Shown here one piece after another: positions 1 to 64,000 of a stretch of DNA of 64,000 nucleotides. Each line of letters begins with the position of its first letter. Within the stretch, counting starts at the first letter, position 1. This DNA comes from Clostridia bacterium (GTDB taxonomy: Bacteria > Bacillota > Clostridia > TANB77 > CAG-465), in assembly GCA_026415435.1 (NCBI GenBank), contig JAOAHC010000040.1:325456-389455 (forward strand), read 5' to 3'. Below the pieces are notes generated by a model. It was not told the DNA's origin and ran no database searches. It saw only the letters and a program-made list of their open reading frames with translations. The position numbers and the translations under genes are program-made.

Positions 1-533
1 TAAATATTTTTTCCATCTGAAATTAAGCTACGAAATATTCCGTACTTTTTTAAATACTCTCGACTTTGTAATTTAGTGTATGTATCTGTTTTTATATCAT
101 AGATATATAAAGAACTAATTGTTTCATTTGAACGTGGTTTTAAATTTTCATCATCCCTATCAGTTGCAAAAAAGCATACTCTGTAGTCATCAAGAGCAAC
201 TATATTACTAAAAATTTCATATCTTCCGCTTATTGTACCAACTTCTTGACCTAAATAATATATTATTATGTCTCTGACTCCATTATAGGCATTTTCAGAA
301 TATATGAAAGTCCATCCGTATCCATAATAGGGAAGTAGGGCTTTTTCTTCATCTGACAAAGTCTTACTGACAGGTTTAAAAGCTTCAATTTCAGAGTTCA
401 CATTTGTACTAATTTGAGATGAATTATAAGGTTTAAATGGTTCAGATAATTTATCCGCCAGTTTACTGTCTGAACATGAAGTAAGTGTGATTAAAAAAGG
501 TATTATCGCAAACATTAGTAGCCTACGCCTCAT
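1..533 (-). CDS. Putative lipoprotein, 3' end cut by window edge
   Basis: An open frame of 177 codons starts at an ATG with the Shine-Dalgarno AGGAGG seven bases upstream and runs off the left edge without a stop. The first 20 residues form a type II signal peptide: the basic start MRRRLL, a hydrophobic core, then the lipobox LTSC with the Cys at residue 20. The product should therefore be a lipid-anchored extracytoplasmic protein. The rest is soluble, rich in Tyr and Asp, with stretches such as YIYDIKTDTYTKL that resemble blades of a beta-propeller or a repeated beta-sheet protein; this is only an impression. I do not recognise a family. It is transcribed divergently from the HTH regulator that follows, which may control it. 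Confidence 0.75.
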   Translation of the reverse strand, partial: MRRRLLMFAIIPFLITLTSCSDSKLADKLSEPFKPYNSSQISTNVNSEIEAFKPVSKTLSDEEKALLPYYGYGWTFIYSENAYNGVRDIIIYYLGQEVGTISGRYEIFSNIVALDDYRVCFFATDRDDENLKPRSNETISSLYIYDIKTDTYTKLQSREYLKKYGIFRSLISDGKNI

Positions 534-560
534 AGTATCCTCCTGTATACTTTTTATTCC

Positions 561-589
561 ATATTATAGTCATTTCGACAAAATGTCAA
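561..589 (-). promoter_or_regulatory. Promoter of the lipoprotein gene with overlapping palindrome
   Basis: On the minus strand a TTGACA -35 box (584-589) is followed by TAATAT (561-566) at 17 bases, or by TATAAT (563-568) at 15 bases. The spacer carries a short imperfect inverted repeat, CATTT-N5-AAATG (571-585), which could be an operator for the divergent HTH regulator. The promoter boxes are good; the operator role is inferred. Confidence 0.55.
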
Positions 590-666
590 TGAATTTTCAT
601 CATTTTGACTAATTAATCCATATACAGACAATTACTTTATTATAATAATTTCGAGGTGCTTAAACT

Positions 667-1029
667 ATGAGACTCCTTATTGGTGACAAACTTCGTGAAT
701 TACGTGAAGAACTGAATTTGACACAAAATGAAGTGGGTGAAAAAACCGGTTGCACTGTCAGTATGATTTCAAGCTATGAAATAAACAGACGTGAACCGGA
801 TTTAGATACTTTAAAAAGGCTTTGCAATTTTTTTGATGTATCTGCTGACTACTTACTTGGGAGAACTGCCGATGCCAAAAGTTATAACCCAAACAACTTG
901 CCTGTAAAGCAAAGAGAACTTTTAAAATATTTCAATAAATTACCTTTAAACTATCAAGATGATGTAATCCGCATTGCTAGACTAAATTTACTTGATTATG
1001 AGAACGCCCTTACAAATAAGGGAAAGTGA
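667..1029 (+). CDS. Xre/Cro-CI family HTH transcriptional regulator
   Basis: This is a 120-residue protein whose residues 5-68 form an HTH_3 (Xre) DNA-binding domain: LGxKLRELREELNLTQNEVG-like helices 1-2, the recognition helix region CTVSMISSYEINRREPD, and the usual ending LKRLCNFFDVSADYLLGR. The remaining 50 residues form a short helical tail without a recognisable domain. The ATG follows GAGGTG at a suitable distance. It is divergent from the lipoprotein gene and convergent with a broken integrase, a context typical of regulators carried by integrated elements. It most likely acts as a repressor of the intergenic promoter. The target and inducer are unknown. Confidence 0.85.
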   Translation: MRLLIGDKLRELREELNLTQNEVGEKTGCTVSMISSYEINRREPDLDTLKRLCNFFDVSADYLLGRTADAKSYNPNNLPVKQRELLKYFNKLPLNYQDDVIRIARLNLLDYENALTNKGK

Positions 1030-1105
1030 TTTTTCTTGATACTTTTAAAAATACAAAAGAAGACACTAACTAAGTTATCCTAACCTTATTGCGTTACATT
1101 TTTAA

Positions 1106-2048
1106 TTATCTTTTCATCGGCATATATTTTTTCACCGTTGTAAACTGTTCAAGTGGATTGAACTCATTAAAATTCTGATGTAAGTCTTCTGAAAACATAT
1201 TCACATACTCTTTTACCATATCAAGACTGCTATGTCCCAATATTTTTTGCAATCTAAAAATATCTCCGCCATTTAGAATCCACTTTTTAGCGAAAGTATG
1301 TCTAAATAAATGTAATGACGTTTTCAATACTCCTTTTGATTTATTATACAGATATATAGTATGTTGCAGTGCATATACTGTAAGTCTGTTGCCATATGTA
1401 TTACAAAATAAATAGTCGTCATTACTTCCTTTTCTATATTTTAAATAGTCCCTTAATATTTGTACAAGTGAGCGGGAAAGCGGAATTATCTGTTGTTTTC
1501 TGTTTTTGGTCTTGGTAAGTATAATTGTTTCATTAGAAAAATCTATATTTTCAATTTTTAGATTTGATACTGTTGAAGCTCTGTTTCCAGTGGCTAGTAA
1601 ATAATTTACAATTACCCAGTTTCTATACTCTGAAAAATTACATTTATTCAAATCAGGCTTTTTCAAAAGTAGCTGAAGTTCATAATCGGTGTATGTTGGC
1701 TTTATTGTTTTTTCAGTTTTTATTAAAGTTATTTTAAAAGGTTTTGTATATCCCATTTCCATAAAATATGAAAAAATTACTCTTGTTCCTCTTAAATAAC
1801 TATTAATTGTGACCTCTTTTACGTTTCTTTCTTTCAAAAAGCTTATATAGCCCATGATTGCTTCTTGATTTAAAGTATTGCACTTTTTAGCTGTGTCATA
1901 GTACTGTCCGGAAATACTTAAAACAATCATCATAATATCGGATTGTTTTCTCAGATAAGTTTTTTGACTTGTTAAATTTTTGAAATGCATCGAAAGCACT
2001 ATCAATACTTTCACTTGCATTTTGTGAAGATAAATAAATTTTACTCAT
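1106..2048 (-). pseudogene. Tyrosine recombinase/phage-type integrase, broken by a frameshift
   Basis: The C-terminal catalytic domain is complete: the first Arg in LATGNRASTVSNL, the HLFRH box (HxxR), the GHSS His and the nucleophile Tyr in VKEYVNMF. The N-terminal SAM-like core-binding domain lies in a different frame. Starting from the ATG at 2048 (preceded by AGGGGG) the frame gives MSKIYLSSQNASESIDSAFD then KNLSEKTIRYYDDCFKYF, which is exactly an integrase N-terminus. It then stops at TGA 1898-1896. Continuing in the +1 frame gives GQYYDTAKKC and the rest of the gene. One extra base near 1905-1915 (for instance in TTTCCGG) explains this. The ATG at 2020 in the second frame is not a natural start. 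The gene is therefore probably inactive unless recoded. It may belong to an integrated element at the neighbouring tRNA genes. Confidence 0.82.
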
Positions 2049-2168
2049 TGGATTTCCCCCTATTCAATAATATTTCATATAGCATAAAAAATTACAAAAT
2101 CAATCCAACAGATTAGTCAAAATACATATAAAAAATCTGATGCCTTTCTCAGGGTCTTTTTGATAAAA

Positions 2169-2216
2169 ACAACCTGTAAAAGGAATATAGCATGTCCATA
2201 TTCTCTTACAGGTTGT
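2169..2216 (-). terminator. Rho-independent terminator of the tRNA-His/Gln transcript
   Basis: A long inverted repeat (2169-2188 with 2198-2216, one bulge and one mismatch) is followed on the minus strand by a TTTTT run. It lies just 3' of the tRNA-Gln CCA end. Confidence 0.8.
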
Positions 2217-2232
2217 ACACTTCTATAAATTT

Positions 2233-2308
2233 TGGCTGGGATGGCTGGATTCGAACCAACGAAATGCCAGAGTCAAAGTCTGGTGCCTTACCGCTTGGCG
2301 ACATCCCA
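2233..2308 (-). tRNA. tRNA-Gln (anticodon TTG)
   Basis: The full cloverleaf can be folded: acceptor TGGGATG with CATCCCA, an anticodon stem CCAGA/TCTGG with loop CTTTGAC giving anticodon TTG, and a T-loop GGTTCGAATCC. Discriminator G73 and the CCA end are encoded. It is co-transcribed behind tRNA-His, 13 bases apart. Confidence 0.97.
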
Positions 2309-2321
2309 AAGTATAAATATA

Positions 2322-2398
2322 TGGGGTGGAAAATGGGGCTCGAACCCACGGCCTCCAGTGCCACAAACTGGCGCTCTAACCAACTGAGCTATATCCAC
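2322..2398 (-). tRNA. tRNA-His (anticodon GTG)
   Basis: The cloverleaf has D-arm AGCTCAGTTGGTTAGAGC, anticodon stem CCAGT/ACTGG with loop TTGTGGC (anticodon GTG), and T-arm GTGGGTTCGAGCCCCAT. The discriminator is C73 and CCA is encoded. The base before G1 is also G (2399), giving the G-1:C73 pair expected for tRNA-His. One acceptor-stem pair (position 6-67) appears mismatched. Confidence 0.97.
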
Positions 2399-2415
2399 CA
2401 TAGACTTACCCATAT

Positions 2416-2444
2416 ATTGTATTATTTTTTTTGTCTTTTGTCAA
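2416..2444 (-). promoter_or_regulatory. Sigma-A promoter of the tRNA-His/Gln operon
   Basis: TTGACA (2439-2444) and TACAAT (2416-2421) are separated by 17 bases on the minus strand, about 17 bases upstream of the tRNA-His 5' end. Confidence 0.75.
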
Positions 2445-2499
2445 TATTTTATGCAATTTTTTATTCAAAAACACGTAATTTATATTTTTTACTTAAAAT

Positions 2500-3132
2500 T
2501 TAAGATAGAATCATCTTATATATAGGTCCTTTTTCGAAAAATTTTTGTTCATACTCGGTTAAAATATTAAATACTTCAGTCTTGTGCAAATCTAGATATA
2601 CTTCGTGAATTTTAAGCCCAAAATTATTTACACTACATATACTAAACTCAAATAAGCTTCTATTATCAGTTTTAAACTCAATTACACCATCTTTTATTAA
2701 TACTTTTTTGTAAAGTTTTAAAAAGTTCTCATGAGTAAGTCTTCTTTTCTCATGTCTTTTTTTAGGCCATGGATCACTAAAATTTAAATATATTTTATTT
2801 ATTTGATTATTATCAAACATTTCGCACAAATCACTGGCATCAAATGACATTAAATATAAATTTTTAAGAGTTGCATTTTTTTCTTCTTCAAATCTTTTAA
2901 TCTTTTTTATAGCAAGTGCCAGTACTGTTTGTGATAGTTCAATACCAATATACATTACATCAGGATTTAAGTAAGCTAAATTAGATATAAACTCACCCTT
3001 ACCCATTCCTATTTCAATATTTATTATTTTGTTTTCATTTTTAATTAATTCCTGTAATTTTTCTTTACTAGATATATATCTATCATAATAATTTAGTTCA
3101 ACATGTGCATTTGGATTATTTCTTGATCGCAT
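2500..3132 (-). CDS. trmB: tRNA (guanine-N7-)-methyltransferase TrmB
   Basis: TrmB uses S-adenosylmethionine to form m7G46 in the variable loop of tRNAs. The 210 residues match the family length. The SAM-binding loop reads INIEIGMGKGEFISNLAYL (about residues 39-57), with acidic motif YIGIEL after it. The signature FSDPWPKKRHEKRRL (about residues 118-132) contains the substrate-binding Asp and Lys/Arg residues of TrmB, and FKTDNRSLF follows. The ATG is preceded by AAGGAG. It is the last gene of a minus-strand run secG-rnr-membrane protein-trmB with gaps of about 10 bases, so it is probably co-transcribed with them. Confidence 0.96.
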   Translation of the reverse strand: MRSRNNPNAHVELNYYDRYISSKEKLQELIKNENKIINIEIGMGKGEFISNLAYLNPDVMYIGIELSQTVLALAIKKIKRFEEEKNATLKNLYLMSFDASDLCEMFDNNQINKIYLNFSDPWPKKRHEKRRLTHENFLKLYKKVLIKDGVIEFKTDNRSLFEFSICSVNNFGLKIHEVYLDLHKTEVFNILTEYEQKFFEKGPIYKMILS

Positions 3133-3141
3133 AATAACTCC

Positions 3142-3897
3142 TTAAATAAGTACAATTAGTGTTGATAATGTAACTACCATAACAGCTACAACTGTTGATA
3201 TTAACATATTCACATAATCTATTTTTACATTTAGTTTTTCATTTTTTTCTATTTTCTTATTTTTTTTATCAATAGTATTTTGATAATTTATATCATCTTT
3301 TTTCATCTGATAAAATCTAGCTTTTACGTCATTAAAGCCAAATGATCTTATTTGAGAATATCTATATTTTTTCGTATTCATGTAGCAGTAATATACACCT
3401 GTGGCAGCAGCAAGTGAAATACCTATTAGTTGCAATACTGAACTTATAGTCACGCCAAGTATACTCGTACCACCTGTAGAATTATGGATTATAACGCCGA
3501 TATCGTATGCAAGGATATATGACGCTCCAAAAACAGCAAGTATTGGTATATATAAAAATGGTGTTATTCCAGCAAAAATTACAACTAATACAAGAGGTAT
3601 TTTTTCTTTTACAATTAAGGAAAAGATATTTGTATCTTTTATACTTGTAACTTTATCTAAATTAGTTATTTGATCATTTAGTGCATTAGATGTACTTATA
3701 TTATTTATAAATAAAGATAGGAGAATAGCAAATAGCACTAAGCATAAAACGTATATTATTATATGTTTTCTCATTAAATTAGTCTTATAGAATTTAAAAT
3801 AATTTCCCATATACTTTTTAAATGAAGATTTAGGCAATGAGCCTTCCTTTTTATTACTCTGACTATTACTCTTATTTTTCGCTACTTTCTTTTCCAT
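3142..3897 (-). CDS. Membrane protein of uncertain family (possibly SpoIIM/DUF95-like)
   Basis: This is a 251-residue protein with a Lys/Ser/Asn-rich cytoplasmic N-terminus (about 35 residues). A first membrane helix follows (about 46-66), then an external loop, and a hydrophobic core of two or three helices (about 98-170, starting IPLVLVVIFAGITPFLYIP). A charged segment rich in Lys and Asp and a last C-terminal helix complete it. The pattern of a hydrophobic core with an NST/Gly-rich loop recalls SpoIIM-type membrane proteins, but no signature residue settles it. It lies between rnr and trmB with 9-base gaps on both sides, so it shares their transcript. No catalytic motif is visible. Confidence 0.5.
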   Translation of the reverse strand: MEKKVAKNKSNSQSNKKEGSLPKSSFKKYMGNYFKFYKTNLMRKHIIIYVLCLVLFAILLSLFINNISTSNALNDQITNLDKVTSIKDTNIFSLIVKEKIPLVLVVIFAGITPFLYIPILAVFGASYILAYDIGVIIHNSTGGTSILGVTISSVLQLIGISLAAATGVYYCYMNTKKYRYSQIRSFGFNDVKARFYQMKKDDINYQNTIDKKNKKIEKNEKLNVKIDYVNMLISTVVAVMVVTLSTLIVLI

Positions 3898-3906
3898 ATT
3901 TCACCC

Positions 3907-6108
3907 CTAAATTATACTAAAATCAATTTGTTTTAACCTTACATCTACTCTTGCTAATTTAACCTTTACTTTATCCCCTATTTTATATATTTTACCCTTC
4001 TTTTCTCCTATAAGTCTATATTTCTTTTCATCAAATATATAATAGTCATCTGACATAGATTCAAATGAAACAAGTCCTTCAACTGTATTATCTAATTTCA
4101 CAAACATACCAAATGAAGTTATTGAAGAGATAACCGCGCTATAAGTTTTTCCGACTTTAGGTTTCATAAACATTGCTTTATATAAGTCGTCGAAGTCTCT
4201 TTCAATTTTTGTGGCTTCTTTTTCCATATCTGACGAAATAATTGAATATTTTTCGGCTTGCTTAAAGTATCTATTTGCCTTATTTTCATCAAGTAAATAA
4301 TTATTTTCAAGATAATCAGATATTACTCTATGTATAAATAAATCTGGATATCTTCTAATCGGTGATGTAAAATGACAATAATATTTAGCAGCAAGCCCAA
4401 AATGGCCAACACATTCGTGATTATATTTTGCCAGCTTTAATGTTCTTAACATAAGTCTAGATATTACCGCTTTACTCTCTTCATCAGAAATTTCATCCAA
4501 TATATTAGATAAAGTTTTTGGATGTATATTTTTAAGCCCTTTTAGTTTCTTACCATAGTTTGAGATGAGTTCATTTAGTCCCCTTAACTTATCTTCATCA
4601 GGCTTTTCATGTATACGATATATGAACGGAGCTTGTAAAAAATAAAATCTTTCAGCTATTGCCATATTTGCTGCTAACATAAATTCTTCTATTATATTAT
4701 TAGCTATATTTATTTCATAAGGTTTTATATCAACCACATTCTTATTTTCATCTAATACAACTTTAGTTTCAGGTATATCAAAGTTTATGCTTCCTTCTTC
4801 TATACGCTTATTATTAAGTATTTGCGCTAGCTCTTTCATCAAGAAAATATCTTGAATATAGTCTTTGTATTCTTCTAAAACTTCAGTATCTTCACCTAAC
4901 AAAACCTTATATACATTTTCATATGTCATTTTCTTCTTAACATTTATTACTGATTTATATATATGATTTTCTAAAACATTACCATTCTTATCAAAACTTA
5001 TATCTATACTTAAAGCTAGTCTATCTATACCTGCATTTAAACTACAAATTCCATTAGATAGTTTTTTAGGTAGCATTGGTATTACTGTACCTGGTATATA
5101 TACACTTGTTGCACGAGCAATAGCTTCTTTATCTATATTAGTTCCATCTTTTACATAGTGACTAACATCTGCTATAAATACAGATAAAATATACTTATTT
5201 TCATTTATTTTTTTTACGCATATAGCGTCATCTAAATCCATCGCATCATAAGAGTCAATTGTGTATATATTTTCGGCTCTCTTATCAACCCTACCAACAA
5301 TTTCTTCGCCAGTCACTATTTCTGGTACATTTTCTAGCTCTTTTTGTATTAATTCATTAAACTTTTGCTTTAAATCTAGTCCATGTGCTTTATATAGCGC
5401 TGTTACCTCTATATTAGTCAAGTTCTCTGGTCTAACTACTTCAGTTATTTTGCCTTCAGCTTTACTTTTACCATTAGCATATTTTACTATTTCAACTTGT
5501 ACCATATCGCCGTCTTTGGCTTTTGAGTCATTTTTTTTAGAAATATATATATCTTGTATTTTTGAATCAATTGGTTGAACAAATCCAAAATTAGTGCTCT
5601 TAATAAATCTACCTATAACTTTTTTAGTATTTCTCTTAAGTATTTTTATAACTTTACCTGTTCTGCTATCTCCTGTTTGCACAGTTTCTAGCACTTTAAC
5701 TAAAATTACATCTTTATCCATTGCACTAAGACTGTGTTCCATGGGTATATATATATCCTCTTCATATTCAGACTCACAGACACCGAAGCCAAAACTCCTA
5801 GTTTTAGCCTGATATACACACTTTAACATACCCTTTGAATTAGATATAACATATCTTTTACTATCATCTACAAAAACTAAACCTTCTTGTTCAAGTTCAG
5901 ATAAGATTAAATTTAGCAAATTATAGCTATCTTTATCCACATCTAGAACAACTTGAAGTTGTTTTTCTGTTAATGGGGTATATTTATCACTTAAAAAAAA
6001 GGAAGTTAGTTTTGCTTTCTTCCTTTCATGTTCTTCAGGCGCATATAAATTTGTATTTATATTTGCACCTTTAATATTATTAAATTTTCTAAAATTCTTT
6101 TTATTCAT
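3907..6108 (-). CDS. rnr: Ribonuclease R
   Basis: RNase R is a processive 3'-to-5' exoribonuclease that degrades structured RNA and takes part in rRNA quality control and tmRNA-linked decay. The 733 residues follow the family order. First comes an N-terminal winged-helix region (LTEKQLQVVLDVDKDSYNLL). Next are cold-shock/OB domains (about 85-230). The RNB catalytic domain follows, with the metal-binding Asp cluster in DSYDAMDLDDAIC (about 285-297) and the motif HFTSPIRRYPDLFIHR. A C-terminal S1 domain (about 650-725, VGKTYSAVISSITSFGMFVK) ends the protein. The gene sits 10 bases downstream of secG, the classical secG-rnr order of Firmicutes. The smpB gene that often follows is not here. Confidence 0.97.
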   Translation of the reverse strand: MNKKNFRKFNNIKGANINTNLYAPEEHERKKAKLTSFFLSDKYTPLTEKQLQVVLDVDKDSYNLLNLILSELEQEGLVFVDDSKRYVISNSKGMLKCVYQAKTRSFGFGVCESEYEEDIYIPMEHSLSAMDKDVILVKVLETVQTGDSRTGKVIKILKRNTKKVIGRFIKSTNFGFVQPIDSKIQDIYISKKNDSKAKDGDMVQVEIVKYANGKSKAEGKITEVVRPENLTNIEVTALYKAHGLDLKQKFNELIQKELENVPEIVTGEEIVGRVDKRAENIYTIDSYDAMDLDDAICVKKINENKYILSVFIADVSHYVKDGTNIDKEAIARATSVYIPGTVIPMLPKKLSNGICSLNAGIDRLALSIDISFDKNGNVLENHIYKSVINVKKKMTYENVYKVLLGEDTEVLEEYKDYIQDIFLMKELAQILNNKRIEEGSINFDIPETKVVLDENKNVVDIKPYEINIANNIIEEFMLAANMAIAERFYFLQAPFIYRIHEKPDEDKLRGLNELISNYGKKLKGLKNIHPKTLSNILDEISDEESKAVISRLMLRTLKLAKYNHECVGHFGLAAKYYCHFTSPIRRYPDLFIHRVISDYLENNYLLDENKANRYFKQAEKYSIISSDMEKEATKIERDFDDLYKAMFMKPKVGKTYSAVISSITSFGMFVKLDNTVEGLVSFESMSDDYYIFDEKKYRLIGEKKGKIYKIGDKVKVKLARVDVRLKQIDFSII

Positions 6109-6118
6109 TTCATCTACC

Positions 6119-6355
6119 TTACTTTAAAATTGCAAGTGTTGTTAAGAAACAAAGTACAATAAAAGAAAGTGAAATAACAACAGTATACTTTGACAATATT
6201 CCATCTAATGTTTTTGATTTATTAGATCCATAAAAAGTATTTGATCCTGTTATTGACGATTGTGAAGACTTACTATCTTGCATAACAACAATTATTGTAA
6301 GTATAACTCCTACTAATAAAGTTAAAATTGATAATGTCCAATCTATCCATCCCAT
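6119..6355 (-). CDS. secG: Preprotein translocase subunit SecG
   Basis: SecG is a small membrane partner of SecYE that aids protein export. The 78 residues contain two hydrophobic helices (about 5-25 and 55-76) around a Gly/Ser-rich cytoplasmic loop. The first helix is followed by the typical VVMQDSKSSQ segment (compare the family pattern of VLLQ..K..G). The ATG follows AGGAGG. It heads the secG-rnr-membrane protein-trmB run. It is short and weakly conserved as usual, but synteny with rnr makes the call secure. Confidence 0.93.
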   Translation of the reverse strand: MGWIDWTLSILTLLVGVILTIIVVMQDSKSSQSSITGSNTFYGSNKSKTLDGILSKYTVVISLSFIVLCFLTTLAILK

Positions 6356-6452
6356 TTTTATATCCTCCTAGAAATACAATTATGTACAAAATTATATCAT
6401 ATAATTTGCTAAAATACAAGCAATTTAAGGTTCATAAGACAAATTCTATTGA

Positions 6453-6866
6453 TTAAAATATAATTTTATCCTTATTAATCTTTACTTGTTCAAATACGTG
6501 TCCAATATTGCCTTCACCTGCATATATATTTTTATCAAAAAAGTTACTGTTAATATCGATCCAAAATAAATCCTGTTCCTCTTTTTTTAGGACAACATCT
6601 TCATTTAATCTTCCTGCATATGCTTCTAAGTATGAATTTAGCAAATTATATGTAAAACTCATTACAAATGTTAGCTTTATATTATCTTTTGATATACCTG
6701 TTTCTTCGAATAATTCTCTATATGCGCCATCTAGACCATCTTCACCAGGTTCTATCTTTCCACCAACTAAATTGTATAATCCGTTATAAGGATCCTTTGT
6801 TCTTTTACACATTAATATTTTATCCATTTTTTCATTAAATACCATAATAATATTATATTTTTTCAT
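6453..6866 (-). CDS. Nudix hydrolase
   Basis: This 137-residue protein belongs to the Nudix superfamily, which hydrolyses nucleoside diphosphates linked to another moiety. The Nudix box is complete: GGKIEPGEDGLDGAYRELFE followed by ETGI (about residues 36-59), matching Gx5Ex7REUxEExGU with all catalytic glutamates. The start MKKYNIIMVFNEKMDKILMC resembles the MutT/YjhB group that handles 8-oxo-dGTP or related nucleotides, but the substrate cannot be read from sequence. The ATG is preceded by AAGGAG. It stands alone between secG and the polymerase gene, in the same direction as both. Confidence 0.92.
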   Translation of the reverse strand: MKKYNIIMVFNEKMDKILMCKRTKDPYNGLYNLVGGKIEPGEDGLDGAYRELFEETGISKDNIKLTFVMSFTYNLLNSYLEAYAGRLNEDVVLKKEEQDLFWIDINSNFFDKNIYAGEGNIGHVFEQVKINKDKIIF

Positions 6867-6914
6867 TTTTTTCTCCTTATTTTAAAAAATCTATTAAAAT
6901 ATATACTAAATATC

Positions 6915-8696
6915 TTAGTAATATATTTCTTTACCATATTTAATACTAGAACTTAATATAGCCAAAAATACTATTAACAACATATATGAAAAGTTTAAAT
7001 CTATAATACTATGAAAAGCAAACATTATGTAAGCTAATTTTAGTGTAGAATATTTTGAACTTATTGATGTAAATATTATTATAACTAAAATAATTATACC
7101 ACCAATTATTCCAGATTCAACAAAAATCTGAAGTATAGAACTATGTGCTTCAGTAGAATTATATTTAACGCTTTGCACATTTTTATAGTTATTTTTAAAA
7201 CCTTCTCCCCCAAGTCCTACTAATGGGCTTGAAGAAATAAGTTTAATTGAATCTTTTATATATTCAATTCTATCATTTGTACTTGTACTTCCATACAACA
7301 TGTCTACAACTCTAAAAACATATTCGCTAGGAAAAAAAGCATAATCTAGTATATATCTTTTATCATTTAATTTCAAAGACTCTATTACAATACTTCCCTT
7401 CGAACATTCTACTTTAATATTTAATTTTTTAGCATTTTTACTAGGTGTAAAAACATATGTAAAGTTTCCCGAAGTAGTATTAAAATAATCAAAACGTGTA
7501 AGATATTTTAAATTATGATTTACATCTTCCTCATATATTGTAAAATAGTATCTTGTATCTACTTCCTGTTCATTAATACTAACATTGATAGTATTAGTTT
7601 CATTTACTTTTAATTTGTATATACTTCTTTCAATATATTTCACTTTACTCATAGAATTTATATTAATAGGTTTAGATATATTTAAACCTATTAATATATA
7701 CATCACCGTGAAGAAGACTATTAGTACTATAGCTAATTTAATATTTTTACTATTAAATTCTATTTTACTTAAAAATCTTACATTTTTAATAAGTATTAAT
7801 CCAATTACTGCAAATATGATAGAATATGATATAAATAAATAATATATTGATATTTGATCTGTAAGTAGGTACCTATTTATTTGACTTGTATATACTAAAC
7901 CTAATACAACTTGAGGTATAGCAAAATATGTTATATTCAGTAACCTCTGTTTGTTAATATACGTATAAATAATAAATGTAATTGAGAACACCAGTAATAC
8001 CGCTCTTGACTGTGTTAATATTATTGATGAGAACAACCAAAATATTGCCATGTATGTTAATACATTTACGAATAAAGACTTAATTATTTTATTATTTATA
8101 TTGCTTATTGATATAATAAATTTATCAACAAATATAATTAGCGCTAGTGCAAATATAATAGCAGTTGTATTTGCATATTGCACAGTTGCAGATAATCTAT
8201 CAAGATCAATATTTAAGTACCCAGAGTTAAATTTGTTTAAAATGCCACTAAATACTCTTAATGCAATTCCATCTATTCCAAAAAACACTTGCATTATTCC
8301 CACAGTTATTAATGTATTTATATAGTATTTTTTGTTCAGCGAAATACTAACTGTTATAAATAACAAAGCAAAATTTATATATCTAATCATTTCATAAAAA
8401 CTATCTGATACATTAGAGATTTTGTTAAACATTATAGGTAATATGTAGGAAATTGGTAATAACATAACTAGAACATATATAATATTTTTTCTCATATCAA
8501 ATTTATTCTCTTTACTTTTTATTGATATAGTCAATCTTATAAAAAAATATATAAAAGATATAACTATTGTAGATACATTAAACCACAAGGTATCTTTAGT
8601 ATAAAATCCACCTTTTTTTATAGATAAAATAACAATACAAGAACAAATGACTATATCTAGTATTTTTAAAACTTTATTACCTAACTTTTCTATCAT
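6915..8696 (-). CDS. O-antigen ligase/polymerase-like integral membrane protein
   Basis: The 593-residue protein has about a dozen membrane helices. The WaaL/Wzy_C hallmark appears near residues 495-545: an extracytoplasmic segment SSSPLVGLGGEGFKNNYKN, then an STEAHSSILQIFVESGIIGG motif, matching the family pattern of a Gly-rich loop followed by E-H-N/S. Such proteins join or polymerise lipid-linked sugar chains at the outer face of the membrane. An unusual soluble insert (about 355-460, beta-rich, ISKPININSMSKVKYIERSI and on) lies between helices and may be an external carbohydrate-contact domain. No other glycan genes are adjacent, so the glycan is unknown. tRNA-Arg lies just upstream. Confidence 0.8.
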   Translation of the reverse strand: MIEKLGNKVLKILDIVICSCIVILSIKKGGFYTKDTLWFNVSTIVISFIYFFIRLTISIKSKENKFDMRKNIIYVLVMLLPISYILPIMFNKISNVSDSFYEMIRYINFALLFITVSISLNKKYYINTLITVGIMQVFFGIDGIALRVFSGILNKFNSGYLNIDLDRLSATVQYANTTAIIFALALIIFVDKFIISISNINNKIIKSLFVNVLTYMAIFWLFSSIILTQSRAVLLVFSITFIIYTYINKQRLLNITYFAIPQVVLGLVYTSQINRYLLTDQISIYYLFISYSIIFAVIGLILIKNVRFLSKIEFNSKNIKLAIVLIVFFTVMYILIGLNISKPININSMSKVKYIERSIYKLKVNETNTINVSINEQEVDTRYYFTIYEEDVNHNLKYLTRFDYFNTTSGNFTYVFTPSKNAKKLNIKVECSKGSIVIESLKLNDKRYILDYAFFPSEYVFRVVDMLYGSTSTNDRIEYIKDSIKLISSSPLVGLGGEGFKNNYKNVQSVKYNSTEAHSSILQIFVESGIIGGIIILVIIIFTSISSKYSTLKLAYIMFAFHSIIDLNFSYMLLIVFLAILSSSIKYGKEIYY

Positions 8697-8760
8697 AAAT
8701 ATTTTTCCTTATATAAAATTAAAAGGATTTAAAGTATATACTTCAAATCCTAGTGCATAT

Positions 8761-8837
<77 letters not shown>

Positions 8838-8855
8838 AAAACTTATTGCTATAAA

Positions 8856-8884
8856 ATAATAACATATTTTCAGAAAAATTTCAA
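8856..8884 (-). promoter_or_regulatory. Promoter of tRNA-Arg
   Basis: TTGAAA (8879-8884) and TATTAT (8856-8861) lie 17 bases apart on the minus strand, about 19 bases before the tRNA 5' end. Confidence 0.6.
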
Positions 8885-9025
8885 GTAAATTTTAAAATTT
8901 CCTATATTTTTTATTAAATTTGTTATATTATCTTCAATTACTCACCTATATAATAATTTACATACACATATTAATACTATAATTACAATGTAAACCATTA
9001 ACTATTGTATATTGATATTCACAAC

Positions 9026-9054
9026 TTGCAACTTTACATAATTTATGATATAAT
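9026..9054 (+). promoter_or_regulatory. Promoter of the Cys-rich small protein
   Basis: TTGCAA (9026-9031) and TATAAT (9049-9054) are separated by 17 bases. The inferred start lies near 9061, about 28 bases before the ATG. Confidence 0.7.
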
Positions 9055-9088
9055 ATATTACATACTTATTTTAAGGAGGATTTATATA

Positions 9089-9370
9089 ATGATAAATTCT
9101 GAACTAGCAACTGAAATCCATGATATTTGCTGCCCTAAATGTACAGGAAACTGTCGTAGTGCACATCATTCAAATTGTGCATTTGATAAAGACCTGGATA
9201 TCAGTCTTTGGAGTAGTAATATTGCAAACAATTATTTTTTGGAACTTGCTCAAAAGGCTGCAGAGATAATTGAAGAGCTTGGAATCACTGAAGAAGAATT
9301 TCTTGAGAATTTAAGAAATCCCTCTAAAAACGATATATTCGAAGCTATGATAAGGCACGGATTTAATTAA
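9089..9370 (+). CDS. Small Cys-rich protein of unknown function
   Basis: The start is the ATG at 9089, eight bases after the Shine-Dalgarno AAGGAGG; an upstream in-frame ATG at 9005 lies before the promoter and is not used. The 93-residue product has a Cys cluster near the N-terminus (CCPKCTGNCRSAHHSNC, residues about 12-28), with five Cys and two His that could bind zinc or an iron-sulfur cluster. The rest is an acidic helical tail (AAEIIEELGITEEEFLENLR). It is monocistronic, with its own promoter and a strong terminator. The helical tail with the spacing of a short HTH suggests a small regulator or adaptor, but I do not recognise the family. Confidence 0.8.
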   Translation: MINSELATEIHDICCPKCTGNCRSAHHSNCAFDKDLDISLWSSNIANNYFLELAQKAAEIIEELGITEEEFLENLRNPSKNDIFEAMIRHGFN

Positions 9371-9377
9371 TTTTTTG

Positions 9378-9417
9378 ATATATGCTGTTACTCTTATAAT
9401 AGAGTAATAGCATATAT
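9378..9417 (+). terminator. Terminator of the Cys-rich protein gene
   Basis: Arms 9378-9394 and 9401-9417 pair over 17 bases with one mismatch around a six-base loop, followed by a T-rich run. Confidence 0.88.
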
Positions 9418-9547
9418 TTTTTATTTTTCTACTTCATATTTAATTTTATTTCTAACATTTTCTACATAATCAGATATTTTTTTATCTTTAAAGTCAATAT
9501 ATTTGATTTTAATTCTTTTTTGGTATAAAATATATACAGGTGATTAT

Positions 9548-10123
9548 ATGAGTCAAGGAATCAAATCAAATACTGGTACAAGATTGAAAAATATTGAAAA
9601 TGCAGGAAAAAACATTGCTAAAAAAACAATTAATGATTATAAGGCATTTGCAATTAAAGGAAATATAATGGACATGGCAATAGGTGTCGTTATTGGTAGT
9701 GCTTTTACAAATATAGTAAATACTTTAGTTTCTAGTGTTATAACTCCATTTCTAAGCGTACTTACAAATAGAGTTGACCTATCTACATTATTTATATCTC
9801 TTACAGGAGGTTCTTTTGAATCAATGGATGCAGCTAAGAAAGCTGGAGCAATAATAGTAAACTATGGTGCTTTACTTAACTCCATTATAAACTTCTTTTT
9901 AGTTTCATTTTCACTTTTTATAGTTTTTAGCTATATGAATAAACTAAAAAAACAAAATACTAAAGTTGAAGAAGAAGTGGCAGAAGAAACTACAAAAGAA
10001 TGTCAATATTGTTTTAGTAAAATACCTATCCAAGCAACAAGGTGTGCTTTTTGTACTAGTGACTTAAAAAAGAGTTATAAGAATAAAACAAATTTAAATG
10101 AAAGTGATATAGTAGTAGAATAA
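9548..10123 (+). CDS. mscL: Large-conductance mechanosensitive channel MscL with C-terminal zinc ribbon
   Basis: MscL is a homopentameric channel that opens under membrane tension and saves cells from hypo-osmotic shock. The ATG at 9548 follows AGGTG; an upstream in-frame ATG has no ribosome site. The 191-residue protein has a 30-residue Asn/Lys-rich N-terminal addition. The MscL core follows: KGNIMDMAIGVVIGSAFTNI with the conserved pore helix TM1, and TM2 in GALLNSIINFFLVSFSLFIV. After TM2 a Glu-rich linker leads to CQYCFSKIPIQATRCAFC (about residues 158-175), a CxxC-x10-CxxC zinc ribbon. Typical MscL is 120-150 residues, so both ends are extended. It has its own terminator. Confidence 0.95.
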   Translation: MSQGIKSNTGTRLKNIENAGKNIAKKTINDYKAFAIKGNIMDMAIGVVIGSAFTNIVNTLVSSVITPFLSVLTNRVDLSTLFISLTGGSFESMDAAKKAGAIIVNYGALLNSIINFFLVSFSLFIVFSYMNKLKKQNTKVEEEVAEETTKECQYCFSKIPIQATRCAFCTSDLKKSYKNKTNLNESDIVVE

Positions 10124-10140
10124 AATACTACTATTTTTTT
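10109..10140 (+). terminator. Terminator of mscL, overlapping its stop codon
   Basis: ATAGTAGTA (10109-10117) pairs with TACTACTAT (10126-10134), followed by seven T. The TAA stop (10121-10123) lies inside the loop. Confidence 0.85.
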
Positions 10141-10147
10141 ATATATA

Positions 10148-10197
10148 AACTCCCAGATAAAAATAAAATTGACTAATTTTACTTTTATCTGGGAGTT
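10148..10197. terminator. Long hairpin between mscL and hup
   Basis: Two 22-base arms (10148-10169 and 10176-10197) with a single mismatch enclose a six-base loop. It lies 21 bases after the hup stop codon. Neither side has a clean T-run, so it may end transcription from hup or act as an mRNA-protecting 3' hairpin. Confidence 0.65.
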
Positions 10198-10217
10198 CTA
10201 TAAAATTGTTAAAACAA

Positions 10218-10496
10218 TTATTTATTATTTACTAGATCTTTTAATGCTTTACCAGATTTGAAAACTGGTGCTTTAGAAGCTGGTATTTTTATTTCAGCTT
10301 TAGTTTGTGGGTTTCTTCCTTTTCTAGCAGCTCTTTGTCTAACTTCGAAAGTTCCGAATCCAACTAATTGAACTTTTTCACCTGCTTTTAATGCTCCTTC
10401 TACACTTGATACGAATGCATCTAATGCAGCTTCAGCAGCTTTTTTTGTTAATTTGCTTTCTTCAGCAATTTTAGCTATTAATTCAGCTTTATTCAT
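10218..10496 (-). CDS. hup: HU family DNA-binding protein
   Basis: HU is the histone-like dimer that bends and compacts the nucleoid. The 92 residues are the family length. The start [19 protein letters not shown], the dimer helix [20 protein letters not shown], the motif [20 protein letters not shown] with the intercalating Pro in the beta-arm, and the end [12 protein letters not shown] are all textbook. The ATG has a strong AGGAGG site and the gene has its own near-consensus promoter, as expected for an abundant protein. It is apparently monocistronic; the flippase gene lies upstream in the same direction. Confidence 0.98.
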
Positions 10497-10531
10497 CTTA
10501 AATCCCTCCTATTTTAAAAGATTACACTAGA

Positions 10532-10560
10532 AATATACTACATTTATCGAATAATGTCAA
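10532..10560 (-). promoter_or_regulatory. Sigma-A promoter of hup
   Basis: TTGACA (10555-10560) and TATATT (10532-10537) are 17 bases apart on the minus strand, about 36 bases before the ATG. Confidence 0.8.
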
Positions 10561-10579
10561 CATTTTTCGTAAAGATTTT

Positions 10580-12181
10580 TTAAATATTTTTTATTTTATC
10601 AATAACTTGACATATTTTGTTTCCATAAGGTAGTTGCATAATTTCGGACTTGTTAAGCACACCGAAAAGCAGTACAACGCATACGTATACTAGCATTGAT
10701 AATACTATAGTTGCAATTGTAGAAATAGAACTAGCTATATTTATGTAGATTAATGCGTTATATATTAAAATTATGGTTATTATCATTACAACTGTAGCAA
10801 ATATAGGCTTTATAAACATATTATACATTTTAGGTTTCTGTCTTAAATATTTAAACAATAATATAAATGCCAAACTAGCTGCTACTATTTGGAAGGCCAC
10901 AGTTGATATTGAAGCTACTATCTCACCATATATAGGTATGAAGATTACATTAATTAAATATTTTACTGTCACACCTATAGCAAGACAAGTACCCGGAATA
11001 TATAGTTTTCCTAGTCCGTGAAGAGAACCATATATTGTCTGAGCTAATACTGAGAAAACAACAGCCCATGCTTGTATTTGTAGTAAATATGCTCCTGCAC
11101 TTGCATTTGGAAATATAAGTTTGAATATAGGTTCTGCTAAAATTGATAATCCTGCCGCACACGGAAGTGCTATTAAAGCAGATATTTTAAGTGAAAAATT
11201 TATTTTATTTACTGCTTCAGTTTTATCATTCCTTGCAATTGCTGCAGAAATAAATGGTACTAGAGCAACTGAGAAAGCCACATTTAATGAAAGAGGAACA
11301 GAATTCAATATATCCACTTTTCCAAGTATTATACCAAATTTTTCATTAGCTAGCGCTAAAGAATAACCTTTTTTTTGTAATCCATCTATTACTGTCATAA
11401 CATCAATTATTCCAGACAATGCAACCACAACACTTCCAAAAGATATAGGTATTACATACGAAATTAATTTTTTTACTATATTTTTTCTTGGCATGATAGC
11501 AAATTTTTCAGATTCGCTTATATCCTTCCATAGTTCCCTTTTATTTTTATTATAATACCCTACTAAATAGATGAATGCGGTAGCTGTAGCAACTGTAGTT
11601 GCAAGAGTAGAACCTGCTGCCATTATCTCTGGTGTAGAGCTAAGTAACATCACTACAAAAGTTATAGATAGTATGCTATTTACTACCTGTTCTAAAACCT
11701 GCGCCTTACTATATTCCATCATATTCTGCATACCAACAAAATATCCTCTAAGAACAGCAGACATTGCAACAAATATTATTGCCGGCGAAAGCGCCATCAA
11801 GGTGTACTTTACACCTGGGTTTGACAATATATTAGTTGCTATATATGGTGCTCCAAAAAACAGTAATAATGCAAATATTATGCCTATTGTAGTAAACAAA
11901 TATAGGGCTGTTCTGAATATTCTATGTGCACCTCTTTTATCTCCAACAGCTATCTTTTCTGATACAAGTTTTGATATGGTATTTGGTATACCCATTGTAG
12001 CAATAGCTAATATAAATGTATATACTGTATATCCTGAACCATAATAACTATTCCCTACATCAGCAAATTGTTTAAAGTTTGTAAGTACTATTCTATATAT
12101 AAACCCAAGAACTTTTATAAGTACTTGTGATATCATTATAATAAGGATACCCTTTATAAATGTTTGTTTTCTTAAAGCCAA
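10580..12181 (-). CDS. MOP-superfamily polysaccharide/lipid flippase (MurJ/SpoVB type)
   Basis: This is a 533-residue protein with about 14 membrane helices, the size and layout of the polysaccharide transporter branch of the MOP flippases (SpoVB, YtgP/MurJ, Wzx). Typical features are the N-terminal helix GILIIMISQVLIKVLGFIYR, the loop NSYYGSGYTVYTFILAIATM (about 43-62) with the PNTISKLVSE motif after it, and the inner repeat FSVALVPFISAAIARND. In Firmicutes such proteins flip lipid II or other undecaprenyl-linked sugars during wall or spore cortex synthesis. SpoVB is required for the cortex; the sequence alone does not separate it from the vegetative paralogue. It is preceded by AGGAG and lies upstream of hup, from which a promoter separates it. 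Confidence 0.85.
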   Translation of the reverse strand: MALRKQTFIKGILIIMISQVLIKVLGFIYRIVLTNFKQFADVGNSYYGSGYTVYTFILAIATMGIPNTISKLVSEKIAVGDKRGAHRIFRTALYLFTTIGIIFALLLFFGAPYIATNILSNPGVKYTLMALSPAIIFVAMSAVLRGYFVGMQNMMEYSKAQVLEQVVNSILSITFVVMLLSSTPEIMAAGSTLATTVATATAFIYLVGYYNKNKRELWKDISESEKFAIMPRKNIVKKLISYVIPISFGSVVVALSGIIDVMTVIDGLQKKGYSLALANEKFGIILGKVDILNSVPLSLNVAFSVALVPFISAAIARNDKTEAVNKINFSLKISALIALPCAAGLSILAEPIFKLIFPNASAGAYLLQIQAWAVVFSVLAQTIYGSLHGLGKLYIPGTCLAIGVTVKYLINVIFIPIYGEIVASISTVAFQIVAASLAFILLFKYLRQKPKMYNMFIKPIFATVVMIITIILIYNALIYINIASSISTIATIVLSMLVYVCVVLLFGVLNKSEIMQLPYGNKICQVIDKIKNI

Positions 12182-12295
12182 CTAAATCACTTCTCCTATT
12201 TTAAAGTATATTTTTGAATATAATGATTATACCACTTATATTGAATAGAAACAACTACTATATATTTTTTTGCATTATATATTATAATAAATAAC

Positions 12296-12330
12296 AAAAA
12301 AGATTGATTTACAATAGTAAATTCAATCTT
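12296..12330 (-). terminator. Terminator of the 12349-12942 gene
   Basis: Arms 12300-12312 and 12317-12330 (one bulged base) are followed on the minus strand by six T. Confidence 0.82.
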
Positions 12331-12348
12331 CAAATGATATTTGTTTTA

Positions 12349-12942
12349 TTATTTATTGTTTTTTATCATTAATTTAATATTTTCTAGTAATTCTTTAGCT
12401 TTTTTAACGGGATAACATTTTTGTTCTTCTTCAACCGGAGAAATTACTTTATCAAATTGGTCATCAGATATATTGTACCAATCATCTCCAGATACAACAT
12501 AAATAAATTCACACATTTCATCCCTTCCACAATCAATATAATCATGACAGAGATCATATAGTCTTTTAAATCTTTTGATATACTTTCTTACATACTTAAT
12601 ATATAGTAGTTCAAATGCATTACCTGCTTCTTCGAAAAGATTAATATCGTAAGGAGGAAACTCGTTTAATAGTTCTTTTCGTATATTCAAATATTGAGAC
12701 GTAAATCTCCTTTCTTCATACGTATACATAAACAAATCTACGATACATTCCTCACCAAACCATTTGTAATCTTTGTATTCAAGTAATGGCTCAAAAATTT
12801 CATGTTCAGAGAGGTTATTACTAATCTTACACAGTATCCTTCTAGTATTTTTTTGTATCTCTTCATTATACTCAACAAGCGAGTCATAAAATAACTCTGC
12901 AAGTTCTTTCCATGACCAGTTTATTACAAGTTCTTCTGCCAT
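12349..12942 (-). CDS. Unknown acidic soluble protein
   Basis: A 197-residue protein starts at the ATG at 12942; the in-frame ATG 15 bases upstream overlaps the ribosome site GGGAGGA and is unlikely. It is helical and acidic, with many aromatic residues (INWSWKELAELFYDSLVEYN at the N-terminus) and a Tyr-rich middle (YKDYKWFGEECIVDLFMYTY). No signal peptide, membrane segment or catalytic motif is visible, and I do not recognise a family. It is transcribed alone from a near-perfect promoter and has its own terminator, so it is probably well expressed and functions independently. Confidence 0.78.
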   Translation of the reverse strand: MAEELVINWSWKELAELFYDSLVEYNEEIQKNTRRILCKISNNLSEHEIFEPLLEYKDYKWFGEECIVDLFMYTYEERRFTSQYLNIRKELLNEFPPYDINLFEEAGNAFELLYIKYVRKYIKRFKRLYDLCHDYIDCGRDEMCEFIYVVSGDDWYNISDDQFDKVISPVEEEQKCYPVKKAKELLENIKLMIKNNK

Positions 12943-12990
12943 AATTAATCCTCCCATATTTAGATTGGTTTAATATAATTTACAATGGTA

Positions 12991-13019
12991 ATTATAGCAT
13001 TTTTGTATTAATTTGTCAA
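12991..13019 (-). promoter_or_regulatory. Consensus sigma-A promoter of the 12349-12942 gene
   Basis: TTGACA (13014-13019) and TATAAT (12991-12996) are separated by exactly 17 bases on the minus strand. Confidence 0.82.
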
Positions 13020-13080
13020 TATTTATGTAGTCCTTATCCTATTCATTCGTTATATATTCAATAATTATTATTCATAAAAC

Positions 13081-13116
13081 AAAAAAATAACACCAAATAT
13101 AAATTTTAGTGTTATT
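13081..13116 (-). terminator. Terminator of the rimP-truB operon, overlapping the truB stop
   Basis: On the minus strand AATAACAC (13109-13116) pairs with GTGTTATT (13086-13093), followed by a run of seven T. The truB TAA (13112-13114) is part of the stem. Confidence 0.82.
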
Positions 13117-13993
13117 CTATTATAAATCTTTTAAGATATTCATTTTCAATTGTTCCAAGACCCACATATTTTTTATTCTTATATATTCTTACAAGCTTAT
13201 TTTGTTCATTATATGTAAGCTTTACACCATTTAAAAATCTAACATAATCTTCTTCACTCAGATCAATTTTTTTAAGTTCGTTGTAATATTCTTCAATTGA
13301 TATTACTTTACTAACCATATCTTCGTAGTCTAGTCCTAAAAATTCATACAATTTTATACTATCTTCAATATTAAAACTACCATTTGATAATCTTCTTAAC
13401 TCAACCATAGTGGCTCCACAGCCTATTTTTTTACCTATGTCATTTACAAGTGAGCGTATATATGTACCTTTTGTACAATGAGTATCAAATTCTATTTCTT
13501 TTTTATCTAAATCCACTTTTATATTTTCAATAGAGAAAATCTCTATTTCTCTTGGGCTAATCTCAACTGTATTTCCTTCTCTTGCATATTGATAAGCTCT
13601 TTTACCCTCAACTCTTATAGCACTATATATAGGAGGTATTTGCATTTGTTTACCAACAAATCTTTTAATTCTCTCCTTTATATATATCTCATCACTATTT
13701 ACAACACTTGCAAAAACTATTCTACCAGTTATATCATAAGTATCAGTCTCAACACCAAGTAACATCTTTACATGATATTTCTTTTCTTGATTCATAAGAT
13801 AATTTGTAAGCCTTGTAGCCTCACCAATGCATATTTGCAAAACTCCAGTAGCCAAAGGATCCAGCGTACCAGTATGTCCTATCTTTGTTTTTGGGAATAT
13901 CTTTTTTAAAACATCTACAACATCATAAGAAGTTATACCTTGAGGTTTATCAATATTTAAAAGTCCAGATTTAACTTGAAAATTAGAGATCAT
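13112..13993 (-). CDS. truB: tRNA pseudouridine(55) synthase TruB
   Basis: TruB converts U55 in the T-loop of tRNAs to pseudouridine. The 293 residues match the family. The N-terminal motif LLNIDKPQGITSYDVV and the catalytic segment IGHTGTLDPLATGVLQIC (about residues 37-54, with the catalytic Asp in TLDPLATG) are present. Further on are IPPIYSAIRVEGKRAYQYAR and THCTKGTYIRSLVNDIG, and a C-terminal PUA-like part. Its ATG overlaps the nrnA stop by four bases (ATGA type), so translation is coupled. It is the last gene of the translation operon that begins with rimP. Confidence 0.97.
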   Translation of the reverse strand: MISNFQVKSGLLNIDKPQGITSYDVVDVLKKIFPKTKIGHTGTLDPLATGVLQICIGEATRLTNYLMNQEKKYHVKMLLGVETDTYDITGRIVFASVVNSDEIYIKERIKRFVGKQMQIPPIYSAIRVEGKRAYQYAREGNTVEISPREIEIFSIENIKVDLDKKEIEFDTHCTKGTYIRSLVNDIGKKIGCGATMVELRRLSNGSFNIEDSIKLYEFLGLDYEDMVSKVISIEEYYNELKKIDLSEEDYVRFLNGVKLTYNEQNKLVRIYKNKKYVGLGTIENEYLKRFIIE

Positions 13994-14937
13994 TTTAACA
14001 TCACCTCTAGTGCTTCGAGTAATTTTTTCTTACCAACGTTTATTTCATCTTTCATAGTATATCCTGCTGCCCTTGCATGTCCACCGCCACCAAAAGCTAT
14101 AGCGATATCTGAAACTTTGACTTTTCCAGCTGAACGCATACTTACTTTTAATGAACCATCACTCTTTCCTCTTACATATACAGCAACTTCAGTACCTTCA
14201 ACTGATCTTAAGTAATTAGTCATTCCTTCTGCATCTTCATCTTCAACCCCAAGTTCTGACATAGTATCATAATCTATATAGCTATATCTAACTTGACCGT
14301 TATAATATACTTCCATTTTGTCTATTGTCTTAGCAATAAGTTTTAGCTTAGATTCCTTCATTGTCTCATTTATTTTTCTACATATTTCAGTAAAGTTAAT
14401 CCCTGTAGATATAAGATCTGCAGCAACTTGGAGAGTTCTTGATGTAGTACATGAATAATTGAAACTACCTGTATCTGTCATAATTCCCATATATAAATAT
14501 GTAGCAATATTCTGATCAATTGGTAAATTCATATATTTTAAAAATTCGTAAACTAACTGAGATGTAGCTGCAAGTTCTTCCTCAATACAGTTTACATCAC
14601 CATAAGGTGAAGATTTTTTATGATGATCTATCATCAATATTTTTTTTGCAGCCTGAATATCTTCTTCACTCATATCTAATCTATCTCTATCACTAGAGTC
14701 GACCGCAATAAGTAAATCATATTCTTTATCAGTTGTTTGTACATTTTCGTTAATAGATGGTAAAAAATCATATAGATATGATCTTTTAGATTGCAATACC
14801 TTTACATCTTTTCCAATACTTTTAAGTGCAAAATATAGGGCGTACGCAGAGCCTATTGAATCCCCATCAGGATTAACATGCCCCACTATATATATTTTTT
14901 GTGAATTTTTTATTATATTCTTAGCTTGTTCAAACAT
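13990..14937 (-). CDS. nrnA: DHH/DHHA1 bifunctional oligoribonuclease/pAp phosphatase NrnA
   Basis: NrnA degrades nano-RNAs and hydrolyses 3'-phosphoadenosine 5'-phosphate, and in some species acts on linear cyclic-dinucleotide products. The 315-residue protein has the DHH motifs in order: VGHVNPDGDSIGSAYAL (about 19-35), DSSDRDR (about 80-86), the DHH motif MIDHHKKS (about 103-110), and TDTGSF. The C-terminal DHHA1 domain ends in the RNA-binding AFGGGGHARAAGYT (about 277-290). The position between rbfA and truB is the standard Firmicutes arrangement. It is coupled to truB by a four-base overlap and separated from rbfA by 45 bases. Confidence 0.96.
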   Translation of the reverse strand: MFEQAKNIIKNSQKIYIVGHVNPDGDSIGSAYALYFALKSIGKDVKVLQSKRSYLYDFLPSINENVQTTDKEYDLLIAVDSSDRDRLDMSEEDIQAAKKILMIDHHKKSSPYGDVNCIEEELAATSQLVYEFLKYMNLPIDQNIATYLYMGIMTDTGSFNYSCTTSRTLQVAADLISTGINFTEICRKINETMKESKLKLIAKTIDKMEVYYNGQVRYSYIDYDTMSELGVEDEDAEGMTNYLRSVEGTEVAVYVRGKSDGSLKVSMRSAGKVKVSDIAIAFGGGGHARAAGYTMKDEINVGKKKLLEALEVMLK

Positions 14938-14982
14938 AAATTACCCCCTATTTATATATCTAATCAAATATATTGCATATTT

Positions 14983-15327
14983 TTAATTTTTAGTCTCTTT
15001 AATCTGATTTAGTAGTTTATCCATATGAGCGCCATACTCTAGCGAATCATCTAATTCAAATGTTATTTGAGGAACATTTCTTAAATGCACTCTTTGACCA
15101 AGTTCGTAGCGTACGAAGCTGCTAGAACTATTTAATGCATTAAGTACCTTATGCTTATTTTTAACATTATATATACTTACAAATACCTTTGCATATTTTT
15201 GGTCTGGAGTTACACTTACCTTTGTAACGGAAATAAGCCCTGTAACTTCTGGATTTTTTATATGATTCGCTATTATTTCACTTATAGCTACTCTAGAATC
15301 TTCTTCTAATCTTTGATGTCTTTGCAT
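14983..15327 (-). CDS. rbfA: 30S ribosome-binding factor RbfA
   Basis: RbfA is a KH-fold protein that helps mature the 5' end of 16S rRNA in the small subunit. The 114 residues include the typical start QRLEEDSRVAISEIIANHIK, the central VTGLISVTKVSVTPDQKYAK and the end ITFELDDSLEYGAHMDKLL. It lies five bases downstream of infB, inside the operon. Length and order are as expected. Confidence 0.96.
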   Translation of the reverse strand: MQRHQRLEEDSRVAISEIIANHIKNPEVTGLISVTKVSVTPDQKYAKVFVSIYNVKNKHKVLNALNSSSSFVRYELGQRVHLRNVPQITFELDDSLEYGAHMDKLLNQIKETKN

Positions 15328-15332
15328 ACTTA

Positions 15333-18300
15333 TTACACTCTCTTTTCTTCTTTAAGTTCAAAACACTCAATTATGTCATTTTCTTTAATGTCATTAAAGT
15401 TTTCAAGTTTTATACCACACTCGTAACCTTCTGCAACTTCTTTTACATCATCTTTTTGTCTTTTTAAAGAATCTATTTTTGTTTCGCATATAACTATAGA
15501 ATCTCTTATTATTCTTACCATTGCACTGCGAATAATTTTTCCTTTTTTCACATAGCAACCTGCAATAGTACCTATACTTGATACTTTAAATATTTGTCTA
15601 GCTTCACAAAAACCATGTATAACCTCTTTATATGTAGGTGCTTGAAGTCCTTTTAATGCAGCTTCAACATCATTTATTGCATCATATATAACTCTATATA
15701 GTCTTAAATCAACTTTCTCTTTTTCTGCTTGTATAGTTGCTGTAGCTTCAGGTCTAATATTAAATCCAATTATTATTGCATTAGAAACAGCAGCTAGTGT
15801 AACATCACTTTCTTTTACTGCACCAGTTGAAGCATGTATTATTTTTACTCTTACTTCATCATTTGATAATTTTTCTAATGAATCTTTTATTGCTTCTAAA
15901 GAGCCTTGAACATCTGCTTTTATAATTACATTTAGTTCTTTTACTTTTCCTTCTTTAATTTGACTAAATAAGTCATTTAAAGTTACTTTAGAACCTTGTT
16001 TTATAAGGTTTTGTCTAGTTGCAGCCTTACGAGTTTCTACTAAGTGTTTAGCAGTCTTTTCATCAGCTACTTCATAGAAAATATCACCTGTTTGAGGCAC
16101 TTGTGATAAACCTATTATTTCAACTGGTGTAGATGGTCCTGCTTTTTTCACTTTTCTGCCTTTATCATCTTTCATAGCACGAACTTTACCAATAATATCT
16201 CCTACAACAATTGTATCTGATACATTTAGTGTTCCCCTTTGAACCAACATTGATACTACTGTACCAACATTTTTATCTAATTTAGCTTCTATAACTGTAC
16301 CTTTAGCTTGTTTATTTGGATTAGATTTCAAATCTTTCATATCTGCAACTAAAAGTATCATTTCAAGTAAGGTATCAATTCCTTGACCTGTAAGCGCTGA
16401 AATAGGTACACAGATTGTATCGCCTCCCCATTCTTCTGCAACAAGGCCTACTTCAAGTAACTCTTGTTTCACTCTATCAGGATTTGCAGTAGGTTTATCA
16501 ATTTTATTAATTGCAACAATTATTGAAACACCTGCAGCTTTTGCGTGATCAATTGCTTCTATTGTTTGTGGTTTTATACCATCATCTGCTGCAACAACTA
16601 TAATTGCTATATCAGTTATTTGAGCACCTCTTGCTCTCATTTGAGTAAATGCTTCGTGTCCTGGTGTATCTAAGAAACAAATTTCTCTCTCATTTACTTC
16701 AACTTTATATGCTCCTATATGTTGAGTTATACCACCCGCTTCACAAGCAACAACACTAGCACATCTTATTTTATCCAATAATGAAGTTTTACCATGATCA
16801 ACATGACCCATTACAACCACTATTGGAGGTCTTGGAACTAGGTCTTTTTCATCATCTTCACTATCATCAAATAATATATCTTCGTCTGTAACAACTACTT
16901 CTTTTTCAGCAGTTATTCCAAATTCACTAGCTATAAGGTAAGCTGTATCAAAATCAATTTCTTGATTAACTGTAGCCATTGTACCTAGAGCAAATAATTT
17001 TTTTATTATTTCAGAAGATTGTTTTTTTAATGCTTCTGCAAATTCTTTTACTGTCATAACTTCTGGAAGTTTTACCTCAGTCATAGGTATAATTTTAGTT
17101 TGTTGCATAATTGGTTTTTCTTGCTCTTTTTTCCTTTTAACATGTGATTTTCTTACTAAATCAGTGTCTCTTTCATATAGGTCAATTAAACCTGAAGAAG
17201 TATTTACCTCTAATCCTTTTAACTTAGATGTAGAAACTCTTGAATGTTGTTCTCTTAATTCATTTTTATTTATTTTTTCTTTTTTACCGTCATTAGTACT
17301 ATGATCACTATTATATTTTTTCTTGTCAATTAAAGTAGAGCTGTAATCTCTCATATCTTTTTGTTCTGCTACTTCAGAAATACCTGACGTTTTAATAAAT
17401 TTGTTAACTTGATATGAAGTATTATCACCATTTTTAAAATTATTATTTTTAAATCCACCTTGGTATGGGCCACTTCTATTGAATCCTGGTCTATTATTAT
17501 TAAATTTATTTTCTGGACCAACTGAATTAGGTCTTGGATTTGGATTTTGACTTCTGTTTTGATTATAGTTTGGATTATATCCTTCTCTTCTTTGATAGCC
17601 TTGATTGTTTGAATTGTTTTGATATCCATTATTTCTATTTTGAAAGTTTGGATTGTATCCTTCTCTTCTTTGATAGCCTTGATTTTCTGAATTATTTTGA
17701 TATCCATTATTTCTATTTTGATTATAGTTTGGATTATATCCTTCTCTTTTTTGGTAACCTTGGTTATTATAACTTCTATTGTTATTGTTGTTATCTCTAT
17801 TTTCTCTGTTGTTAGAATAATCATTATTATATCTAGGAGTTCTTCCTTGATAATTAGTAGTCACTTCTTGAGTTTTTTGAGAATTACTTTGAGGGACGCT
17901 ACCACTTATTTCATTATTTTCTACATTTTCTGTATTTTCTACATTTTCAACGTTTGCTGCTAATTGACTCATATTACTATTATCTACACCCCTATTATTT
18001 ATTTTGTTAGTATTTTCATTTTCAATAGGCTTACCATTTCTAGTAATAACCACATTATTATTTTTATTTGCACCAAATCTTGGCCTGTTTTGATACCCTT
18101 GTTTAGGTGTAACAAAACCCAGTCCTTCTTTACTATATGGTACACTTTTCTTACTTTCATCAATTATAGTATGATGAGTTTTTTGTATATCACCAGATAT
18201 ATTTGTTGTTATCTCGTCTACTACGCTTTTTCCATCATCTTTAGTATTTATCACGGTTACTTGACGTCTAATTATATGTGGTTGTGATGATGGTTGCTGT

Positions 18301-18494
18301 TTTTGAACGTTACCTGCATTTTTTATATATTCAGATTTTGTATCAAATGATTTCTTAGCTTTATCATATTCATTATCTGTCAATGATGATAGATGCGATT
18401 TTACATCTATACCAATATTTTTTAGCTTAGCTATTAAATCATTGTTTGATAGGTTTAGTTCCTTTGCCAGTTCATACACTTTTATTTTTCCCAA
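15333..18494 (-). CDS. infB: Translation initiation factor IF-2 with an unusual Asn/Tyr-rich repeat region
   Basis: IF-2 is the GTPase that brings fMet-tRNA to the 30S subunit and promotes subunit joining. The 1053-residue protein is long for the family. It opens with an IF2_N module ([19 protein letters not shown]). A low-complexity Asn/Gln/Tyr/Arg segment follows (about residues 60-420) that includes three near-identical 26-27-residue repeats. A second IF2_N module comes next (about 475-530, [20 protein letters not shown]). The G domain has GHVDHGKT (about 562-569), DTPGHEAF and NKID. Beta-barrel and C-terminal domains end the protein. The start overlaps ylxR by 13 bases, giving translational coupling. 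The ylxQ gene normally found between ylxR and infB is absent. Confidence 0.97.
17554..17766 (-). repeat. Three in-frame tandem repeats inside infB
   Basis: Three consecutive copies of about 78-81 bases encode NQGYQ(K/R)REGYNPN(Y/F), then [12 protein letters not shown]-type ends. Copies 1 and 2 are nearly identical, and copy 3 diverges at its 3' end into [13 protein letters not shown]. The repeat sits in the disordered N-terminal part of IF-2. Nucleotide identity between copies is high, so copy number may vary between strains. Confidence 0.9.
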
Positions 18495-18772
18495 GATTTT
18501 TCCCCCATTTCATACTTTAATTCTAATAAACAATCTTTCAATTTCTCTTTATTTATATTATACCTAATAACAAGTTTATTTTTATCTATAAGTTTTATAC
18601 ACTTATCCAAACAATTTATATCTTTACATATATATATTGCTCTAGCATTTTCAATTTTTAATTTATCAATGAAAACTTTACTTGAATCATTTTCTTCTTT
18701 CGAAATAATTCTAATTAGTTCAGATTTCGGTTTTTTAGATTTACAAGTTATACAACTTCTTATAGGTATCAT
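18482..18772 (-). CDS. ylxR: YlxR-family RNA-binding/regulatory protein
   Basis: YlxR (DUF448) is a small RNA-binding-fold protein of the nusA-infB operon; in Bacillus subtilis it has been linked to gene regulation, and a role in RNA binding is inferred from structure. The 96 residues contain the family signature [18 protein letters not shown] (about 5-22), a CxxC-type start, followed by [17 protein letters not shown] (about 44-60). It lies 11 bases after nusA and overlaps infB. Confidence 0.93.
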
Positions 18773-18783
18773 TTTGTCTCCTT

Positions 18784-19854
18784 TTATTCAACAACAGTTT
18801 CTTTTATTTCAGTCTCTGTTTTAATGTCTATTTTCCAACCAGTAAGTATGGCAGCAAGTCTAACATTTTGACCACCTGCTCCTATTGCAAGCGCAAGTGA
18901 ATCATCAGCTACTACAACAACTGCTTGTTTTTCTTCATCATTTATATCAATTGCAAGAATTTCAGCTGGTGAAAGCGCATTTATTATATAGCTTGGTATA
19001 TCCTCGCTAAATGGTATAACGTCTATTCTTTCTCCATTTAATTCATGAATTATAGGTTGAATTCTAAGTCCCTTTTTACCTACACAAGAACCAACTGGAT
19101 CTACATTTTCATCATTAGACCATACTGCAACTTTTGATCTACTGCCCGCTTCTCTAGCTACTCCTTTAATTTCAACAATACCTTCGATAATTTCAGGTAC
19201 TTCAACTTCAAATAACTTTTTAACAAAGTTAGAGTCTTTTCTAGATAATATTACTTGTGGGCCATACTTTCCAGCAGGTGACACACTAAGTACGTAACAT
19301 TTTATTCTTTGATGAGTTGAAAACATCTCATTTTTGATTTGTTCTTTTAGAGGAATCATAGCTTCAACTTTTCCAAGATCTACAATAGTTCCAAATTTAT
19401 CTGTTCTTTGAACAACACCTATAACTATTTCTCCAACTTTATCACTGTATTGTGTATATACTAGATCTCTTTCCGCTTCTCTTAATCTTTGAACTATTAT
19501 TTGTTTACCCGCAGAAGCAGCTATTCTTCCAAAATTCTTAGGAGTCACTTCTATATTTATAGTATCATCAATTTTTGCTCTTTTACTTATTTGTTTTGCT
19601 TCTTCTAATGAAATTTCTATATTACTATCTTCAACTTCACTTACTACTTTTTTAACTGCATAAACTCTAATTTCACTTTTTACTTCATCTAACTCAACTA
19701 ATATATTTTCGTTAGTATTGTAGTTTTTCTTATACGCAGCTTCTAAAGCCATCTTTAAAGATTCAATCATATATTCTTTAGTTATTCCTTTTTCTGTATA
19801 TATTTCATCTAAAGCATTTAACAGTTCCTTTGCATTTATTTTTTCACTTTTCAT
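18784..19854 (-). CDS. nusA: Transcription elongation/termination factor NusA
   Basis: NusA binds RNA polymerase and modulates pausing, termination and antitermination. The 356 residues contain the N-terminal polymerase-binding domain (NAKELLNALDEIYTEKGITK), and the S1 domain (about 135-200, VGEIVIGVVQRTDKFGTIVD). KH1 and KH2 follow, with the KH signatures GSCVGKKGLRIQPI and LAIGAGGQNVRLAA. As in other Firmicutes, the C-terminal acidic repeats of E. coli NusA are missing. It lies 33 bases downstream of rimP in the usual order. Confidence 0.97.
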   Translation of the reverse strand: MKSEKINAKELLNALDEIYTEKGITKEYMIESLKMALEAAYKKNYNTNENILVELDEVKSEIRVYAVKKVVSEVEDSNIEISLEEAKQISKRAKIDDTINIEVTPKNFGRIAASAGKQIIVQRLREAERDLVYTQYSDKVGEIVIGVVQRTDKFGTIVDLGKVEAMIPLKEQIKNEMFSTHQRIKCYVLSVSPAGKYGPQVILSRKDSNFVKKLFEVEVPEIIEGIVEIKGVAREAGSRSKVAVWSNDENVDPVGSCVGKKGLRIQPIIHELNGERIDVIPFSEDIPSYIINALSPAEILAIDINDEEKQAVVVVADDSLALAIGAGGQNVRLAAILTGWKIDIKTETEIKETVVE

Positions 19855-19887
19855 TCCAATAATTCCCCCTAATTTTAAATATATAAA

Positions 19888-20370
19888 TTATTTATTTTTT
19901 AAAGCTTTATCAAAATCATATGTCGTATGAGCACTTGATATATCTGATAAGTTTACCTCTATATTATTACCATTTACTAGTATAGTTATTATATTTTTAT
20001 CATCGTCTACACTTACAAGTTTTCCAGTTATTTCTTTACCTAAACTAATTTTCTTAAATAATTTAATATAAATTTCACTATTTACATATTTTTTATATAA
20101 TCTTATATTCTTAAGCTGTCTTTCTAGACCAGGAGAAGATACTTCTAAAACATATTCAATAGTTATAAGTTTATCAACCATATCTTCAATATCATGGCTT
20201 ACTAACTCACAATCATCTATTGAAACACTTGAGTTTACTTTATCTATTACAATTCTTACTATATTATTAACCCCTTCTTTAACAATTTCCACATATTCAA
20301 TGTCAAAACCTAAGTTATTTACATTAGTTAAAATATTCTCATAAACTTTTTGTTCTAATTTTATAGACAT
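19888..20370 (-). CDS. rimP: Ribosome maturation factor RimP
   Basis: RimP assists early assembly of the 30S subunit. The ATG at 20370 is chosen because it follows AAGGTGG by five bases; an upstream GTG at 20379 overlaps that site. The 160-residue protein has the RimP N-domain (LGFDIEYVEIVKEGVNNIVR) and the signature YVLEVSSPGLERQLKN (about residues 75-90), then an SH3-like C-terminal domain. It is the first gene of the operon that runs through truB. The leader carries a strong hairpin. Confidence 0.95.
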   Translation of the reverse strand: MSIKLEQKVYENILTNVNNLGFDIEYVEIVKEGVNNIVRIVIDKVNSSVSIDDCELVSHDIEDMVDKLITIEYVLEVSSPGLERQLKNIRLYKKYVNSEIYIKLFKKISLGKEITGKLVSVDDDKNIITILVNGNNIEVNLSDISSAHTTYDFDKALKNK

Positions 20371-20395
20371 ATTTACCACCTTAAATCAATTCTCA

Positions 20396-20438
20396 AAGAT
20401 AAGTGAGAGGATTTTAAACCCTCTCACCCGCGTATCTT
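20396..20438 (-). promoter_or_regulatory. Leader hairpin upstream of rimP
   Basis: GTGAGAGG (20403-20410) pairs with CCTCTCAC (20420-20427), and AAGATA (20396-20401) can pair with TATCTT (20433-20438) to lengthen the stem. It lies within the 5' leader, between the promoter and the ribosome site. No T-run follows, so it is not a simple terminator; an mRNA-stability or autoregulatory role is inferred. Confidence 0.6.
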
Positions 20439-20452
20439 ATTATGATGTGTAT

Positions 20453-20481
20453 ATTATATACTAATTTTAACATAAATGCAA
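20453..20481 (-). promoter_or_regulatory. Sigma-A promoter of the rimP-nusA-infB-truB operon
   Basis: TTGCAT (20476-20481) and TATAAT (20453-20458) lie 17 bases apart on the minus strand. Transcription should begin near 20446, giving a leader of about 75 bases. Confidence 0.78.
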
Positions 20482-20544
20482 TAGTTTTGTATAACTTTTT
20501 TAATAAATTGAGCAAACACCTTATATATTCTAACTTTCCATATA

Positions 20545-21063
20545 TTACAACTGATTTAACCTTTGGACAATTATATCAGTGAATTGTTTAATCTCACTTT
20601 CACTAACTTTATATTTCATAACATCTTTTGCTTCAATTTTAGTTTCTTTTGTTAAAAGATCGTTGATATGTTTTTCTACTATTATAGTTGGAGCTATTGT
20701 ACACATCTCTTTTAGACAAGTTAAAATTTTGATATCTGAGTCTTGAGATCCGCCACATATTGAAATATATGCATATTTTTTAGGGTTATTTTTTAAATAC
20801 TCTAAATATTTATGAAAAGGTGTAGCTACTTTTCCCATCCAAACAGGTCCCATAAATATAATAAAGTCATAATCATTTAATATATAAGGCTCTGGATTTA
20901 CCTTAGGAGTTCTTTTGAAAATTACATCGAAAAATATTGTCCAAATTGTACGTTTCTTATTTTCATCAATTCTAATATGTTTTATATCTAACTCTTTTGA
21001 AACATTTTCTGCTAATTTATCATTATTGCCAGTAAACGAATACGAAATAATTATTTTTTTCAT
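20545..21063 (-). CDS. Flavodoxin-fold protein
   Basis: A 172-residue protein starts MKKIIISYSFTGNNDKLAEN, the FMN-phosphate-binding loop of flavodoxins (SxTGNxxKxA pattern, residues about 8-18). A second motif FIIFMGPVWMGKVATPFHKY (about 69-88) matches the FMN-binding 60s loop of flavodoxin-like proteins. It probably carries electrons or reduces a small substrate in the cytoplasm. It lies 40 bases downstream of the gene at 21105-21563 and before the rimP promoter. The partner is unknown. Two further flavodoxin-like proteins occur in the window. Confidence 0.85.
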   Translation of the reverse strand: MKKIIISYSFTGNNDKLAENVSKELDIKHIRIDENKKRTIWTIFFDVIFKRTPKVNPEPYILNDYDFIIFMGPVWMGKVATPFHKYLEYLKNNPKKYAYISICGGSQDSDIKILTCLKEMCTIAPTIIVEKHINDLLTKETKIEAKDVMKYKVSESEIKQFTDIIVQRLNQL

Positions 21064-21104
21064 TTTAACACCCCATCTAATAAATATTTTTAATAATTAA
21101 AATA

Positions 21105-21563
21105 TTAAGGAATAATTTCATAAATAACATCTTTTGCATTAACCAAGTCTAATTCTACATATGAATCGATATATTTTATTTCATTATTTTCAAGTGTTCC
21201 TATATATCCAACTGTACTTCCTATTTTATTTGAACTATTATCTATAAAAGTGATCAAGAATCTTAAGTTTTCTTGTTTTTGTCCATTATTTGTGACTTTG
21301 GAAGTTAATCTAGTCATATTGTTTTCATATGTTACTTTGGTTTGCTCTATAATTATACTACTCACTTTTTTCTCTTTTGAAATTTCAACACTTGTATTAG
21401 TTTTTATTCCTTTGCTATCTGTAACGAAATTTTGATCTTTTGGTATGCTATTATCTTTCTTTTTATTAATATATAAAAATATAGATATACCAATTAATAG
21501 TATAAATGTAGCTACAAGTATAACTATTACTATTTTTTTCTTAAAATCTTTTTTTTCTTTCAT
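21105..21563 (-). CDS. Membrane-anchored extracytoplasmic protein with FxLYD-like domain
   Basis: The start is the ATG at 21563, five bases after AGGTGG. The 152-residue protein has a Lys-rich N-terminus, a single hydrophobic anchor (about 10-30, IVIVILVATFILLIGISIFL), a short linker, then a beta-sandwich-like domain. Features such as TRLTSKVTNNGQKQENLRFL (about 84-103) and STVGYIGTLENNEIKYIDSY resemble FxLYD/DUF-type extracellular domains that describe interactions between neighbouring hydrophobic strands. The function is unknown. It lies 23 bases after the HD-GYP gene and is probably part of the same transcript. Confidence 0.65.
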   Translation of the reverse strand: MKEKKDFKKKIVIVILVATFILLIGISIFLYINKKKDNSIPKDQNFVTDSKGIKTNTSVEISKEKKVSSIIIEQTKVTYENNMTRLTSKVTNNGQKQENLRFLITFIDNSSNKIGSTVGYIGTLENNEIKYIDSYVELDLVNAKDVIYEIIP

Positions 21564-21586
21564 ATATACCACCTAAAATCTAATAA

Positions 21587-22870
21587 TTATATTTGTATCT
21601 GTTTCCAGAACTCTTCATATTCTTCTCTTGCTTTATTTTGAGCATCAATTCTTCTTTTATTTACATATTCAAAATTATCTAAACACGAATTTACTACTTT
21701 CGAATCTAATGATTTATCATCACCTTTAGATGTTAGTAAGTTAATAATTGCATCTTTACTCATACCAACCCTATACGGTCTATCTTCTGCAATAGCTGTA
21801 AATATATCTGCTACTGCCATTATTCTTGCTTGTATCTTCATCTCTTTTGCACCAACATGGAAAGGATAACCTGTCCCATCAAGTTTTTCATGATGATATG
21901 CAGCATACTTATTTATATCTTTTAAACCTTTTACATGACTTAAAATATTATATGTGTGAAATGTATGGCATCTTATAACTTCAAACTCTTCTTTTGTAAG
22001 TTTGCCATCCTTTTCTAGTATGCTATTTGGCACAGCTAACTTACCTAAATCATGCAAATATCCAGCTATTTTCATAATCTTTAATTCATCATCTTTTAAT
22101 CCAATAACTTGAGCAAGAGCTTGTGCACTCTCTGCAACTCCTCTTGAATGTACTGAAGTAAAACGACTTCTAAAGTCAATTATATTACTAAACCAGCTGG
22201 TTACTTCTAATAGTTCATCTATATTAAGATTAAACTTTGGTAGTTTTGCTTCCTTATATAACACAGAGTGTACATTATTTGATACCGCATATAGCCAAAA
22301 TGACTCATTTTTTGCTAACTCAATAAAAGTATCTACTAGATCAGGTTTAAACCAAGTATTAGATCTTCCCATAATTTTTTCAATAATACTATCTACTTGA
22401 TATAATACATATTCATTTTTATTAAGAAAAGCCTCTATTCTATCTGCAAGATGTATTATATGACATTCCATAGGTACTTTTTCATGATTTACAAATTCGC
22501 CTTTACCATAATTCCAATCTTGGTGATGATATCTAATTATATCTGCTACTTTAGAAAATACTTTAGATTCTTTTGTGTAATAATATCCTATTTTTTCATG
22601 CCTTCCATCACTTTCATAATTTGGACTAATAATATCATTTCTTTCTTTTACAGTTGTTGCACCGATATCATGTATACAAGCTGCAAAAACTAAGTTTTCT
22701 ATATTTTCTTTTTTAAGCCCATATTTTTGAGCAATCTTAAATGAAATATATGCAACCCTTATTTGATGATTTGACACAAGCGGACTTACTAAATCAAGTG
22801 CATTTGAAAAAGCCTGTAGTATTTCAAAAGCACTTATATTTACGGTTTTTACTGAAGTATTTTTTTTCAT
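21587..22870 (-). CDS. HD-GYP domain protein with two HD domains
   Basis: HD-GYP proteins are metal-dependent phosphodiesterases, many of which cleave cyclic di-GMP. The ATG at 22870 follows GGGGG. The 427-residue protein has an N-terminal HD domain (HQIRVAYISFKIAQKYGL, then AACIHDIGATT, about 35-70). The C-terminal domain has the full HD-GYP set: GYLHDLGKLAVPN (about 269-281), HTFHTY, AAYHHEKLDGTGYP (about 318-331) and ARIMAVADIFTAIAEDRPYR. There is no receiver or membrane domain. A c-di-GMP phosphodiesterase is likely but unproven. It is the first gene of a run with the FxLYD-like protein and the flavodoxin. Confidence 0.9.
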   Translation of the reverse strand: MKKNTSVKTVNISAFEILQAFSNALDLVSPLVSNHQIRVAYISFKIAQKYGLKKENIENLVFAACIHDIGATTVKERNDIISPNYESDGRHEKIGYYYTKESKVFSKVADIIRYHHQDWNYGKGEFVNHEKVPMECHIIHLADRIEAFLNKNEYVLYQVDSIIEKIMGRSNTWFKPDLVDTFIELAKNESFWLYAVSNNVHSVLYKEAKLPKFNLNIDELLEVTSWFSNIIDFRSRFTSVHSRGVAESAQALAQVIGLKDDELKIMKIAGYLHDLGKLAVPNSILEKDGKLTKEEFEVIRCHTFHTYNILSHVKGLKDINKYAAYHHEKLDGTGYPFHVGAKEMKIQARIMAVADIFTAIAEDRPYRVGMSKDAIINLLTSKGDDKSLDSKVVNSCLDNFEYVNKRRIDAQNKAREEYEEFWKQIQI

Positions 22871-23010
22871 ATAAACCCCCACAAAAAACAAATAGAATAA
22901 TATAATTTACATATTATTCTATATATTATCATTTATTTCCTTTTTTGTAAAGTAGTTTTATACATTTAATATAAATAGAAAGTACTAATAGTATATCTAA
23001 AAATATATTT

Positions 23011-23718
23011 TTACTTGCTTAATATTTCTCCATCAATACCTATTGTTATAACTTTACATTGTATTGTTTTTTCTGATATTTTTAATGCCTTTTGAACAGC
23101 ATTAACTATTCCTGAACAACAAGGAACTTCCATTCGTAATACTAATATATCTTTAATATTATTATGAATTAAAATTTGACTAAGCTTTTCACTATAATCA
23201 CCATCATCTAATTTTGGACACCCTATAAGAGTTATTCTATCTTTAATAAATTGTTGAATGCCTCCGTATGAAAAAGCTGTGCAGTCCGCTGCTATAAGTA
23301 ATTTCGCATTATTTAAGTATGGTGCATTGGTCGGTACTAATTTAATCTGACATGGCCATTGTCTAAGTTCTGACTTATATGAATTTTCTTTTATTTCACT
23401 ACTATATTCTTTTTCTTTATTATTTTTGCTCATAATTAGTTTAGGTTTTGTAGACATGCAACCTCTCATCTTAAAAATTCCACCTTGTACTTTTTGTTTC
23501 ACCTTAATTTCATCAAATTCATCCGCTTCTCTTTCAATAATTTCTAAAGCACCTTCTGGGCATGCCGGTAAACACGCACCTAACCCATCACAATAAACAT
23601 CACTTACTAATTTAGCCTTTCCGTCTATTAGTTGAAGCGCTCCTTCATGGCAAGCATTAATACATATACCGCAACCATTACATTTATCCTCATGAATTTT
23701 AATTATTTTTCTAATCAT
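23011..23718 (-). CDS. Two-[4Fe-4S] ferredoxin-type protein with a Cys-rich C-terminal domain
   Basis: The 235-residue protein starts with a ferredoxin domain holding two 4Fe-4S motifs: CNGCGICINAC (about 14-24) and CDGLGACLPAC (about 43-53). A C-terminal domain of 150 residues follows, with single Cys positions in QWPCQIKLVP, LIAADCTAFSYGG, TLIGCPKLDD and MEVPCCSG. This resembles a 4Fe-4S binding protein with an extra redox domain that is common in anaerobes. It probably transfers electrons or senses redox state. It is divergent from a Crp/Fnr regulator across a perfect palindrome, so it is probably that regulator's target. Confidence 0.85.
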   Translation of the reverse strand: MIRKIIKIHEDKCNGCGICINACHEGALQLIDGKAKLVSDVYCDGLGACLPACPEGALEIIEREADEFDEIKVKQKVQGGIFKMRGCMSTKPKLIMSKNNKEKEYSSEIKENSYKSELRQWPCQIKLVPTNAPYLNNAKLLIAADCTAFSYGGIQQFIKDRITLIGCPKLDDGDYSEKLSQILIHNNIKDILVLRMEVPCCSGIVNAVQKALKISEKTIQCKVITIGIDGEILSK

Positions 23719-23730
23719 TTTAACTCCTCC

Positions 23731-23759
23731 TTGAATATTTTATATAATTGTAATATACT
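23731..23759 (+). promoter_or_regulatory. Promoter of the Crp/Fnr-family regulator gene
   Basis: TTGAAT (23731-23736) and TATACT (23754-23759) are 17 bases apart. The predicted start, near 23766, lies just before the palindrome, so a protein bound there would block transcription. Confidence 0.6.
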
Positions 23760-23773
23760 ATTAATAATTATTC

Positions 23774-23789
23774 TGTAGCTATAGCTACA
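23774..23789. promoter_or_regulatory. Perfect 16-bp palindromic operator (TGTAGCTATAGCTACA)
   Basis: The site is fully self-complementary. It lies in the 82-base gap between the ferredoxin gene (-) and the Crp/Fnr-type regulator gene (+). Size and symmetry fit a Crp/Fnr dimer site. Relative to a plausible minus-strand -10 (TATATT, 23752-23757) it is centred near -37, suiting activation of the ferredoxin gene; relative to the plus-strand promoter it lies downstream of the start and suits autorepression. Confidence 0.75.
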
Positions 23790-23800
23790 TTTATAAAGGA

Positions 23801-24502
23801 GTGAGTAATATTTTTGAAGAATATGCTAAAACATTGCAAAACTGTAGTTTATTTAAAAATATAGAATATATAAATATACTAGAAATATTAAATGCACTAA
23901 AACCACGTGTAACAGATTATATCGCAGATGAAATAATTATACACTCAGGTGATGAATTACAAAATATATGTATTATTTTAGATGGAGTTATTTCTGTTTC
24001 GAAAGAAAATATTAATGGAGATAAATCAATGTTAAATAAGCTTTCAAAAAATCAAATATTCGGTGAGATAATCTCTTTGTCAAGTTTAAAAACTTCATAT
24101 GTAACTGTCACTTCAATAACTAAATCTAAAATAATATTTTTAAATACATATACAATATTTAATTTAAATCTTGTAGTTTCTGAAATTTATAGGATATTTA
24201 TAATGAATATAATAAATGAATTAGCTAATAAAGCTATGTTTCTTAATCAAAAAAATAATTATTTGGCTATAAAAAGTATGAGGTCAAAACTATGCACTTT
24301 TCTATACAACACTTATGTTAAAATAGGAAAATTAAGTTTTCAATTACAATATAACAGAAATGAATTATCTGAATTTTTAAATGTATCGAGACCTTCAATG
24401 AGTAGAGAATTAAAAAGAATGAAAGATGATGGAATAATCGATTTAGAAAAAAATTTTTTTACAATAAAAAATATTCATAAATTATTAATTTATGTTGAAT
24501 AA
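23801..24502 (+). CDS. Crp/Fnr-family transcriptional regulator
   Basis: This 233-residue protein has an N-terminal cyclic-nucleotide-binding-like beta-roll (about 15-120, with IIHSGDELQNICIILDGVIS and KLSKNQIFGEIISL), a dimer helix, and a C-terminal winged HTH (about 175-225, RNELSEFLNVSRPSMSREL). The effector-binding Arg typical of cAMP binders is not evident, and there is no N-terminal Cys cluster as in Fnr. The signal could be a small molecule or a redox partner. The GTG at 23801 abuts the ribosome site AAAGGAG; an in-frame ATT at 23810 would be better spaced, so the exact start is uncertain. A bidirectional terminator follows. Confidence 0.88.
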   Translation: MSNIFEEYAKTLQNCSLFKNIEYINILEILNALKPRVTDYIADEIIIHSGDELQNICIILDGVISVSKENINGDKSMLNKLSKNQIFGEIISLSSLKTSYVTVTSITKSKIIFLNTYTIFNLNLVVSEIYRIFIMNIINELANKAMFLNQKNNYLAIKSMRSKLCTFLYNTYVKIGKLSFQLQYNRNELSEFLNVSRPSMSRELKRMKDDGIIDLEKNFFTIKNIHKLLIYVE

Positions 24503-24519
24503 TTGTAATTTAAAATGAA

Positions 24520-24545
24520 AAAACGAGAGCATTATCTCTCGTTTT
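24520..24545. terminator. Bidirectional terminator
   Basis: AAAACGAGAG (24520-24529) pairs with CTCTCGTTTT (24536-24545) around a six-base loop. It lies between the convergent Crp/Fnr gene and the gene at 24552-25157 and can serve both. Confidence 0.88.
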
Positions 24546-24551
24546 AAAACT

Positions 24552-25157
24552 TTATGCAGACATTGTGTATATCTCTTTGATGTATTGATATAGATTACAT
24601 ATGTAAATACAAAATTGATTATGACTATTTTCAAATATATAATCTAGATACAAGACTGTTAATTTGTCAAATTCCTCCTTATTATTATATAAAGGATTTT
24701 TTTCTTGATGTGTTAATACAGCACCTGTAAATATGACTTCTCGATCACGTTTTCGCTTTTCTATACCCAAAGCAATTTCTACAAGCTTGCATAAAAGCTT
24801 TTTTTTATTATATCCTGATACTCCCAAAAGATCCTTATATTCACCTAACTGACTTCTAATACTTACTTCCATAAAGAGTTTGTGTAGCGGAGATCCATAA
24901 GACATAAGAGAATTCTTTGAGTCAATAACATTTCTCTCAGGCAGCCTGTATTCTAGCATTTTATTATATTCACAATATATTTCTTTAAGTTCACCAGAAA
25001 CAGGGTATTTATCAGGCATATTAAAGACCTTTGCTTTATTAGCCATTTCTCCAAGTTCTACAGTACATTCCATTATAACATACATATCAGGATCAGTGAT
25101 ACTAGGATTTTCTTCAATCCATTTGTTAATTTCTTTCAATCTGTCCAACAAATTCAT
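24552..25157 (-). CDS. Unknown soluble protein
   Basis: This is a 201-residue protein, mainly helical by composition, starting MNLLDRLKEINKWIEENPSI. A middle segment SPLHKLFMEVSIRSQLGEYK and a basic stretch ALGIEKRKRDREVIFT are visible. No signal peptide, membrane helix or known catalytic motif is seen, and I do not recognise a family. The ATG has a good AGGAGG site. It is transcribed alone from a consensus promoter. In promoter strength and orphan status it resembles the gene at 12349-12942, though the protein sequences do not look related. Confidence 0.75.
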   Translation of the reverse strand: MNLLDRLKEINKWIEENPSITDPDMYVIMECTVELGEMANKAKVFNMPDKYPVSGELKEIYCEYNKMLEYRLPERNVIDSKNSLMSYGSPLHKLFMEVSIRSQLGEYKDLLGVSGYNKKKLLCKLVEIALGIEKRKRDREVIFTGAVLTHQEKNPLYNNKEEFDKLTVLYLDYIFENSHNQFCIYICNLYQYIKEIYTMSA

Positions 25158-25188
25158 ATTGAAACCTCCTATATTTAATATTAGCTAA

Positions 25189-25217
25189 ATTATATCACAC
25201 CCTCTACATTATGTCAA
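25189..25217 (-). promoter_or_regulatory. Consensus sigma-A promoter of the 24552-25157 gene
   Basis: TTGACA (25212-25217) and TATAAT (25189-25194) are separated by exactly 17 bases on the minus strand. Confidence 0.82.
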
Positions 25218-25247
25218 TTTTATCACCTATTTCGACATATTTTGAAC

Positions 25248-25274
25248 AAAAAAGAAGTAGATTAATTCTACTTC
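25248..25274 (-). terminator. Terminator of the cysS-femX-flavin reductase-flavodoxin run
   Basis: GAAGTAGA (25254-25261) pairs with TCTACTTC (25267-25274). On the minus strand six T follow. It lies 10 bases after the flavodoxin stop. Confidence 0.85.
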
Positions 25275-25283
25275 AAAAAACAT

Positions 25284-25763
25284 TTATAACTGTATACTAT
25301 CTAACCAATTTTTTATTTCTTCTGATGATTTTTCCTCGTGTTTTAGGGGATCAATTATATTAAATTCACTTATATATTCATTTCTCCCCAAATCTTTTTT
25401 CATATTTTCTAATGTGCTTTTAATTCCACCACTATGTGTACAAAATACAACTACTTTTTTATCTTGAAATCTATATTTCTCCATAAACGTTTTTATTGCG
25501 GGCGAATATGTAAACGCCCAAACAGGAGTACCTATGAATATTACATCATAATCATTAGGATTAAATTTCAAATCTAATATTTCAGGTGTTTCTTTCATAA
25601 AAACCTGTTTTCCACCCCAAAAATATTTGAAAAAACCACTATTTGGCACTTTATTTTCGACTGTTTTTAATTCATATATATCTGCTTCAAACTTACTTGC
25701 TATTTTTTCTGCTACAAATTTTGTGTTACCTTCAAATGAATAATATACTACTGCTGCTTTCAT
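25284..25763 (-). CDS. Flavodoxin
   Basis: This 159-residue protein binds FMN through the N-terminal loop VVYYSFEGNTKFVAEKIA (about 4-21, the T/SxxGNTxxxA pattern). The second loop VIFIGTPVWAFTYSPAIKTF (about 76-95) has the flavin-stacking Trp, and CTHSGG (about 110-115) is the third loop. It is probably a low-potential one-electron carrier. It is the last gene of a run with a flavin reductase-like protein 18 bases upstream, which could be its redox partner, and ends at a clear terminator. Confidence 0.9.
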   Translation of the reverse strand: MKAAVVYYSFEGNTKFVAEKIASKFEADIYELKTVENKVPNSGFFKYFWGGKQVFMKETPEILDLKFNPNDYDVIFIGTPVWAFTYSPAIKTFMEKYRFQDKKVVVFCTHSGGIKSTLENMKKDLGRNEYISEFNIIDPLKHEEKSSEEIKNWLDSIQL

Positions 25764-25781
25764 ATGTTCACCTCTTTTCCT

Positions 25782-26345
25782 TTATTTATCTTTTTTTACC
25801 GAATATCCAAATTTCCCAAGTTTATCACCAAGTTCATAATATTCTCCATGTGAATAAGCAATTAGATTGCATGCTTGCATATCAAATCTTCCATTTTCAT
25901 CAATATATTTTTCATCAACATTTACAGCAATTATTTCTGCTAAAAACATATCATGACTACCTAGTTCGATTACTTCTTTTACTCTACACTCAATATTTAC
26001 AGGACTTTCTGAAATCATAGGAGCCTTTATTAGTGTTGATTCTTGTTTAGTTAAATTCATAGATTTAAATTTATCTTCATTTTTACCAGATTTTACTCCA
26101 CAATAATCTAGTGCAAATGCTAGGTTTTTACTTGCTAAATTTATGCAAAACTCTCCACTGTTTTTTATGATATCATAAGAATGTCTTTCTTTTCTTATTG
26201 ATACATATGTCATTGCTGGATCAGAACTCACAATTCCAGTCCATGCAATAGTTATAATATTACTACTAGTCATATCACCACATGAAACTAAAACTGCCGG
26301 CACAGGATACAGAAATGTACCTGGTTTAAATGATACTTTACCCAT
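25782..26345 (-). CDS. Flavin reductase-like FMN-binding split-barrel protein
   Basis: The 187-residue protein belongs to the flavin reductase/flavoredoxin family. The N-terminal half shows FLYPVPAVLVSCGDMTSSNI (about 11-30), TIAWTGIVSSDPAMTYVSIR (about 32-51) and SYDIIKNSGEFCINLASKNL, the FMN-binding pattern. The C-terminal half has NIECRVKEVIELGSHDMFLA and a conserved ACNLIAYSHGEYYELG. Family members reduce flavins or pass electrons in anaerobic redox chains. It is placed between femX and a flavodoxin. Confidence 0.9.
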   Translation of the reverse strand: MGKVSFKPGTFLYPVPAVLVSCGDMTSSNIITIAWTGIVSSDPAMTYVSIRKERHSYDIIKNSGEFCINLASKNLAFALDYCGVKSGKNEDKFKSMNLTKQESTLIKAPMISESPVNIECRVKEVIELGSHDMFLAEIIAVNVDEKYIDENGRFDMQACNLIAYSHGEYYELGDKLGKFGYSVKKDK

Positions 26346-26361
26346 ATAAAAATCCTCCTAT

Positions 26362-27420
26362 TTAGTTAGCTTTCATTTTTCTTATTTTCCTCTTTATCTT
26401 TTTTATAAATGGTAAAAGTTTAGCATAAGCAAAATATACTGCTTTATTATATACTTTATCAATTTCCCCTATATATTCTGTAATACCTTCTTGTTTACAA
26501 AAACCTATTTTAAACTTATATAGTCCATCATCTTTATCTAATACTAAAACTCCACCGAAATCATAATTTGTACATTTGGTTTCAATTCCCCACTTTATCA
26601 TTTCCCACTGCATTAAATAATTAGGCATTAAGTTTCTTTTTTCATTACTACTAGCACCATAAACATAGAATAATTTACCTCCATAATTTAGTGCAATAGC
26701 CGCTGAAAGTTTATCATTTTCATGTTCGGCAATGTATATTCTTAAAGTTTTTTCATCGAATGCATTCAGTAGGTTTTCAAAATATGAATATGCTCTACAT
26801 CCTATTTTATCACGAACTGTTGTAATCTTATATATCTCATAGAATATTTTTAAATATTCCTCGTTATGGCTATAGCTTACTTTAATTTCTTTTTTTTGAG
26901 CAACTTTGATATTATATCTAGTTTTTTCTCCAAAGCCTTTTAAAAGTTCATCTTCACTTTTATCTTTTATATTTAAAACCGCATTATGTAGTGGCTGTAT
27001 TAAATCATCTTTATCTACATTTTTCCCTAATACTTTATATCCATTATTTTTATAAATAGATTCAATTTCTTCACTGACTACAACTTCTGGGTCAAACTTA
27101 AATAAAAATGCATTGTATTTTTTAGCAATGATATCAGCCTCTTTAACAAGTTTATTTACAAGTTCAATATTAGCTAAATCGCACACAGGACCTCTTGTAG
27201 CATACATCAAATATGATTTTATAAAAGGAACTTTTTCAAGTAAAATTGTCATTGCTGCAATTATTTTTCCTTTTTCCTCAATATATACTGCTTCTTGTTT
27301 CCATCCACTTTTAACAATTCCCCAATTCAAATCTTGCATTATACTTGCACCAGGGTAATTTCTCACAAATTCATTATATCTTTTCACTTGTATTTCATTA
27401 TTTTTATCTAAAACTGGCAT
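26362..27420 (-). CDS. FemAB/FemX-type peptidoglycan bridge aminoacyltransferase
   Basis: Fem proteins add amino acids from aminoacyl-tRNA to the side chain of lipid II. The 352-residue length fits a FemX/FemAB protein without the coiled-coil arm. Two GNAT-like lobes are suggested: the N-terminal YPGASIMQDLNWGIVKSGWK (about 18-37) and IAAMTILLEKVPFIKSYLMY, and the signature GFGEKTRYNIKVAQKKEIKV (about 161-180) and NYLMQWEMIKWGIETKCTNY. It ends with LYKFKIGFCKQEGITEYIGE. The added amino acid is unknown. It lies 14 bases downstream of cysS, in the same transcript. Confidence 0.9.
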   Translation of the reverse strand: MPVLDKNNEIQVKRYNEFVRNYPGASIMQDLNWGIVKSGWKQEAVYIEEKGKIIAAMTILLEKVPFIKSYLMYATRGPVCDLANIELVNKLVKEADIIAKKYNAFLFKFDPEVVVSEEIESIYKNNGYKVLGKNVDKDDLIQPLHNAVLNIKDKSEDELLKGFGEKTRYNIKVAQKKEIKVSYSHNEEYLKIFYEIYKITTVRDKIGCRAYSYFENLLNAFDEKTLRIYIAEHENDKLSAAIALNYGGKLFYVYGASSNEKRNLMPNYLMQWEMIKWGIETKCTNYDFGGVLVLDKDDGLYKFKIGFCKQEGITEYIGEIDKVYNKAVYFAYAKLLPFIKKIKRKIRKMKAN

Positions 27421-27434
27421 TAAATCACCTTATC

Positions 27435-28847
27435 CTATATTACTTCTATTTTTTGTCCATCTTTACTATCTATAACTTTATATCCTAGTTCCATCAGTTT
27501 ATCTCTTAGCTCATCTGACAAAGCAAATTCTTTATTTTGTCTTGCTAATTTTCTTCTCTCTATTATATCTCTTACTTCGTTAGGAATATCTGTAACTTCA
27601 TCTAAAACACTTGATGGTCTAACTTTTCTGTTTAATTTTAAAGAAAATATTTCATCAAATTCTAAAAGTAATTTTGCATAGTCTACTGATTTTTCTTGTT
27701 CTTTTGCAACTTCCCAAGCTATAGCAAGTGCCATAGGAACATTTATATCATCACTTAATGCATCATAGAACTTAGTTCTTAATTCATTTAGTCTTTGAGC
27801 AGATATATTATTTACTACCTGTGAGTTTTCATGCTGAAAATATGCTTCTCTAAGTCTATTTAAAGAAGTTTGAGCAGCAAATACCGATTCCCAAGTAAAG
27901 TTTAACTTATTTCTATAATGTGATGTATAGGTAAAATATCTATACGCAAGTGGTTCTATCCCTTTTTCTTCTAAATTTTTAAGAGTATATACATTTCCCA
28001 AACTCTTAGACATTTTTCCACTATCTATAAGTAAAAATTCACAGTGCATCCAAAAATGAGCTGGATTTTTACCAGTAGCACCTCTTGATTGAGCTATCTC
28101 ATTTTCATGATGAATAGGTATATGATCTACACCGCCTGTATGTATATCAAATTCTTCTCCTAAATATTTTCTAGACATAGCGCTACATTCAATGTGCCAA
28201 CCAGGATAACATACTCCCCATCTACTGTCCCATTTCATAATATGTTCTTTTGGTGCTTTAATCCATAAAGCAAAATCAAGATAATTTTTCTTTTCAGGAT
28301 CTACATCTACTCTTGCACCAGCTTTTTGTTCTGATAAATTTGCCTTAGATAATTCACCATAGGTCGTAAGCTTTTTAGTATCAAAATATACACCTTTTGA
28401 CGTCACATATCCATAGTCATTATCCACAATTTCCCCAACATATTCTTCCATTTCTTTAATATGATCTGTTGCTTTAGTTATATATTCTGGAAGTTCAACG
28501 TTTAAGCTTGAAATATCATTTAAGAAAGCCTCTGTATACATGTTAGCTATATCATATACAGACATATTTTTCTCTCTTGCTGATTTTAACATTTTATCTT
28601 CACCTTCATCAGCATCAGAAGTCAAATGGCCTACGTCTGTGATATTCATAACATGCTTTAATTTATATCCATTATGTTTTAAAACTTTTCTCAAATTATC
28701 CATAAATATATATGCTCTCATATTACCTATATGAGGGTAACTATATACAGTAGGGCCACATGTATATATTCTTACTTCATTACTTTTTGTATCTATTGGT
28801 TTAAATTCTTCTTTTTGTTTTGTAAGTGTATTATATAATTTCAACAT
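27435..28847 (-). CDS. cysS: Cysteinyl-tRNA synthetase
   Basis: CysRS charges tRNA-Cys. The 470 residues are the normal length for this class Ia enzyme. The HIGH-type motif PHIGNMRAYIFMDNLRKVLK lies at about residues 39-58, next to the zinc-binding Cys in YTCGPTVY. The zinc ligands further on are in GWHIECSAMSRKYLGEEFDI (about 206-225), and KMSKSLGN is at about 273-280. A C-terminal anticodon-binding domain follows. It heads a run cysS-femX-flavin reductase-flavodoxin. No T-box leader is visible upstream. Confidence 0.97.
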   Translation of the reverse strand: MLKLYNTLTKQKEEFKPIDTKSNEVRIYTCGPTVYSYPHIGNMRAYIFMDNLRKVLKHNGYKLKHVMNITDVGHLTSDADEGEDKMLKSAREKNMSVYDIANMYTEAFLNDISSLNVELPEYITKATDHIKEMEEYVGEIVDNDYGYVTSKGVYFDTKKLTTYGELSKANLSEQKAGARVDVDPEKKNYLDFALWIKAPKEHIMKWDSRWGVCYPGWHIECSAMSRKYLGEEFDIHTGGVDHIPIHHENEIAQSRGATGKNPAHFWMHCEFLLIDSGKMSKSLGNVYTLKNLEEKGIEPLAYRYFTYTSHYRNKLNFTWESVFAAQTSLNRLREAYFQHENSQVVNNISAQRLNELRTKFYDALSDDINVPMALAIAWEVAKEQEKSVDYAKLLLEFDEIFSLKLNRKVRPSSVLDEVTDIPNEVRDIIERRKLARQNKEFALSDELRDKLMELGYKVIDSKDGQKIEVI

Positions 28848-29000
28848 AAATTCCCCCTAATTAATCTAAATGCTCACAATAAATAATACACATATTATAT
28901 ATTATTTATACGTATATTTCAAGAATATATATTATTGTTTGTTGAATATAAAGAAATAAATTGTTTTAAGCTTTTTATAAATTTCTATAAATTAAAATAT

Positions 29001-29032
29001 AAAACGCTGATTTATTAATTAATCAACGTTTT
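29001..29032. terminator. Terminator behind the GNAT pseudogene
   Basis: AAAACG-C-TGATT (29001-29012) pairs with AATCA-A-CGTTTT (29021-29032). It closes the mgtA-GNAT transcript before the cysS leader. Confidence 0.75.
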
Positions 29033-29043
29033 ATATAACTTCA

Positions 29044-29525
29044 CTATATCTTTCTTATCCAATAATTACATATTCCATTATCTATTTTCTCTATATTAAA
29101 GCCTACACTTTCAGCTGTTTTTCTTGAAGCAATATTATTTTCTCTTATAGTAATAAATATATCTTTAACACCATAACTATTTTGTAGATTTTTAACAGAT
29201 ATATCTAACGCTTTTTTCCCTATACCTTTACCAATGTAATTTTTATCTATTGCAATACTTATATGTCCACCTGTTTTCTTTAAACTCTCATTTAACTCAT
29301 ATCTAAGTTTTATTATACCAACAGGTTTTTCATAATTATATACTATATATTATTTATCCATAACATATAGTCTTCTTTAGATAATCCATGTGCATGATTT
29401 ATAAAACCGTTATAATCATGATCCATTTTATGCAGCATATTGTAAATATCCGAATCAAATTCATTTTTTAGTTTTTCTAAATATATATCTATCATGTTTT
29501 CTTCTGATGAATTTGCCTTTTTCAT
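29044..29525 (-). pseudogene. GNAT-family N-acetyltransferase, frameshifted
   Basis: Two frames join to make a typical GNAT acetyltransferase of about 160 residues. The first frame runs from the ATG at 29525 (MKKANSSEENMIDIYLEKLK to SKEDYMLWINN) and stops at a TAG (29345-29343). The second carries on from about 29342 as IVYNYEKPVGIIKLRY, then SIAIDKNYIGKGIGKKALDI, the acetyl-CoA-binding motif A of GNATs (xxGxGxG/A), and RENNIASRKTAESVGF, motif B, stopping at 29044. The break lies in an AT-dinucleotide run, so a two-base slip is a simple explanation. It lies 24 bases behind mgtA. A sequencing error is possible but the run is short. Confidence 0.8.
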
Positions 29526-29549
29526 TTTAATTCCCTTCAGTATTTTTCT

Positions 29550-32189
29550 CTACAACCAATTACCATATTTCTTTATATATAATTTTTTAACTATTTGTAC
29601 TGCTAAGAAGTATGTAAATAATATAGCAATTAAGTATAAATAGTAATTGTTCGGTACTACTGCAAAATTAAATTCTCTTACTTCTCTAAATATATATTGG
29701 GCGCCAATTGCGAATACAACACTTAGACTTGTGGTAATAAGTAGTCCTTTATTTGCTATTGATTCAATAAATGGTATTTTAGAAGTACGTATAAAGTGAA
29801 CTATAAGTGTCTGAGAGATAAGCCCTTCAATAAACCATCCTGTTTGGAAATATATTTGTTTATCTACACTATTAAATCCTAAAACAAACCAAAGTACTAA
29901 AAATGTTGCAACATCAAATACCGAACTTGTTATGCCAAGTGTATTCATAAAATGTTTTAAATCTTTTGTATCCCATTTTTTGGGTTTTTCTAAAAATTCC
30001 TCATCTACAGTATCAAATGGTATTGCTATTTGAGATAAATCATATATTAAACTTTGAATTATAATTTGTATTGGTATCATCGGTAAAAACGGAAGAAAAA
30101 TACTACCCACAAGTACACTAAACACATTTCCGAAATTAGCACTTAGTGTCATTTTTAAGTACTTCATTATATTTCCATATATTCTTCTACCTTCTATTAC
30201 ACCATCTTTTAGAACCATTAAGCTTTTTTCAAGTAGTATAATATCAGATGATTCTTTTGCAATATCAGTAGCTGTATCAACGGATATACCTATATCTGCT
30301 GCCCTAAGTGATGGAGCGTCATTTACACCATCTCCCATGTAACCCACAACATGGCCATTTTGACGTAATAGATGTACTACTCTTTCTTTTTGTAGAGGTG
30401 CAAGTCTTGAAAATATATTAGTATTTTCAATTTCAATTTTTAGTTCATCATCTGTAAGTTTATCTATATCAGCACCTGTTAAAACATTGTTATATGATAT
30501 ACCTACTTGTGAGCATATATTTTTCGTAACGGCTGCACTATCCCCTGTTAATACTTTAACAGTTATACCTGCTTTAGCTAACTCTTCTAAAGACTCTTTT
30601 ACATCTGGTTTTGGTGGATCTAAAAATGCTATATAACCTATAAATGTCATTTCTTGCTCGTCTTCAGAATTGAATATATTTTCGCCTGGATATTCTAGTT
30701 TTTCACATATTGCTATAACATGCATACCTTGACTATGTAGTTTATCTGCATTTTCATTTATTTTTGATATCATTTCAGCAGTTAAACTTACCACATTATC
30801 ATTTTGTCTAACTGATGTACAAATCTTAAGTATTTCTTCAAGAGCTCCCTTAGTTATTAACCTATGTTTACCTGTAGGTGTTTCAACAACTATGCTCATT
30901 TTTTTTCTGTTATAATCAAATGGAATCTCATCTATTTTTTTATATCCGCTTGTCTCTTCTTTTACTTTATGTTCTACACCATACTCAATTATAGCTCTAT
31001 CAATAAGATTTTTTATGCCTGTTGAATAATAACTATTTAAAAAAGCATAATCTAATACTTTTAAATCTTCTTCACCATCTACATTCATATACTTTTGTAA
31101 AACTACTTTATCTATTGTAAGTGTACCTGTTTTATCTGTACATAAAACATCAATTGCACCTAAATTTTGTATTGAATTTATATTCTTTACTACCGTTTTC
31201 TTACTTGCAAGTGTCTTAGAACCCTTTGATAGATTAACATTTATTATCATTGACAACATTCCCGGAGTTATTCCAACTGCAACTGAAATTGCAAATAGTA
31301 GAGATTGAAGCCAGTCTTGTTTTACCATACCGTTTATAATAAAAACAAAAATAACTATTACTGCCATGTATCTTATAATAAGTTTAGTTATTTTAGATAT
31401 TCCAACTTCAAAATTAGTTACTTCTTTTTCTTCGCCTATTTGGCTTGCTATATTTCCTAAATAAGTGCTTTTTCCTGTTTTAATAACTACACAAGATGCA
31501 GATCCACTGACAACGTTTGAACCCATGTAACAGATATTGTCTAAATATATAACTCCTAGGTCATCTCTTGTATTTGTAGAATATTTTTCAACAGGTACAG
31601 ACTCACCAGTAAATATTGATTGTGAAATAAATAAATCCTTACATTCTAATACTCTTAGATCCGCAGGTATTATTGAACCTGCACCAAGTTCAATAATATC
31701 ACCTTCAACAAGTTCTTCTATATTTATTTCAGTTATACTTTCATTATCTTTTCTTTTTATATCTGTAGTAGACTTTATCATGTTTTTTAATTTCGTATCA
31801 ATAACATGAGCAGAATACTCCTGCATAAAACGAATAAAAGCACTAATAACAGCTAATATATATATAATTATAGCACCTAAAGTATCATCTAGAAATAGAG
31901 AAACTGTACCTAATAGTATTAAAACTATAATGAATTGATCCATAAAGGATTTAATTAGGAAATAATACCATGGTTTCTTTTTATTTTCTACAACAATATT
32001 TCTACCATTTTTATTAATTCTAATATATGCCTCATTATTTGAAATTCCTTCAGTTGATGTATTTAAAACATTTAGTATGTCTTCTTTTGAATATTTTGCA
32101 TATTCATAATATTTATTATTAAACTCTTCATTCTTATGATCAGCTTTATCAAGTCTATTATTCTTTATATTAAATATTTTTACTCCCAT
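29550..32189 (-). CDS. mgtA: Magnesium-translocating P-type ATPase (MgtA/MgtB type)
   Basis: This is an 879-residue P-type (class IIIB) ATPase that imports Mg2+ using ATP. The phosphorylation motif LCTDKTGTLT lies at about residues 347-356, preceded by the actuator motif FTGESVPVEKYS and followed by TGDSAAVTKNI. The hinge motif GYMGDGVNDAPSL (about 614-626) is present. About ten membrane helices are visible, including the MgtA-like C-terminal set (LFTYFLAVQIVKKLYIKKYG at the end). The N-terminal start is an ATG with a weak site. No M-box or other Mg2+ riboswitch is visible in the 182 bases upstream. corA at 45.8-46.7 kb is a second Mg2+ transporter. Confidence 0.94.
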   Translation of the reverse strand: MGVKIFNIKNNRLDKADHKNEEFNNKYYEYAKYSKEDILNVLNTSTEGISNNEAYIRINKNGRNIVVENKKKPWYYFLIKSFMDQFIIVLILLGTVSLFLDDTLGAIIIYILAVISAFIRFMQEYSAHVIDTKLKNMIKSTTDIKRKDNESITEINIEELVEGDIIELGAGSIIPADLRVLECKDLFISQSIFTGESVPVEKYSTNTRDDLGVIYLDNICYMGSNVVSGSASCVVIKTGKSTYLGNIASQIGEEKEVTNFEVGISKITKLIIRYMAVIVIFVFIINGMVKQDWLQSLLFAISVAVGITPGMLSMIINVNLSKGSKTLASKKTVVKNINSIQNLGAIDVLCTDKTGTLTIDKVVLQKYMNVDGEEDLKVLDYAFLNSYYSTGIKNLIDRAIIEYGVEHKVKEETSGYKKIDEIPFDYNRKKMSIVVETPTGKHRLITKGALEEILKICTSVRQNDNVVSLTAEMISKINENADKLHSQGMHVIAICEKLEYPGENIFNSEDEQEMTFIGYIAFLDPPKPDVKESLEELAKAGITVKVLTGDSAAVTKNICSQVGISYNNVLTGADIDKLTDDELKIEIENTNIFSRLAPLQKERVVHLLRQNGHVVGYMGDGVNDAPSLRAADIGISVDTATDIAKESSDIILLEKSLMVLKDGVIEGRRIYGNIMKYLKMTLSANFGNVFSVLVGSIFLPFLPMIPIQIIIQSLIYDLSQIAIPFDTVDEEFLEKPKKWDTKDLKHFMNTLGITSSVFDVATFLVLWFVLGFNSVDKQIYFQTGWFIEGLISQTLIVHFIRTSKIPFIESIANKGLLITTSLSVVFAIGAQYIFREVREFNFAVVPNNYYLYLIAILFTYFLAVQIVKKLYIKKYGNWL

Positions 32190-32291
32190 ATATTCCCCTC
32201 TTAACTACACAATAAGCTTATATTTATTAATATATATTAGCACTACGAATTTAAATTATCAAGGGGATTTTTGTAATTTTACAATTTAGAG

Positions 32292-32337
32292 TAAAAAAAA
32301 GGAAGTATTAAAAACAAATTATTGTTATTTAATACTT
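32292..32337 (-). terminator. Terminator of paralogue unit 1
   Basis: AAGTATTAAA (32303-32312) pairs with TTTAATACTT (32328-32337), with an inner AACA/TGTT pair; eight T follow on the minus strand. The loop and right arm are nearly the same as in units 2 and 3. Confidence 0.82.
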
Positions 32338-32371
32338 TTTTATAATATATTTAAAGGAGGATTTTTATATT

Positions 32372-32803
32372 TTAAAGTGATATTTCTAATAGATGAAAAG
32401 GAACAATACGTGCCTTTTTCCCGGTAGAACTGTAAGGAACATATTTTTCTCTAATATATTCTCTTAATACAGGCATATACTTTTTTTCTACTTTTTTATA
32501 TATTTCCCTACTAAGATTTTCCTTAATGCAAAAAGCTCTTATAGTCATGCCTCCAAGCTCTACTAGTCTGATTGCCTCTTTTGCGTAATATATTTCAGGA
32601 AACCCTTTATTATTTTCAGAATCTAATAAAATATTTTTAGAAAGCTCATTTGGTAATGAGAATATATAATCTTCCCACTCTTTTTTTGTGGTAAAAGATT
32701 TTAATTCTTTTACTTGTTCTATTGTAAATCCTTCTATTTCTATATGTCTCTTAACGGTCATATATATCAAACTATCTTTCCCATAATCGACTGGTGAATA
32801 CAT
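32372..32803 (-). CDS. Tandem paralogue 1 of an unrecognised small protein family
   Basis: The start is the ATG at 32803, placed seven bases after AGGGAG and aligned with the starts of the other two copies (ATG-TAT-TCA-CCA here, ATG-CAT-TCA-CCA in copy 3). The 143-residue product is soluble and basic. It shares with copy 2 the segment WEDYIFSLPNELSKNILLD (about 43-61). With both other copies it shares a C-terminal module: LVELGGMTIRAFCIKENLS (about 80-98) followed by KKYMPVLREYI (about 107-117). The module GMT-x4-C-x-KE-x(1,2)-S-x-E looks like a short HTH of the recombinase or terminase-small-subunit type, which is my inference. It stands between mgtA and copy 2 and has its own promoter and terminator. 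I do not recognise the family. Confidence 0.82.
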   Translation of the reverse strand: MYSPVDYGKDSLIYMTVKRHIEIEGFTIEQVKELKSFTTKKEWEDYIFSLPNELSKNILLDSENNKGFPEIYYAKEAIRLVELGGMTIRAFCIKENLSREIYKKVEKKYMPVLREYIREKYVPYSSTGKKARIVPFHLLEISL

Positions 32804-32872
32804 TAGTTTTTCTCCCTTCATATCGCCTAAAAATCTTAAAGCAATAGTAATATAATTAAAATGATCACTTTA

Positions 32873-32901
32873 ATTATACATTTTTTGTAGAATTTTGTCA
32901 A
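32873..32901 (-). promoter_or_regulatory. Promoter of paralogue unit 1
   Basis: TTGACA (32896-32901) and TATAAT (32873-32878) are 17 bases apart. The -10 is followed by a near-palindrome centred on TGATCA. A TTTACATAATTT element (32912-32923) lies 10 bases upstream of the -35. Confidence 0.83.
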
Positions 32902-33003
32902 TATGTTAGTGAAATTATGTAAATCTACACTCGTTAAATAATTATATTACAGTAGCTTAATAAAAATTTAGAAGTATTGATTTATATACAATAAACACTC
33001 CAT

Positions 33004-33053
33004 AAAAAGCAAGTATTAATTAACAAATTACTGTTAATTAATACTTGCTTTTT
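33004..33053 (-). terminator. Terminator of paralogue unit 2
   Basis: Two perfect 22-base arms (33004-33025 and 33032-33053) enclose the six-base loop AATTAC. It is the strongest of the three terminators and keeps the same loop as unit 3. Confidence 0.85.
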
Positions 33054-33064
33054 TAATGAGGATA

Positions 33065-33499
33065 TTATATTGTTATAGATAACTTGCTACCAAAAAGTCC
33101 ACCATTTATTTTCTGTCCTTCTGTATCAATAGAAACATAGTTATCCTCAACATGTTTTCTCAGTATGCGCATATACGTCTTTTCCATTTTTTCATAATCA
33201 ACTTTACTTATACATTCTTTATTGCAGAAGTCTTCTACTTTCATATTTTCAAGATTTGCCCTAATTGCCTTCTTTGAAAGAATTATCACAGAAAATGCCT
33301 TACAAGACTGTAGATCCAACAAAATAGTTTTAGCCAACTCTTCTGGTAATGAAAAAATAAAATCTTCCCAATCCTTCTTTGTGGAAAAACCGTCTAATTT
33401 AAGTAATTGTTCTGTTGAGTATCCTTTTAACTTCATATTCTTTTTCACAGTCCTATTTACTTGACTACTTTTTCCATAGTTATTTATCCCCTCGTACAT
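33065..33499 (-). CDS. Tandem paralogue 2 of the unrecognised small protein family
   Basis: This 144-residue protein starts MYEGINNYGKSSQVNRTVKK. It matches copy 1 along the whole length: WEDFIFSLPEELAKTILLD (about 44-62) against WEDYIFSLPNELSKNILLD. The C-terminal module is kept as MKVEDFCNKECISKVDYEKM then KTYMRILRKHVEDNY. The Cys in FCxKE is at residue 92, as in copy 1. The GGMT of copies 1 and 3 reads ENMKV here, so that part is not strictly conserved. The ribosome site AGGGAG and leader AAAAA-ATG resemble copy 1. It has its own promoter and terminator. Confidence 0.82.
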   Translation of the reverse strand: MYEGINNYGKSSQVNRTVKKNMKLKGYSTEQLLKLDGFSTKKDWEDFIFSLPEELAKTILLDLQSCKAFSVIILSKKAIRANLENMKVEDFCNKECISKVDYEKMEKTYMRILRKHVEDNYVSIDTEGQKINGGLFGSKLSITI

Positions 33500-33562
33500 T
33501 CATTTTTTCTCCCTTCGTTTCAAGCTCCAAAATCATGGAACAATATTAGTATAGTTAATTTA

Positions 33563-33591
33563 ATTATACTTTCTGTATAAATTTTTGTCAA
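33563..33591 (-). promoter_or_regulatory. Promoter of paralogue unit 2
   Basis: TTGACA (33586-33591) and TATAAT (33563-33568) are 17 bases apart. The element TTAACATAATTT (33604-33615) lies 12 bases upstream of the -35. Confidence 0.83.
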
Positions 33592-33652
33592 TACTTTTAT
33601 AAAAAATTATGTTAAGTTATTTAAAACTAATAGTTATATAAATAAAACTAAA

Positions 33653-33692
33653 AAAGTATTAACTAACAAATTACTGTTATTTAATACTCTTT
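33653..33692 (-). terminator. Terminator of paralogue unit 3
   Basis: AGTATTAA (33655-33662) and ACA (33666-33668) pair with TGT (33675-33677) and TTAATACT (33681-33688) around the loop AATTAC, the same as in unit 2. Confidence 0.75.
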
Positions 33693-33700
33693 AAATATTA

Positions 33701-34129
33701 TCATAGTGTTATAAGGTTCCTACTGCTAACCCTATGTATGTCATCTTTACAATGTAGAGGATATATACTCTCTATATGCTTTCTCAATGGAGGAACATAG
33801 TGTTCCTTTACAATTGTAAGATTTTGATCATTAATACATTCTTTTTCACAAAATTGTGATTCAGTCATTCCACCTATTTCAACCATTTTTATAAAATCCC
33901 TTGCAATATTAATCTCATTCATATTTAGCCCCGCTACGTATATTCTCTGTAATATTTCCCTTTTACTTTTAAAAGATACTTTTAAAAGTAAATGTTCAAA
34001 ACAAGATTTCGTATAAATTTGTATATCTCCACTGAAATTTTCCAACTCCTCATTGTCCTTCAAAACTGCAAGTATTATCCGCTTAATTACTACTCGATCA
34101 TTTAGATATTTATTATTTGGTGAATGCAT
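33701..34129 (-). CDS. Tandem paralogue 3 of the unrecognised small protein family, diverged N-terminus
   Basis: This 142-residue protein starts MHSPNNKYLNDRVVIKRIIL. Its N-terminal two thirds have diverged from copies 1 and 2, keeping only length and helical character. The C-terminal module is clear: FIKMVEIGGMTESQFCEKEC (about 79-98) then EHYVPPLRKHIESIY, which match copy 1. The family Cys is at residue 94. It is the first of the three after spoIIIAH, with 126 bases between and no terminator, so read-through from the sporulation operon is possible in addition to its own promoter. The family is unrecognised. Confidence 0.8.
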   Translation of the reverse strand: MHSPNNKYLNDRVVIKRIILAVLKDNEELENFSGDIQIYTKSCFEHLLLKVSFKSKREILQRIYVAGLNMNEINIARDFIKMVEIGGMTESQFCEKECINDQNLTIVKEHYVPPLRKHIESIYPLHCKDDIHRVSSRNLITL

Positions 34130-34201
34130 ATGTTTAAAATGCTCCTCCTTTTCTTTTGTGTCTATATTATAAGATCACATATTAAAATTATAATTACTTT
34201 A

Positions 34202-34230
34202 ATTATATGTTTTATATGGCTTTTTGTCAA
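34202..34230 (-). promoter_or_regulatory. Promoter of paralogue unit 3
   Basis: TTGACA (34225-34230) and TATAAT (34202-34207) are 17 bases apart. The element TTTACATAATTT (34243-34254) lies 12 bases upstream and touches the spoIIIAH stop codon. Confidence 0.83.
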
Positions 34231-34255
34231 TACTTTTCACAAAAATTATGTAAAG

Positions 34256-34861
34256 TTATTTTTTGTCAACCGAAATGCTTATTTTATCTGCACTTACTGC
34301 AAACTGATCCTGTAATATTTGTTGTATTTGAGCTACTTGTTCTGGTTTTAAATCTTCTTTGGATTTTACAACAACGGTTAAATTATCATTGTTGGTTGGT
34401 ATTATTACTATATCTTCTATTCCTCTTGACTTTATAACATTTTCAACCATGGTTATTAGATTTTTCTTAGATATTAGGTCATTTAATTTAGTTTGATATT
34501 CATTTATTTTTTCTTTAGTTGTATTAGAATTAGCTATCACCTCTCTATAGTTTTCACTAAGTTCTGAAAACATGTTATCTCTATCATATTTAAAAACGGC
34601 TATTGAATCTTCCACCTTACTAGTATCTACAGTTGAATTTACTTTAGTTTCATCTTGTAATGCATCAGTAGTTTTTTTATCATCTTTATCAGAATATATA
34701 CTTACATTATCATAAGTAAATCCGTCTTTATTGTTAACGTATATTGTTTGACCTAGATTCTTTTCTCTATCAGGATTATATTTATAGTTAATATATCCTG
34801 CTATAACTAGCATTAAAGTTATAGATAGTAAAGTTATCTGGCTTTTTTTTAATATTGTCAT
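34256..34861 (-). CDS. spoIIIAH: Stage III sporulation protein AH
   Basis: SpoIIIAH, in the mother-cell membrane, forms with forespore SpoIIQ a channel across the intermembrane space. The 201-residue protein has one N-terminal membrane helix (about 9-26, QITLLSITLMLVIAGYINYK) and a soluble domain. The C-terminal ring-building motif is visible as DIVIIPTNNDNLTVVVKSKE then LKPEQVAQIQQILQDQF. It is last in the spoIIIA operon, 15 bases after spoIIIAG. There is no clear terminator after its stop. Confidence 0.93.
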   Translation of the reverse strand: MTILKKSQITLLSITLMLVIAGYINYKYNPDREKNLGQTIYVNNKDGFTYDNVSIYSDKDDKKTTDALQDETKVNSTVDTSKVEDSIAVFKYDRDNMFSELSENYREVIANSNTTKEKINEYQTKLNDLISKKNLITMVENVIKSRGIEDIVIIPTNNDNLTVVVKSKEDLKPEQVAQIQQILQDQFAVSADKISISVDKK

Positions 34862-34876
34862 AATACGCCTCCTGTT

Positions 34877-35446
34877 TTAATCTTTATCAAATATTTGAAC
34901 TTTGTATACTGGAACATTTGTAATAGCCGAAATTGCAGTGGCAACTTTTGATTTTATATCCACTGTTTTAGCTCCTTTTGCCACAATTATAACGCCCTCA
35001 ACTTTTGGCATTTCAACACTCTCTATTATTGCTGTTTTGGAACTATTTTGCTCATTATATGCGACTGTTTTTTCTGAAGTAGTTTCTCCATTTTTTTGCG
35101 ACTCTTTAGTGTTAAATACTGGTGTTTGTTTACTATCTTTAGAATAGGTTATCATAACAGAAACATCGCTTATTCCAGATATTTGAGAAAGTATATTACC
35201 TAATTTTTTTTCCATTTCATCTTTTGGATCTCCACTACTATTTATATTCTGATTACCGCTTGTTTTATTACTATCACTACTACCTAATAGATTGGTATTA
35301 GTATTGTTTGGCTTATTTGTATTTGAAAATATATATCCAATTGCAACTAAAAGTATTACTAATAGTATTAAAATAAATATTAAGTTTTCTACTTTCTTGT
35401 CCTTACTTTTTGCTATATTCTTAAGCGTATCTAAATAATTTCCCAT
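34877..35446 (-). CDS. spoIIIAG: Stage III sporulation protein AG
   Basis: SpoIIIAG forms a large oligomeric ring of the SpoIIIA-SpoIIQ feeding channel. The ATG at 35446 is preferred over an upstream TTG; it lies just after the spoIIIAF stop, giving coupled translation. The 189-residue protein has one membrane helix (about 24-40), a Ser/Asn-rich linker (about 43-75), then the ring-building domain with MEKKLGNILSQISGISDVSV and MPKVEGVIIVAKGAKTVDIK and the end ITNVPVYKVQIFDKD, all typical for the family. Confidence 0.95.
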   Translation of the reverse strand: MGNYLDTLKNIAKSKDKKVENLIFILILLVILLVAIGYIFSNTNKPNNTNTNLLGSSDSNKTSGNQNINSSGDPKDEMEKKLGNILSQISGISDVSVMITYSKDSKQTPVFNTKESQKNGETTSEKTVAYNEQNSSKTAIIESVEMPKVEGVIIVAKGAKTVDIKSKVATAISAITNVPVYKVQIFDKD

Positions 35447-35450
35447 ATAA

Positions 35451-35972
35451 CTATACCCCACTTTCAATAACGGTTATCTTGGAATAGTCGATTGAATATT
35501 CTTTATTCATATAATCAACTATTTTATTTACAGAACTTGCAGTAGTTGTATTTTGATCTGATTTTTTTATACTAACTATTACTCCCTTTATTGTATAATC
35601 ATCATTTAAAGCTACTTCTGCCTTTTCAACATTTATACCTTGATTTTCTAATTTATTCTTCATATCAACTTGTATGTTTTTTATAAATTCCTGTTTTATA
35701 AGTGAAGAACCTAAATTATTATTTTCTATTGAATCTTGATCTGTATCACTACTTTTTGAAATAGTATATATTATTTCATCTATACCTGACTCAATGTTAG
35801 AATTTTTATATACATTTATTAATGGTGATATTATTGTAATAATTGTTACTATCCCTACTAATGAATATATATACTTTTTTATTTTGGAGTTAGGTAACAC
35901 TAATTCTAAAAAAGTAATAAATATGCCCAAACATAAGAGCGAGCTTATCCAATTTCTAAAAATATCAAGCAT
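35451..35972 (-). CDS. spoIIIAF: Stage III sporulation protein AF
   Basis: SpoIIIAF is a mother-cell membrane component of the SpoIIIA complex. The 173 residues have two N-terminal membrane helices (about 10-28 and 35-52, with ELVLPNSKIKKYIYSLVGIV between, the family signature) and a soluble alpha/beta domain. The C-terminal part YTIKGVIVSIKKSDQ resembles the ring-building fold of SpoIIIAG/AH. It lies 17 bases after spoIIIAE and its stop abuts spoIIIAG. Confidence 0.93.
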   Translation of the reverse strand: MLDIFRNWISSLLCLGIFITFLELVLPNSKIKKYIYSLVGIVTIITIISPLINVYKNSNIESGIDEIIYTISKSSDTDQDSIENNNLGSSLIKQEFIKNIQVDMKNKLENQGINVEKAEVALNDDYTIKGVIVSIKKSDQNTTTASSVNKIVDYMNKEYSIDYSKITVIESGV

Positions 35973-35989
35973 TTTAGTACCTCTCTTTA

Positions 35990-37195
35990 TTATTTAACTA
36001 TGCTACTTGCTAAATTTAATATTATTCCCGTGGAAATAACAAATAGTATGGCCACGCCAATGAGTATTCCAAGTAATGTTTTATATACTCCAGCAAACAT
36101 ATCTATTGTTTTTATAATTCTTCCGTCTGTACATATTGGTTCCGAAATTGCCGCTAAAATCATATATGTAACCATTATAGCAAATATCTTAATTACAGGT
36201 ATTAAAGTTACAAGAATAATTGCAAATATACCAACTGTTCCTCCTACTTTACCAACTATTTTAGTAGCTCCTACTACAGTTTCAAAACTATCTGAAAAGA
36301 ACTTTCCAACTACAGGTACAAAATTAGATACAGCAGCTTGCGTAGCTTTTACAGCAAGTGTGTCAACTGATGAAGTAATATTTGTCTCCAAAGCAAGAAT
36401 TCCTAGGAACCCTGCTAAAACTGCACCTATTATCCATATAGCAAATTTAGAAAACATAGTAGATACTTTTCCTAAATTAATCTTATCACTTAAACTATTA
36501 ATGATATTGAATGCAACTGATATACTCAAAAGTGGTATTACTATGTAATTTATAATAAATCCTATAAGACTTGCTAAAAAAAGTAGCATTGGTTGAATAA
36601 TACCAGTAGAAGTTATAGCTCCTGTCGCTATTAAAACCGTCATTAAAAATGGAGATATTACTTGCATTAAAATAGTTATAACGCTAACCGTTCCTTTAAA
36701 AATCACTAATGTTTCTATAAAAGTTTTTATTGTTATAGTTGAAATAAGTAAAAAGCAAGTAAAATATGCTATCTTAGATATACTGCTATCTTTGTCTAAT
36801 TCTAGTGAACTCAGTACACTCATTAAAATTATAATTATATATATGGTTATTGCAGATCTAAGTGCGAATAGTACTTCTTTAAATATCTTACCAAATATCT
36901 TTGAAAATATGTTACTGTAATCTATACCTTTTGAGCTGAGTAAGTCCTGAGCCAAAGTAGATACATCTAATATATCTTCTGAATCAGAAGAATTTACATA
37001 CTCATCTATACTTGAAATATATTTATCAAAACTCAGAGAATCAGATACTATATCTGTTGCTTGTACGCTACCTGCACTATAGAAAAATACCACTAAAATA
37101 TATATTATTAGTATAAGTCTCTTTAAAATATTTCTGTACCTTTTAAATTTAATATTATTTGAAATAATGTTTAGTAATAAAATCATAATATTCAC
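35990..37195 (-). CDS. spoIIIAE: Stage III sporulation protein AE
   Basis: SpoIIIAE is the largest polytopic protein of the SpoIIIA complex. The 401-residue protein has an N-terminal signal-like helix, a soluble stretch (DKYISSIDEYVNSSDSEDIL), then about eight membrane helices. The repeats of SAITIYIIIILMSVLSSLEL and NFVPVVGKFFSDSFETVVGA are typical of the family. The first in-frame start is GTG at 37195, after AAAAGGA at suitable spacing; ATG at 37186 is an alternative. It lies 25 bases after spoIIIAD. Confidence 0.93.
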   Translation of the reverse strand: MNIMILLLNIISNNIKFKRYRNILKRLILIIYILVVFFYSAGSVQATDIVSDSLSFDKYISSIDEYVNSSDSEDILDVSTLAQDLLSSKGIDYSNIFSKIFGKIFKEVLFALRSAITIYIIIILMSVLSSLELDKDSSISKIAYFTCFLLISTITIKTFIETLVIFKGTVSVITILMQVISPFLMTVLIATGAITSTGIIQPMLLFLASLIGFIINYIVIPLLSISVAFNIINSLSDKINLGKVSTMFSKFAIWIIGAVLAGFLGILALETNITSSVDTLAVKATQAAVSNFVPVVGKFFSDSFETVVGATKIVGKVGGTVGIFAIILVTLIPVIKIFAIMVTYMILAAISEPICTDGRIIKTIDMFAGVYKTLLGILIGVAILFVISTGIILNLASSIVK

Positions 37196-37220
37196 ATTAT
37201 CCTTTTACCTTAGTATTTTA

Positions 37221-37604
37221 CTAGATTAAATTTGTTAGTATATTCATAAGTGCTCCAATTAATGGAATAGATAACGTTAAAATAATAACTTTACCTGCCA
37301 TTTCTAATTTTGTCCCTATTGCACTTTCTCCAGCATCAACACATATGTTCTTTCCAAATTCAACTATGTAGGCAATACCTGTTACTTTTAAAATTATTAA
37401 TAGAAACTGAGAATTAATTCCTGAGTTAGTTACTAGTTCATTTAGCATATCCATAACAGGTGAAATTTTAGTGATTGAAAAAAGTAAAATACTTACTCCT
37501 GCAACTATTGATAACATTAAAGCAATTTCTTTTCTTTGTTCTTTTATAACAAGTATAATGCTAACTGCAATTATAGCGAAAGCAACTATTTTAAATACAT
37601 CCAT
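37221..37604 (-). CDS. spoIIIAD: Stage III sporulation protein AD
   Basis: SpoIIIAD is a small membrane protein of the feeding-channel complex. The ATG at 37604 follows TAGGTG; an upstream GTG at 37613 would overlap the ribosome site. The 127-residue protein has four hydrophobic segments. Typical features are MDVFKIVAFAIIAVSIILVI at the start and GIAYIVEFGKNICVDAGESA (about 75-94), a family signature with the conserved Cys-Asp-Ala-Gly. It lies nine bases after spoIIIAC. Confidence 0.95.
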   Translation of the reverse strand: MDVFKIVAFAIIAVSIILVIKEQRKEIALMLSIVAGVSILLFSITKISPVMDMLNELVTNSGINSQFLLIILKVTGIAYIVEFGKNICVDAGESAIGTKLEMAGKVIILTLSIPLIGALMNILTNLI

Positions 37605-37613
37605 GTTTTTCAC

Positions 37614-37808
37614 CTATAGTTTAAAAACAGTTCGTACAGTTTCAAACAAATTACTAATTTCATTTATAACTAACATCAAAACAATTATAAGGCCAGTAAG
37701 CGTTGTCATCATTGCTTGATCTTCTCTTCCAGCTTTTGCTAGCACTTGATTAAGTACTGCCACAAGTATACCTATTCCAGCTATTTTAAATAGTAAATCT
37801 ATATTCAT
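37614..37808 (-). CDS. spoIIIAC: Stage III sporulation protein AC
   Basis: SpoIIIAC is the smallest member of the SpoIIIA complex, with two membrane helices. The 64 residues match the family length. The N-terminal half reads IDLLFKIAGIGILVAVLNQV, then LAKAGREDQAMMTTLTGLII with the conserved Gly-Arg/Lys-x-Asp-Gln-Ala loop, and ETVRTVFKL ends the protein. The ATG follows AGGAGG. Confidence 0.96.
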   Translation of the reverse strand: MNIDLLFKIAGIGILVAVLNQVLAKAGREDQAMMTTLTGLIIVLMLVINEISNLFETVRTVFKL

Positions 37809-37830
37809 ATGTACCTCCTAATATTTAACT

Positions 37831-38349
37831 TTAGATAAATATAACTACTAGCATTATTCCACATATTGCGCCAATAGTCCTATATAGTTTGGAATTTTTC
37901 AGTTTAATAGTATTTGCCTCTTTAATTTGGTTATCAAGTATATTTATTGAATTATTAATTATATTTAACTGTCCATCCACATCACTTCTGCCTAAATTTT
38001 TAAGAGTTGAAGTAATTACATTTTTATCGTAGTCACTTAGTCCATCAATACAAGCAATATTATTTACTATACTTTGATTAGCCATATGGTAGTTATCTGC
38101 AGATAGCATATCTACTACTATTTGACCAAGTGAATCTTTAAGTTGTGAATTTAATTTTTGTCTTGCAGATTCATAAGCATTTGGCAGTATTGAAAGCATA
38201 TATTTAATCTCATTTTCTACAAGTCCTAAAAATGTAACCATATCTCTTAAAATATATTCTCTATCAACTAATTTTTTTGATTTAATAATACCTATATATG
38301 TTGAAATACATATTATACATATTGAAACAACAATTTTAAAAATTAACAT
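37831..38349 (-). CDS. spoIIIAB: Stage III sporulation protein AB
   Basis: SpoIIIAB is a membrane protein with a cytoplasmic helical domain resembling GspF-type secretion proteins and may anchor the ATPase SpoIIIAA. The 172-residue protein has one N-terminal and one C-terminal membrane helix, with FLGLVENEIKYMLSILPNAY (about 43-62) and the end KLYRTIGAICGIMLVVIFI between them. These match the family. It follows spoIIIAA by two bases. Confidence 0.94.
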   Translation of the reverse strand: MLIFKIVVSICIICISTYIGIIKSKKLVDREYILRDMVTFLGLVENEIKYMLSILPNAYESARQKLNSQLKDSLGQIVVDMLSADNYHMANQSIVNNIACIDGLSDYDKNVITSTLKNLGRSDVDGQLNIINNSINILDNQIKEANTIKLKNSKLYRTIGAICGIMLVVIFI

Positions 38350-38351
38350 AC

Positions 38352-39263
38352 TTAAATTACCTCCATTTTATACTTACCTAATTTATGAATATTTTCTATT
38401 GTTCCAGGTCCATTTGCATTAGATAAAACTACTATATTTTCAAAATATCCTTGACTTATAAGGTCTTTTATACCTTCTTTTTTATAAATTTCATCTAAAT
38501 TTTTACCATGCATTGTAAATATTAATTTTACTCCACTTAATGCTGCATATTTTATAGCTTCTATATCATTTTTACTTCCTATCTCGTCTGTTGCAACTAT
38601 ATTTATTCCCATACTTCTAAGTAACATCTCAATACCAAGTGATTTTGGACAATTTGAAATAATATCTGTTCTTATACCTACATCTAAACCGCATTTACCC
38701 ATGTTTACTGCTGCTATTTCTCCTCTTTCATCTACAAGCCCAACATTTTTTCCGTAAAAACCTAAAAGTTCTACTCCATTACTAAGTTGCCTTATAGCGT
38801 CCCTTAACATAGTTGTCTTACCACATCCAGGAGGAGAAATTATAAGGGTACTAGAAAATTCCTTGTCGTTAATCATATGTGGCATGAGTTTATCTGAACA
38901 ACCAAGCATCTGTCTTGCCACCCTTATATTCATACTATTTATGTTTTTTATATTCTTAATCTTACCATCTTGTAAAACTACTTCACCACATATACCTACT
39001 CTATGTCCACCATTAATGGTTACAAAACCATTATTTATTTCATTTTGTATAGCATATATTGAATTTTGAGATATCTTTACAAGTATATCTAGTATATCAT
39101 TTAATGTAGCCACATGACTTAGCATAACCTCTATTTTTGATGTTATTGCGAGTGTTCTTCTTCCAACTCTGAGTCTTATTTCATTTATCCCATCTTTTGA
39201 TCCTATATTTAAAATCTCATTTTTTATACTTTGAGGGAGTACATTTAAAATATCTTTCAACAT
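38352..39263 (-). CDS. spoIIIAA: Stage III sporulation protein AA (ATPase)
   Basis: SpoIIIAA is the cytoplasmic secretion-type ATPase of the SpoIIIA-SpoIIQ complex. The 303-residue protein contains Walker A ISPPGCGKTTMLRDAIRQLS (about 138-157), the RGEIAAV box in GLVDERGEIAAV, Walker B GINIVATDEIG and a sensor region LIFTMHGKNLDEI. The N-terminal half (ISQNSIYAIQNEINNGFVTI) is typical of the family. The ATG follows AGGTGA. It is the first gene of the eight-gene operon. A sigma-E promoter is expected upstream; a possible -10 region (ATATATAAA) is too AT-rich to call. Confidence 0.96.
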   Translation of the reverse strand: MLKDILNVLPQSIKNEILNIGSKDGINEIRLRVGRRTLAITSKIEVMLSHVATLNDILDILVKISQNSIYAIQNEINNGFVTINGGHRVGICGEVVLQDGKIKNIKNINSMNIRVARQMLGCSDKLMPHMINDKEFSSTLIISPPGCGKTTMLRDAIRQLSNGVELLGFYGKNVGLVDERGEIAAVNMGKCGLDVGIRTDIISNCPKSLGIEMLLRSMGINIVATDEIGSKNDIEAIKYAALSGVKLIFTMHGKNLDEIYKKEGIKDLISQGYFENIVVLSNANGPGTIENIHKLGKYKMEVI

Positions 39264-39598
39264 TTAATCACCTCTAAATCAATTTTATATATTTTATACA
39301 TCAACTATCCCAAAAGTTTTGTAATATTTTGAAAAAACAGTATGAAATTTTTGACTAGTTTTAAGAAAAAATGGTATGTATTAAAATACGGAGTATCGTA
39401 AAAAAGAAATGATATGGTATATATAAGTAATACTATAATTTTCATAAAAAATAATATATATAAACATTAAACGTTTGGGATTTTATGTAAATTTTACATC
39501 TTTTTAATTAAATCTATTAACATTTCATCAAAAATATGGTATAATATATACGAGAAGTATTATAAAAAAATTTTAATTAAAATTGGAGGATTCTTAAG
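39264..39598. other. Divergent intergenic region between spoIIIAA and the 39599 gene
   Basis: 335 bases without a gene. The left part is AT-rich and should hold the spoIIIA promoter, which I cannot delimit. The right part carries the near-palindrome ATGTAAATTTTACAT (39485-39499) and the plus-strand promoter TTAACA-N17-TATAAT. No RNA gene is seen. Confidence 0.6.
39517..39545 (+). promoter_or_regulatory. Promoter of the 39599-40021 gene
   Basis: TTAACA (39517-39522) and TATAAT (39540-39545) are 17 bases apart. Upstream lies the near-palindrome ATGTAAATTTTACAT (39485-39499), whose TTTACAT half resembles the element upstream of the three paralogue promoters. Confidence 0.75.
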
Positions 39599-40021
39599 GT
39601 GAATGACAAAGAGTTTTTTGAAAAATTAGAAGAGACCGGTAAAAACTGTGCTGCTTTAGTGATAGCACAAGTGGTAATAAGTAAAAACCCTACAATATTT
39701 CCACATTTATGGAAAATGGGATATGATAACCTATTATTATATGTGAATATCCTTTCAATTTTTGACAACGCACTACGGACTTCTGAGATTAGTGCGTTAA
39801 CAGGATTTTATGTTAACGAGTTTACTAGTCAGTACGTCCATGAAAAATCAATTTTTGAACTCTTTTCGAGAATCAAGAATATAGAAGATGTAAAAAAATA
39901 TGGAGAATTATTAGAAATAGCGTGTAAAAACGCTAAGGCTGGTAATTTTGAAGATCTCAAAAAGATCAACGATGATTTTAAACCGATACAAACTAATGAG
40001 ATTCTCTCAAGCACTCTCTAA
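39599..40021 (+). CDS. Unknown small soluble protein
   Basis: The GTG at 39599 follows GGAGGA at nine bases. The 140-residue protein is helical, with VNDKEFFEKLEETGKNCAAL at the start, a hydrophobic middle (LWKMGYDNLLLYVNILSIFD) and a C-terminal acidic end. Reading the middle as ALRTSEISALTGFYVNEFTS gives a possible HTH-like pair of helices, but this is weak. No family is recognised. It is transcribed alone from its own promoter, divergently from spoIIIAA, and ends at a strong terminator. Confidence 0.75.
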   Translation: MNDKEFFEKLEETGKNCAALVIAQVVISKNPTIFPHLWKMGYDNLLLYVNILSIFDNALRTSEISALTGFYVNEFTSQYVHEKSIFELFSRIKNIEDVKKYGELLEIACKNAKAGNFEDLKKINDDFKPIQTNEILSSTL

Positions 40022-40060
40022 AAACAAAGAACACGCCGTAATTGGCGTGTTCTTTGTTTT
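40021..40060. terminator. Strong bidirectional terminator
   Basis: Two perfect 17-base arms (40021-40037 and 40044-40060) enclose a six-base loop. T-runs exist in both directions, serving the convergent genes on each side; the stem touches both stop codons. Confidence 0.92.
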
Positions 40061-41715
40061 TATTGTAGATTTTCTTTTATTACTTTCCATACATCGCTTG
40101 TTTCTAAGCCTTTTCTCCAAGCAGATACTCCAGCTAAGTTATATTTCTTCACTGTTTCTACCCTTTTTTTGATTGAATTTACATCTTCAATCCACAGTTT
40201 ATATGTTGTATCACCTTTTTCAACCTGCGCATAATTTTGTCCTGCATTTTCATCCCAAACTGGAGTTACTCCATATCTATTTATAAAAGTTATACAATCT
40301 TGCATTGAGTAAACTGTAGTAGTTGGTTTTGATGAACCAGTTTTTTCTGTCCACAATCTAGTATAAAAAGGTATACCTAGAATTATTTTTTTCGAATCAA
40401 TTTCAGAGTCATTTATTAAAGAAGATACATTTGATTCAACCCATGATACTTCTGATATAGAGCCACTTGTATTTGACCAATTACCTCTTTGATCATATCC
40501 CATAAGTACTACATAGTCAGTTGCTTCTCCTACTCTTGCTCTATCAATATATGCTACAAAATACATATCAACAGATACTGTTTTACCAAGCTTTCTAACA
40601 AGAGGAGCTAGTTCACGTATAAACTGAGTATATATGTCCTTATCTTCTGTTTTCATGCTTTCAAAGTCAATATTTATTCCGTCTAATTTATTATTTTCCA
40701 TTACTTTAAGTATATTTTTAATAAATTGCTCTCTATTATATTCACTATTTAACATTGCCGATGTATCTTCTGGAGAATAACTTACTGAGTCTATACCATT
40801 TGTTATAATTGGCCATACTTTATATCCGTTTTTCTTGGCTTGATTATAATATTCTTGACTATATTTAGAAGATATATCTCCATTTGAATTTTTAAGTTCA
40901 TACCATGTTGGTGAAACTACATTAACACCATCAATTTTATTTGTACCCATAGTATTTAAGTTGCTTCCATATTGCCAAAACATATTTATTTTCTCAACAT
41001 CTTGTCTACTATTATTTTGAGTATTTTGATCTTCTACGTATTTTGTTATATCAGCAGAATTTTTTGATATATATCCAACTTTTCCATCTTTTGTTTTTAT
41101 TTTTATCCATCTTACATGATTTAAGCTATCAGTATATGAAATCACCTCATCATTTTTATTTAGTGTTCCCAAAACATCTGATTTTGTATTGATATATGAA
41201 TATACCAATACCTTATTATATTTAACTTTTGCAAAATCATAATTTTTTTTATCAACTACTATAGTATTAGTATTATAATCATATTCTACATCTATTTTAT
41301 AGATATCTTTTACTTCGTTTATTGGCACATATGCCTGTCCTTCAACAAATTTAGCTTCATTTGATATATCTGAATATTCCATATTCCTAGATATCTTCTT
41401 ATCAGAAATCTTTAATTTTACAACATCAGAATATGTTGTAATTATAACTTTTGAAGCTATTTTATCATAGTAGATATTCTCATCAAGAATTTTTGATATA
41501 GTATCTTTACTTATATATATGCCACCATTTTCTACGAATGGTTTATTATTACCATAATCTATATTATCACCAAATCTAACTAGTGATATCTCTTTATTAT
41601 TTTCACTTATATTTTTATATATAACTTTTGTATCATATAAAACTAAACCAATTACTACACAAAGTAAGAAAAAGTATCTAATTCTATATATTTCTTTAAA
41701 AAACTCTTTTAGCAT
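40060..41715 (-). CDS. Membrane-anchored GH18-family glycoside hydrolase with SH3-type domain
   Basis: This 551-residue protein has one N-terminal membrane anchor (about 11-28, IRYFFLLCVVIGLVLYDTKV). Residues about 45-155 resemble the copper-amine-oxidase N-terminal-like wall domain (VPINEVKDIYKIDVEYDYNT). Residues about 165-225 form an SH3-type domain (SDVLGTLNKNDEVISYTDSL). The GH18 catalytic domain (about 240-550) has the active-site motif KLDGINIDFESM (about 340-351, DxxxDxE with catalytic Glu), MGYDQRGNWS and ILGIPFYTRLW. Family relatives such as YaaH/CwlL-type spore hydrolases cut N-acetylglucosamine linkages of peptidoglycan. A role in spore or wall metabolism is likely. Confidence 0.93.
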   Translation of the reverse strand: MLKEFFKEIYRIRYFFLLCVVIGLVLYDTKVIYKNISENNKEISLVRFGDNIDYGNNKPFVENGGIYISKDTISKILDENIYYDKIASKVIITTYSDVVKLKISDKKISRNMEYSDISNEAKFVEGQAYVPINEVKDIYKIDVEYDYNTNTIVVDKKNYDFAKVKYNKVLVYSYINTKSDVLGTLNKNDEVISYTDSLNHVRWIKIKTKDGKVGYISKNSADITKYVEDQNTQNNSRQDVEKINMFWQYGSNLNTMGTNKIDGVNVVSPTWYELKNSNGDISSKYSQEYYNQAKKNGYKVWPIITNGIDSVSYSPEDTSAMLNSEYNREQFIKNILKVMENNKLDGINIDFESMKTEDKDIYTQFIRELAPLVRKLGKTVSVDMYFVAYIDRARVGEATDYVVLMGYDQRGNWSNTSGSISEVSWVESNVSSLINDSEIDSKKIILGIPFYTRLWTEKTGSSKPTTTVYSMQDCITFINRYGVTPVWDENAGQNYAQVEKGDTTYKLWIEDVNSIKKRVETVKKYNLAGVSAWRKGLETSDVWKVIKENLQ

Positions 41716-42031
41716 AAATTAACCACCTTACATCTTAGATTATATAATATATTTTAGAAATTGTGAATAAATATTAATAAATTTAATAGTTTTTTATATT
41801 ATATATTTTTAATAATCGAATTTATATATAATTATACACAATATATCTAATTTAAACAATATATTTTAGCTATTTTATATAAACAATAATATTTATAATT
41901 ATATAGAGACATTTTTCTACATTTTTCTTCGTTTTGTTGACATAACTAAATTTTTGTGATAAAATATGGTAAATTATTTTTATTTATATAAATACAACTA
42001 TGTATATTATAAGAGGGAGAGTGTTCTAACT
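41716..42031. other. AT-rich divergent intergenic region
   Basis: 316 bases, close to 85-90 % A+T by eye, between the GH18 gene (-) and the 42032 gene (+). The only structured element I can support is the plus-strand promoter at 41937-41965. No small gene or RNA is visible. Confidence 0.6.
41937..41965 (+). promoter_or_regulatory. Near-consensus promoter of the 42032-42571 gene
   Basis: TTGACA (41937-41942) and TAAAAT (41960-41965) are 17 bases apart. The start near 41972 excludes the in-frame ATG at 41966 as the initiation codon. Confidence 0.8.
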
Positions 42032-42571
42032 ATGAACAGCCTATTAGAAAAAAGAAATGCAACTAGCAAAATACATACTATTACTCCTAATCGACCATTC
42101 CTAAAATGCTATTCTAGAGATAGTTTTAAAAAAATCTCTTTTAAGATTAGTGAAGTAAATATAGAATTTACTTTTATTGGGGAAGATATGATAAAATATG
42201 AAATTAAGTTTGATTACTTACCATATGATGAAGATGAAATCGTTTCATATTATTTCAGTTCTAGTAGTGGTAAATGGAGTAATTTTATAGTATTTTTCAA
42301 TGATTTGAAAATTAATGATATTAATGAACTCTTTGTAGGTTCAGATTTCATATTTTCAATAGAAAGATTTTCTGACTCCTCATCTTTATCGTCTTTATCC
42401 TCTTCATTATTATCATTTAAAGTAAATGTCGCAGCTGGTAACAAATCTGGGAATATTATAAAAAGCGATTCAACCCATGACATATTTTCTTCTTTAGATC
42501 AAATAAAATATGTCATGAATGGTAGATGTACACCAGAATCATCTGGTATCAGAACATATTCTATATTTTAA
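42032..42571 (+). CDS. Unknown protein with a serine-rich segment
   Basis: The start is the ATG at 42032, about 11 bases after AGGGAGA; the promoter position rules out the longer frame. The 179-residue product begins MNSLLEKRNATSKIHTITPN. A beta-rich stretch follows (KISFKISEVNIEFTFIGEDM), then a low-complexity Ser segment SDSSSLSSLSSSLLS (about 114-128) and a short C-terminal part with a single Cys. No signal peptide is present and no family is recognised. It is monocistronic with its own promoter and terminator. The Ser run and AT-rich surroundings suggest a lineage-specific gene. Confidence 0.7.
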   Translation: MNSLLEKRNATSKIHTITPNRPFLKCYSRDSFKKISFKISEVNIEFTFIGEDMIKYEIKFDYLPYDEDEIVSYYFSSSSGKWSNFIVFFNDLKINDINELFVGSDFIFSIERFSDSSSLSSLSSSLLSFKVNVAAGNKSGNIIKSDSTHDIFSSLDQIKYVMNGRCTPESSGIRTYSIF

Positions 42572-42583
42572 GGTTTTAAATTT

Positions 42584-42621
42584 AAAAATACTGATTTCGC
42601 AAATGCAATCTCAGTATTTTT
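42584..42621 (+). terminator. Terminator of the 42032-42571 gene
   Basis: AAAAATACTGA (42584-42594) pairs with TCAGTATTTTT (42611-42621), followed by more T. Confidence 0.85.
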
Positions 42622-42659
42622 TCTTATTATAGTAATTTAAATTTTAATATTTCTGTAAT

Positions 42660-44951
42660 TTATAATATTTCAAGTGGTGTGTTATTGGCCATTAGACGTT
42701 TTAATCCGAAAGTCTCAAATTTAATCTCAACTTTATAATCATCGCCTTCTTGCTCAATTTTTTCAATAATTCCAACACCAAATTTTTTATGCTTTATTTT
42801 CATACCAACTTTATAGCTACTAGCATCTACTAAACTTGTATTTGCTGTTCCAGTTTGTCCTTGTACATTCTTTAAGAAACTGTCCACACTAAGACCAAAT
42901 TTATTTGTACTTGCTTTAGGTGCAATTTTAACACTTGCATCTATTCTACTTGCCACACTATTAGATCTCTCATACTCTTTATTTAAGAATGACTGCACTT
43001 TATTTATATTTTGTTTTACCCTAGAAGATACTTCTTCATCATATAAATGAGATGGAATTTCAGATATAAATCTAGATGGAATTGTATAGGAAGTTGAACC
43101 ATATAAAGTTCTCTTTGTTGCATTAGTAATATATACATGTTTTTTTGCTCTTGTTATTGCAACGTAACATAGGCGTCTTTCCTCTTCTGTTCTTTCATCT
43201 TCTTCTATAGATCTTTTAGATGGAAATAATCCTTCTTCCATTCCCACTATAAACACTGTATCAAATTCTAGACCTTTTGCACTATGCATTGTCATTAAAG
43301 TAACAGCTTCTGTACCTTCATCTAATTTATCAACATCAGAAACTAGTGCTATACTTTCTAGGAAATCTGACAAAGTATTTTCTGCACTTTCTTTTTCAAA
43401 CTCTAGAGCAACACCTATAAACTCCATTAGGTTTTCAAATCTTGTCTCAGATTCTAAATTCTTTTCTTCATTTAGCATTGCTTCATAGCCTGAAAGTTTT
43501 AATATATTTTTCATAAGATCAGATACAGTAAGTTTATCTTTTAAACTAATAAGCTCAAGAATAGTATCTCTAAAGCCTATTATATTTCCAGAACTTCTAA
43601 GTCCTATAAGGTTATTTGAATCTTTAATAAACTCAAATATAGAAATACCTTTTTCATTTGCCATGATCTCAAGATTTTCAACTGTGGTATCCCCTATTCC
43701 ACGTTTTGGCTCATTTATTATTCTTTTTAAAGATACATTGTCATTTTGATTTTGAATAAGTTTCAAATATGCTGTTAAATCCTTTATTTCTTTTCTAGAA
43801 TAGAACTTAAGTCCACCTATTAGTCTGTATGGTGTCCCTGTTTTCATAAATACTTCTTCTAGTACACGTGCTTGCGCATTAGTTCTAAACAATACCGCAA
43901 ACTCAGAATATTTTGCACCTTCTTTTCTACAAATGCTATCAATTTTGTCTACTATGTAGTCAACTTCTGCATATTCATTATCTGCTGAGAAATATTGAAT
44001 TTTAGAGCCACTATCATTTTTAGTCCATAATTTTTTATCGATCTTATTGGAATTATTTTTTATAACTTCATTTGCGGCATTTAATATATTTTGTGTACTT
44101 CTATAATTTTCTTCTAATTTAATTATTTTAGCACCAGGAAATTCCTTTTCAAAGTTAAGTATGTTTGAGATGTCTGCACCCCTCCAACCATATATACTTT
44201 GAGATTCATCTCCTACAACACATATATTTCCATGTGCTGAAGCAAGTAAACTTATAAGTAAAAATTGGATTTTATTTGTATCTTGATACTCATCTATTAA
44301 AATATATTTAAATTTATTTTGATATTCAGATAAAATATCTGGATTTTGCAAAAATAGTTTTACAGTTAGCATTATTATATCATCAAAATCTATTGAGTTA
44401 TTATTTTTCAAAGTTTGTTCATAAATTCTATATATCTCTGCTATTTGTTCTTTTCTATAGTCACCCTTATTTTCCTCTAAAAATTGTCTACTATCTTTCA
44501 AACTATCTTTAGACCTACTTATTTCATAACTTATAAGACCTGATGGATATTTTTTATCATCTAAATTTAATTTTTTTACTATATCTTTTATAACTTTTTC
44601 CTTATCTAATTCATCTAAAATATTAAAATCTTTACTATATCCTAACACTTCAATATCTCTTTTTAATATTCTAACACAAATTGAGTGAAATGTTCCAAGC
44701 CAAATACTTCCCGCATCATTTTCAACTAGATCTAAAACTCTACTCTTCATCTCTTTTGCAGCTTTATTTGTAAATGTTATAGCAAGTATTTGCCAAGGTT
44801 TTACTACATTTTGCTCTAATAAATATGCCATTTTGTAAGTAAGCACTCTGGTCTTTCCACTACCTGCACCGGCTAATATTAGCAGTGGTCCATCTAGGTA
44901 CTCCACTGCCTCTTTTTGACTATCATTTAATTTTTCTAAAAATCTGCTCAT
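42660..44951 (-). CDS. pcrA: ATP-dependent DNA helicase PcrA/UvrD
   Basis: PcrA is an SF1A 3'-to-5' helicase of DNA repair and plasmid replication. The ATG at 44951 follows GAGG; a GTG 15 bases upstream overlaps that site. The 763-residue protein shows helicase motifs in order: QKEAVEYLDGPLLILAGAGS/GKTRVL (Q motif and Walker A, about 10-30), YILIDEYQDTNKIQ (Walker B), GDESQSIYGWRGADI, EENYRSTQNIL, and VTLMTMHSAKGLEFDTVFIV. A C-terminal Tudor-like domain (VGMKIKHKKFGVGIIEKIEQ) binds RNA polymerase in related proteins. The gene is transcribed alone. Confidence 0.97.
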   Translation of the reverse strand: MSRFLEKLNDSQKEAVEYLDGPLLILAGAGSGKTRVLTYKMAYLLEQNVVKPWQILAITFTNKAAKEMKSRVLDLVENDAGSIWLGTFHSICVRILKRDIEVLGYSKDFNILDELDKEKVIKDIVKKLNLDDKKYPSGLISYEISRSKDSLKDSRQFLEENKGDYRKEQIAEIYRIYEQTLKNNNSIDFDDIIMLTVKLFLQNPDILSEYQNKFKYILIDEYQDTNKIQFLLISLLASAHGNICVVGDESQSIYGWRGADISNILNFEKEFPGAKIIKLEENYRSTQNILNAANEVIKNNSNKIDKKLWTKNDSGSKIQYFSADNEYAEVDYIVDKIDSICRKEGAKYSEFAVLFRTNAQARVLEEVFMKTGTPYRLIGGLKFYSRKEIKDLTAYLKLIQNQNDNVSLKRIINEPKRGIGDTTVENLEIMANEKGISIFEFIKDSNNLIGLRSSGNIIGFRDTILELISLKDKLTVSDLMKNILKLSGYEAMLNEEKNLESETRFENLMEFIGVALEFEKESAENTLSDFLESIALVSDVDKLDEGTEAVTLMTMHSAKGLEFDTVFIVGMEEGLFPSKRSIEEDERTEEERRLCYVAITRAKKHVYITNATKRTLYGSTSYTIPSRFISEIPSHLYDEEVSSRVKQNINKVQSFLNKEYERSNSVASRIDASVKIAPKASTNKFGLSVDSFLKNVQGQTGTANTSLVDASSYKVGMKIKHKKFGVGIIEKIEQEGDDYKVEIKFETFGLKRLMANNTPLEIL

Positions 44952-44996
44952 ATACTGTCGCCTCACTTCTTATATCAACAAATATATTCTATATTA

Positions 44997-45029
44997 AAAC
45001 TCCTAATTTGTCAATAAAATTAGGAGTTT
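44997..45029 (-). terminator. Terminator of the corA-45062 run, with a promoter box in its loop
   Basis: AAACTCCTAATTT (44997-45009) pairs with AAATTAGGAGTTT (45017-45029). On the minus strand TTGACA falls at the loop, and TAGAAT lies 17 bases on, so it may also supply the -35 of the pcrA promoter. Confidence 0.75.
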
Positions 45030-45061
45030 ATTTGCATATATAATTTTTTTAAATAACATAT

Positions 45062-45793
45062 TTATATTGTGATTATTCCGCCATAATCTACTATATCTAT
45101 ACCCTTAAAATCTATCAATTCTAGTCCTTTATTTTTAACAAATTGAATAATTCTATTTCTACTATCTTCTCCTATGTTTAAAATATCGCCAAAGATTACA
45201 TACTTATTCTCAACAATAGCTGTAGCTCCACCTATGAATCCATTCATGCTTGAATAATTATGACCATTTAATAACTTAATATTTAGATCTTTCTCATTAA
45301 TATTTAAAACCTCTATTGCATATTCTTTTAAATTATCAGCAATTTTGCTATCACAAGTTATGCAGCTATTATTATTAACTATAGATATACTACATTTAGA
45401 ATATCCTTGGTTAATTTGTATAGGGGTATACTCTAACATATCTATATATTTTTTTATCTCTTCATCTGTATATTTAAAATTGTGTATTACAAAGTTTCCT
45501 ATATTGCATAAATTATATGCTATATTTTCAGGATAAGATGACTGTAATTCTTTATTTCCTCTAACCAGATTTATATCTTTAGCAAAGTCTAATTTTTCAT
45601 TTATTTGTGAATAGGCATCTGGTTCTGTTATTATATTATCACCTAACTTACAGCAGAAAATATCAACATGACTTGATATTTCTTCATATACTTTTAGACT
45701 TTTTTCTAAACAAATAACTTTATATTCTAAACTCTCAAAAAATCTCTTTTCAATATCTCTCAGTCTTGAATCGACTATAACATACCTTTGCAT
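45062..45793 (-). CDS. Conserved unknown protein of GME/amidinotransferase-like type (DUF6873-like)
   Basis: This 243-residue protein resembles a Clostridia-conserved family of unknown function with a predicted GME-like fold. Clues are the repeated pattern of IVDSRLRDIEKRF, CKLGDNIITEPDAYSQI, NNSCITCDSKIADNLKEY and FIGGATAIVENKYVIFGDIL, in which the CITCD and GGA segments fall where the fold has its conserved loops. Catalytic residues cannot be assigned. The ATG lies 10 bases after corA's stop, so the two are co-transcribed. The family assignment rests on memory of similar proteins and is tentative. Confidence 0.6.
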   Translation of the reverse strand: MQRYVIVDSRLRDIEKRFFESLEYKVICLEKSLKVYEEISSHVDIFCCKLGDNIITEPDAYSQINEKLDFAKDINLVRGNKELQSSYPENIAYNLCNIGNFVIHNFKYTDEEIKKYIDMLEYTPIQINQGYSKCSISIVNNNSCITCDSKIADNLKEYAIEVLNINEKDLNIKLLNGHNYSSMNGFIGGATAIVENKYVIFGDILNIGEDSRNRIIQFVKNKGLELIDFKGIDIVDYGGIITI

Positions 45794-45803
45794 AAAACAC
45801 CTA

Positions 45804-46745
45804 TTATAGCATATCGTTTTTTTTCAGTAATAGAGTCACAAAAGAAGTTGCTACTATTGATATAATTATTATAATAAAAAAACCATATTCATCTGTACTA
45901 AATGGAAACTTAACATTCATCCCAACAAAACTTGCAATCATAGTTGGTATTGCAATTATCATAGTAACAGATGTTAAAAATTTCATTACACTATTTACAT
46001 TATTACTAACAATTGCACCATATATATCAATTATTCCATTTAGGATCTGACTACAAGTTTCAACCATTTCAATTGCCTGTTTGTTTTCTATTATTGTATC
46101 ATCTAAAATTTCTCTGTCACCTTCTGATAATTCTATAATATTTCCTTTATTAATAATTTCTAAAACGGCTTCATTAGATTTTATGGAAGTATTAAACTCA
46201 ATCATACCTTTTTCAATTTCTAAAAGACATCTAAGTTCTCTATTTTTAAGAGATTTCTCCATATGTCTTTCAAGCTCTTGAATATCTTTACTTATATATG
46301 ATAAATATTTTATATAATCTTGTGAAATATTATATAATACCTGAAATATAAATTTTGATTCTTTTTTAGTATATAGCATCTTTTTCTTTGTAGCTGTTAT
46401 TATTGAATTTATAGCATCAGACTCATATTGTGAAACAGTTATTACAACATCGTTTACTATTATTATACCTAATGGAACAGTAGTATATATATTATGACCA
46501 TTTTTCATTTCCAATATTGGTATATCCAATATAAGTAATACTTGACCATCTTCAATATCAACGTGAGGCTTTTCAAGTATATCTAATGGATATTTTAATA
46601 AATCTTCATTTACATCTAATTTATTTGAGATTTCTGATAACTCTTCTGTACTTGGTGCTACAATGTTTATCCAACAATTTTTTTGAACTTTACTTATTTC
46701 TTGAATTTTCTCATCTGATACTTTAATTTTATATATATTTATCAT
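45804..46745 (-). CDS. corA: CorA-family divalent metal ion transporter
   Basis: CorA forms a homopentameric Mg2+ (or Co2+) channel. The 313 residues have the large soluble N-terminal funnel domain and two C-terminal membrane helices. The gating signature is present as FVGMNVKFPFS (about residues 275-285, GMN motif in the loop after TM1), and the C-terminus ends FVTLLLKKNDML with the usual basic cluster. It begins a run with the unknown gene at 45062. It is a second Mg2+ route beside mgtA. Confidence 0.94.
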   Translation of the reverse strand: MINIYKIKVSDEKIQEISKVQKNCWINIVAPSTEELSEISNKLDVNEDLLKYPLDILEKPHVDIEDGQVLLILDIPILEMKNGHNIYTTVPLGIIIVNDVVITVSQYESDAINSIITATKKKMLYTKKESKFIFQVLYNISQDYIKYLSYISKDIQELERHMEKSLKNRELRCLLEIEKGMIEFNTSIKSNEAVLEIINKGNIIELSEGDREILDDTIIENKQAIEMVETCSQILNGIIDIYGAIVSNNVNSVMKFLTSVTMIIAIPTMIASFVGMNVKFPFSTDEYGFFIIIIISIVATSFVTLLLKKNDML

Positions 46746-46832
46746 ATGTTACCTCCATTTTTTATTATAGACATTTTACATTGAATTAAGAAATTTGTCA
46801 ACTTATAGTCGTACTAAATGTCCTCATAATAT

Positions 46833-46864
46833 AAAAACTGATTATATACTTATAATCAGTTTTT
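46833..46864 (-). terminator. Terminator of the sleB-ypeB operon
   Basis: AAAAACTGATTATA (46833-46846) pairs with TATAATCAGTTTTT (46851-46864). It lies 22 bases after the ypeB stop and the A-run gives a T-run on the minus strand. Confidence 0.85.
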
Positions 46865-46885
46865 AAGTTATATATATTATTTCAA

Positions 46886-48274
46886 TTACATTGTAAGTAT
46901 TCCACCTGGAGTATCAATTATTAGCAACACTTTTTCTTCCTCACCTGTTTTAGCATTTACATATATTAGAAAACTTCTTTCATCTATTGAACCTTTAAAT
47001 TCATATACTAAAACTTCACCATTTGAATCGGTAGGAATTATTGCTAAACCTTGACTTTGTATATTAATATTCTTATTTAAAATTTCTCTTGCTTTATCAA
47101 TTGATATACTAGGTACTATATCATCTCTTTTTACATGATTAAATATATATCCTTGAAGTTCAGCTGAACATACTTCACCCGTATCTAATGCTATTTTTAC
47201 TTTTACCAAGTCTGGATATATAACTACATCATCTTGTACAGCTGCATAATTTATTATAGCCATGTTTTCAATTGTTAAATAATATGTATCTTTAATGTTT
47301 TCAATCCCTAGTTTTTTCAAAAACTCTATTCCTGCTTGCTTAGCCTTATCCATTGATATATTTGCTTCTTTTACTTCTCTATCACTTAAAAGTAGATATA
47401 GTTTTCCTCCTTTTTTAGTAATCTGTGCTGTATATATATTTGATTTATCTTTTAACTTCATTTCAAATGTATATAAATCAACTCTACCTTGTGACTGACC
47501 TGTTGATTTTATATATTCAATTTCATCTTCACCAAATATTTTTTTAAGATTATCTGCTGCCTGTTCTTCACTAATTTCTTCTTCCGATACACCTTTTGGA
47601 GTATTGTTTTGCAAATGATCTGAAAAAGCCCCATCATATATAAGTCCTTCATATTGTTGAAATGTTTTACCAATTTGATTTACGTTAGATACAGCCCCAG
47701 AACTTACTGAATCTGGTAGTTCTTGATTACCTACTTTTTTTAATTCATCCCATTTAAGTCTTCCGCTATTTAAATCATCATATATACTTGTAAGAACATC
47801 ATTTAGCTGCTTTGATTGACCATATAACTGTGAAATATCTTTATACTGATTATCTGATATTTTTTCACCTGATACAGTTTGTTTCATTAAGCTATATGAA
47901 TAATCACTTAATTGTGTTAAATACTTTGATGCATTAGACATAGAGTTTTGTTCCACTGGAAGCTCATCTAAATTTTCTTTTGCAAGATTTGCCTGTCTCC
48001 ATATATCAGCAAAAGTTTGAGCCGTAAGTCTTGGTGTGGCAGTTATTTGTACTTTAGCAAGTTCTACTTCTACATTTTTAACATAACCTACCATTTCATA
48101 CATTGCCCTATTATATGAATCCTCAGTCTGCTGTTTCTGCCTTTTAAAGTTATTTGTCATATCCATTCCAAATAATAATACTGCCCCAAAAATCATAAAA
48201 GTTGCTACACCTAATACTTTGGGATTTATTTTTTCTTTTAACTCATTAAATTTGTTTTCAAACTTTTCTATCAT
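46886..48274 (-). CDS. ypeB: Germination protein YpeB
   Basis: YpeB is a forespore inner-membrane protein needed for stability and localisation of the cortex-lytic enzyme SleB. The 462 residues have one N-terminal membrane helix (about 19-36, VLGVATFMIFGAVLLFGMDM), a helical domain with YNRAMYEMVGYVKNVEVELA, and three PepSY-like domains in the C-terminal half (YTFEMKLKDKSNIYTAQITK; KKLGIENIKDTYYLTIENMA; GEVLVYEFKGSIDERSFLIY). The ATG overlaps the sleB stop by four bases, so the two are coupled as in Bacillus. Confidence 0.95.
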   Translation of the reverse strand: MIEKFENKFNELKEKINPKVLGVATFMIFGAVLLFGMDMTNNFKRQKQQTEDSYNRAMYEMVGYVKNVEVELAKVQITATPRLTAQTFADIWRQANLAKENLDELPVEQNSMSNASKYLTQLSDYSYSLMKQTVSGEKISDNQYKDISQLYGQSKQLNDVLTSIYDDLNSGRLKWDELKKVGNQELPDSVSSGAVSNVNQIGKTFQQYEGLIYDGAFSDHLQNNTPKGVSEEEISEEQAADNLKKIFGEDEIEYIKSTGQSQGRVDLYTFEMKLKDKSNIYTAQITKKGGKLYLLLSDREVKEANISMDKAKQAGIEFLKKLGIENIKDTYYLTIENMAIINYAAVQDDVVIYPDLVKVKIALDTGEVCSAELQGYIFNHVKRDDIVPSISIDKAREILNKNINIQSQGLAIIPTDSNGEVLVYEFKGSIDERSFLIYVNAKTGEEEKVLLIIDTPGGILTM

Positions 48275-48849
48275 TTGGTGGCCTCCTTGGCAAATCTATG
48301 ATTTCCTATCGTTGCAACCGTTTTAAGTGAAAATAACCATTTACTTTTTGCAGTTTTAGGATTATAGAAAAACAAAGCGCCATTACTAGGATCAGCTCCG
48401 CTAAGCGCCTCAGTAGCTGCCTTATATACAGTAGCATTAGTTGCTATTGGCTTATTAAATTGTCCATCTGTTATACATGAAAATTGTCCCTTTTGATATA
48501 TTACACCCGAAATAGTATTAGGAAATTTTGGACTTTTTACCCTGTTCATTATAACTGCACCAACAGCAACCTGACCCTGGTATGATTCACCCCTTGCCTC
48601 TCCATTTATTAGACGTGCAAGCAGTTGCGTCATATCAGCACCAGTATTTGGCTTTGTGGTTTGTGTAGAACTTTGGGCTGGTGGTTTTGTATTTGTAGCA
48701 CTTACCGTCTCAAACTTAATGACTTTTGAAAATTCTGATATGATATCTTTACCACTATAATTTATAGATATATATAAAGAAAAAACTAGTAGAAAAATAC
48801 AAAGAAAAAATACTGCATATTTTCTATACTTGAAACCATTTTTTAGCAT
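48271..48849 (-). CDS. sleB: Spore cortex-lytic enzyme SleB (catalytic domain form)
   Basis: SleB is a lytic transglycosylase that opens cortex peptidoglycan during germination. The ATG at 48849 follows GGAGGT; an upstream TTG is not needed. The 192-residue protein has one N-terminal hydrophobic anchor (about 10-28), a Thr/Gln-rich linker, then the hydrolase_2 domain: ARLINGEARGESYQGQVAVG (about 80-99, catalytic Glu in NGEARGE), GAVIMNRVKSPKFPNTISGV and GALFFYNPKTAKS. The N-terminal peptidoglycan-binding repeats of Bacillus SleB are missing. It heads the sleB-ypeB operon. Confidence 0.94.
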   Translation of the reverse strand: MLKNGFKYRKYAVFFLCIFLLVFSLYISINYSGKDIISEFSKVIKFETVSATNTKPPAQSSTQTTKPNTGADMTQLLARLINGEARGESYQGQVAVGAVIMNRVKSPKFPNTISGVIYQKGQFSCITDGQFNKPIATNATVYKAATEALSGADPSNGALFFYNPKTAKSKWLFSLKTVATIGNHRFAKEATK

Positions 48850-48949
48850 TTCTACCTCCAAATTATCTTTTTAGTAGTTTTTGCAATTTCAAATATTTAT
48901 ATACAGTATTTTTATTACTAATGTTTTTAAATATACTAAATTATATAAT

Positions 48950-49201
48950 TTATATTATATAATTAAATATAACTAATAGTATGACTCCTGGTATTCCTAA
49001 GATTCCTGCTACTAATGCAGTTATAGTATTAAACGGAATATGTAAGCCAATTGGTGAACCAAAAATGTTAACCAACAATATTAAAACAAGCCCTATTAAA
49101 ATATTTGCTACTAATTTAAAAATTAATTTAAAAGGCCATGATAATAATTTTGCTATTATAATTATGGCTATTATTATACCTACAAATAAAATATATTGCA
49201 T
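48950..49201 (-). CDS. bofA: Pro-SigK processing inhibitor BofA-family protein
   Basis: BofA inhibits the SpoIVFB protease and so delays SigK activation in Bacillus. The 83-residue protein has two or three hydrophobic helices and the family signature FGSPIGLHIPFNTITALVAG (about 47-66) followed by ILGIPGVILLVIF. Many Clostridia keep BofA though their SigK control differs. It lies nine bases downstream of a yaaL-type gene, as in Bacillus (yaaL-bofA), but recR is not upstream. Confidence 0.9.
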   Translation of the reverse strand: MQYILFVGIIIAIIIIAKLLSWPFKLIFKLVANILIGLVLILLVNIFGSPIGLHIPFNTITALVAGILGIPGVILLVIFNYII

Positions 49202-49210
49202 AAAAACCTC

Positions 49211-49447
49211 CTATCTATTTAATTTTTCAATCTCTTTATCTAGAGATTTTACATTACATATAAGCCTACTATATTTTTCTTTTAAAAGAATTAATTCATA
49301 TGAATAATAATCTTTCATATTATCATCAGCATAATTATATTTGTCTTCTAAAAGATTTATTCTATTTCTTGTATCCTTTATATTTTCAGCAATTTGATCA
49401 TATTCATACTTTAAGTTGATCTTTTTTAAAAACATTAAAAATTTCAT
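49211..49447 (-). CDS. yaaL: YaaL-like (DUF2508) small protein
   Basis: The ATG at 49447 follows AAGGTGG; an upstream ATG at 49465 precedes that site. The 78-residue protein is charged and helical, with DQIAENIKDTRNRINLLEDK and YYSYELILLKEKYSRLICNV. The spacing of hydrophobic and Tyr residues and the position just upstream of bofA match the DUF2508/YaaL family. The function is unknown. Confidence 0.7.
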   Translation of the reverse strand: MKFLMFLKKINLKYEYDQIAENIKDTRNRINLLEDKYNYADDNMKDYYSYELILLKEKYSRLICNVKSLDKEIEKLNR

Positions 49448-49543
49448 TATTACCACCTTGTACATTATACTTGTCTACTGAAATTTTATGACAATTATAT
49501 TATTATTATGTGTAGCTTTTTAAATTAATAAATAAAAATAAAA

Positions 49544-49575
49544 AGGCAATTTCAAAATTAAATTGAAAATTGCCT
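49544..49575 (-). terminator. Terminator of obg
   Basis: AGGCAATTTCAA (49544-49555) pairs with TTGAAAATTGCCT (49563-49575) with one bulge, and T-rich sequence follows on the minus strand. Confidence 0.8.
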
Positions 49576-49583
49576 CTTTATTT

Positions 49584-50855
<1,272 letters not shown>

Positions 50856-50880
50856 CTATTTTTCTCCTTATATTAATTAC

Positions 50881-51735
50881 TTATCTATCCTTTTGTTCCT
50901 TCACATAAATAATTTTAGTATTAGTATTATTTAATGAATTATTACTATCAAAAGGATTATTTACTAGACTTCTTAATTTGAACTTTAAATTTGCATCTTC
51001 TTTATTTATTTTTTCTCTATCTCTAGAAATTCCAGATGCTTCTGGTAATGTTTTATTTCTATTAAATCTGCCTTTTATACTACTAGCGAAACCCTTAAAA
51101 ATATTACCTAGTGCTTTATACGCATGTGATATTTCATTATTATAGTTATTAACTGTTTCCTTAAATATATTACTTTTATCTTCTTTTAGTTTTTCTTTTA
51201 GCTTATCTGATGGTACATATCCATTAATGATTTCTTCTTCTGTTTTTTCTCTTAAGATATATTTATCATCTTTATCTAGATCAACTACTATTGATACTTT
51301 TTTTACTCTATCATTAGGGAGTTCACATTTTCCTCTATATGTAATAGCATTATCTTGTAGTCTTTGCTTATATTTCCCCAACTCATCTTCATTTATATTT
51401 AATTTAATTGCAAAAAATTCAGTATTTCCATTAATTAGAGGATTGGTTTTATCCGGCAAGTTCTTTTTACTTAATTCAAAATCAGGAATACCTGGGAACA
51501 TATATACTTTATTTCCAAACCCATGATTATTTAATATTCCTTTAGTTGGTTTTATATATCCAGAACTTAATATTTTATCTGCACTTTCTTCGCTAGTAAA
51601 ATGATATAGCCCCTCATTTAAAATTGTTTTTTTAATACTTTCATTTTCTATATTTTTATGTATTGATTTAGTAAATTCGACTATAAATGGATCTATTAAT
51701 ATCTTAGTAATAAGTGTAAAGCTTTTTAATTTCAT
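50881..51735 (-). CDS. Unknown protein, possible ADP-ribosyltransferase-fold domain
   Basis: The ATG at 51735 follows AAGGTGA. The 284-residue product has a short N-terminal helical part, then LYHFTSEESADKILSSGYIK (about 43-62), which resembles the first beta-strand and helix of ART-fold proteins (Y-H-x-T-S ... IL-x-S-G-x-I). Further on are a Gly loop (NHGFGNKVYMFPGIPDF, about 70-86) and EFFAIKLNINEDELG, then a helical C-terminal tail rich in Asn/Lys. The His in LYHFT would be the NAD-contacting His. A catalytic Glu cannot be fixed. It lies 25 bases upstream of obg and 19 bases downstream of trpS, in their direction. A toxin-type or regulatory function is possible. Confidence 0.55.
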   Translation of the reverse strand: MKLKSFTLITKILIDPFIVEFTKSIHKNIENESIKKTILNEGLYHFTSEESADKILSSGYIKPTKGILNNHGFGNKVYMFPGIPDFELSKKNLPDKTNPLINGNTEFFAIKLNINEDELGKYKQRLQDNAITYRGKCELPNDRVKKVSIVVDLDKDDKYILREKTEEEIINGYVPSDKLKEKLKEDKSNIFKETVNNYNNEISHAYKALGNIFKGFASSIKGRFNRNKTLPEASGISRDREKINKEDANLKFKLRSLVNNPFDSNNSLNNTNTKIIYVKEQKDR

Positions 51736-51754
51736 ATACTTCACCTTATTTTAA

Positions 51755-52771
51755 TTAACTATTAAAATAGTTAATTCTCATTGATTCTTTAACTTTATAC
51801 ATTGTATCTTTTGCAACTTGTCTTGCTTTTTTTGTACCTTCCATAAGTATTTCTTCAACTATTTTTGGATTTTCTTCATAATATTTTCTCTTTTCCCTTA
51901 TTTCTTTTAAGTTCTCTATAATTGCCTTAGAAAGCTCATTTTTACAATCAACGCATCCCCTTAACCCATTTCTACATTCATAAAATACTTTTTCCTTATT
52001 TTCCTTATTAAATATTTCATGATAATATCCAACCATGCATATTTCAGGATTTGCTGGATCATTTTTTTTAATTTTAGATGAATCAGTTATAGCTGATCTA
52101 ACTTTAGCTCTTATTTGATCTTCATCATCAGCAAGATATATTGCGTTATTTAAACTTTTCCCCATTTTGTTATTTCCATCTAATCCTTTAACTCTTGATA
52201 TTTTTCCAACCATTGCTTCTGGTTCAACTAAAATTTCACCATACATACCATTAAATTTTCTAACAATTTCTCTTGCTTGTTCAATCATTGGAAGTTGATC
52301 TTCGCCAACTGGCACTAAATTAGCATTAAATACTGTAATATCAGCTGTTTGACTTACTGGATAACCTAGAAAACCATACGTTACAGATCCTCCATCCTCT
52401 CCAAAAAGTTCTTTCTTTTGTTGAATTTCAGTTTTTACAGTAGGATTTCTTTCAAGTCTTGCAACAGTAACTAGATTAGAATAAAATACAGTAAGTTCTG
52501 CTATCTCAGGTATCATTGACTGTATAAATATATTTGACTTGTTTGGATTAATTCCACAAGCCAAGTTATCCATAGTAACTTCAAATACATTCTTTCTAAC
52601 CTTTTCAGGATTATTATAGTTATCTGTTAACGCTTGAACATCTGCTATTATTATATATTGATCATATTCATCTTGTAATTTAACCCTATTTTGTAACGAT
52701 CCCAAATAGTGTCCTATATGTAATTTACCAGTAGGTCTATCCCCTGTTAATATTCTTTTTTTTATATTCAT
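51755..52771 (-). CDS. trpS: Tryptophanyl-tRNA synthetase
   Basis: TrpRS charges tRNA-Trp. The 338-residue class Ic enzyme has the normal length. The N-terminal motif GDRPTGKLHIGHYLGSLQNR (about 10-29) contains the HIGH element, and KMSKS is seen as NNKMGKSLNNAIYL (about 204-217). The motif VPVGEDQLPMIEQAREI contains substrate-binding residues. It is preceded by AGGTGA. It heads a minus-strand run with the ART-like gene and obg. No T-box is visible in the 220-base gap shared with the PIN-PhoH gene. Confidence 0.97.
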   Translation of the reverse strand: MNIKKRILTGDRPTGKLHIGHYLGSLQNRVKLQDEYDQYIIIADVQALTDNYNNPEKVRKNVFEVTMDNLACGINPNKSNIFIQSMIPEIAELTVFYSNLVTVARLERNPTVKTEIQQKKELFGEDGGSVTYGFLGYPVSQTADITVFNANLVPVGEDQLPMIEQAREIVRKFNGMYGEILVEPEAMVGKISRVKGLDGNNKMGKSLNNAIYLADDEDQIRAKVRSAITDSSKIKKNDPANPEICMVGYYHEIFNKENKEKVFYECRNGLRGCVDCKNELSKAIIENLKEIREKRKYYEENPKIVEEILMEGTKKARQVAKDTMYKVKESMRINYFNS

Positions 52772-52898
52772 TTCATCACCTTTTTAAATTATATTTCTTC
52801 TCATTATATTATATAATATTTTTCGCAAAAAATCTATACAAATGGCAAATATATTTTCGACATTTTTAGATATTTTTTTGAAATTTGAATATTTTTCA

Positions 52899-52927
52899 TT
52901 GACTTTTATAGTTTCAGTATATATAAT
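52899..52927 (+). promoter_or_regulatory. Promoter of the PIN-PhoH gene
   Basis: TTGACT (52899-52904) and TATAAT (52922-52927) are 17 bases apart. Confidence 0.78.
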
Positions 52928-52993
52928 AGAGAAAATTGATTTTGTAGTCTATAAAATTTTTAAACTATATGACTGAAAGGAGTCGGTTAATCT

Positions 52994-54370
52994 ATGAAGA
53001 AAATATATGTTCTAGATACTAATGTTATTCTACAAAATCCAAATGCAATCTTTACATTTGAGGATAACGACGTACGGATAACTGAAATAACAATAAAGGA
53101 GCTTGATAAATTCAAAAAAGAAAGCAGTGAAAGAGGATTAAATTCACGGGAATTTGCTCGCATACTGGATAAACTTCGAAAAAATGGAAACCTATACGAA
53201 GGAGTAAAGTTGCCTGATAGCGGTAATTTTAAAATCGAAAGTAATTTTACCAAGGTTAAGCTTCCTGAAAGTTGGGATATAACTGATGATGCAAGAATAT
53301 TAAGAGTTTGTAAAGGATTGATAGAAAATAACGAAAATCCAATACTGGTAACAAAAGATATTTTTATGCGAATACTTGCTGATCGAATCGGAGTAACATC
53401 ACAAGATTATTTTAATGAACAAGTTTCTAGTATTAGCGATCAATACAAAGGTAGAATTGATGTATATGCAAATGATGATGGTATTTGTAATTTTTGTAGC
53501 AAAGATGTATTATACCCATCCAATACGTTCTTGTATGAGAACGATAAAATGCTAGAACTTACAGACCAAAACTATACTCTTAATCAGTTTGTTAAGATAA
53601 TGTCTTTTACAGATCCTAACCAGATATACTTAGGATATTTTAATGGTGATTTTATACAGCCACTTCAATTCTCAGATTTTAAACCTTACGGAATATCTTC
53701 AAGAAACGATGGTCAGAAGTTTTTTCAGGAGGCTTTGATGAGATCTGCTATTGAAGCACCGCTTATTGTTTGTAAAGGTCCTGCGGGAACTGCTAAAACT
53801 TTTTACTCATTAGCTGTAGGATTAGAAAATGTACTTTCTGACAAGAAAAAATCGTACAGAAATATATTAGTATGCCGACCCAATATTAAACTTGACGAAG
53901 AAATAGGATTTTTACCTGGCTCTGAACAGGAAAAATTAGCTCCATTTTTACGTCCTGTAATTGATAACCTAGAAATTTTGCTTGATAGTAATGAAAGTGA
54001 ACGATATAATTCCGAGAAAGCACTTAAAGATAAATGTGATGAGATATTTGACAGAAGAATTATAACTACCGAGGCGATAGCTTTTATTCGTGGTCGTTCA
54101 ATATCGAAAACCTGGATAATAATCGATGAAGCACAAAATCTCACTCCAAAGCAGGCTAAAGCCATTGTTACACGTGCAGGAAAAGATAGTAAGATTATTT
54201 TAATAGGAGATCCTCAACAGATTGATCATCCTTTGCTAGATGAACGTACAAATGGTCTTTCTTATGTTTCAGAAAAAATGAAAGGTTCACCCTACTGCTG
54301 GCAAATAACTTTAAGTGATGAAGAATGTGAAAGATCCGCTCTGTCGCAAGATGCTTCAATACGTCTTTAA
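52994..54370 (+). CDS. PIN-domain/PhoH-type ATPase (YlaK/PhoH2-like)
   Basis: The 458-residue protein fuses a PIN RNase-like domain and a PhoH NTPase. The PIN part (about 1-140) starts KKIYVLDTNVILQNPNAIFT, with the metal-binding acidic residues in LDTNV, TIKELDKF and ITDDARIL. The PhoH part has Walker A KGPAGTAKTFYSLAVG (about 260-275) and Walker B WIIIDEAQNLTPKQAKAIVT (about 374-393), followed by ILIGDPQQIDHP. PhoH2-type proteins are thought to be RNA helicase-nucleases. The ATG follows AAAGGAG. It is monocistronic with its own promoter and terminator. Confidence 0.94.
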   Translation: MKKIYVLDTNVILQNPNAIFTFEDNDVRITEITIKELDKFKKESSERGLNSREFARILDKLRKNGNLYEGVKLPDSGNFKIESNFTKVKLPESWDITDDARILRVCKGLIENNENPILVTKDIFMRILADRIGVTSQDYFNEQVSSISDQYKGRIDVYANDDGICNFCSKDVLYPSNTFLYENDKMLELTDQNYTLNQFVKIMSFTDPNQIYLGYFNGDFIQPLQFSDFKPYGISSRNDGQKFFQEALMRSAIEAPLIVCKGPAGTAKTFYSLAVGLENVLSDKKKSYRNILVCRPNIKLDEEIGFLPGSEQEKLAPFLRPVIDNLEILLDSNESERYNSEKALKDKCDEIFDRRIITTEAIAFIRGRSISKTWIIIDEAQNLTPKQAKAIVTRAGKDSKIILIGDPQQIDHPLLDERTNGLSYVSEKMKGSPYCWQITLSDEECERSALSQDASIRL

Positions 54371-54372
54371 AT

Positions 54373-54406
54373 CAAAGACCCTGTAATCAAATGATTACAG
54401 GGTCTT
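54373..54406. terminator. Bidirectional terminator between PIN-PhoH and rpmA
   Basis: AAAGACCCTGTAATCA (54373-54388) pairs with TGATTACAGGGTCTTT (54391-54406). It serves the convergent PIN-PhoH (+) and rplU-rpmA (-) genes. Confidence 0.9.
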
Positions 54407-54412
54407 TTCTTA

Positions 54413-54673
54413 TTAACCTTCTGTTGGATATACACTAACTTGTTTGTCAGTTCTACCTTTTCTTTCAAATTTAACTATTCCATCTTGTAAAGCAAATAAA
54501 GTATGATCTGTTCCCATACCTACATTTTTTCCAGGGTGAATTCTAGTTCCTCTTTGTCTATATAATATATTTCCTGCTAGAACAAATTGTCCATCTGCTC
54601 TTTTCGCACCTAATCTTTTGCTCTCACTGTCTCTTCCATTATCGGTAGAGCCACCGCCCTTTTTATGTGCCAT
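54413..54673 (-). CDS. rpmA: 50S ribosomal protein L27, without N-terminal extension
   Basis: L27 reaches the peptidyl-transferase centre with its N-terminus. The 86 residues start directly with [20 protein letters not shown], the mature form. Most Firmicutes L27 have an 8-12-residue leader, ending in FFA, that the Prp protease removes. The ATG has AAGGAGG upstream, so no leader is encoded. The intergenic gap to rplU is 46 bases, so no prp (ysxB) gene lies between, unlike the usual rplU-prp-rpmA order. The rest, [20 protein letters not shown], is ordinary. Confidence 0.97.
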
Positions 54674-54719
54674 TTAAATTCCCTCCTTATTTGTTCAAAT
54701 AACTAAATATTTAGTTTAA

Positions 54720-55082
54720 TTAAGCTTGTTCTTGAGTTTCAACTTCTTCAGTTTTAGCTTTTTTAGCTTTACCTAATGAAATTTTTTCAATTTGAATTTT
54801 AGTATATGGTTGTCTATGTCCTCTTGTTTTTCTTTCATTTTTCTTAGCTTTGTATTTATATACAATTATTTTTTTAGATTTACCTTGACCTATTACAGTC
54901 GCTTCAACTTTTGCATCTTTTACTAATGAATTACCAATTGTAACTTTTTCACCATCAGAAACTAAAAGAACGCTTTCGAAAGTCATAGTTTTTCCTTCTT
55001 CTGCCTCAATTCTATCAACAAAAACTATATCACCTTCTTGAACTTTGTATTGTTTACCACTAATTTCAACTACTGCGTACAT
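54720..55082 (-). CDS. rplU: 50S ribosomal protein L21
   Basis: L21 binds 23S rRNA. The 120 residues contain the family pattern: YAVVEISGKQYKVQEGDIVF at the start and KIIVYKYKAKKNERKTRGHR (about 78-97) with the RGHRQPYTKIQI motif. A C-terminal acidic/Glu tail (KAKTEEVETQEQA) makes it longer than the usual 103 residues. It begins the rplU-rpmA operon, under its own promoter and a candidate L21 leader. Confidence 0.97.
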   Translation of the reverse strand: MYAVVEISGKQYKVQEGDIVFVDRIEAEEGKTMTFESVLLVSDGEKVTIGNSLVKDAKVEATVIGQGKSKKIIVYKYKAKKNERKTRGHRQPYTKIQIEKISLGKAKKAKTEEVETQEQA

Positions 55083-55166
55083 TCTTGTACACCTCCCTAA
55101 ATTAAATTCCCTCTCGCCAATAAGGTAGTACTATGTACATTTAAACCTGTTTTGTGCGGAATACGA
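55083..55166 (-). ncRNA. Candidate L21 leader RNA (5' UTR of rplU)
   Basis: The 84-base leader contains CTCGTATTCC near its 5' end and GGCGAGAGGGAAT near its 3' end, which can pair in alternative ways (CTCG/CGAG and ATTCC/GGGAAT). The internal palindromic GTACATAGTAC gives a second small stem. This fits the ribosomal protein L21 leader of Firmicutes in position and size. Covariance-model confirmation was not possible here. Confidence 0.5.
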
Positions 55167-55171
55167 GATAT

Positions 55172-55200
55172 ATTTTAACACGTTTTTTATTATTTGTCAA
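55172..55200 (-). promoter_or_regulatory. Promoter of rplU-rpmA
   Basis: TTGACA (55195-55200) and TAAAAT (55172-55177) are 17 bases apart on the minus strand. The -35 lies within the end of pth. Confidence 0.82.
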
Positions 55201-55720
55201 TAAAATCTAACAATTTTTGATCTGCAACATGAAATATTTCTTTAAATTTTCCTATTTCATCTTGAGAAAATCTCTGTAAAACGAAATCTCTCAATTCCTG
55301 TTTTGGATGTTTAATTCCACCTATACCTAATTTTATTCTAGCTATTTGTTCGGTAGCTAACATTTGAACTATATTTTTCATACCATTATGTGTTCCTCCA
55401 CTGCCTTTTGTCCTATACCTAACATCACCAAAAGGTATATCTATATCATCAAAAACAACTAATATGTCTTCATTTTCTACTTTATACCAGTGTTTTATCT
55501 TTTGAACAGCATTGCCACTTAAGTTCATATAAGTTTGAGGCTTAACAAATATAACTTTTTTGCCAGCTATATTAGACTCACCTATAAGACTGTCATTTTC
55601 TTTTTTAGATATATTAAATTTATACTTAGCTTCTAAATGCTCTAAATATAGCCAACCTATATTGTGCCTTGTCTTAGAATATTCTTCTCCAGGATTACCA
55701 AGTCCTACAATAATTTTCAC
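55190..55720 (-). CDS. pth: Peptidyl-tRNA hydrolase
   Basis: Pth recycles peptidyl-tRNA released from stalled ribosomes. The 176-residue protein starts at GTG 55720, after GAGGAG. Motifs: IVGLGNPGEEYSKTRHNIGW (about 3-22, with catalytic His in TRHN), FVKPQTYMNLSGNAVQKIKH (about 58-77), VFDDIDIPFGDVRYRTKGSG (about 88-107) and the GGTHNGMKNI loop. It is slightly shorter than the common 185-190 residues. Its last bases contain the rplU promoter. Confidence 0.97.
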   Translation of the reverse strand: MKIIVGLGNPGEEYSKTRHNIGWLYLEHLEAKYKFNISKKENDSLIGESNIAGKKVIFVKPQTYMNLSGNAVQKIKHWYKVENEDILVVFDDIDIPFGDVRYRTKGSGGTHNGMKNIVQMLATEQIARIKLGIGGIKHPKQELRDFVLQRFSQDEIGKFKEIFHVADQKLLDFIDK

Positions 55721-55874
55721 GAATTTACACTCCTCATTTATCTACTAGTAAATCTTACTATATATTTAATGTTTTTGCAAGATTTTTCATCAAAATTATT
55801 GAATTATTAGCACTTTTGTAGTATATTATATATATGAATGTTTTTAGCAAATTTTGAGAAAGCGGTGATAATAT

Positions 55875-58391
55875 TTGTTCGAAATTATTTTAAAGAAATT
55901 ACATATAAAAACTAATCCTAATAAGATTCTGTGTTATACATTTTATGTACTTACAGCTATAGTTGTACTATTATCAATATCTTCTGTTTTAGGATTATTA
56001 ATAGGCGACGCTAGGGTATTTAATAACACATCCCCTTACGTATATGCTCTTTATTTTACATTTCCTGTACTTGCCTATTCTTACTTTGTAAATATTGGTG
56101 GTAAAAGTGATAAAGAAAAGATACTCATGTTTATTATAACTGCGGCTTTACTTGGTATGATTATAAGTTCAATGGTAGTTACGTGGATAAATAGTTCTAT
56201 TTGGTGGTTACTTGAAAAACTACCTAACTATCCAAAAGTTCTTCAATACTATCCTGAGTTATTTACACCTGCTCTTAGAACACTTAGTATGATAGTCCCA
56301 TTTATTGGTATATTTAGAGTTTTAGATTATTTCTTACTTATATATAGAGATGATGACTTACCAAAAGCAATAGCTGGTTTTAATGGTATATCTGCATCAA
56401 AAGCTGTAAAAGATACTGGAGCATTTACTTGTGAAACTATAATATGTAAAGAAAAAGGTACGTCTTTACCAGTAATAGTACCTGAGAAGAAAAGATATGA
56501 AGCAACTCTTGTTCAAGGTGCTACAGGTACTGGTAAAACAGCAACTGTACTTCTTCCTATGAGTGCTTATGATCTAGAAAAGAAATACTTTTTTAGAGAA
56601 TACTCAAAAAGAATAGGTTATACTATACTAAAAAAAGGTATTGCCTATATGACAGGACCTTTTACTAATGAATATATAAATAAAAACTTCTCATTAAACT
56701 ATTTAAAACCAAAACGTGGCATGGAGGAACAGTTCTATAGCCATTTAAGAAATCTAGTACAATATATGGATAATAGTACAGGTGACATTGTCTATAAGAA
56801 TTTAGGTATAACTATTGTAGAAAATGATGGCAAATATATATCAGACTTTATAGGCGTAGCCAAAAATTTTGATATTGATGTGTATTCTGTTGATCCTTCA
56901 AATATAGAAGGAACATTAAGTATAAATCCTTTTGCTATACCAGATGCTTCAAAAGTTGCATCGATAATAGCTGACGTTTTAAAATCTATGTACGAAAATG
57001 AAGGTGGTGGCGCCCCTGGTGATCCGTTCTTTACACAGGTTACTTTAGATGCATTCCAAAACTTAGCGATTCTTTTAAAAGAAATGTATCCTGTATTAAA
57101 TAATGGTAATATTGCAAGTTTAGAAGATATGCTTGAACTATTATATAACTTTGATAAAGTTGAAGAATTAGCAGAAGAAATGAAAAAAATACCTTCTCTT
57201 GAACAAAAATATAGACTACTTATAGCGTACTTTGAAAAGAATTTCTATAAACCATCTCTTAACATAAATGGTTATGAAATTCCTGGCACTAGAGGATCTG
57301 GCAGAAAAGATACTGAAAGATTCTTGTATGGTGCGATTACACAACTTAACAACTTACTTAGAAATCCTGGTCTTAAAAAAGCACTTTGTGGAAAAACAAA
57401 TATTCTAGACTTTGATAGAGCTCTACGTGATGGAAGTGTAGTAACTGCATGTTCAAGAAAAGGTGAACTTGGAATAATTCAATCAAAAGCATTTGGTATG
57501 TTCTTTATACTACAATTTCAAGATGCAGTATTAAGACGTAAAGGAAATGAAGATTCACGTACACCTCACTTCCTATACATTGATGAGTTTCCTGAATACA
57601 TTAACAAAGACATGGAAGTTATGTTTACACTATTTAGAAAATATAGATGTGGTGTTACCGTTGCAATACAAAACCTATCTCAACTTGAAAAAGGTGGTAA
57701 AAATAGTAGTTACTACAGACAAACAGTACTTGCAAATACTAAAACTCAAATCGTATTTGGTGATACAGTGCCTGAAGATAGTGAATACTGGGAAAAAGCC
57801 TTCGGTAAGGAGAAAGTTCCTGATACTAAATCTTCATTTGATATTGAGGCTAACATGAAAAAGAAAACTACTCTTGAAATACGTAAAAAAGAAAGAGCCG
57901 AAGGATATAAGATCCAAAATCTTGGTTTTGGTGCTATATACTTTAAAACTAAAGATATTAATGGTAAATCAAGATATGGTCAAGGTAAGACTAGCTTCTT
58001 AAATATAAAGTATAAATCAAAATCACCTACTGCAATGTTTAATTTTGAAAAATATATGATGTCAAAACCTGATATACCAAGTATTACAATAGACAACAGT
58101 GATAGTACTAATGATGATGATGCATTACTTGGAGCTAAAACAACTACTAGAGTTATTGAAGAGTTAAAATCTGCTTCAAGTGAAGTATTTGGTGGAAATG
58201 AGCATGATAGTCATAGATTTGCTAATTCAGAAAGCTCTGAACCTTTAGCATCTGTGCAATTAGATGATAATTTTGAAATAATATTTGATGATGAAATATT
58301 GCCAGAACCAGAAAATGCTAAAATAGATGGTGGCGCTATTACTGAGACTTATGAAGCTCCAGTAATAAGCAAAAAAGGTAAGAAAAATTAA
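55875..58391 (+). CDS. VirD4/TraG-type type IV coupling ATPase, orphan
   Basis: This 838-residue protein is a membrane-bound P-loop ATPase like the coupling proteins that bring substrates to type IV secretion machines. It has four or five N-terminal helices (about 18-155), Walker A VQGATGTGKTATVL (about 212-225), Walker B PHFLYIDEFPEYINKD (about 563-578) and the sensor-like FRKYRCGVTVAIQNLSQLEK. The last 130 residues are an acidic, low-complexity tail ending KKGKKN. The start is a TTG after GGTGAT, since no ATG or GTG fits. No relaxase, VirB4 or other conjugation genes are near. It is divergent from pth and monocistronic. Confidence 0.88.
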   Translation: MFEIILKKLHIKTNPNKILCYTFYVLTAIVVLLSISSVLGLLIGDARVFNNTSPYVYALYFTFPVLAYSYFVNIGGKSDKEKILMFIITAALLGMIISSMVVTWINSSIWWLLEKLPNYPKVLQYYPELFTPALRTLSMIVPFIGIFRVLDYFLLIYRDDDLPKAIAGFNGISASKAVKDTGAFTCETIICKEKGTSLPVIVPEKKRYEATLVQGATGTGKTATVLLPMSAYDLEKKYFFREYSKRIGYTILKKGIAYMTGPFTNEYINKNFSLNYLKPKRGMEEQFYSHLRNLVQYMDNSTGDIVYKNLGITIVENDGKYISDFIGVAKNFDIDVYSVDPSNIEGTLSINPFAIPDASKVASIIADVLKSMYENEGGGAPGDPFFTQVTLDAFQNLAILLKEMYPVLNNGNIASLEDMLELLYNFDKVEELAEEMKKIPSLEQKYRLLIAYFEKNFYKPSLNINGYEIPGTRGSGRKDTERFLYGAITQLNNLLRNPGLKKALCGKTNILDFDRALRDGSVVTACSRKGELGIIQSKAFGMFFILQFQDAVLRRKGNEDSRTPHFLYIDEFPEYINKDMEVMFTLFRKYRCGVTVAIQNLSQLEKGGKNSSYYRQTVLANTKTQIVFGDTVPEDSEYWEKAFGKEKVPDTKSSFDIEANMKKKTTLEIRKKERAEGYKIQNLGFGAIYFKTKDINGKSRYGQGKTSFLNIKYKSKSPTAMFNFEKYMMSKPDIPSITIDNSDSTNDDDALLGAKTTTRVIEELKSASSEVFGGNEHDSHRFANSESSEPLASVQLDDNFEIIFDDEILPEPENAKIDGGAITETYEAPVISKKGKKN

Positions 58392-58418
58392 AAGAGAAAG
58401 ATTTAATCTTTCTCTTTT
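58390..58418. terminator. Terminator of the VirD4-like gene
   Basis: AAAAGAGAAAGAT (58390-58402) pairs with ATCTTTCTCTTTT (58406-58418), followed by T. Confidence 0.88.
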
Positions 58419-58506
58419 TTGTTTATAAATTATCTATATCCTGTATTTTGTAATTTACAATATTAATAATCTTTGTTTACTAGAAGCTTACGATTAGTTT
58501 TTAACA

Positions 58507-59067
58507 TTATTTACTAATTTTTACCCCTAAACTGTTTAATTTTTTTAATAATGTTCTATTTCTTTTTACTTTATCCCTTTCATAACATCCATAAATAGCA
58601 ATGTTTTTATATAGTTTCAATCCCATATATTTTAAAGCATTACCATTATATTTTATATATTTATTAAAAATGTATGGTATTGGGGCACCATATGTGTAAA
58701 GCATTATAAGTTTCTTACTTCCATAAAGTGGATTGTGCTTTTCATCAGTTAGAACGTATAATCTATCCATTAAAGTTTTAACTTGAGCGGATACTTGACA
58801 AATATAAATAGGAGATCCTATTATTACTATATCTGCTTCTTTTAATTGCTCAATAATACCCTGCATATCATCTTTTATTACACAAATTCCTCCTGTTTTA
58901 TTACAAACAAAACATCCCCTACAATAACCTATATTTAATTTATCTATATTATATGTAATACACTCTGATTTATTATTTTTAGCTCCTTCTAAAATTTGAT
59001 TTATAGCAGTTGAAATATTTCCATATGTATGAGGACTTCCAACAAATGCTACTATTTTTTTACTCAT
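58507..59067 (-). CDS. NAD(P)H-dependent FMN reductase/iron-sulfur flavoprotein-type protein
   Basis: This is a 186-residue flavodoxin-fold protein. The FMN-binding start reads VAFVGSPHTYGNISTAINQI (about 6-25), and the Cys motif GYCRGCFVCNKTGGICVIKD (about 47-66) has the compact CxxCxxC-x(5-7)-C pattern of archaeal/clostridial iron-sulfur flavoproteins. IVIIGSPIYICQVSAQVKTL (about 79-98) is the second flavin loop. It probably reduces quinones, dyes or small redox signals. It is third in the MarR-controlled operon, 13 bases after the SDR gene. Confidence 0.88.
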   Translation of the reverse strand: MSKKIVAFVGSPHTYGNISTAINQILEGAKNNKSECITYNIDKLNIGYCRGCFVCNKTGGICVIKDDMQGIIEQLKEADIVIIGSPIYICQVSAQVKTLMDRLYVLTDEKHNPLYGSKKLIMLYTYGAPIPYIFNKYIKYNGNALKYMGLKLYKNIAIYGCYERDKVKRNRTLLKKLNSLGVKISK

Positions 59068-59080
59068 AAATTAATATACA

Positions 59081-59944
59081 CTACCTTTCCCATGCAGATA
59101 AATTCTTTTTTACAAATTGTCTAAATGTTTGTGGTTTCTTTCCTACAACTTCTTCAAATGTAGTAGTTACCTTTTTTGCTGTTCCCATCCTTGTCATCAT
59201 ATAGAGCATACCCATTACTGTTGAATATTCTTTATCTAAACCTCTAATATCTATCCAATACTTCTTAGTAAATGAAGGGTTTGGATTTGCATATATTATT
59301 TTTCTACCGGTTTCTTCAGATAAAATTTTGCTCACTTCAAAATAGTCTATTGCCTCTGGACCTGTAATTGAATATCCACAATTTTTATGCTTATCAGGCT
59401 CTGAAAGCACCTTGGCTGTGATCTCTCCAATATCCTCAGCATCTATAAAGCTTGTTAGAGAATTTTTTACTGGTACAACTATTCTATCAAAATGTTTTAT
59501 CTCAAATGCATGAATTCCGCTAATGTTTTGCATAAAGAAACTTGGTCTTATATGGCAATATGTAAGTCCTGCTTGTTTAATATATTTTTCTATCTTGTGA
59601 TGTGGCGGTACTGGATTTTTTTCCACACCAATTAGAGATAAAAAACTCACCAACTTAATATTTCCCTTTTCTTTTAATTTTTCTATAAAAGGTTTTAAAT
59701 CTTCTGGATTTCCTAAACGTGGAGGTCTCATTATAAATACTCTATCAATATTTTTTAAAGCATTTTCAAATGTATTCTTATCTGTGAAGTCAAAAAATAC
59801 ACTTTCAACCATATTTCCATACTTTTTATTAAGAGCCTCTATATTTATATCTGCTACAACTACTTCTTGTTTATTTTGAATTAAATACTTTGCAACATAT
59901 CCTCCAACATTTCCTAAAGCTCCTATAACCATTACTTTTCCCAT
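59081..59944 (-). CDS. NmrA/atypical short-chain dehydrogenase-type NAD(P)-binding protein
   Basis: This 287-residue protein has an N-terminal Rossmann fold: KVMVIGALGNVGGYVAKYLI (about 3-22, GxxGxxG variant) and VFIMRPPRLGNPEDLKPFIE. The absence of the classical YxxxK pair and the presence of THIRPSFFMQNISGIHAFE-like text place it with NmrA/quinone-oxidoreductase-2 type proteins, which bind NAD(P)H and act as reductases or sensors. It lies between a MarR gene and an FMN reductase in one operon. Confidence 0.85.
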   Translation of the reverse strand: MGKVMVIGALGNVGGYVAKYLIQNKQEVVVADINIEALNKKYGNMVESVFFDFTDKNTFENALKNIDRVFIMRPPRLGNPEDLKPFIEKLKEKGNIKLVSFLSLIGVEKNPVPPHHKIEKYIKQAGLTYCHIRPSFFMQNISGIHAFEIKHFDRIVVPVKNSLTSFIDAEDIGEITAKVLSEPDKHKNCGYSITGPEAIDYFEVSKILSEETGRKIIYANPNPSFTKKYWIDIRGLDKEYSTVMGMLYMMTRMGTAKKVTTTFEEVVGKKPQTFRQFVKKNLSAWER

Positions 59945-59946
59945 AA

Positions 59947-60375
59947 TTAAAAATCTCCTTTAGCTAATATGTTATTAGATTCTTCTAATATGCATATTAA
60001 ATTGTTATATTTTTCTTGACCTAATTCTTTATTCAAGAGTTGCATTACTTTAAAATATTCATCATAGGTATTTTTCACTAATTTTATTGCACTTTCATTA
60101 GGCTTCAAAATATAACTTCTTTTATCAATATCAGATAATACCTTATATATATACTTATTTTTTATAAGTGATGATATCATACTTGTAATCATTGGCTTGC
60201 TTACTTTAAAAAACTCTGAAGCTATTATTGGTGTGATATCAAATTCGCTTTTTACAATAAAAATTAAAAGCCCCATCTCACTTGATCTAATTGGTAAATC
60301 TTTTTTTATATTTATATTAAGTCTACAAAATAATGATATAGTTTCTGCACCTTTTATTAATATATTATTTTCCAA
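59947..60375 (-). CDS. MarR-family transcriptional regulator
   Basis: This 142-residue protein has a winged HTH (about 35-105): SEFDITPIIASEFFKVSKPM, ITSMISSLIKNKYIYKVLSD and the wing DKRSYILKPNESAIKLV. Many MarR proteins repress their own operon and respond to phenolic or redox-active compounds. The long perfect inverted repeat over its promoter is a probable autoregulatory operator. It is the first gene of the three-gene operon with gaps of 2 and 13 bases. Confidence 0.92.
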   Translation of the reverse strand: MENNILIKGAETISLFCRLNINIKKDLPIRSSEMGLLIFIVKSEFDITPIIASEFFKVSKPMITSMISSLIKNKYIYKVLSDIDKRSYILKPNESAIKLVKNTYDEYFKVMQLLNKELGQEKYNNLICILEESNNILAKGDF

Positions 60376-60389
60376 ATTTACACCTCAAT

Positions 60390-60422
60390 TATAATTTAGT
60401 TAACTTAATTAACTAAATTATA
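60390..60422. promoter_or_regulatory. MarR operator: long inverted repeat
   Basis: Two perfect 14-base arms, TATAATTTAGTTAA (60390-60403) and TTAACTAAATTATA (60409-60422), flank a five-base centre. The right arm contains the -10 box of the MarR promoter, so binding would block transcription. Confidence 0.85.
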
Positions 60423-60445
60423 ATATACTTTTTTACCTAAGTCAA
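60417..60445 (-). promoter_or_regulatory. Promoter of the MarR operon
   Basis: TTGACT (60440-60445) and TATAAT (60417-60422) are 17 bases apart on the minus strand and overlap the operator. Confidence 0.82.
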
Positions 60446-60776
60446 TATTTTGATTAAAAATAATAAAAACTACATATTTTTTTAAAGTGGTTCTGTGCTT
60501 GTATTATATATTCTTGATTTATTTAATTAATATGTATATCACATTATTGATATAACTGTGTTTCATTCATTTGTGGTAACGTACTAATAGAGTTACCGCT
60601 AGTTGTATATTTTCTTTTAATATTTATCCCCCCATTAATAATTCATTACATATCTATAACAAAAAACGTATTTACCTTTAAATATTTTTTATCATTTTTA
60701 GATAGATATACAAAATATATTAATTAAATTTATAATAAGAGGCCGTTAAATGCAGAATATTGTTAATTAAAGTACA
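60446..60776. other. AT-rich intergenic region with one possible mini-ORF
   Basis: 331 bases without an annotated gene. On the minus strand a purine-rich GGGGGG (60628-60633) precedes a short frame from 60621 (ATT start) to TAA at 60544-60546 that would read KRKYTTSGNSISTLPQMNET and end in QLYQ. The frame could be a remnant or chance. No RNA gene is seen. Confidence 0.35.
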
Positions 60777-60811
60777 AAAATAGTATCATACTTTGTATAT
60801 GATACTATTTT
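60777..60811. terminator. Terminator of the cysteine desulfurase gene
   Basis: AAAATAGTATCATA (60777-60790) pairs with TATGATACTATTTT (60798-60811), with T-runs both ways. It lies 18 bases after the desulfurase stop. Confidence 0.88.
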
Positions 60812-60829
60812 TTATTATCTAAATTATAT

Positions 60830-61978
60830 TTAGCCTTTTAATCTTAATTTATTAACTATTTCAGTTAGTTTATCTACTATATAGTCAACATCCTCTTTAG
60901 TGTTTTCTTCACCGAAAGTAAATCTAAGCGAACCATACGCATTATCTTTTCCGAGACCAATTGCTACAAGTACATGTGAAGGCTCTAAACTCCCTGATGT
61001 ACATGCACTACCACTTGAAGCACATATATTATTCATATCTAGCATAAGTAGTAAAGATTCTCCCTCTACTCCTTTAATAGATATATTAATATTACCTGGA
61101 AGTCTTTTTTCAGGATGACCATTTAATTTAACATCTGAAATATTTTCAAATATTTTATCGATACAATATTGTCTTAACATATTTAGCTTTTCGTTATATG
61201 CATCAATATTCTTATTTGCAATTTCTATTGCTTTACCAAGACCTACTATTCCAGGTACATTTTCTGTACCTGCCCTTTTATTTTTTTCTTGATGACCACC
61301 ATATATAAGTGGATAAAATTTAATATCTTTTTTAATATATGCAGCTCCTATACCTTTAGGGCCATAAAATTTATGACCTGATAGAGAAAGTGCATCTATA
61401 TTCATTTGCTTTACATCAATCTTTATGTTTCCTATAGCTTGAACTGCATCAGTATGAAAATACACATTTTTAAACTTTGCAATATTACCTATTTCTTCAA
61501 TTGGTTGAATTGTGCCTATCTCATTATTTGCAAACATAATTGAAATTAATATGGTACTATCTTTTATAGCATTTTGAAGATCATTTATATTTATAAGTCC
61601 ATGCTTATTTACATCTAAATAAGTTACTTCAAACCCTTCTTCTTCAAGCTTTTTACATGTATTTAACACAGCCAAATGCTCTATTTTAGTAGTTATTATA
61701 TGATTACCTTTTTCCCTATTTGCTCTTGCTATACCAGATATAATTAAATTATCTGATTCACTACCACCTGCTGTAAAATATATTTCATCACTACCACAAT
61801 TTAAAGCATCTGCAACCTTTTGTCTTGCTTCGTCAACTGCCTGCCTAGATTTTCTACCTACGCTGTATACAGATGAAGCATTACCATACTTCAAATTAAA
61901 GTATGGTAACATCTCCTCAATAACTTCTTCTTTTACGTATGTAGTCGCACTATGGTCTACATATATAACTTTTTCCAT
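60830..61978 (-). CDS. Cysteine desulfurase (NifS/IscS family)
   Basis: This PLP enzyme takes sulfur from cysteine for iron-sulfur clusters, thiolated tRNA and cofactors. The ATG at 61978 follows AAGGTGAT; the longer frame starts at GTG 61987. The 382-residue protein has the N-terminal YVDHSATTYV, a PLP-binding His region THHIITTKIEH-like (GNHIITTKIEHLAVLNTCKK), the Schiff-base Lys in SGHKFYGPKGIG (about 197-208), and the catalytic Cys in SSGSACTSGS (about 318-327). The spacing fits the NifS/IscS class I group. No iscU lies beside it; tRNA thiolation gene mnmA is also not seen. Confidence 0.95.
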   Translation of the reverse strand: MEKVIYVDHSATTYVKEEVIEEMLPYFNLKYGNASSVYSVGRKSRQAVDEARQKVADALNCGSDEIYFTAGGSESDNLIISGIARANREKGNHIITTKIEHLAVLNTCKKLEEEGFEVTYLDVNKHGLININDLQNAIKDSTILISIMFANNEIGTIQPIEEIGNIAKFKNVYFHTDAVQAIGNIKIDVKQMNIDALSLSGHKFYGPKGIGAAYIKKDIKFYPLIYGGHQEKNKRAGTENVPGIVGLGKAIEIANKNIDAYNEKLNMLRQYCIDKIFENISDVKLNGHPEKRLPGNINISIKGVEGESLLLMLDMNNICASSGSACTSGSLEPSHVLVAIGLGKDNAYGSLRFTFGEENTKEDVDYIVDKLTEIVNKLRLKG

Positions 61979-62053
61979 TATTATCACCTTGCCTTTTGCT
62001 TCATATTATATTGTATAGTATGTCCGTATAATTTGTTACTTATATATTTCTAA

Positions 62054-64000
62054 TTATATATTTTCTATACATTTTTTGCATAGGTGTCTATGTTTTTTAT
62101 CTCTTCCAACTTCCATAGAATAAGTCCAACATCTTGCACATTTATCTCCAAAAGCTTTATCTACAATAACTTTATATTCACTACTCTCACTTACTTCAAG
62201 TTGTGATACTATTATAGCAAGTTTTATTTGTTCTATGTTTTCTTTCATAAAGCTATATTCTTCTCCAGAAGTATGTATTTCTACTTTTGAGTCTAATGAA
62301 TGACCTACTAGTTTGTTTACTCTTGCTTGTTCTATGTCTTTTGCAAGTCTATCCTTTATTTCAAATATTTTATCCCATTTAGCTATAAGGTCTAATTCAT
62401 TATATTCTATATTTTCAGTTGGAAAATCTGCTAATAATACACTTGTTTTATTTTCATCATCTACATGCCACATATATGACCATATTTCATCTGCTGTAAA
62501 AGATAATACAGGTGCTATAAGTTTAACAAAGACTCTTAGTATATCGTACATTGTAGATTGACTACTTCTTCTTAATTCATGATCTGCCTTTAATACATAT
62601 AGTCTATCTTTTATAATATCTAAGTATCTGCTACTTAATTCTGATGTACAAAATCTATGCAATTCACTATATATTAAATGATAATCATAGTTTTCATATT
62701 GCGTATCTACATATTGAATTAATCTATTTACTTTTGACATTATATATCTGTCTATTTCATCTCTTTTTGAATATTCTACCATGTTAACTGCTGGATTAAA
62801 GTCATAGATATTACCAAGTAAAAATCTTACTGTATTACGTATCTTCTTATATACTTCTGATACTTGTGAAAGAATATCTTTAGAAATTCTAACATCATTA
62901 TGATAATCAGAAGATATAGTCCAAAGTCTTAGAATATCTGCTCCATAGTCTTTTACTATATCAAGCGGATCTACACCATTGCCTAGTGATTTAGACATTT
63001 TTCTGCCTTCACCATCTACTACCCAGCCATGTGTTAATACTTGTTTATATGGTGATTTACCTTTTGTAGCAACTGATGTAAGAAGCGAAGATTGGAACCA
63101 GCCTCTATATTGATCATTTCCCTCTAAATACATATCTGCTTGATCTACTTCTATTCCATATTTTTTATCACTTAATACGCTTGCATAAGTTGTGCCTGAA
63201 TCAAACCATACATCCATTATATCTTTTTCCTTTACAAGTTCACTGCCACCACATGCACACTTAACTTTACCTTGTAAAATTTGTTCAGGAGTAAGTTCAT
63301 ACCACATATTAGATCCACTTACTTCTATTTTCTTCTTTATAATCTCAATAGTTTTTTCAGTTATAAGTTCTTTACCACAATCTTTGCAATAGAATATAGG
63401 TATTGGAACACCCCATACTCTTTGTCTTGAAATACACCAATCTGATCTATCTTTAATCATATTGGCCATTCTTTCATAACCCCAATCTGGTATCCACTTA
63501 ACATTTTTTATTTCTTCTAAGACTTTATCTTTAAATCCAGCTACAGATGCAAACCACTGAGTTTCTGCTCTATATATAACTGGTTTTTTACATCTCCAAC
63601 AATGTGGATAAGAATGTTTTAGATTTTGTTTAGCAAATAAAAATCCTGTAGTTTCTAAATACTCTATTATTTTTTTATTTGCATCTGAATATGTTAAACC
63701 TTCAAATTTTCCTGCATCTTTAGTCATTTTTCCTTTTTTATCAACAGGAACTGTAATTTCAATATCTTTATATCTTTTACATACAAGATAATCTTCATGC
63801 CCATGACCAGGAGCAGTGTGTACACAACCAGTACCAGTATCTAGCGAAACATATAAATCCTTGTCACTTCCAAGTATTACTATTGAAGTCTTAGAAAAAT
63901 CAAGTGGTTTATAGCATATTATGCCTTCTAATTCTTCACCTTTAATTTCACCAACTATTTTATAGTTAGATACAAATACCTTTGACATAACAGTTTCAAC
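62054..64000 (-). CDS. ileS: Isoleucyl-tRNA synthetase, 5' part beyond window edge
   Basis: IleRS charges tRNA-Ile. The open frame has no stop to the window edge and its first in-window residues VETVMSKVFVSNYKIVGEIK belong to the editing (CP1) domain, so the start lies to the right. About 649 residues are present. Motifs: the editing-site region TGTGCVHTAPGHGHEDYLVC, WCISRQRVWGVPIPIFYCKD, the KMSKSLGNGVDPL signature and the anticodon-binding domain. The C-terminal zinc-binding segment ends CARCWTYSMEVG and HLCKKCIENI, typical of bacterial-type IleRS. An upstream T-box cannot be checked here. Confidence 0.97.
   Translation of the reverse strand, partial: VETVMSKVFVSNYKIVGEIKGEELEGIICYKPLDFSKTSIVILGSDKDLYVSLDTGTGCVHTAPGHGHEDYLVCKRYKDIEITVPVDKKGKMTKDAGKFEGLTYSDANKKIIEYLETTGFLFAKQNLKHSYPHCWRCKKPVIYRAETQWFASVAGFKDKVLEEIKNVKWIPDWGYERMANMIKDRSDWCISRQRVWGVPIPIFYCKDCGKELITEKTIEIIKKKIEVSGSNMWYELTPEQILQGKVKCACGGSELVKEKDIMDVWFDSGTTYASVLSDKKYGIEVDQADMYLEGNDQYRGWFQSSLLTSVATKGKSPYKQVLTHGWVVDGEGRKMSKSLGNGVDPLDIVKDYGADILRLWTISSDYHNDVRISKDILSQVSEVYKKIRNTVRFLLGNIYDFNPAVNMVEYSKRDEIDRYIMSKVNRLIQYVDTQYENYDYHLIYSELHRFCTSELSSRYLDIIKDRLYVLKADHELRRSSQSTMYDILRVFVKLIAPVLSFTADEIWSYMWHVDDENKTSVLLADFPTENIEYNELDLIAKWDKIFEIKDRLAKDIEQARVNKLVGHSLDSKVEIHTSGEEYSFMKENIEQIKLAIIVSQLEVSESSEYKVIVDKAFGDKCARCWTYSMEVGRDKKHRHLCKKCIENI

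Follow-up and report, generated by a model that had tools for sequence, protein, structure and literature searches.

The window, a stretch of 64,000 nt from contig JAOAHC010000040.1 of a Clostridia bacterium (GCA_026415435.1), carries three genes of 143, 144, and 142 aa downstream of spoIIIAH, which run in one direction on the minus strand and have spoIIIA, P-type ATPase, and cysS genes as neighbors (Table 1). A Shine-Dalgarno site precedes each of the three genes. For copy 1, the most likely start is the ATG at 32803 behind AAGGGAGAAAAA, which yields the 143-aa product, while the alternative in-frame start at 32821 (149 aa) is less likely. Between the P-type ATPase and cysS genes, an apparent acetyltransferase gene (29080-29525, minus strand; GNAT-like by eye) has a break that separates its N-terminal part from its C-terminal part.

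Table 1. Features of the three-gene array and its upstream neighbor, listed in the direction of transcription
Feature	Position	Strand	Remarks
spoIIIAH	34256-34861	-	immediately upstream of the array; PF12685, E 9.6e-28
Block upstream of copy 3 -35	34231-34257	-	23/27 identical to copy 2; begins at the spoIIIAH stop codon
Copy 3 promoter	34202-34230	-	TTGACA-17-TATAAT, perfect
Copy 3 dyad over -10, candidate operator	34189-34207	-	TATAATTAAAGTAATTATA; 19 bp
Copy 3 gene	33701-34129	-	142 aa; first gene downstream of spoIIIAH; related to copies 1 and 2 in the C-module, unlike them in the N-half
Copy 3 terminator hairpin	33654-33688	-	
Block upstream of copy 2 -35	33592-33618	-	counterpart of 34231-34257
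Copy 2 promoter	33563-33591	-	TTGACA-17-TATAAT, perfect
Copy 2 dyad over -10, candidate operator	33550-33568	-	TATAATTAAATTAACTATA; 19 bp; recurs exactly over the -10 box of the L022 orphan gene
Copy 2 gene	33065-33499	-	144 aa
Copy 2 terminator hairpin	33004-33053	-	22-bp perfect arms
Copy 1 promoter	32873-32901	-	TTGACA-17-TATAAT, perfect
Copy 1 dyad over -10, candidate operator	32851-32878	-	TATAATTAAAGTGATCATTTTAATTATA; 28 bp; best among 75 perfect promoters
Copy 1 gene	32372-32803	-	143 aa, counted from the ATG supported by a Shine-Dalgarno site
Copy 1 terminator hairpin	32303-32337	-	followed by a T run

Each cassette has its own perfect promoter, ribosome-binding site, and terminator hairpin, and the description of three self-contained paralogous units in the first-pass annotation was thus confirmed. 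Judged by their sequence, the three promoters are sigma-A-type. Five perfect promoters with a 17-nt spacer were found in the window against an expectation of 0.05, and the whole genome contained 75 with spacers of 16-18 nt, compared with 6 for a reversed-pattern control. Since perfect promoters are so frequent in this genome, where they drive many unrelated genes, promoter perfection alone is not special to the array; the cassette promoters indicate strong independent units and are not remarkable in themselves. By eye, several of the perfect promoters also seem to have sites for known repressors nearby: LexA-like ones at recA and at a gene resembling DNA polymerase IV, a Zur-like one at a gene resembling ZnuA, and a CtsR-like one at ctsR. 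Two more genes of about 200 aa in the window (12349-12957 and 24552-25157, minus strand), each behind a perfect promoter, had no Pfam match.

The three AT-rich terminator hairpins had z values of -4.0, -9.5, and -5.2. Over 35 nt, the hairpin of copy 3 was 94% identical to that of copy 2, and that of copy 1 was 71% identical. With up to 3 mismatches allowed, the hairpin sequence was found nowhere else in the genome, and no Rfam family was matched. Integron-like cassettes were rejected as an explanation because the hairpin is confined to these three copies and the genes are paralogues. As had been proposed earlier, no terminator lies between the stop codon of spoIIIAH (34256) and the promoter of copy 3 (34230), so that read-through from spoIIIA into copy 3 would be possible; synthesis of copy 3 during sporulation and separate partners for the paralogues, both suggested in the first-pass annotation, stay hypothetical.

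The relatedness of the proteins was assessed with BLOSUM62 alignments against 2000 shuffles. Copies 1 and 2 aligned throughout (z = 46, about 43% identity). The C-terminal halves of copies 1 and 3 and of copies 2 and 3 gave z values of 17.6 and 9.7, respectively, while the N-half of copy 3 did not resemble copy 1 or copy 2 (z = 0.3 and -0.1, respectively). Copy 3 is consequently a true relative in its C-terminal half only, in agreement with the first-pass annotation, which had named an unrelated copy 3 as the result that would speak against its reading. An internal repeat of two helix-turn-helix (HTH) units was considered as well, since in copies 1 and 2 the N-half looks by eye like a second HTH, and was rejected, the N-half scoring no higher than shuffles against the C-half in any copy. 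At the DNA level, the identity of copies 1 and 2 at the three codon positions was 0.58/0.69/0.56, and this pattern, with second positions most conserved, supports constraint at the protein level and hence coding. The corresponding NG86 estimates were dN of about 0.43, dS of about 1.47, and dN/dS of about 0.3; dN/dS was higher in comparisons with copy 3, where synonymous sites are near saturation.

The likeness of the units extends beyond the genes. The DNA upstream of copy 3 was 82% identical to that upstream of copy 2 over 73 nt, and the identity ended no more than three bases from the stop codon of spoIIIAH. Since this upstream paralogy reaches the stop codon and goes no further, it suggests that whole transcription units were duplicated in situ, in tandem. 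The simplest reading of the sequence is that copy 3 occupies the ancestral position and that whole units were duplicated downstream of it. The setting is ordinary gene duplication of whole transcription units. Within the family of this genome, the slot behind spoIIIAH is variable, with other genes found there in relatives. In one relative (G009; L060:2170-2655, reverse complement), a different orphan gene of 161 aa with the near-perfect promoter TTGACA-17-TATACT lies between spoIIIAH and cysS; it was rejected as a relative of the array. Because of this different promoter-driven orphan, the slot may be one that gathers lineage-specific genes.

Only three copies of the family were present in the array genome, and no credible relative was found in 36 genomes of the GTDB family, 385 of the order, and 391 of the class. 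The first-pass annotation had named multicopy homologues in related genomes as support for its reading, and these were therefore not seen. Credible relatives were likewise absent from genome contigs searched by peptide pattern and from viral contigs, phages, and plasmids. No match at curated cut-offs or at significance was obtained in Pfam, NCBIfam, PHROGs, PADLOC, or the PDB sequences, and the family is as unrecognized as had been stated. Several weak candidates were judged to be noise: a 668-aa ATPase (L007, 31% over 80 aa), a frame broken by five stops next to a gene for an AAA-ATPase-like protein (L011), a 26-aa match opposite a long phage-like gene (L103/L104), and further weak genome matches (L004-L006, L012-L017, and L069). 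Matches to DUF3196, a rhamnose transporter, dTMP kinase, and similar entries were far below the cut-offs. Within the genomes searched, the three-gene family is thus an orphan by sequence. Since the genus was represented by this genome alone, sampling may account for part of the orphan status.

The fold of the proteins was modeled with AlphaFold2 using the three-sequence alignment as input, which gave five uneven models of copy 1 with pLDDT values from 48 to 80. The best of these (mean pLDDT 80) has seven helices, and its C-module is predicted to comprise a helix at residues 69-83, a helix at 88-94, a short turn, and a helix at 99-120. In the model of copy 3, only about residues 67-122 were confident, with a helix pattern similar to that of copy 1, and the N-half was not confidently modeled. 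A Foldseek search with the copy 1 model returned no match. With the copy 3 model, FocB headed a list (prob 0.54) made up mostly of HTH regulators, with KorA, sigma chains, FapR, and TrpR-like structures among its entries, none of them significant (best E 0.85). No HTH family was matched in Pfam, NCBIfam, or PHROGs. For profile comparisons, relatives of KorA and PapB were collected from plasmid records; the KorA query sequence agreed with its PDB entries at every residue. The hhalign comparisons of the array family with KorA and PapB were not significant (E 0.011, over a different part, and 0.29, 0.09, and 0.2), while a KorA versus PapB control by the same method gave E 5e-4. In copies 2 and 3, an HTH matrix made from KorA and PapB had its best position where the HTH is predicted, with scores no better than those of shuffles. 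The net charge of the C-module was +5, +3, and -3 across the three copies and is thus not consistently positive. The C-terminal HTH proposed in the first-pass annotation is consistent with the helix layout predicted in two AlphaFold models, and the Foldseek, hhalign, and matrix scores did not reach significance; an HTH fold of the C-module is therefore plausible and unproven.

An AT-rich dyad starts at the -10 box of each cassette, and the three cassettes rank first, third, and joint seventh in this respect among the 75 perfect promoters. Compared singly with shuffles, the dyad of copy 1 had a p value of 0.001, and those of copies 2 and 3 had p values of 0.33 and 0.22, which is within chance for AT-rich DNA; being paralogous, the three promoters provide non-independent evidence. 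Among the three cassettes, 8-11 of the 13 bases after the -10 were identical and then 10-13 of the next 27, so that identity falls toward background just past the dyad. The 19-mer of the copy 2 dyad has a single further exact occurrence in the genome, which covers the perfect -10 of a gene about 5 kb beyond the end of the window, shortly before the contig ends (L022:1501-2081; G000:C49:394333 onward). Over the 13 bases after the -10, no other pair among the 2775 promoter pairs matched better than these two promoters. Since the shared site was noticed post hoc, during a survey of promoter-pattern matches, it is treated as a lead only. The L022 gene encodes an orphan protein of 167 aa with an HTH-like N-terminus, for which no relatives were found in the 36 family genomes; direct homology between this protein and the array proteins was considered and not detected.

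Known systems offer partial parallels. The KorA (TrfB) repressor of IncP plasmids and the adhesin regulators PapB/FocB are small helical HTH proteins, as the array proteins are predicted to be, and both KorA and FocB stood near the top of the nonsignificant Foldseek list. The KorA operator TTTAGCTAAA overlaps the -10 of KorA's own promoter, and promoters similar to that of KorA recur as preformed units (PMC2680271). By analogy, the candidate dyads over the cassette -10 boxes could be placed like this operator. The array differs in showing no significant profile match, in the length of its proteins (142-144 versus about 101 aa), and in being chromosomal, clostridial, and tandem. The C-module also resembles sigma-70 region 4-type HTH proteins in spacing by eye, with sigma chains in the copy 3 list, but it has no profile match, no region 2, and no significant Foldseek support.

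We tentatively prefer, at somewhat under even odds, an autoregulated, repressor-like HTH family of orphan DNA-binding proteins that was duplicated twice as promoter-gene-terminator units. The family would have arisen or settled behind spoIIIAH as a lineage-specific gene, and the complete units would then have been duplicated twice. Its products would most likely be small, all-helical, HTH-like DNA-binding proteins. The C-module and the -10 dyad are common to all three cassettes, and this suggests binding of the dyad by the module, perhaps as a dimer; each strong promoter would then be limited by its own product and those of its siblings, in the way that KorA limits its own promoter (PMC2680271). 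Copy 3, with its diverged N-terminus, might respond to a different input or partner. A wider version, in which a new autoregulated family multiplied as promoter-operator-gene-terminator units that cross-regulate one another and at least the L022 orphan regulator, one copy having exchanged its sensing N-terminus, is unlikely. It is quite possible, if also short of even odds, that the genes are fast-evolving orphan paralogues with no role in DNA binding, such as small helical proteins with adaptor, immunity, or stress functions, expressed constitutively from strong promoters, the likeness of promoters and terminators being due to duplication and selection for expression or to gene conversion. 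The absence of HTH profile support, the weakness of the copy 2 and 3 dyads taken alone, the many unrelated genes behind the 75 perfect promoters, and the dN/dS values of copies 1/2 and of copy 3 agree with such paralogues, which would, however, leave unexplained why promoter identity ends at the dyad edge and why an exact dyad lies over the -10 of the L022 gene.

An origin as moron-like or mobile-element cargo, that is, foreign stand-alone units inserted behind the operon and later duplicated, appears improbable. A phage moron is defined as a stand-alone unit with its own promoter outside the neighboring operon (PMC6814406), and the array is alike in having a promoter and a terminator for each unit; its orphan status and the differing content of the spoIIIAH-downstream slot among relatives, including the promoter-driven orphan in G009, also fit. 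Unlike morons, however, the array is not in a prophage, has no adjoining phage or mobile genes, lacks relatives among the phages, plasmids, and viral contigs searched, and consists of three paralogues duplicated in place, with similarity that stops at the spoIIIAH stop codon, as local duplication predicts. It is very improbable that the transcripts act as RNA, with hairpins kept beyond the need for termination in a regulatory or stabilizing role and the proteins secondary. The hairpins of copies 2 and 3 are indeed far more alike than their third codon positions (94% over 35 nt versus 45%), but the stronger conservation of second codon positions, the good Shine-Dalgarno sites, and the lack of an Rfam family speak against an RNA function. 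The array is an undescribed orphan family with a testable regulatory lead, and a clean example of such a family being duplicated as whole transcription units, in which the regulatory DNA was kept and one protein had half of its sequence replaced or changed past recognition. Should the proteins bind the -10 dyads of their own promoters, the array would show, in a compact and easily tested form, the beginnings of a lineage-specific regulator network; otherwise, it would be an ordinary array of orphan paralogues.

Elsewhere in the window, the protein encoded at 50881-51744 (minus strand) fell just short of the cut-off for Tox-ART-HYD1 (24.8 versus 25 bits); its gene adjoins those for a tryptophanyl-tRNA synthetase-like protein and an Obg-like GTPase. 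A type IV coupling-protein-like ATPase (T4SS-DNA_transf) is encoded at 55875-58391 (plus strand) amid housekeeping genes.
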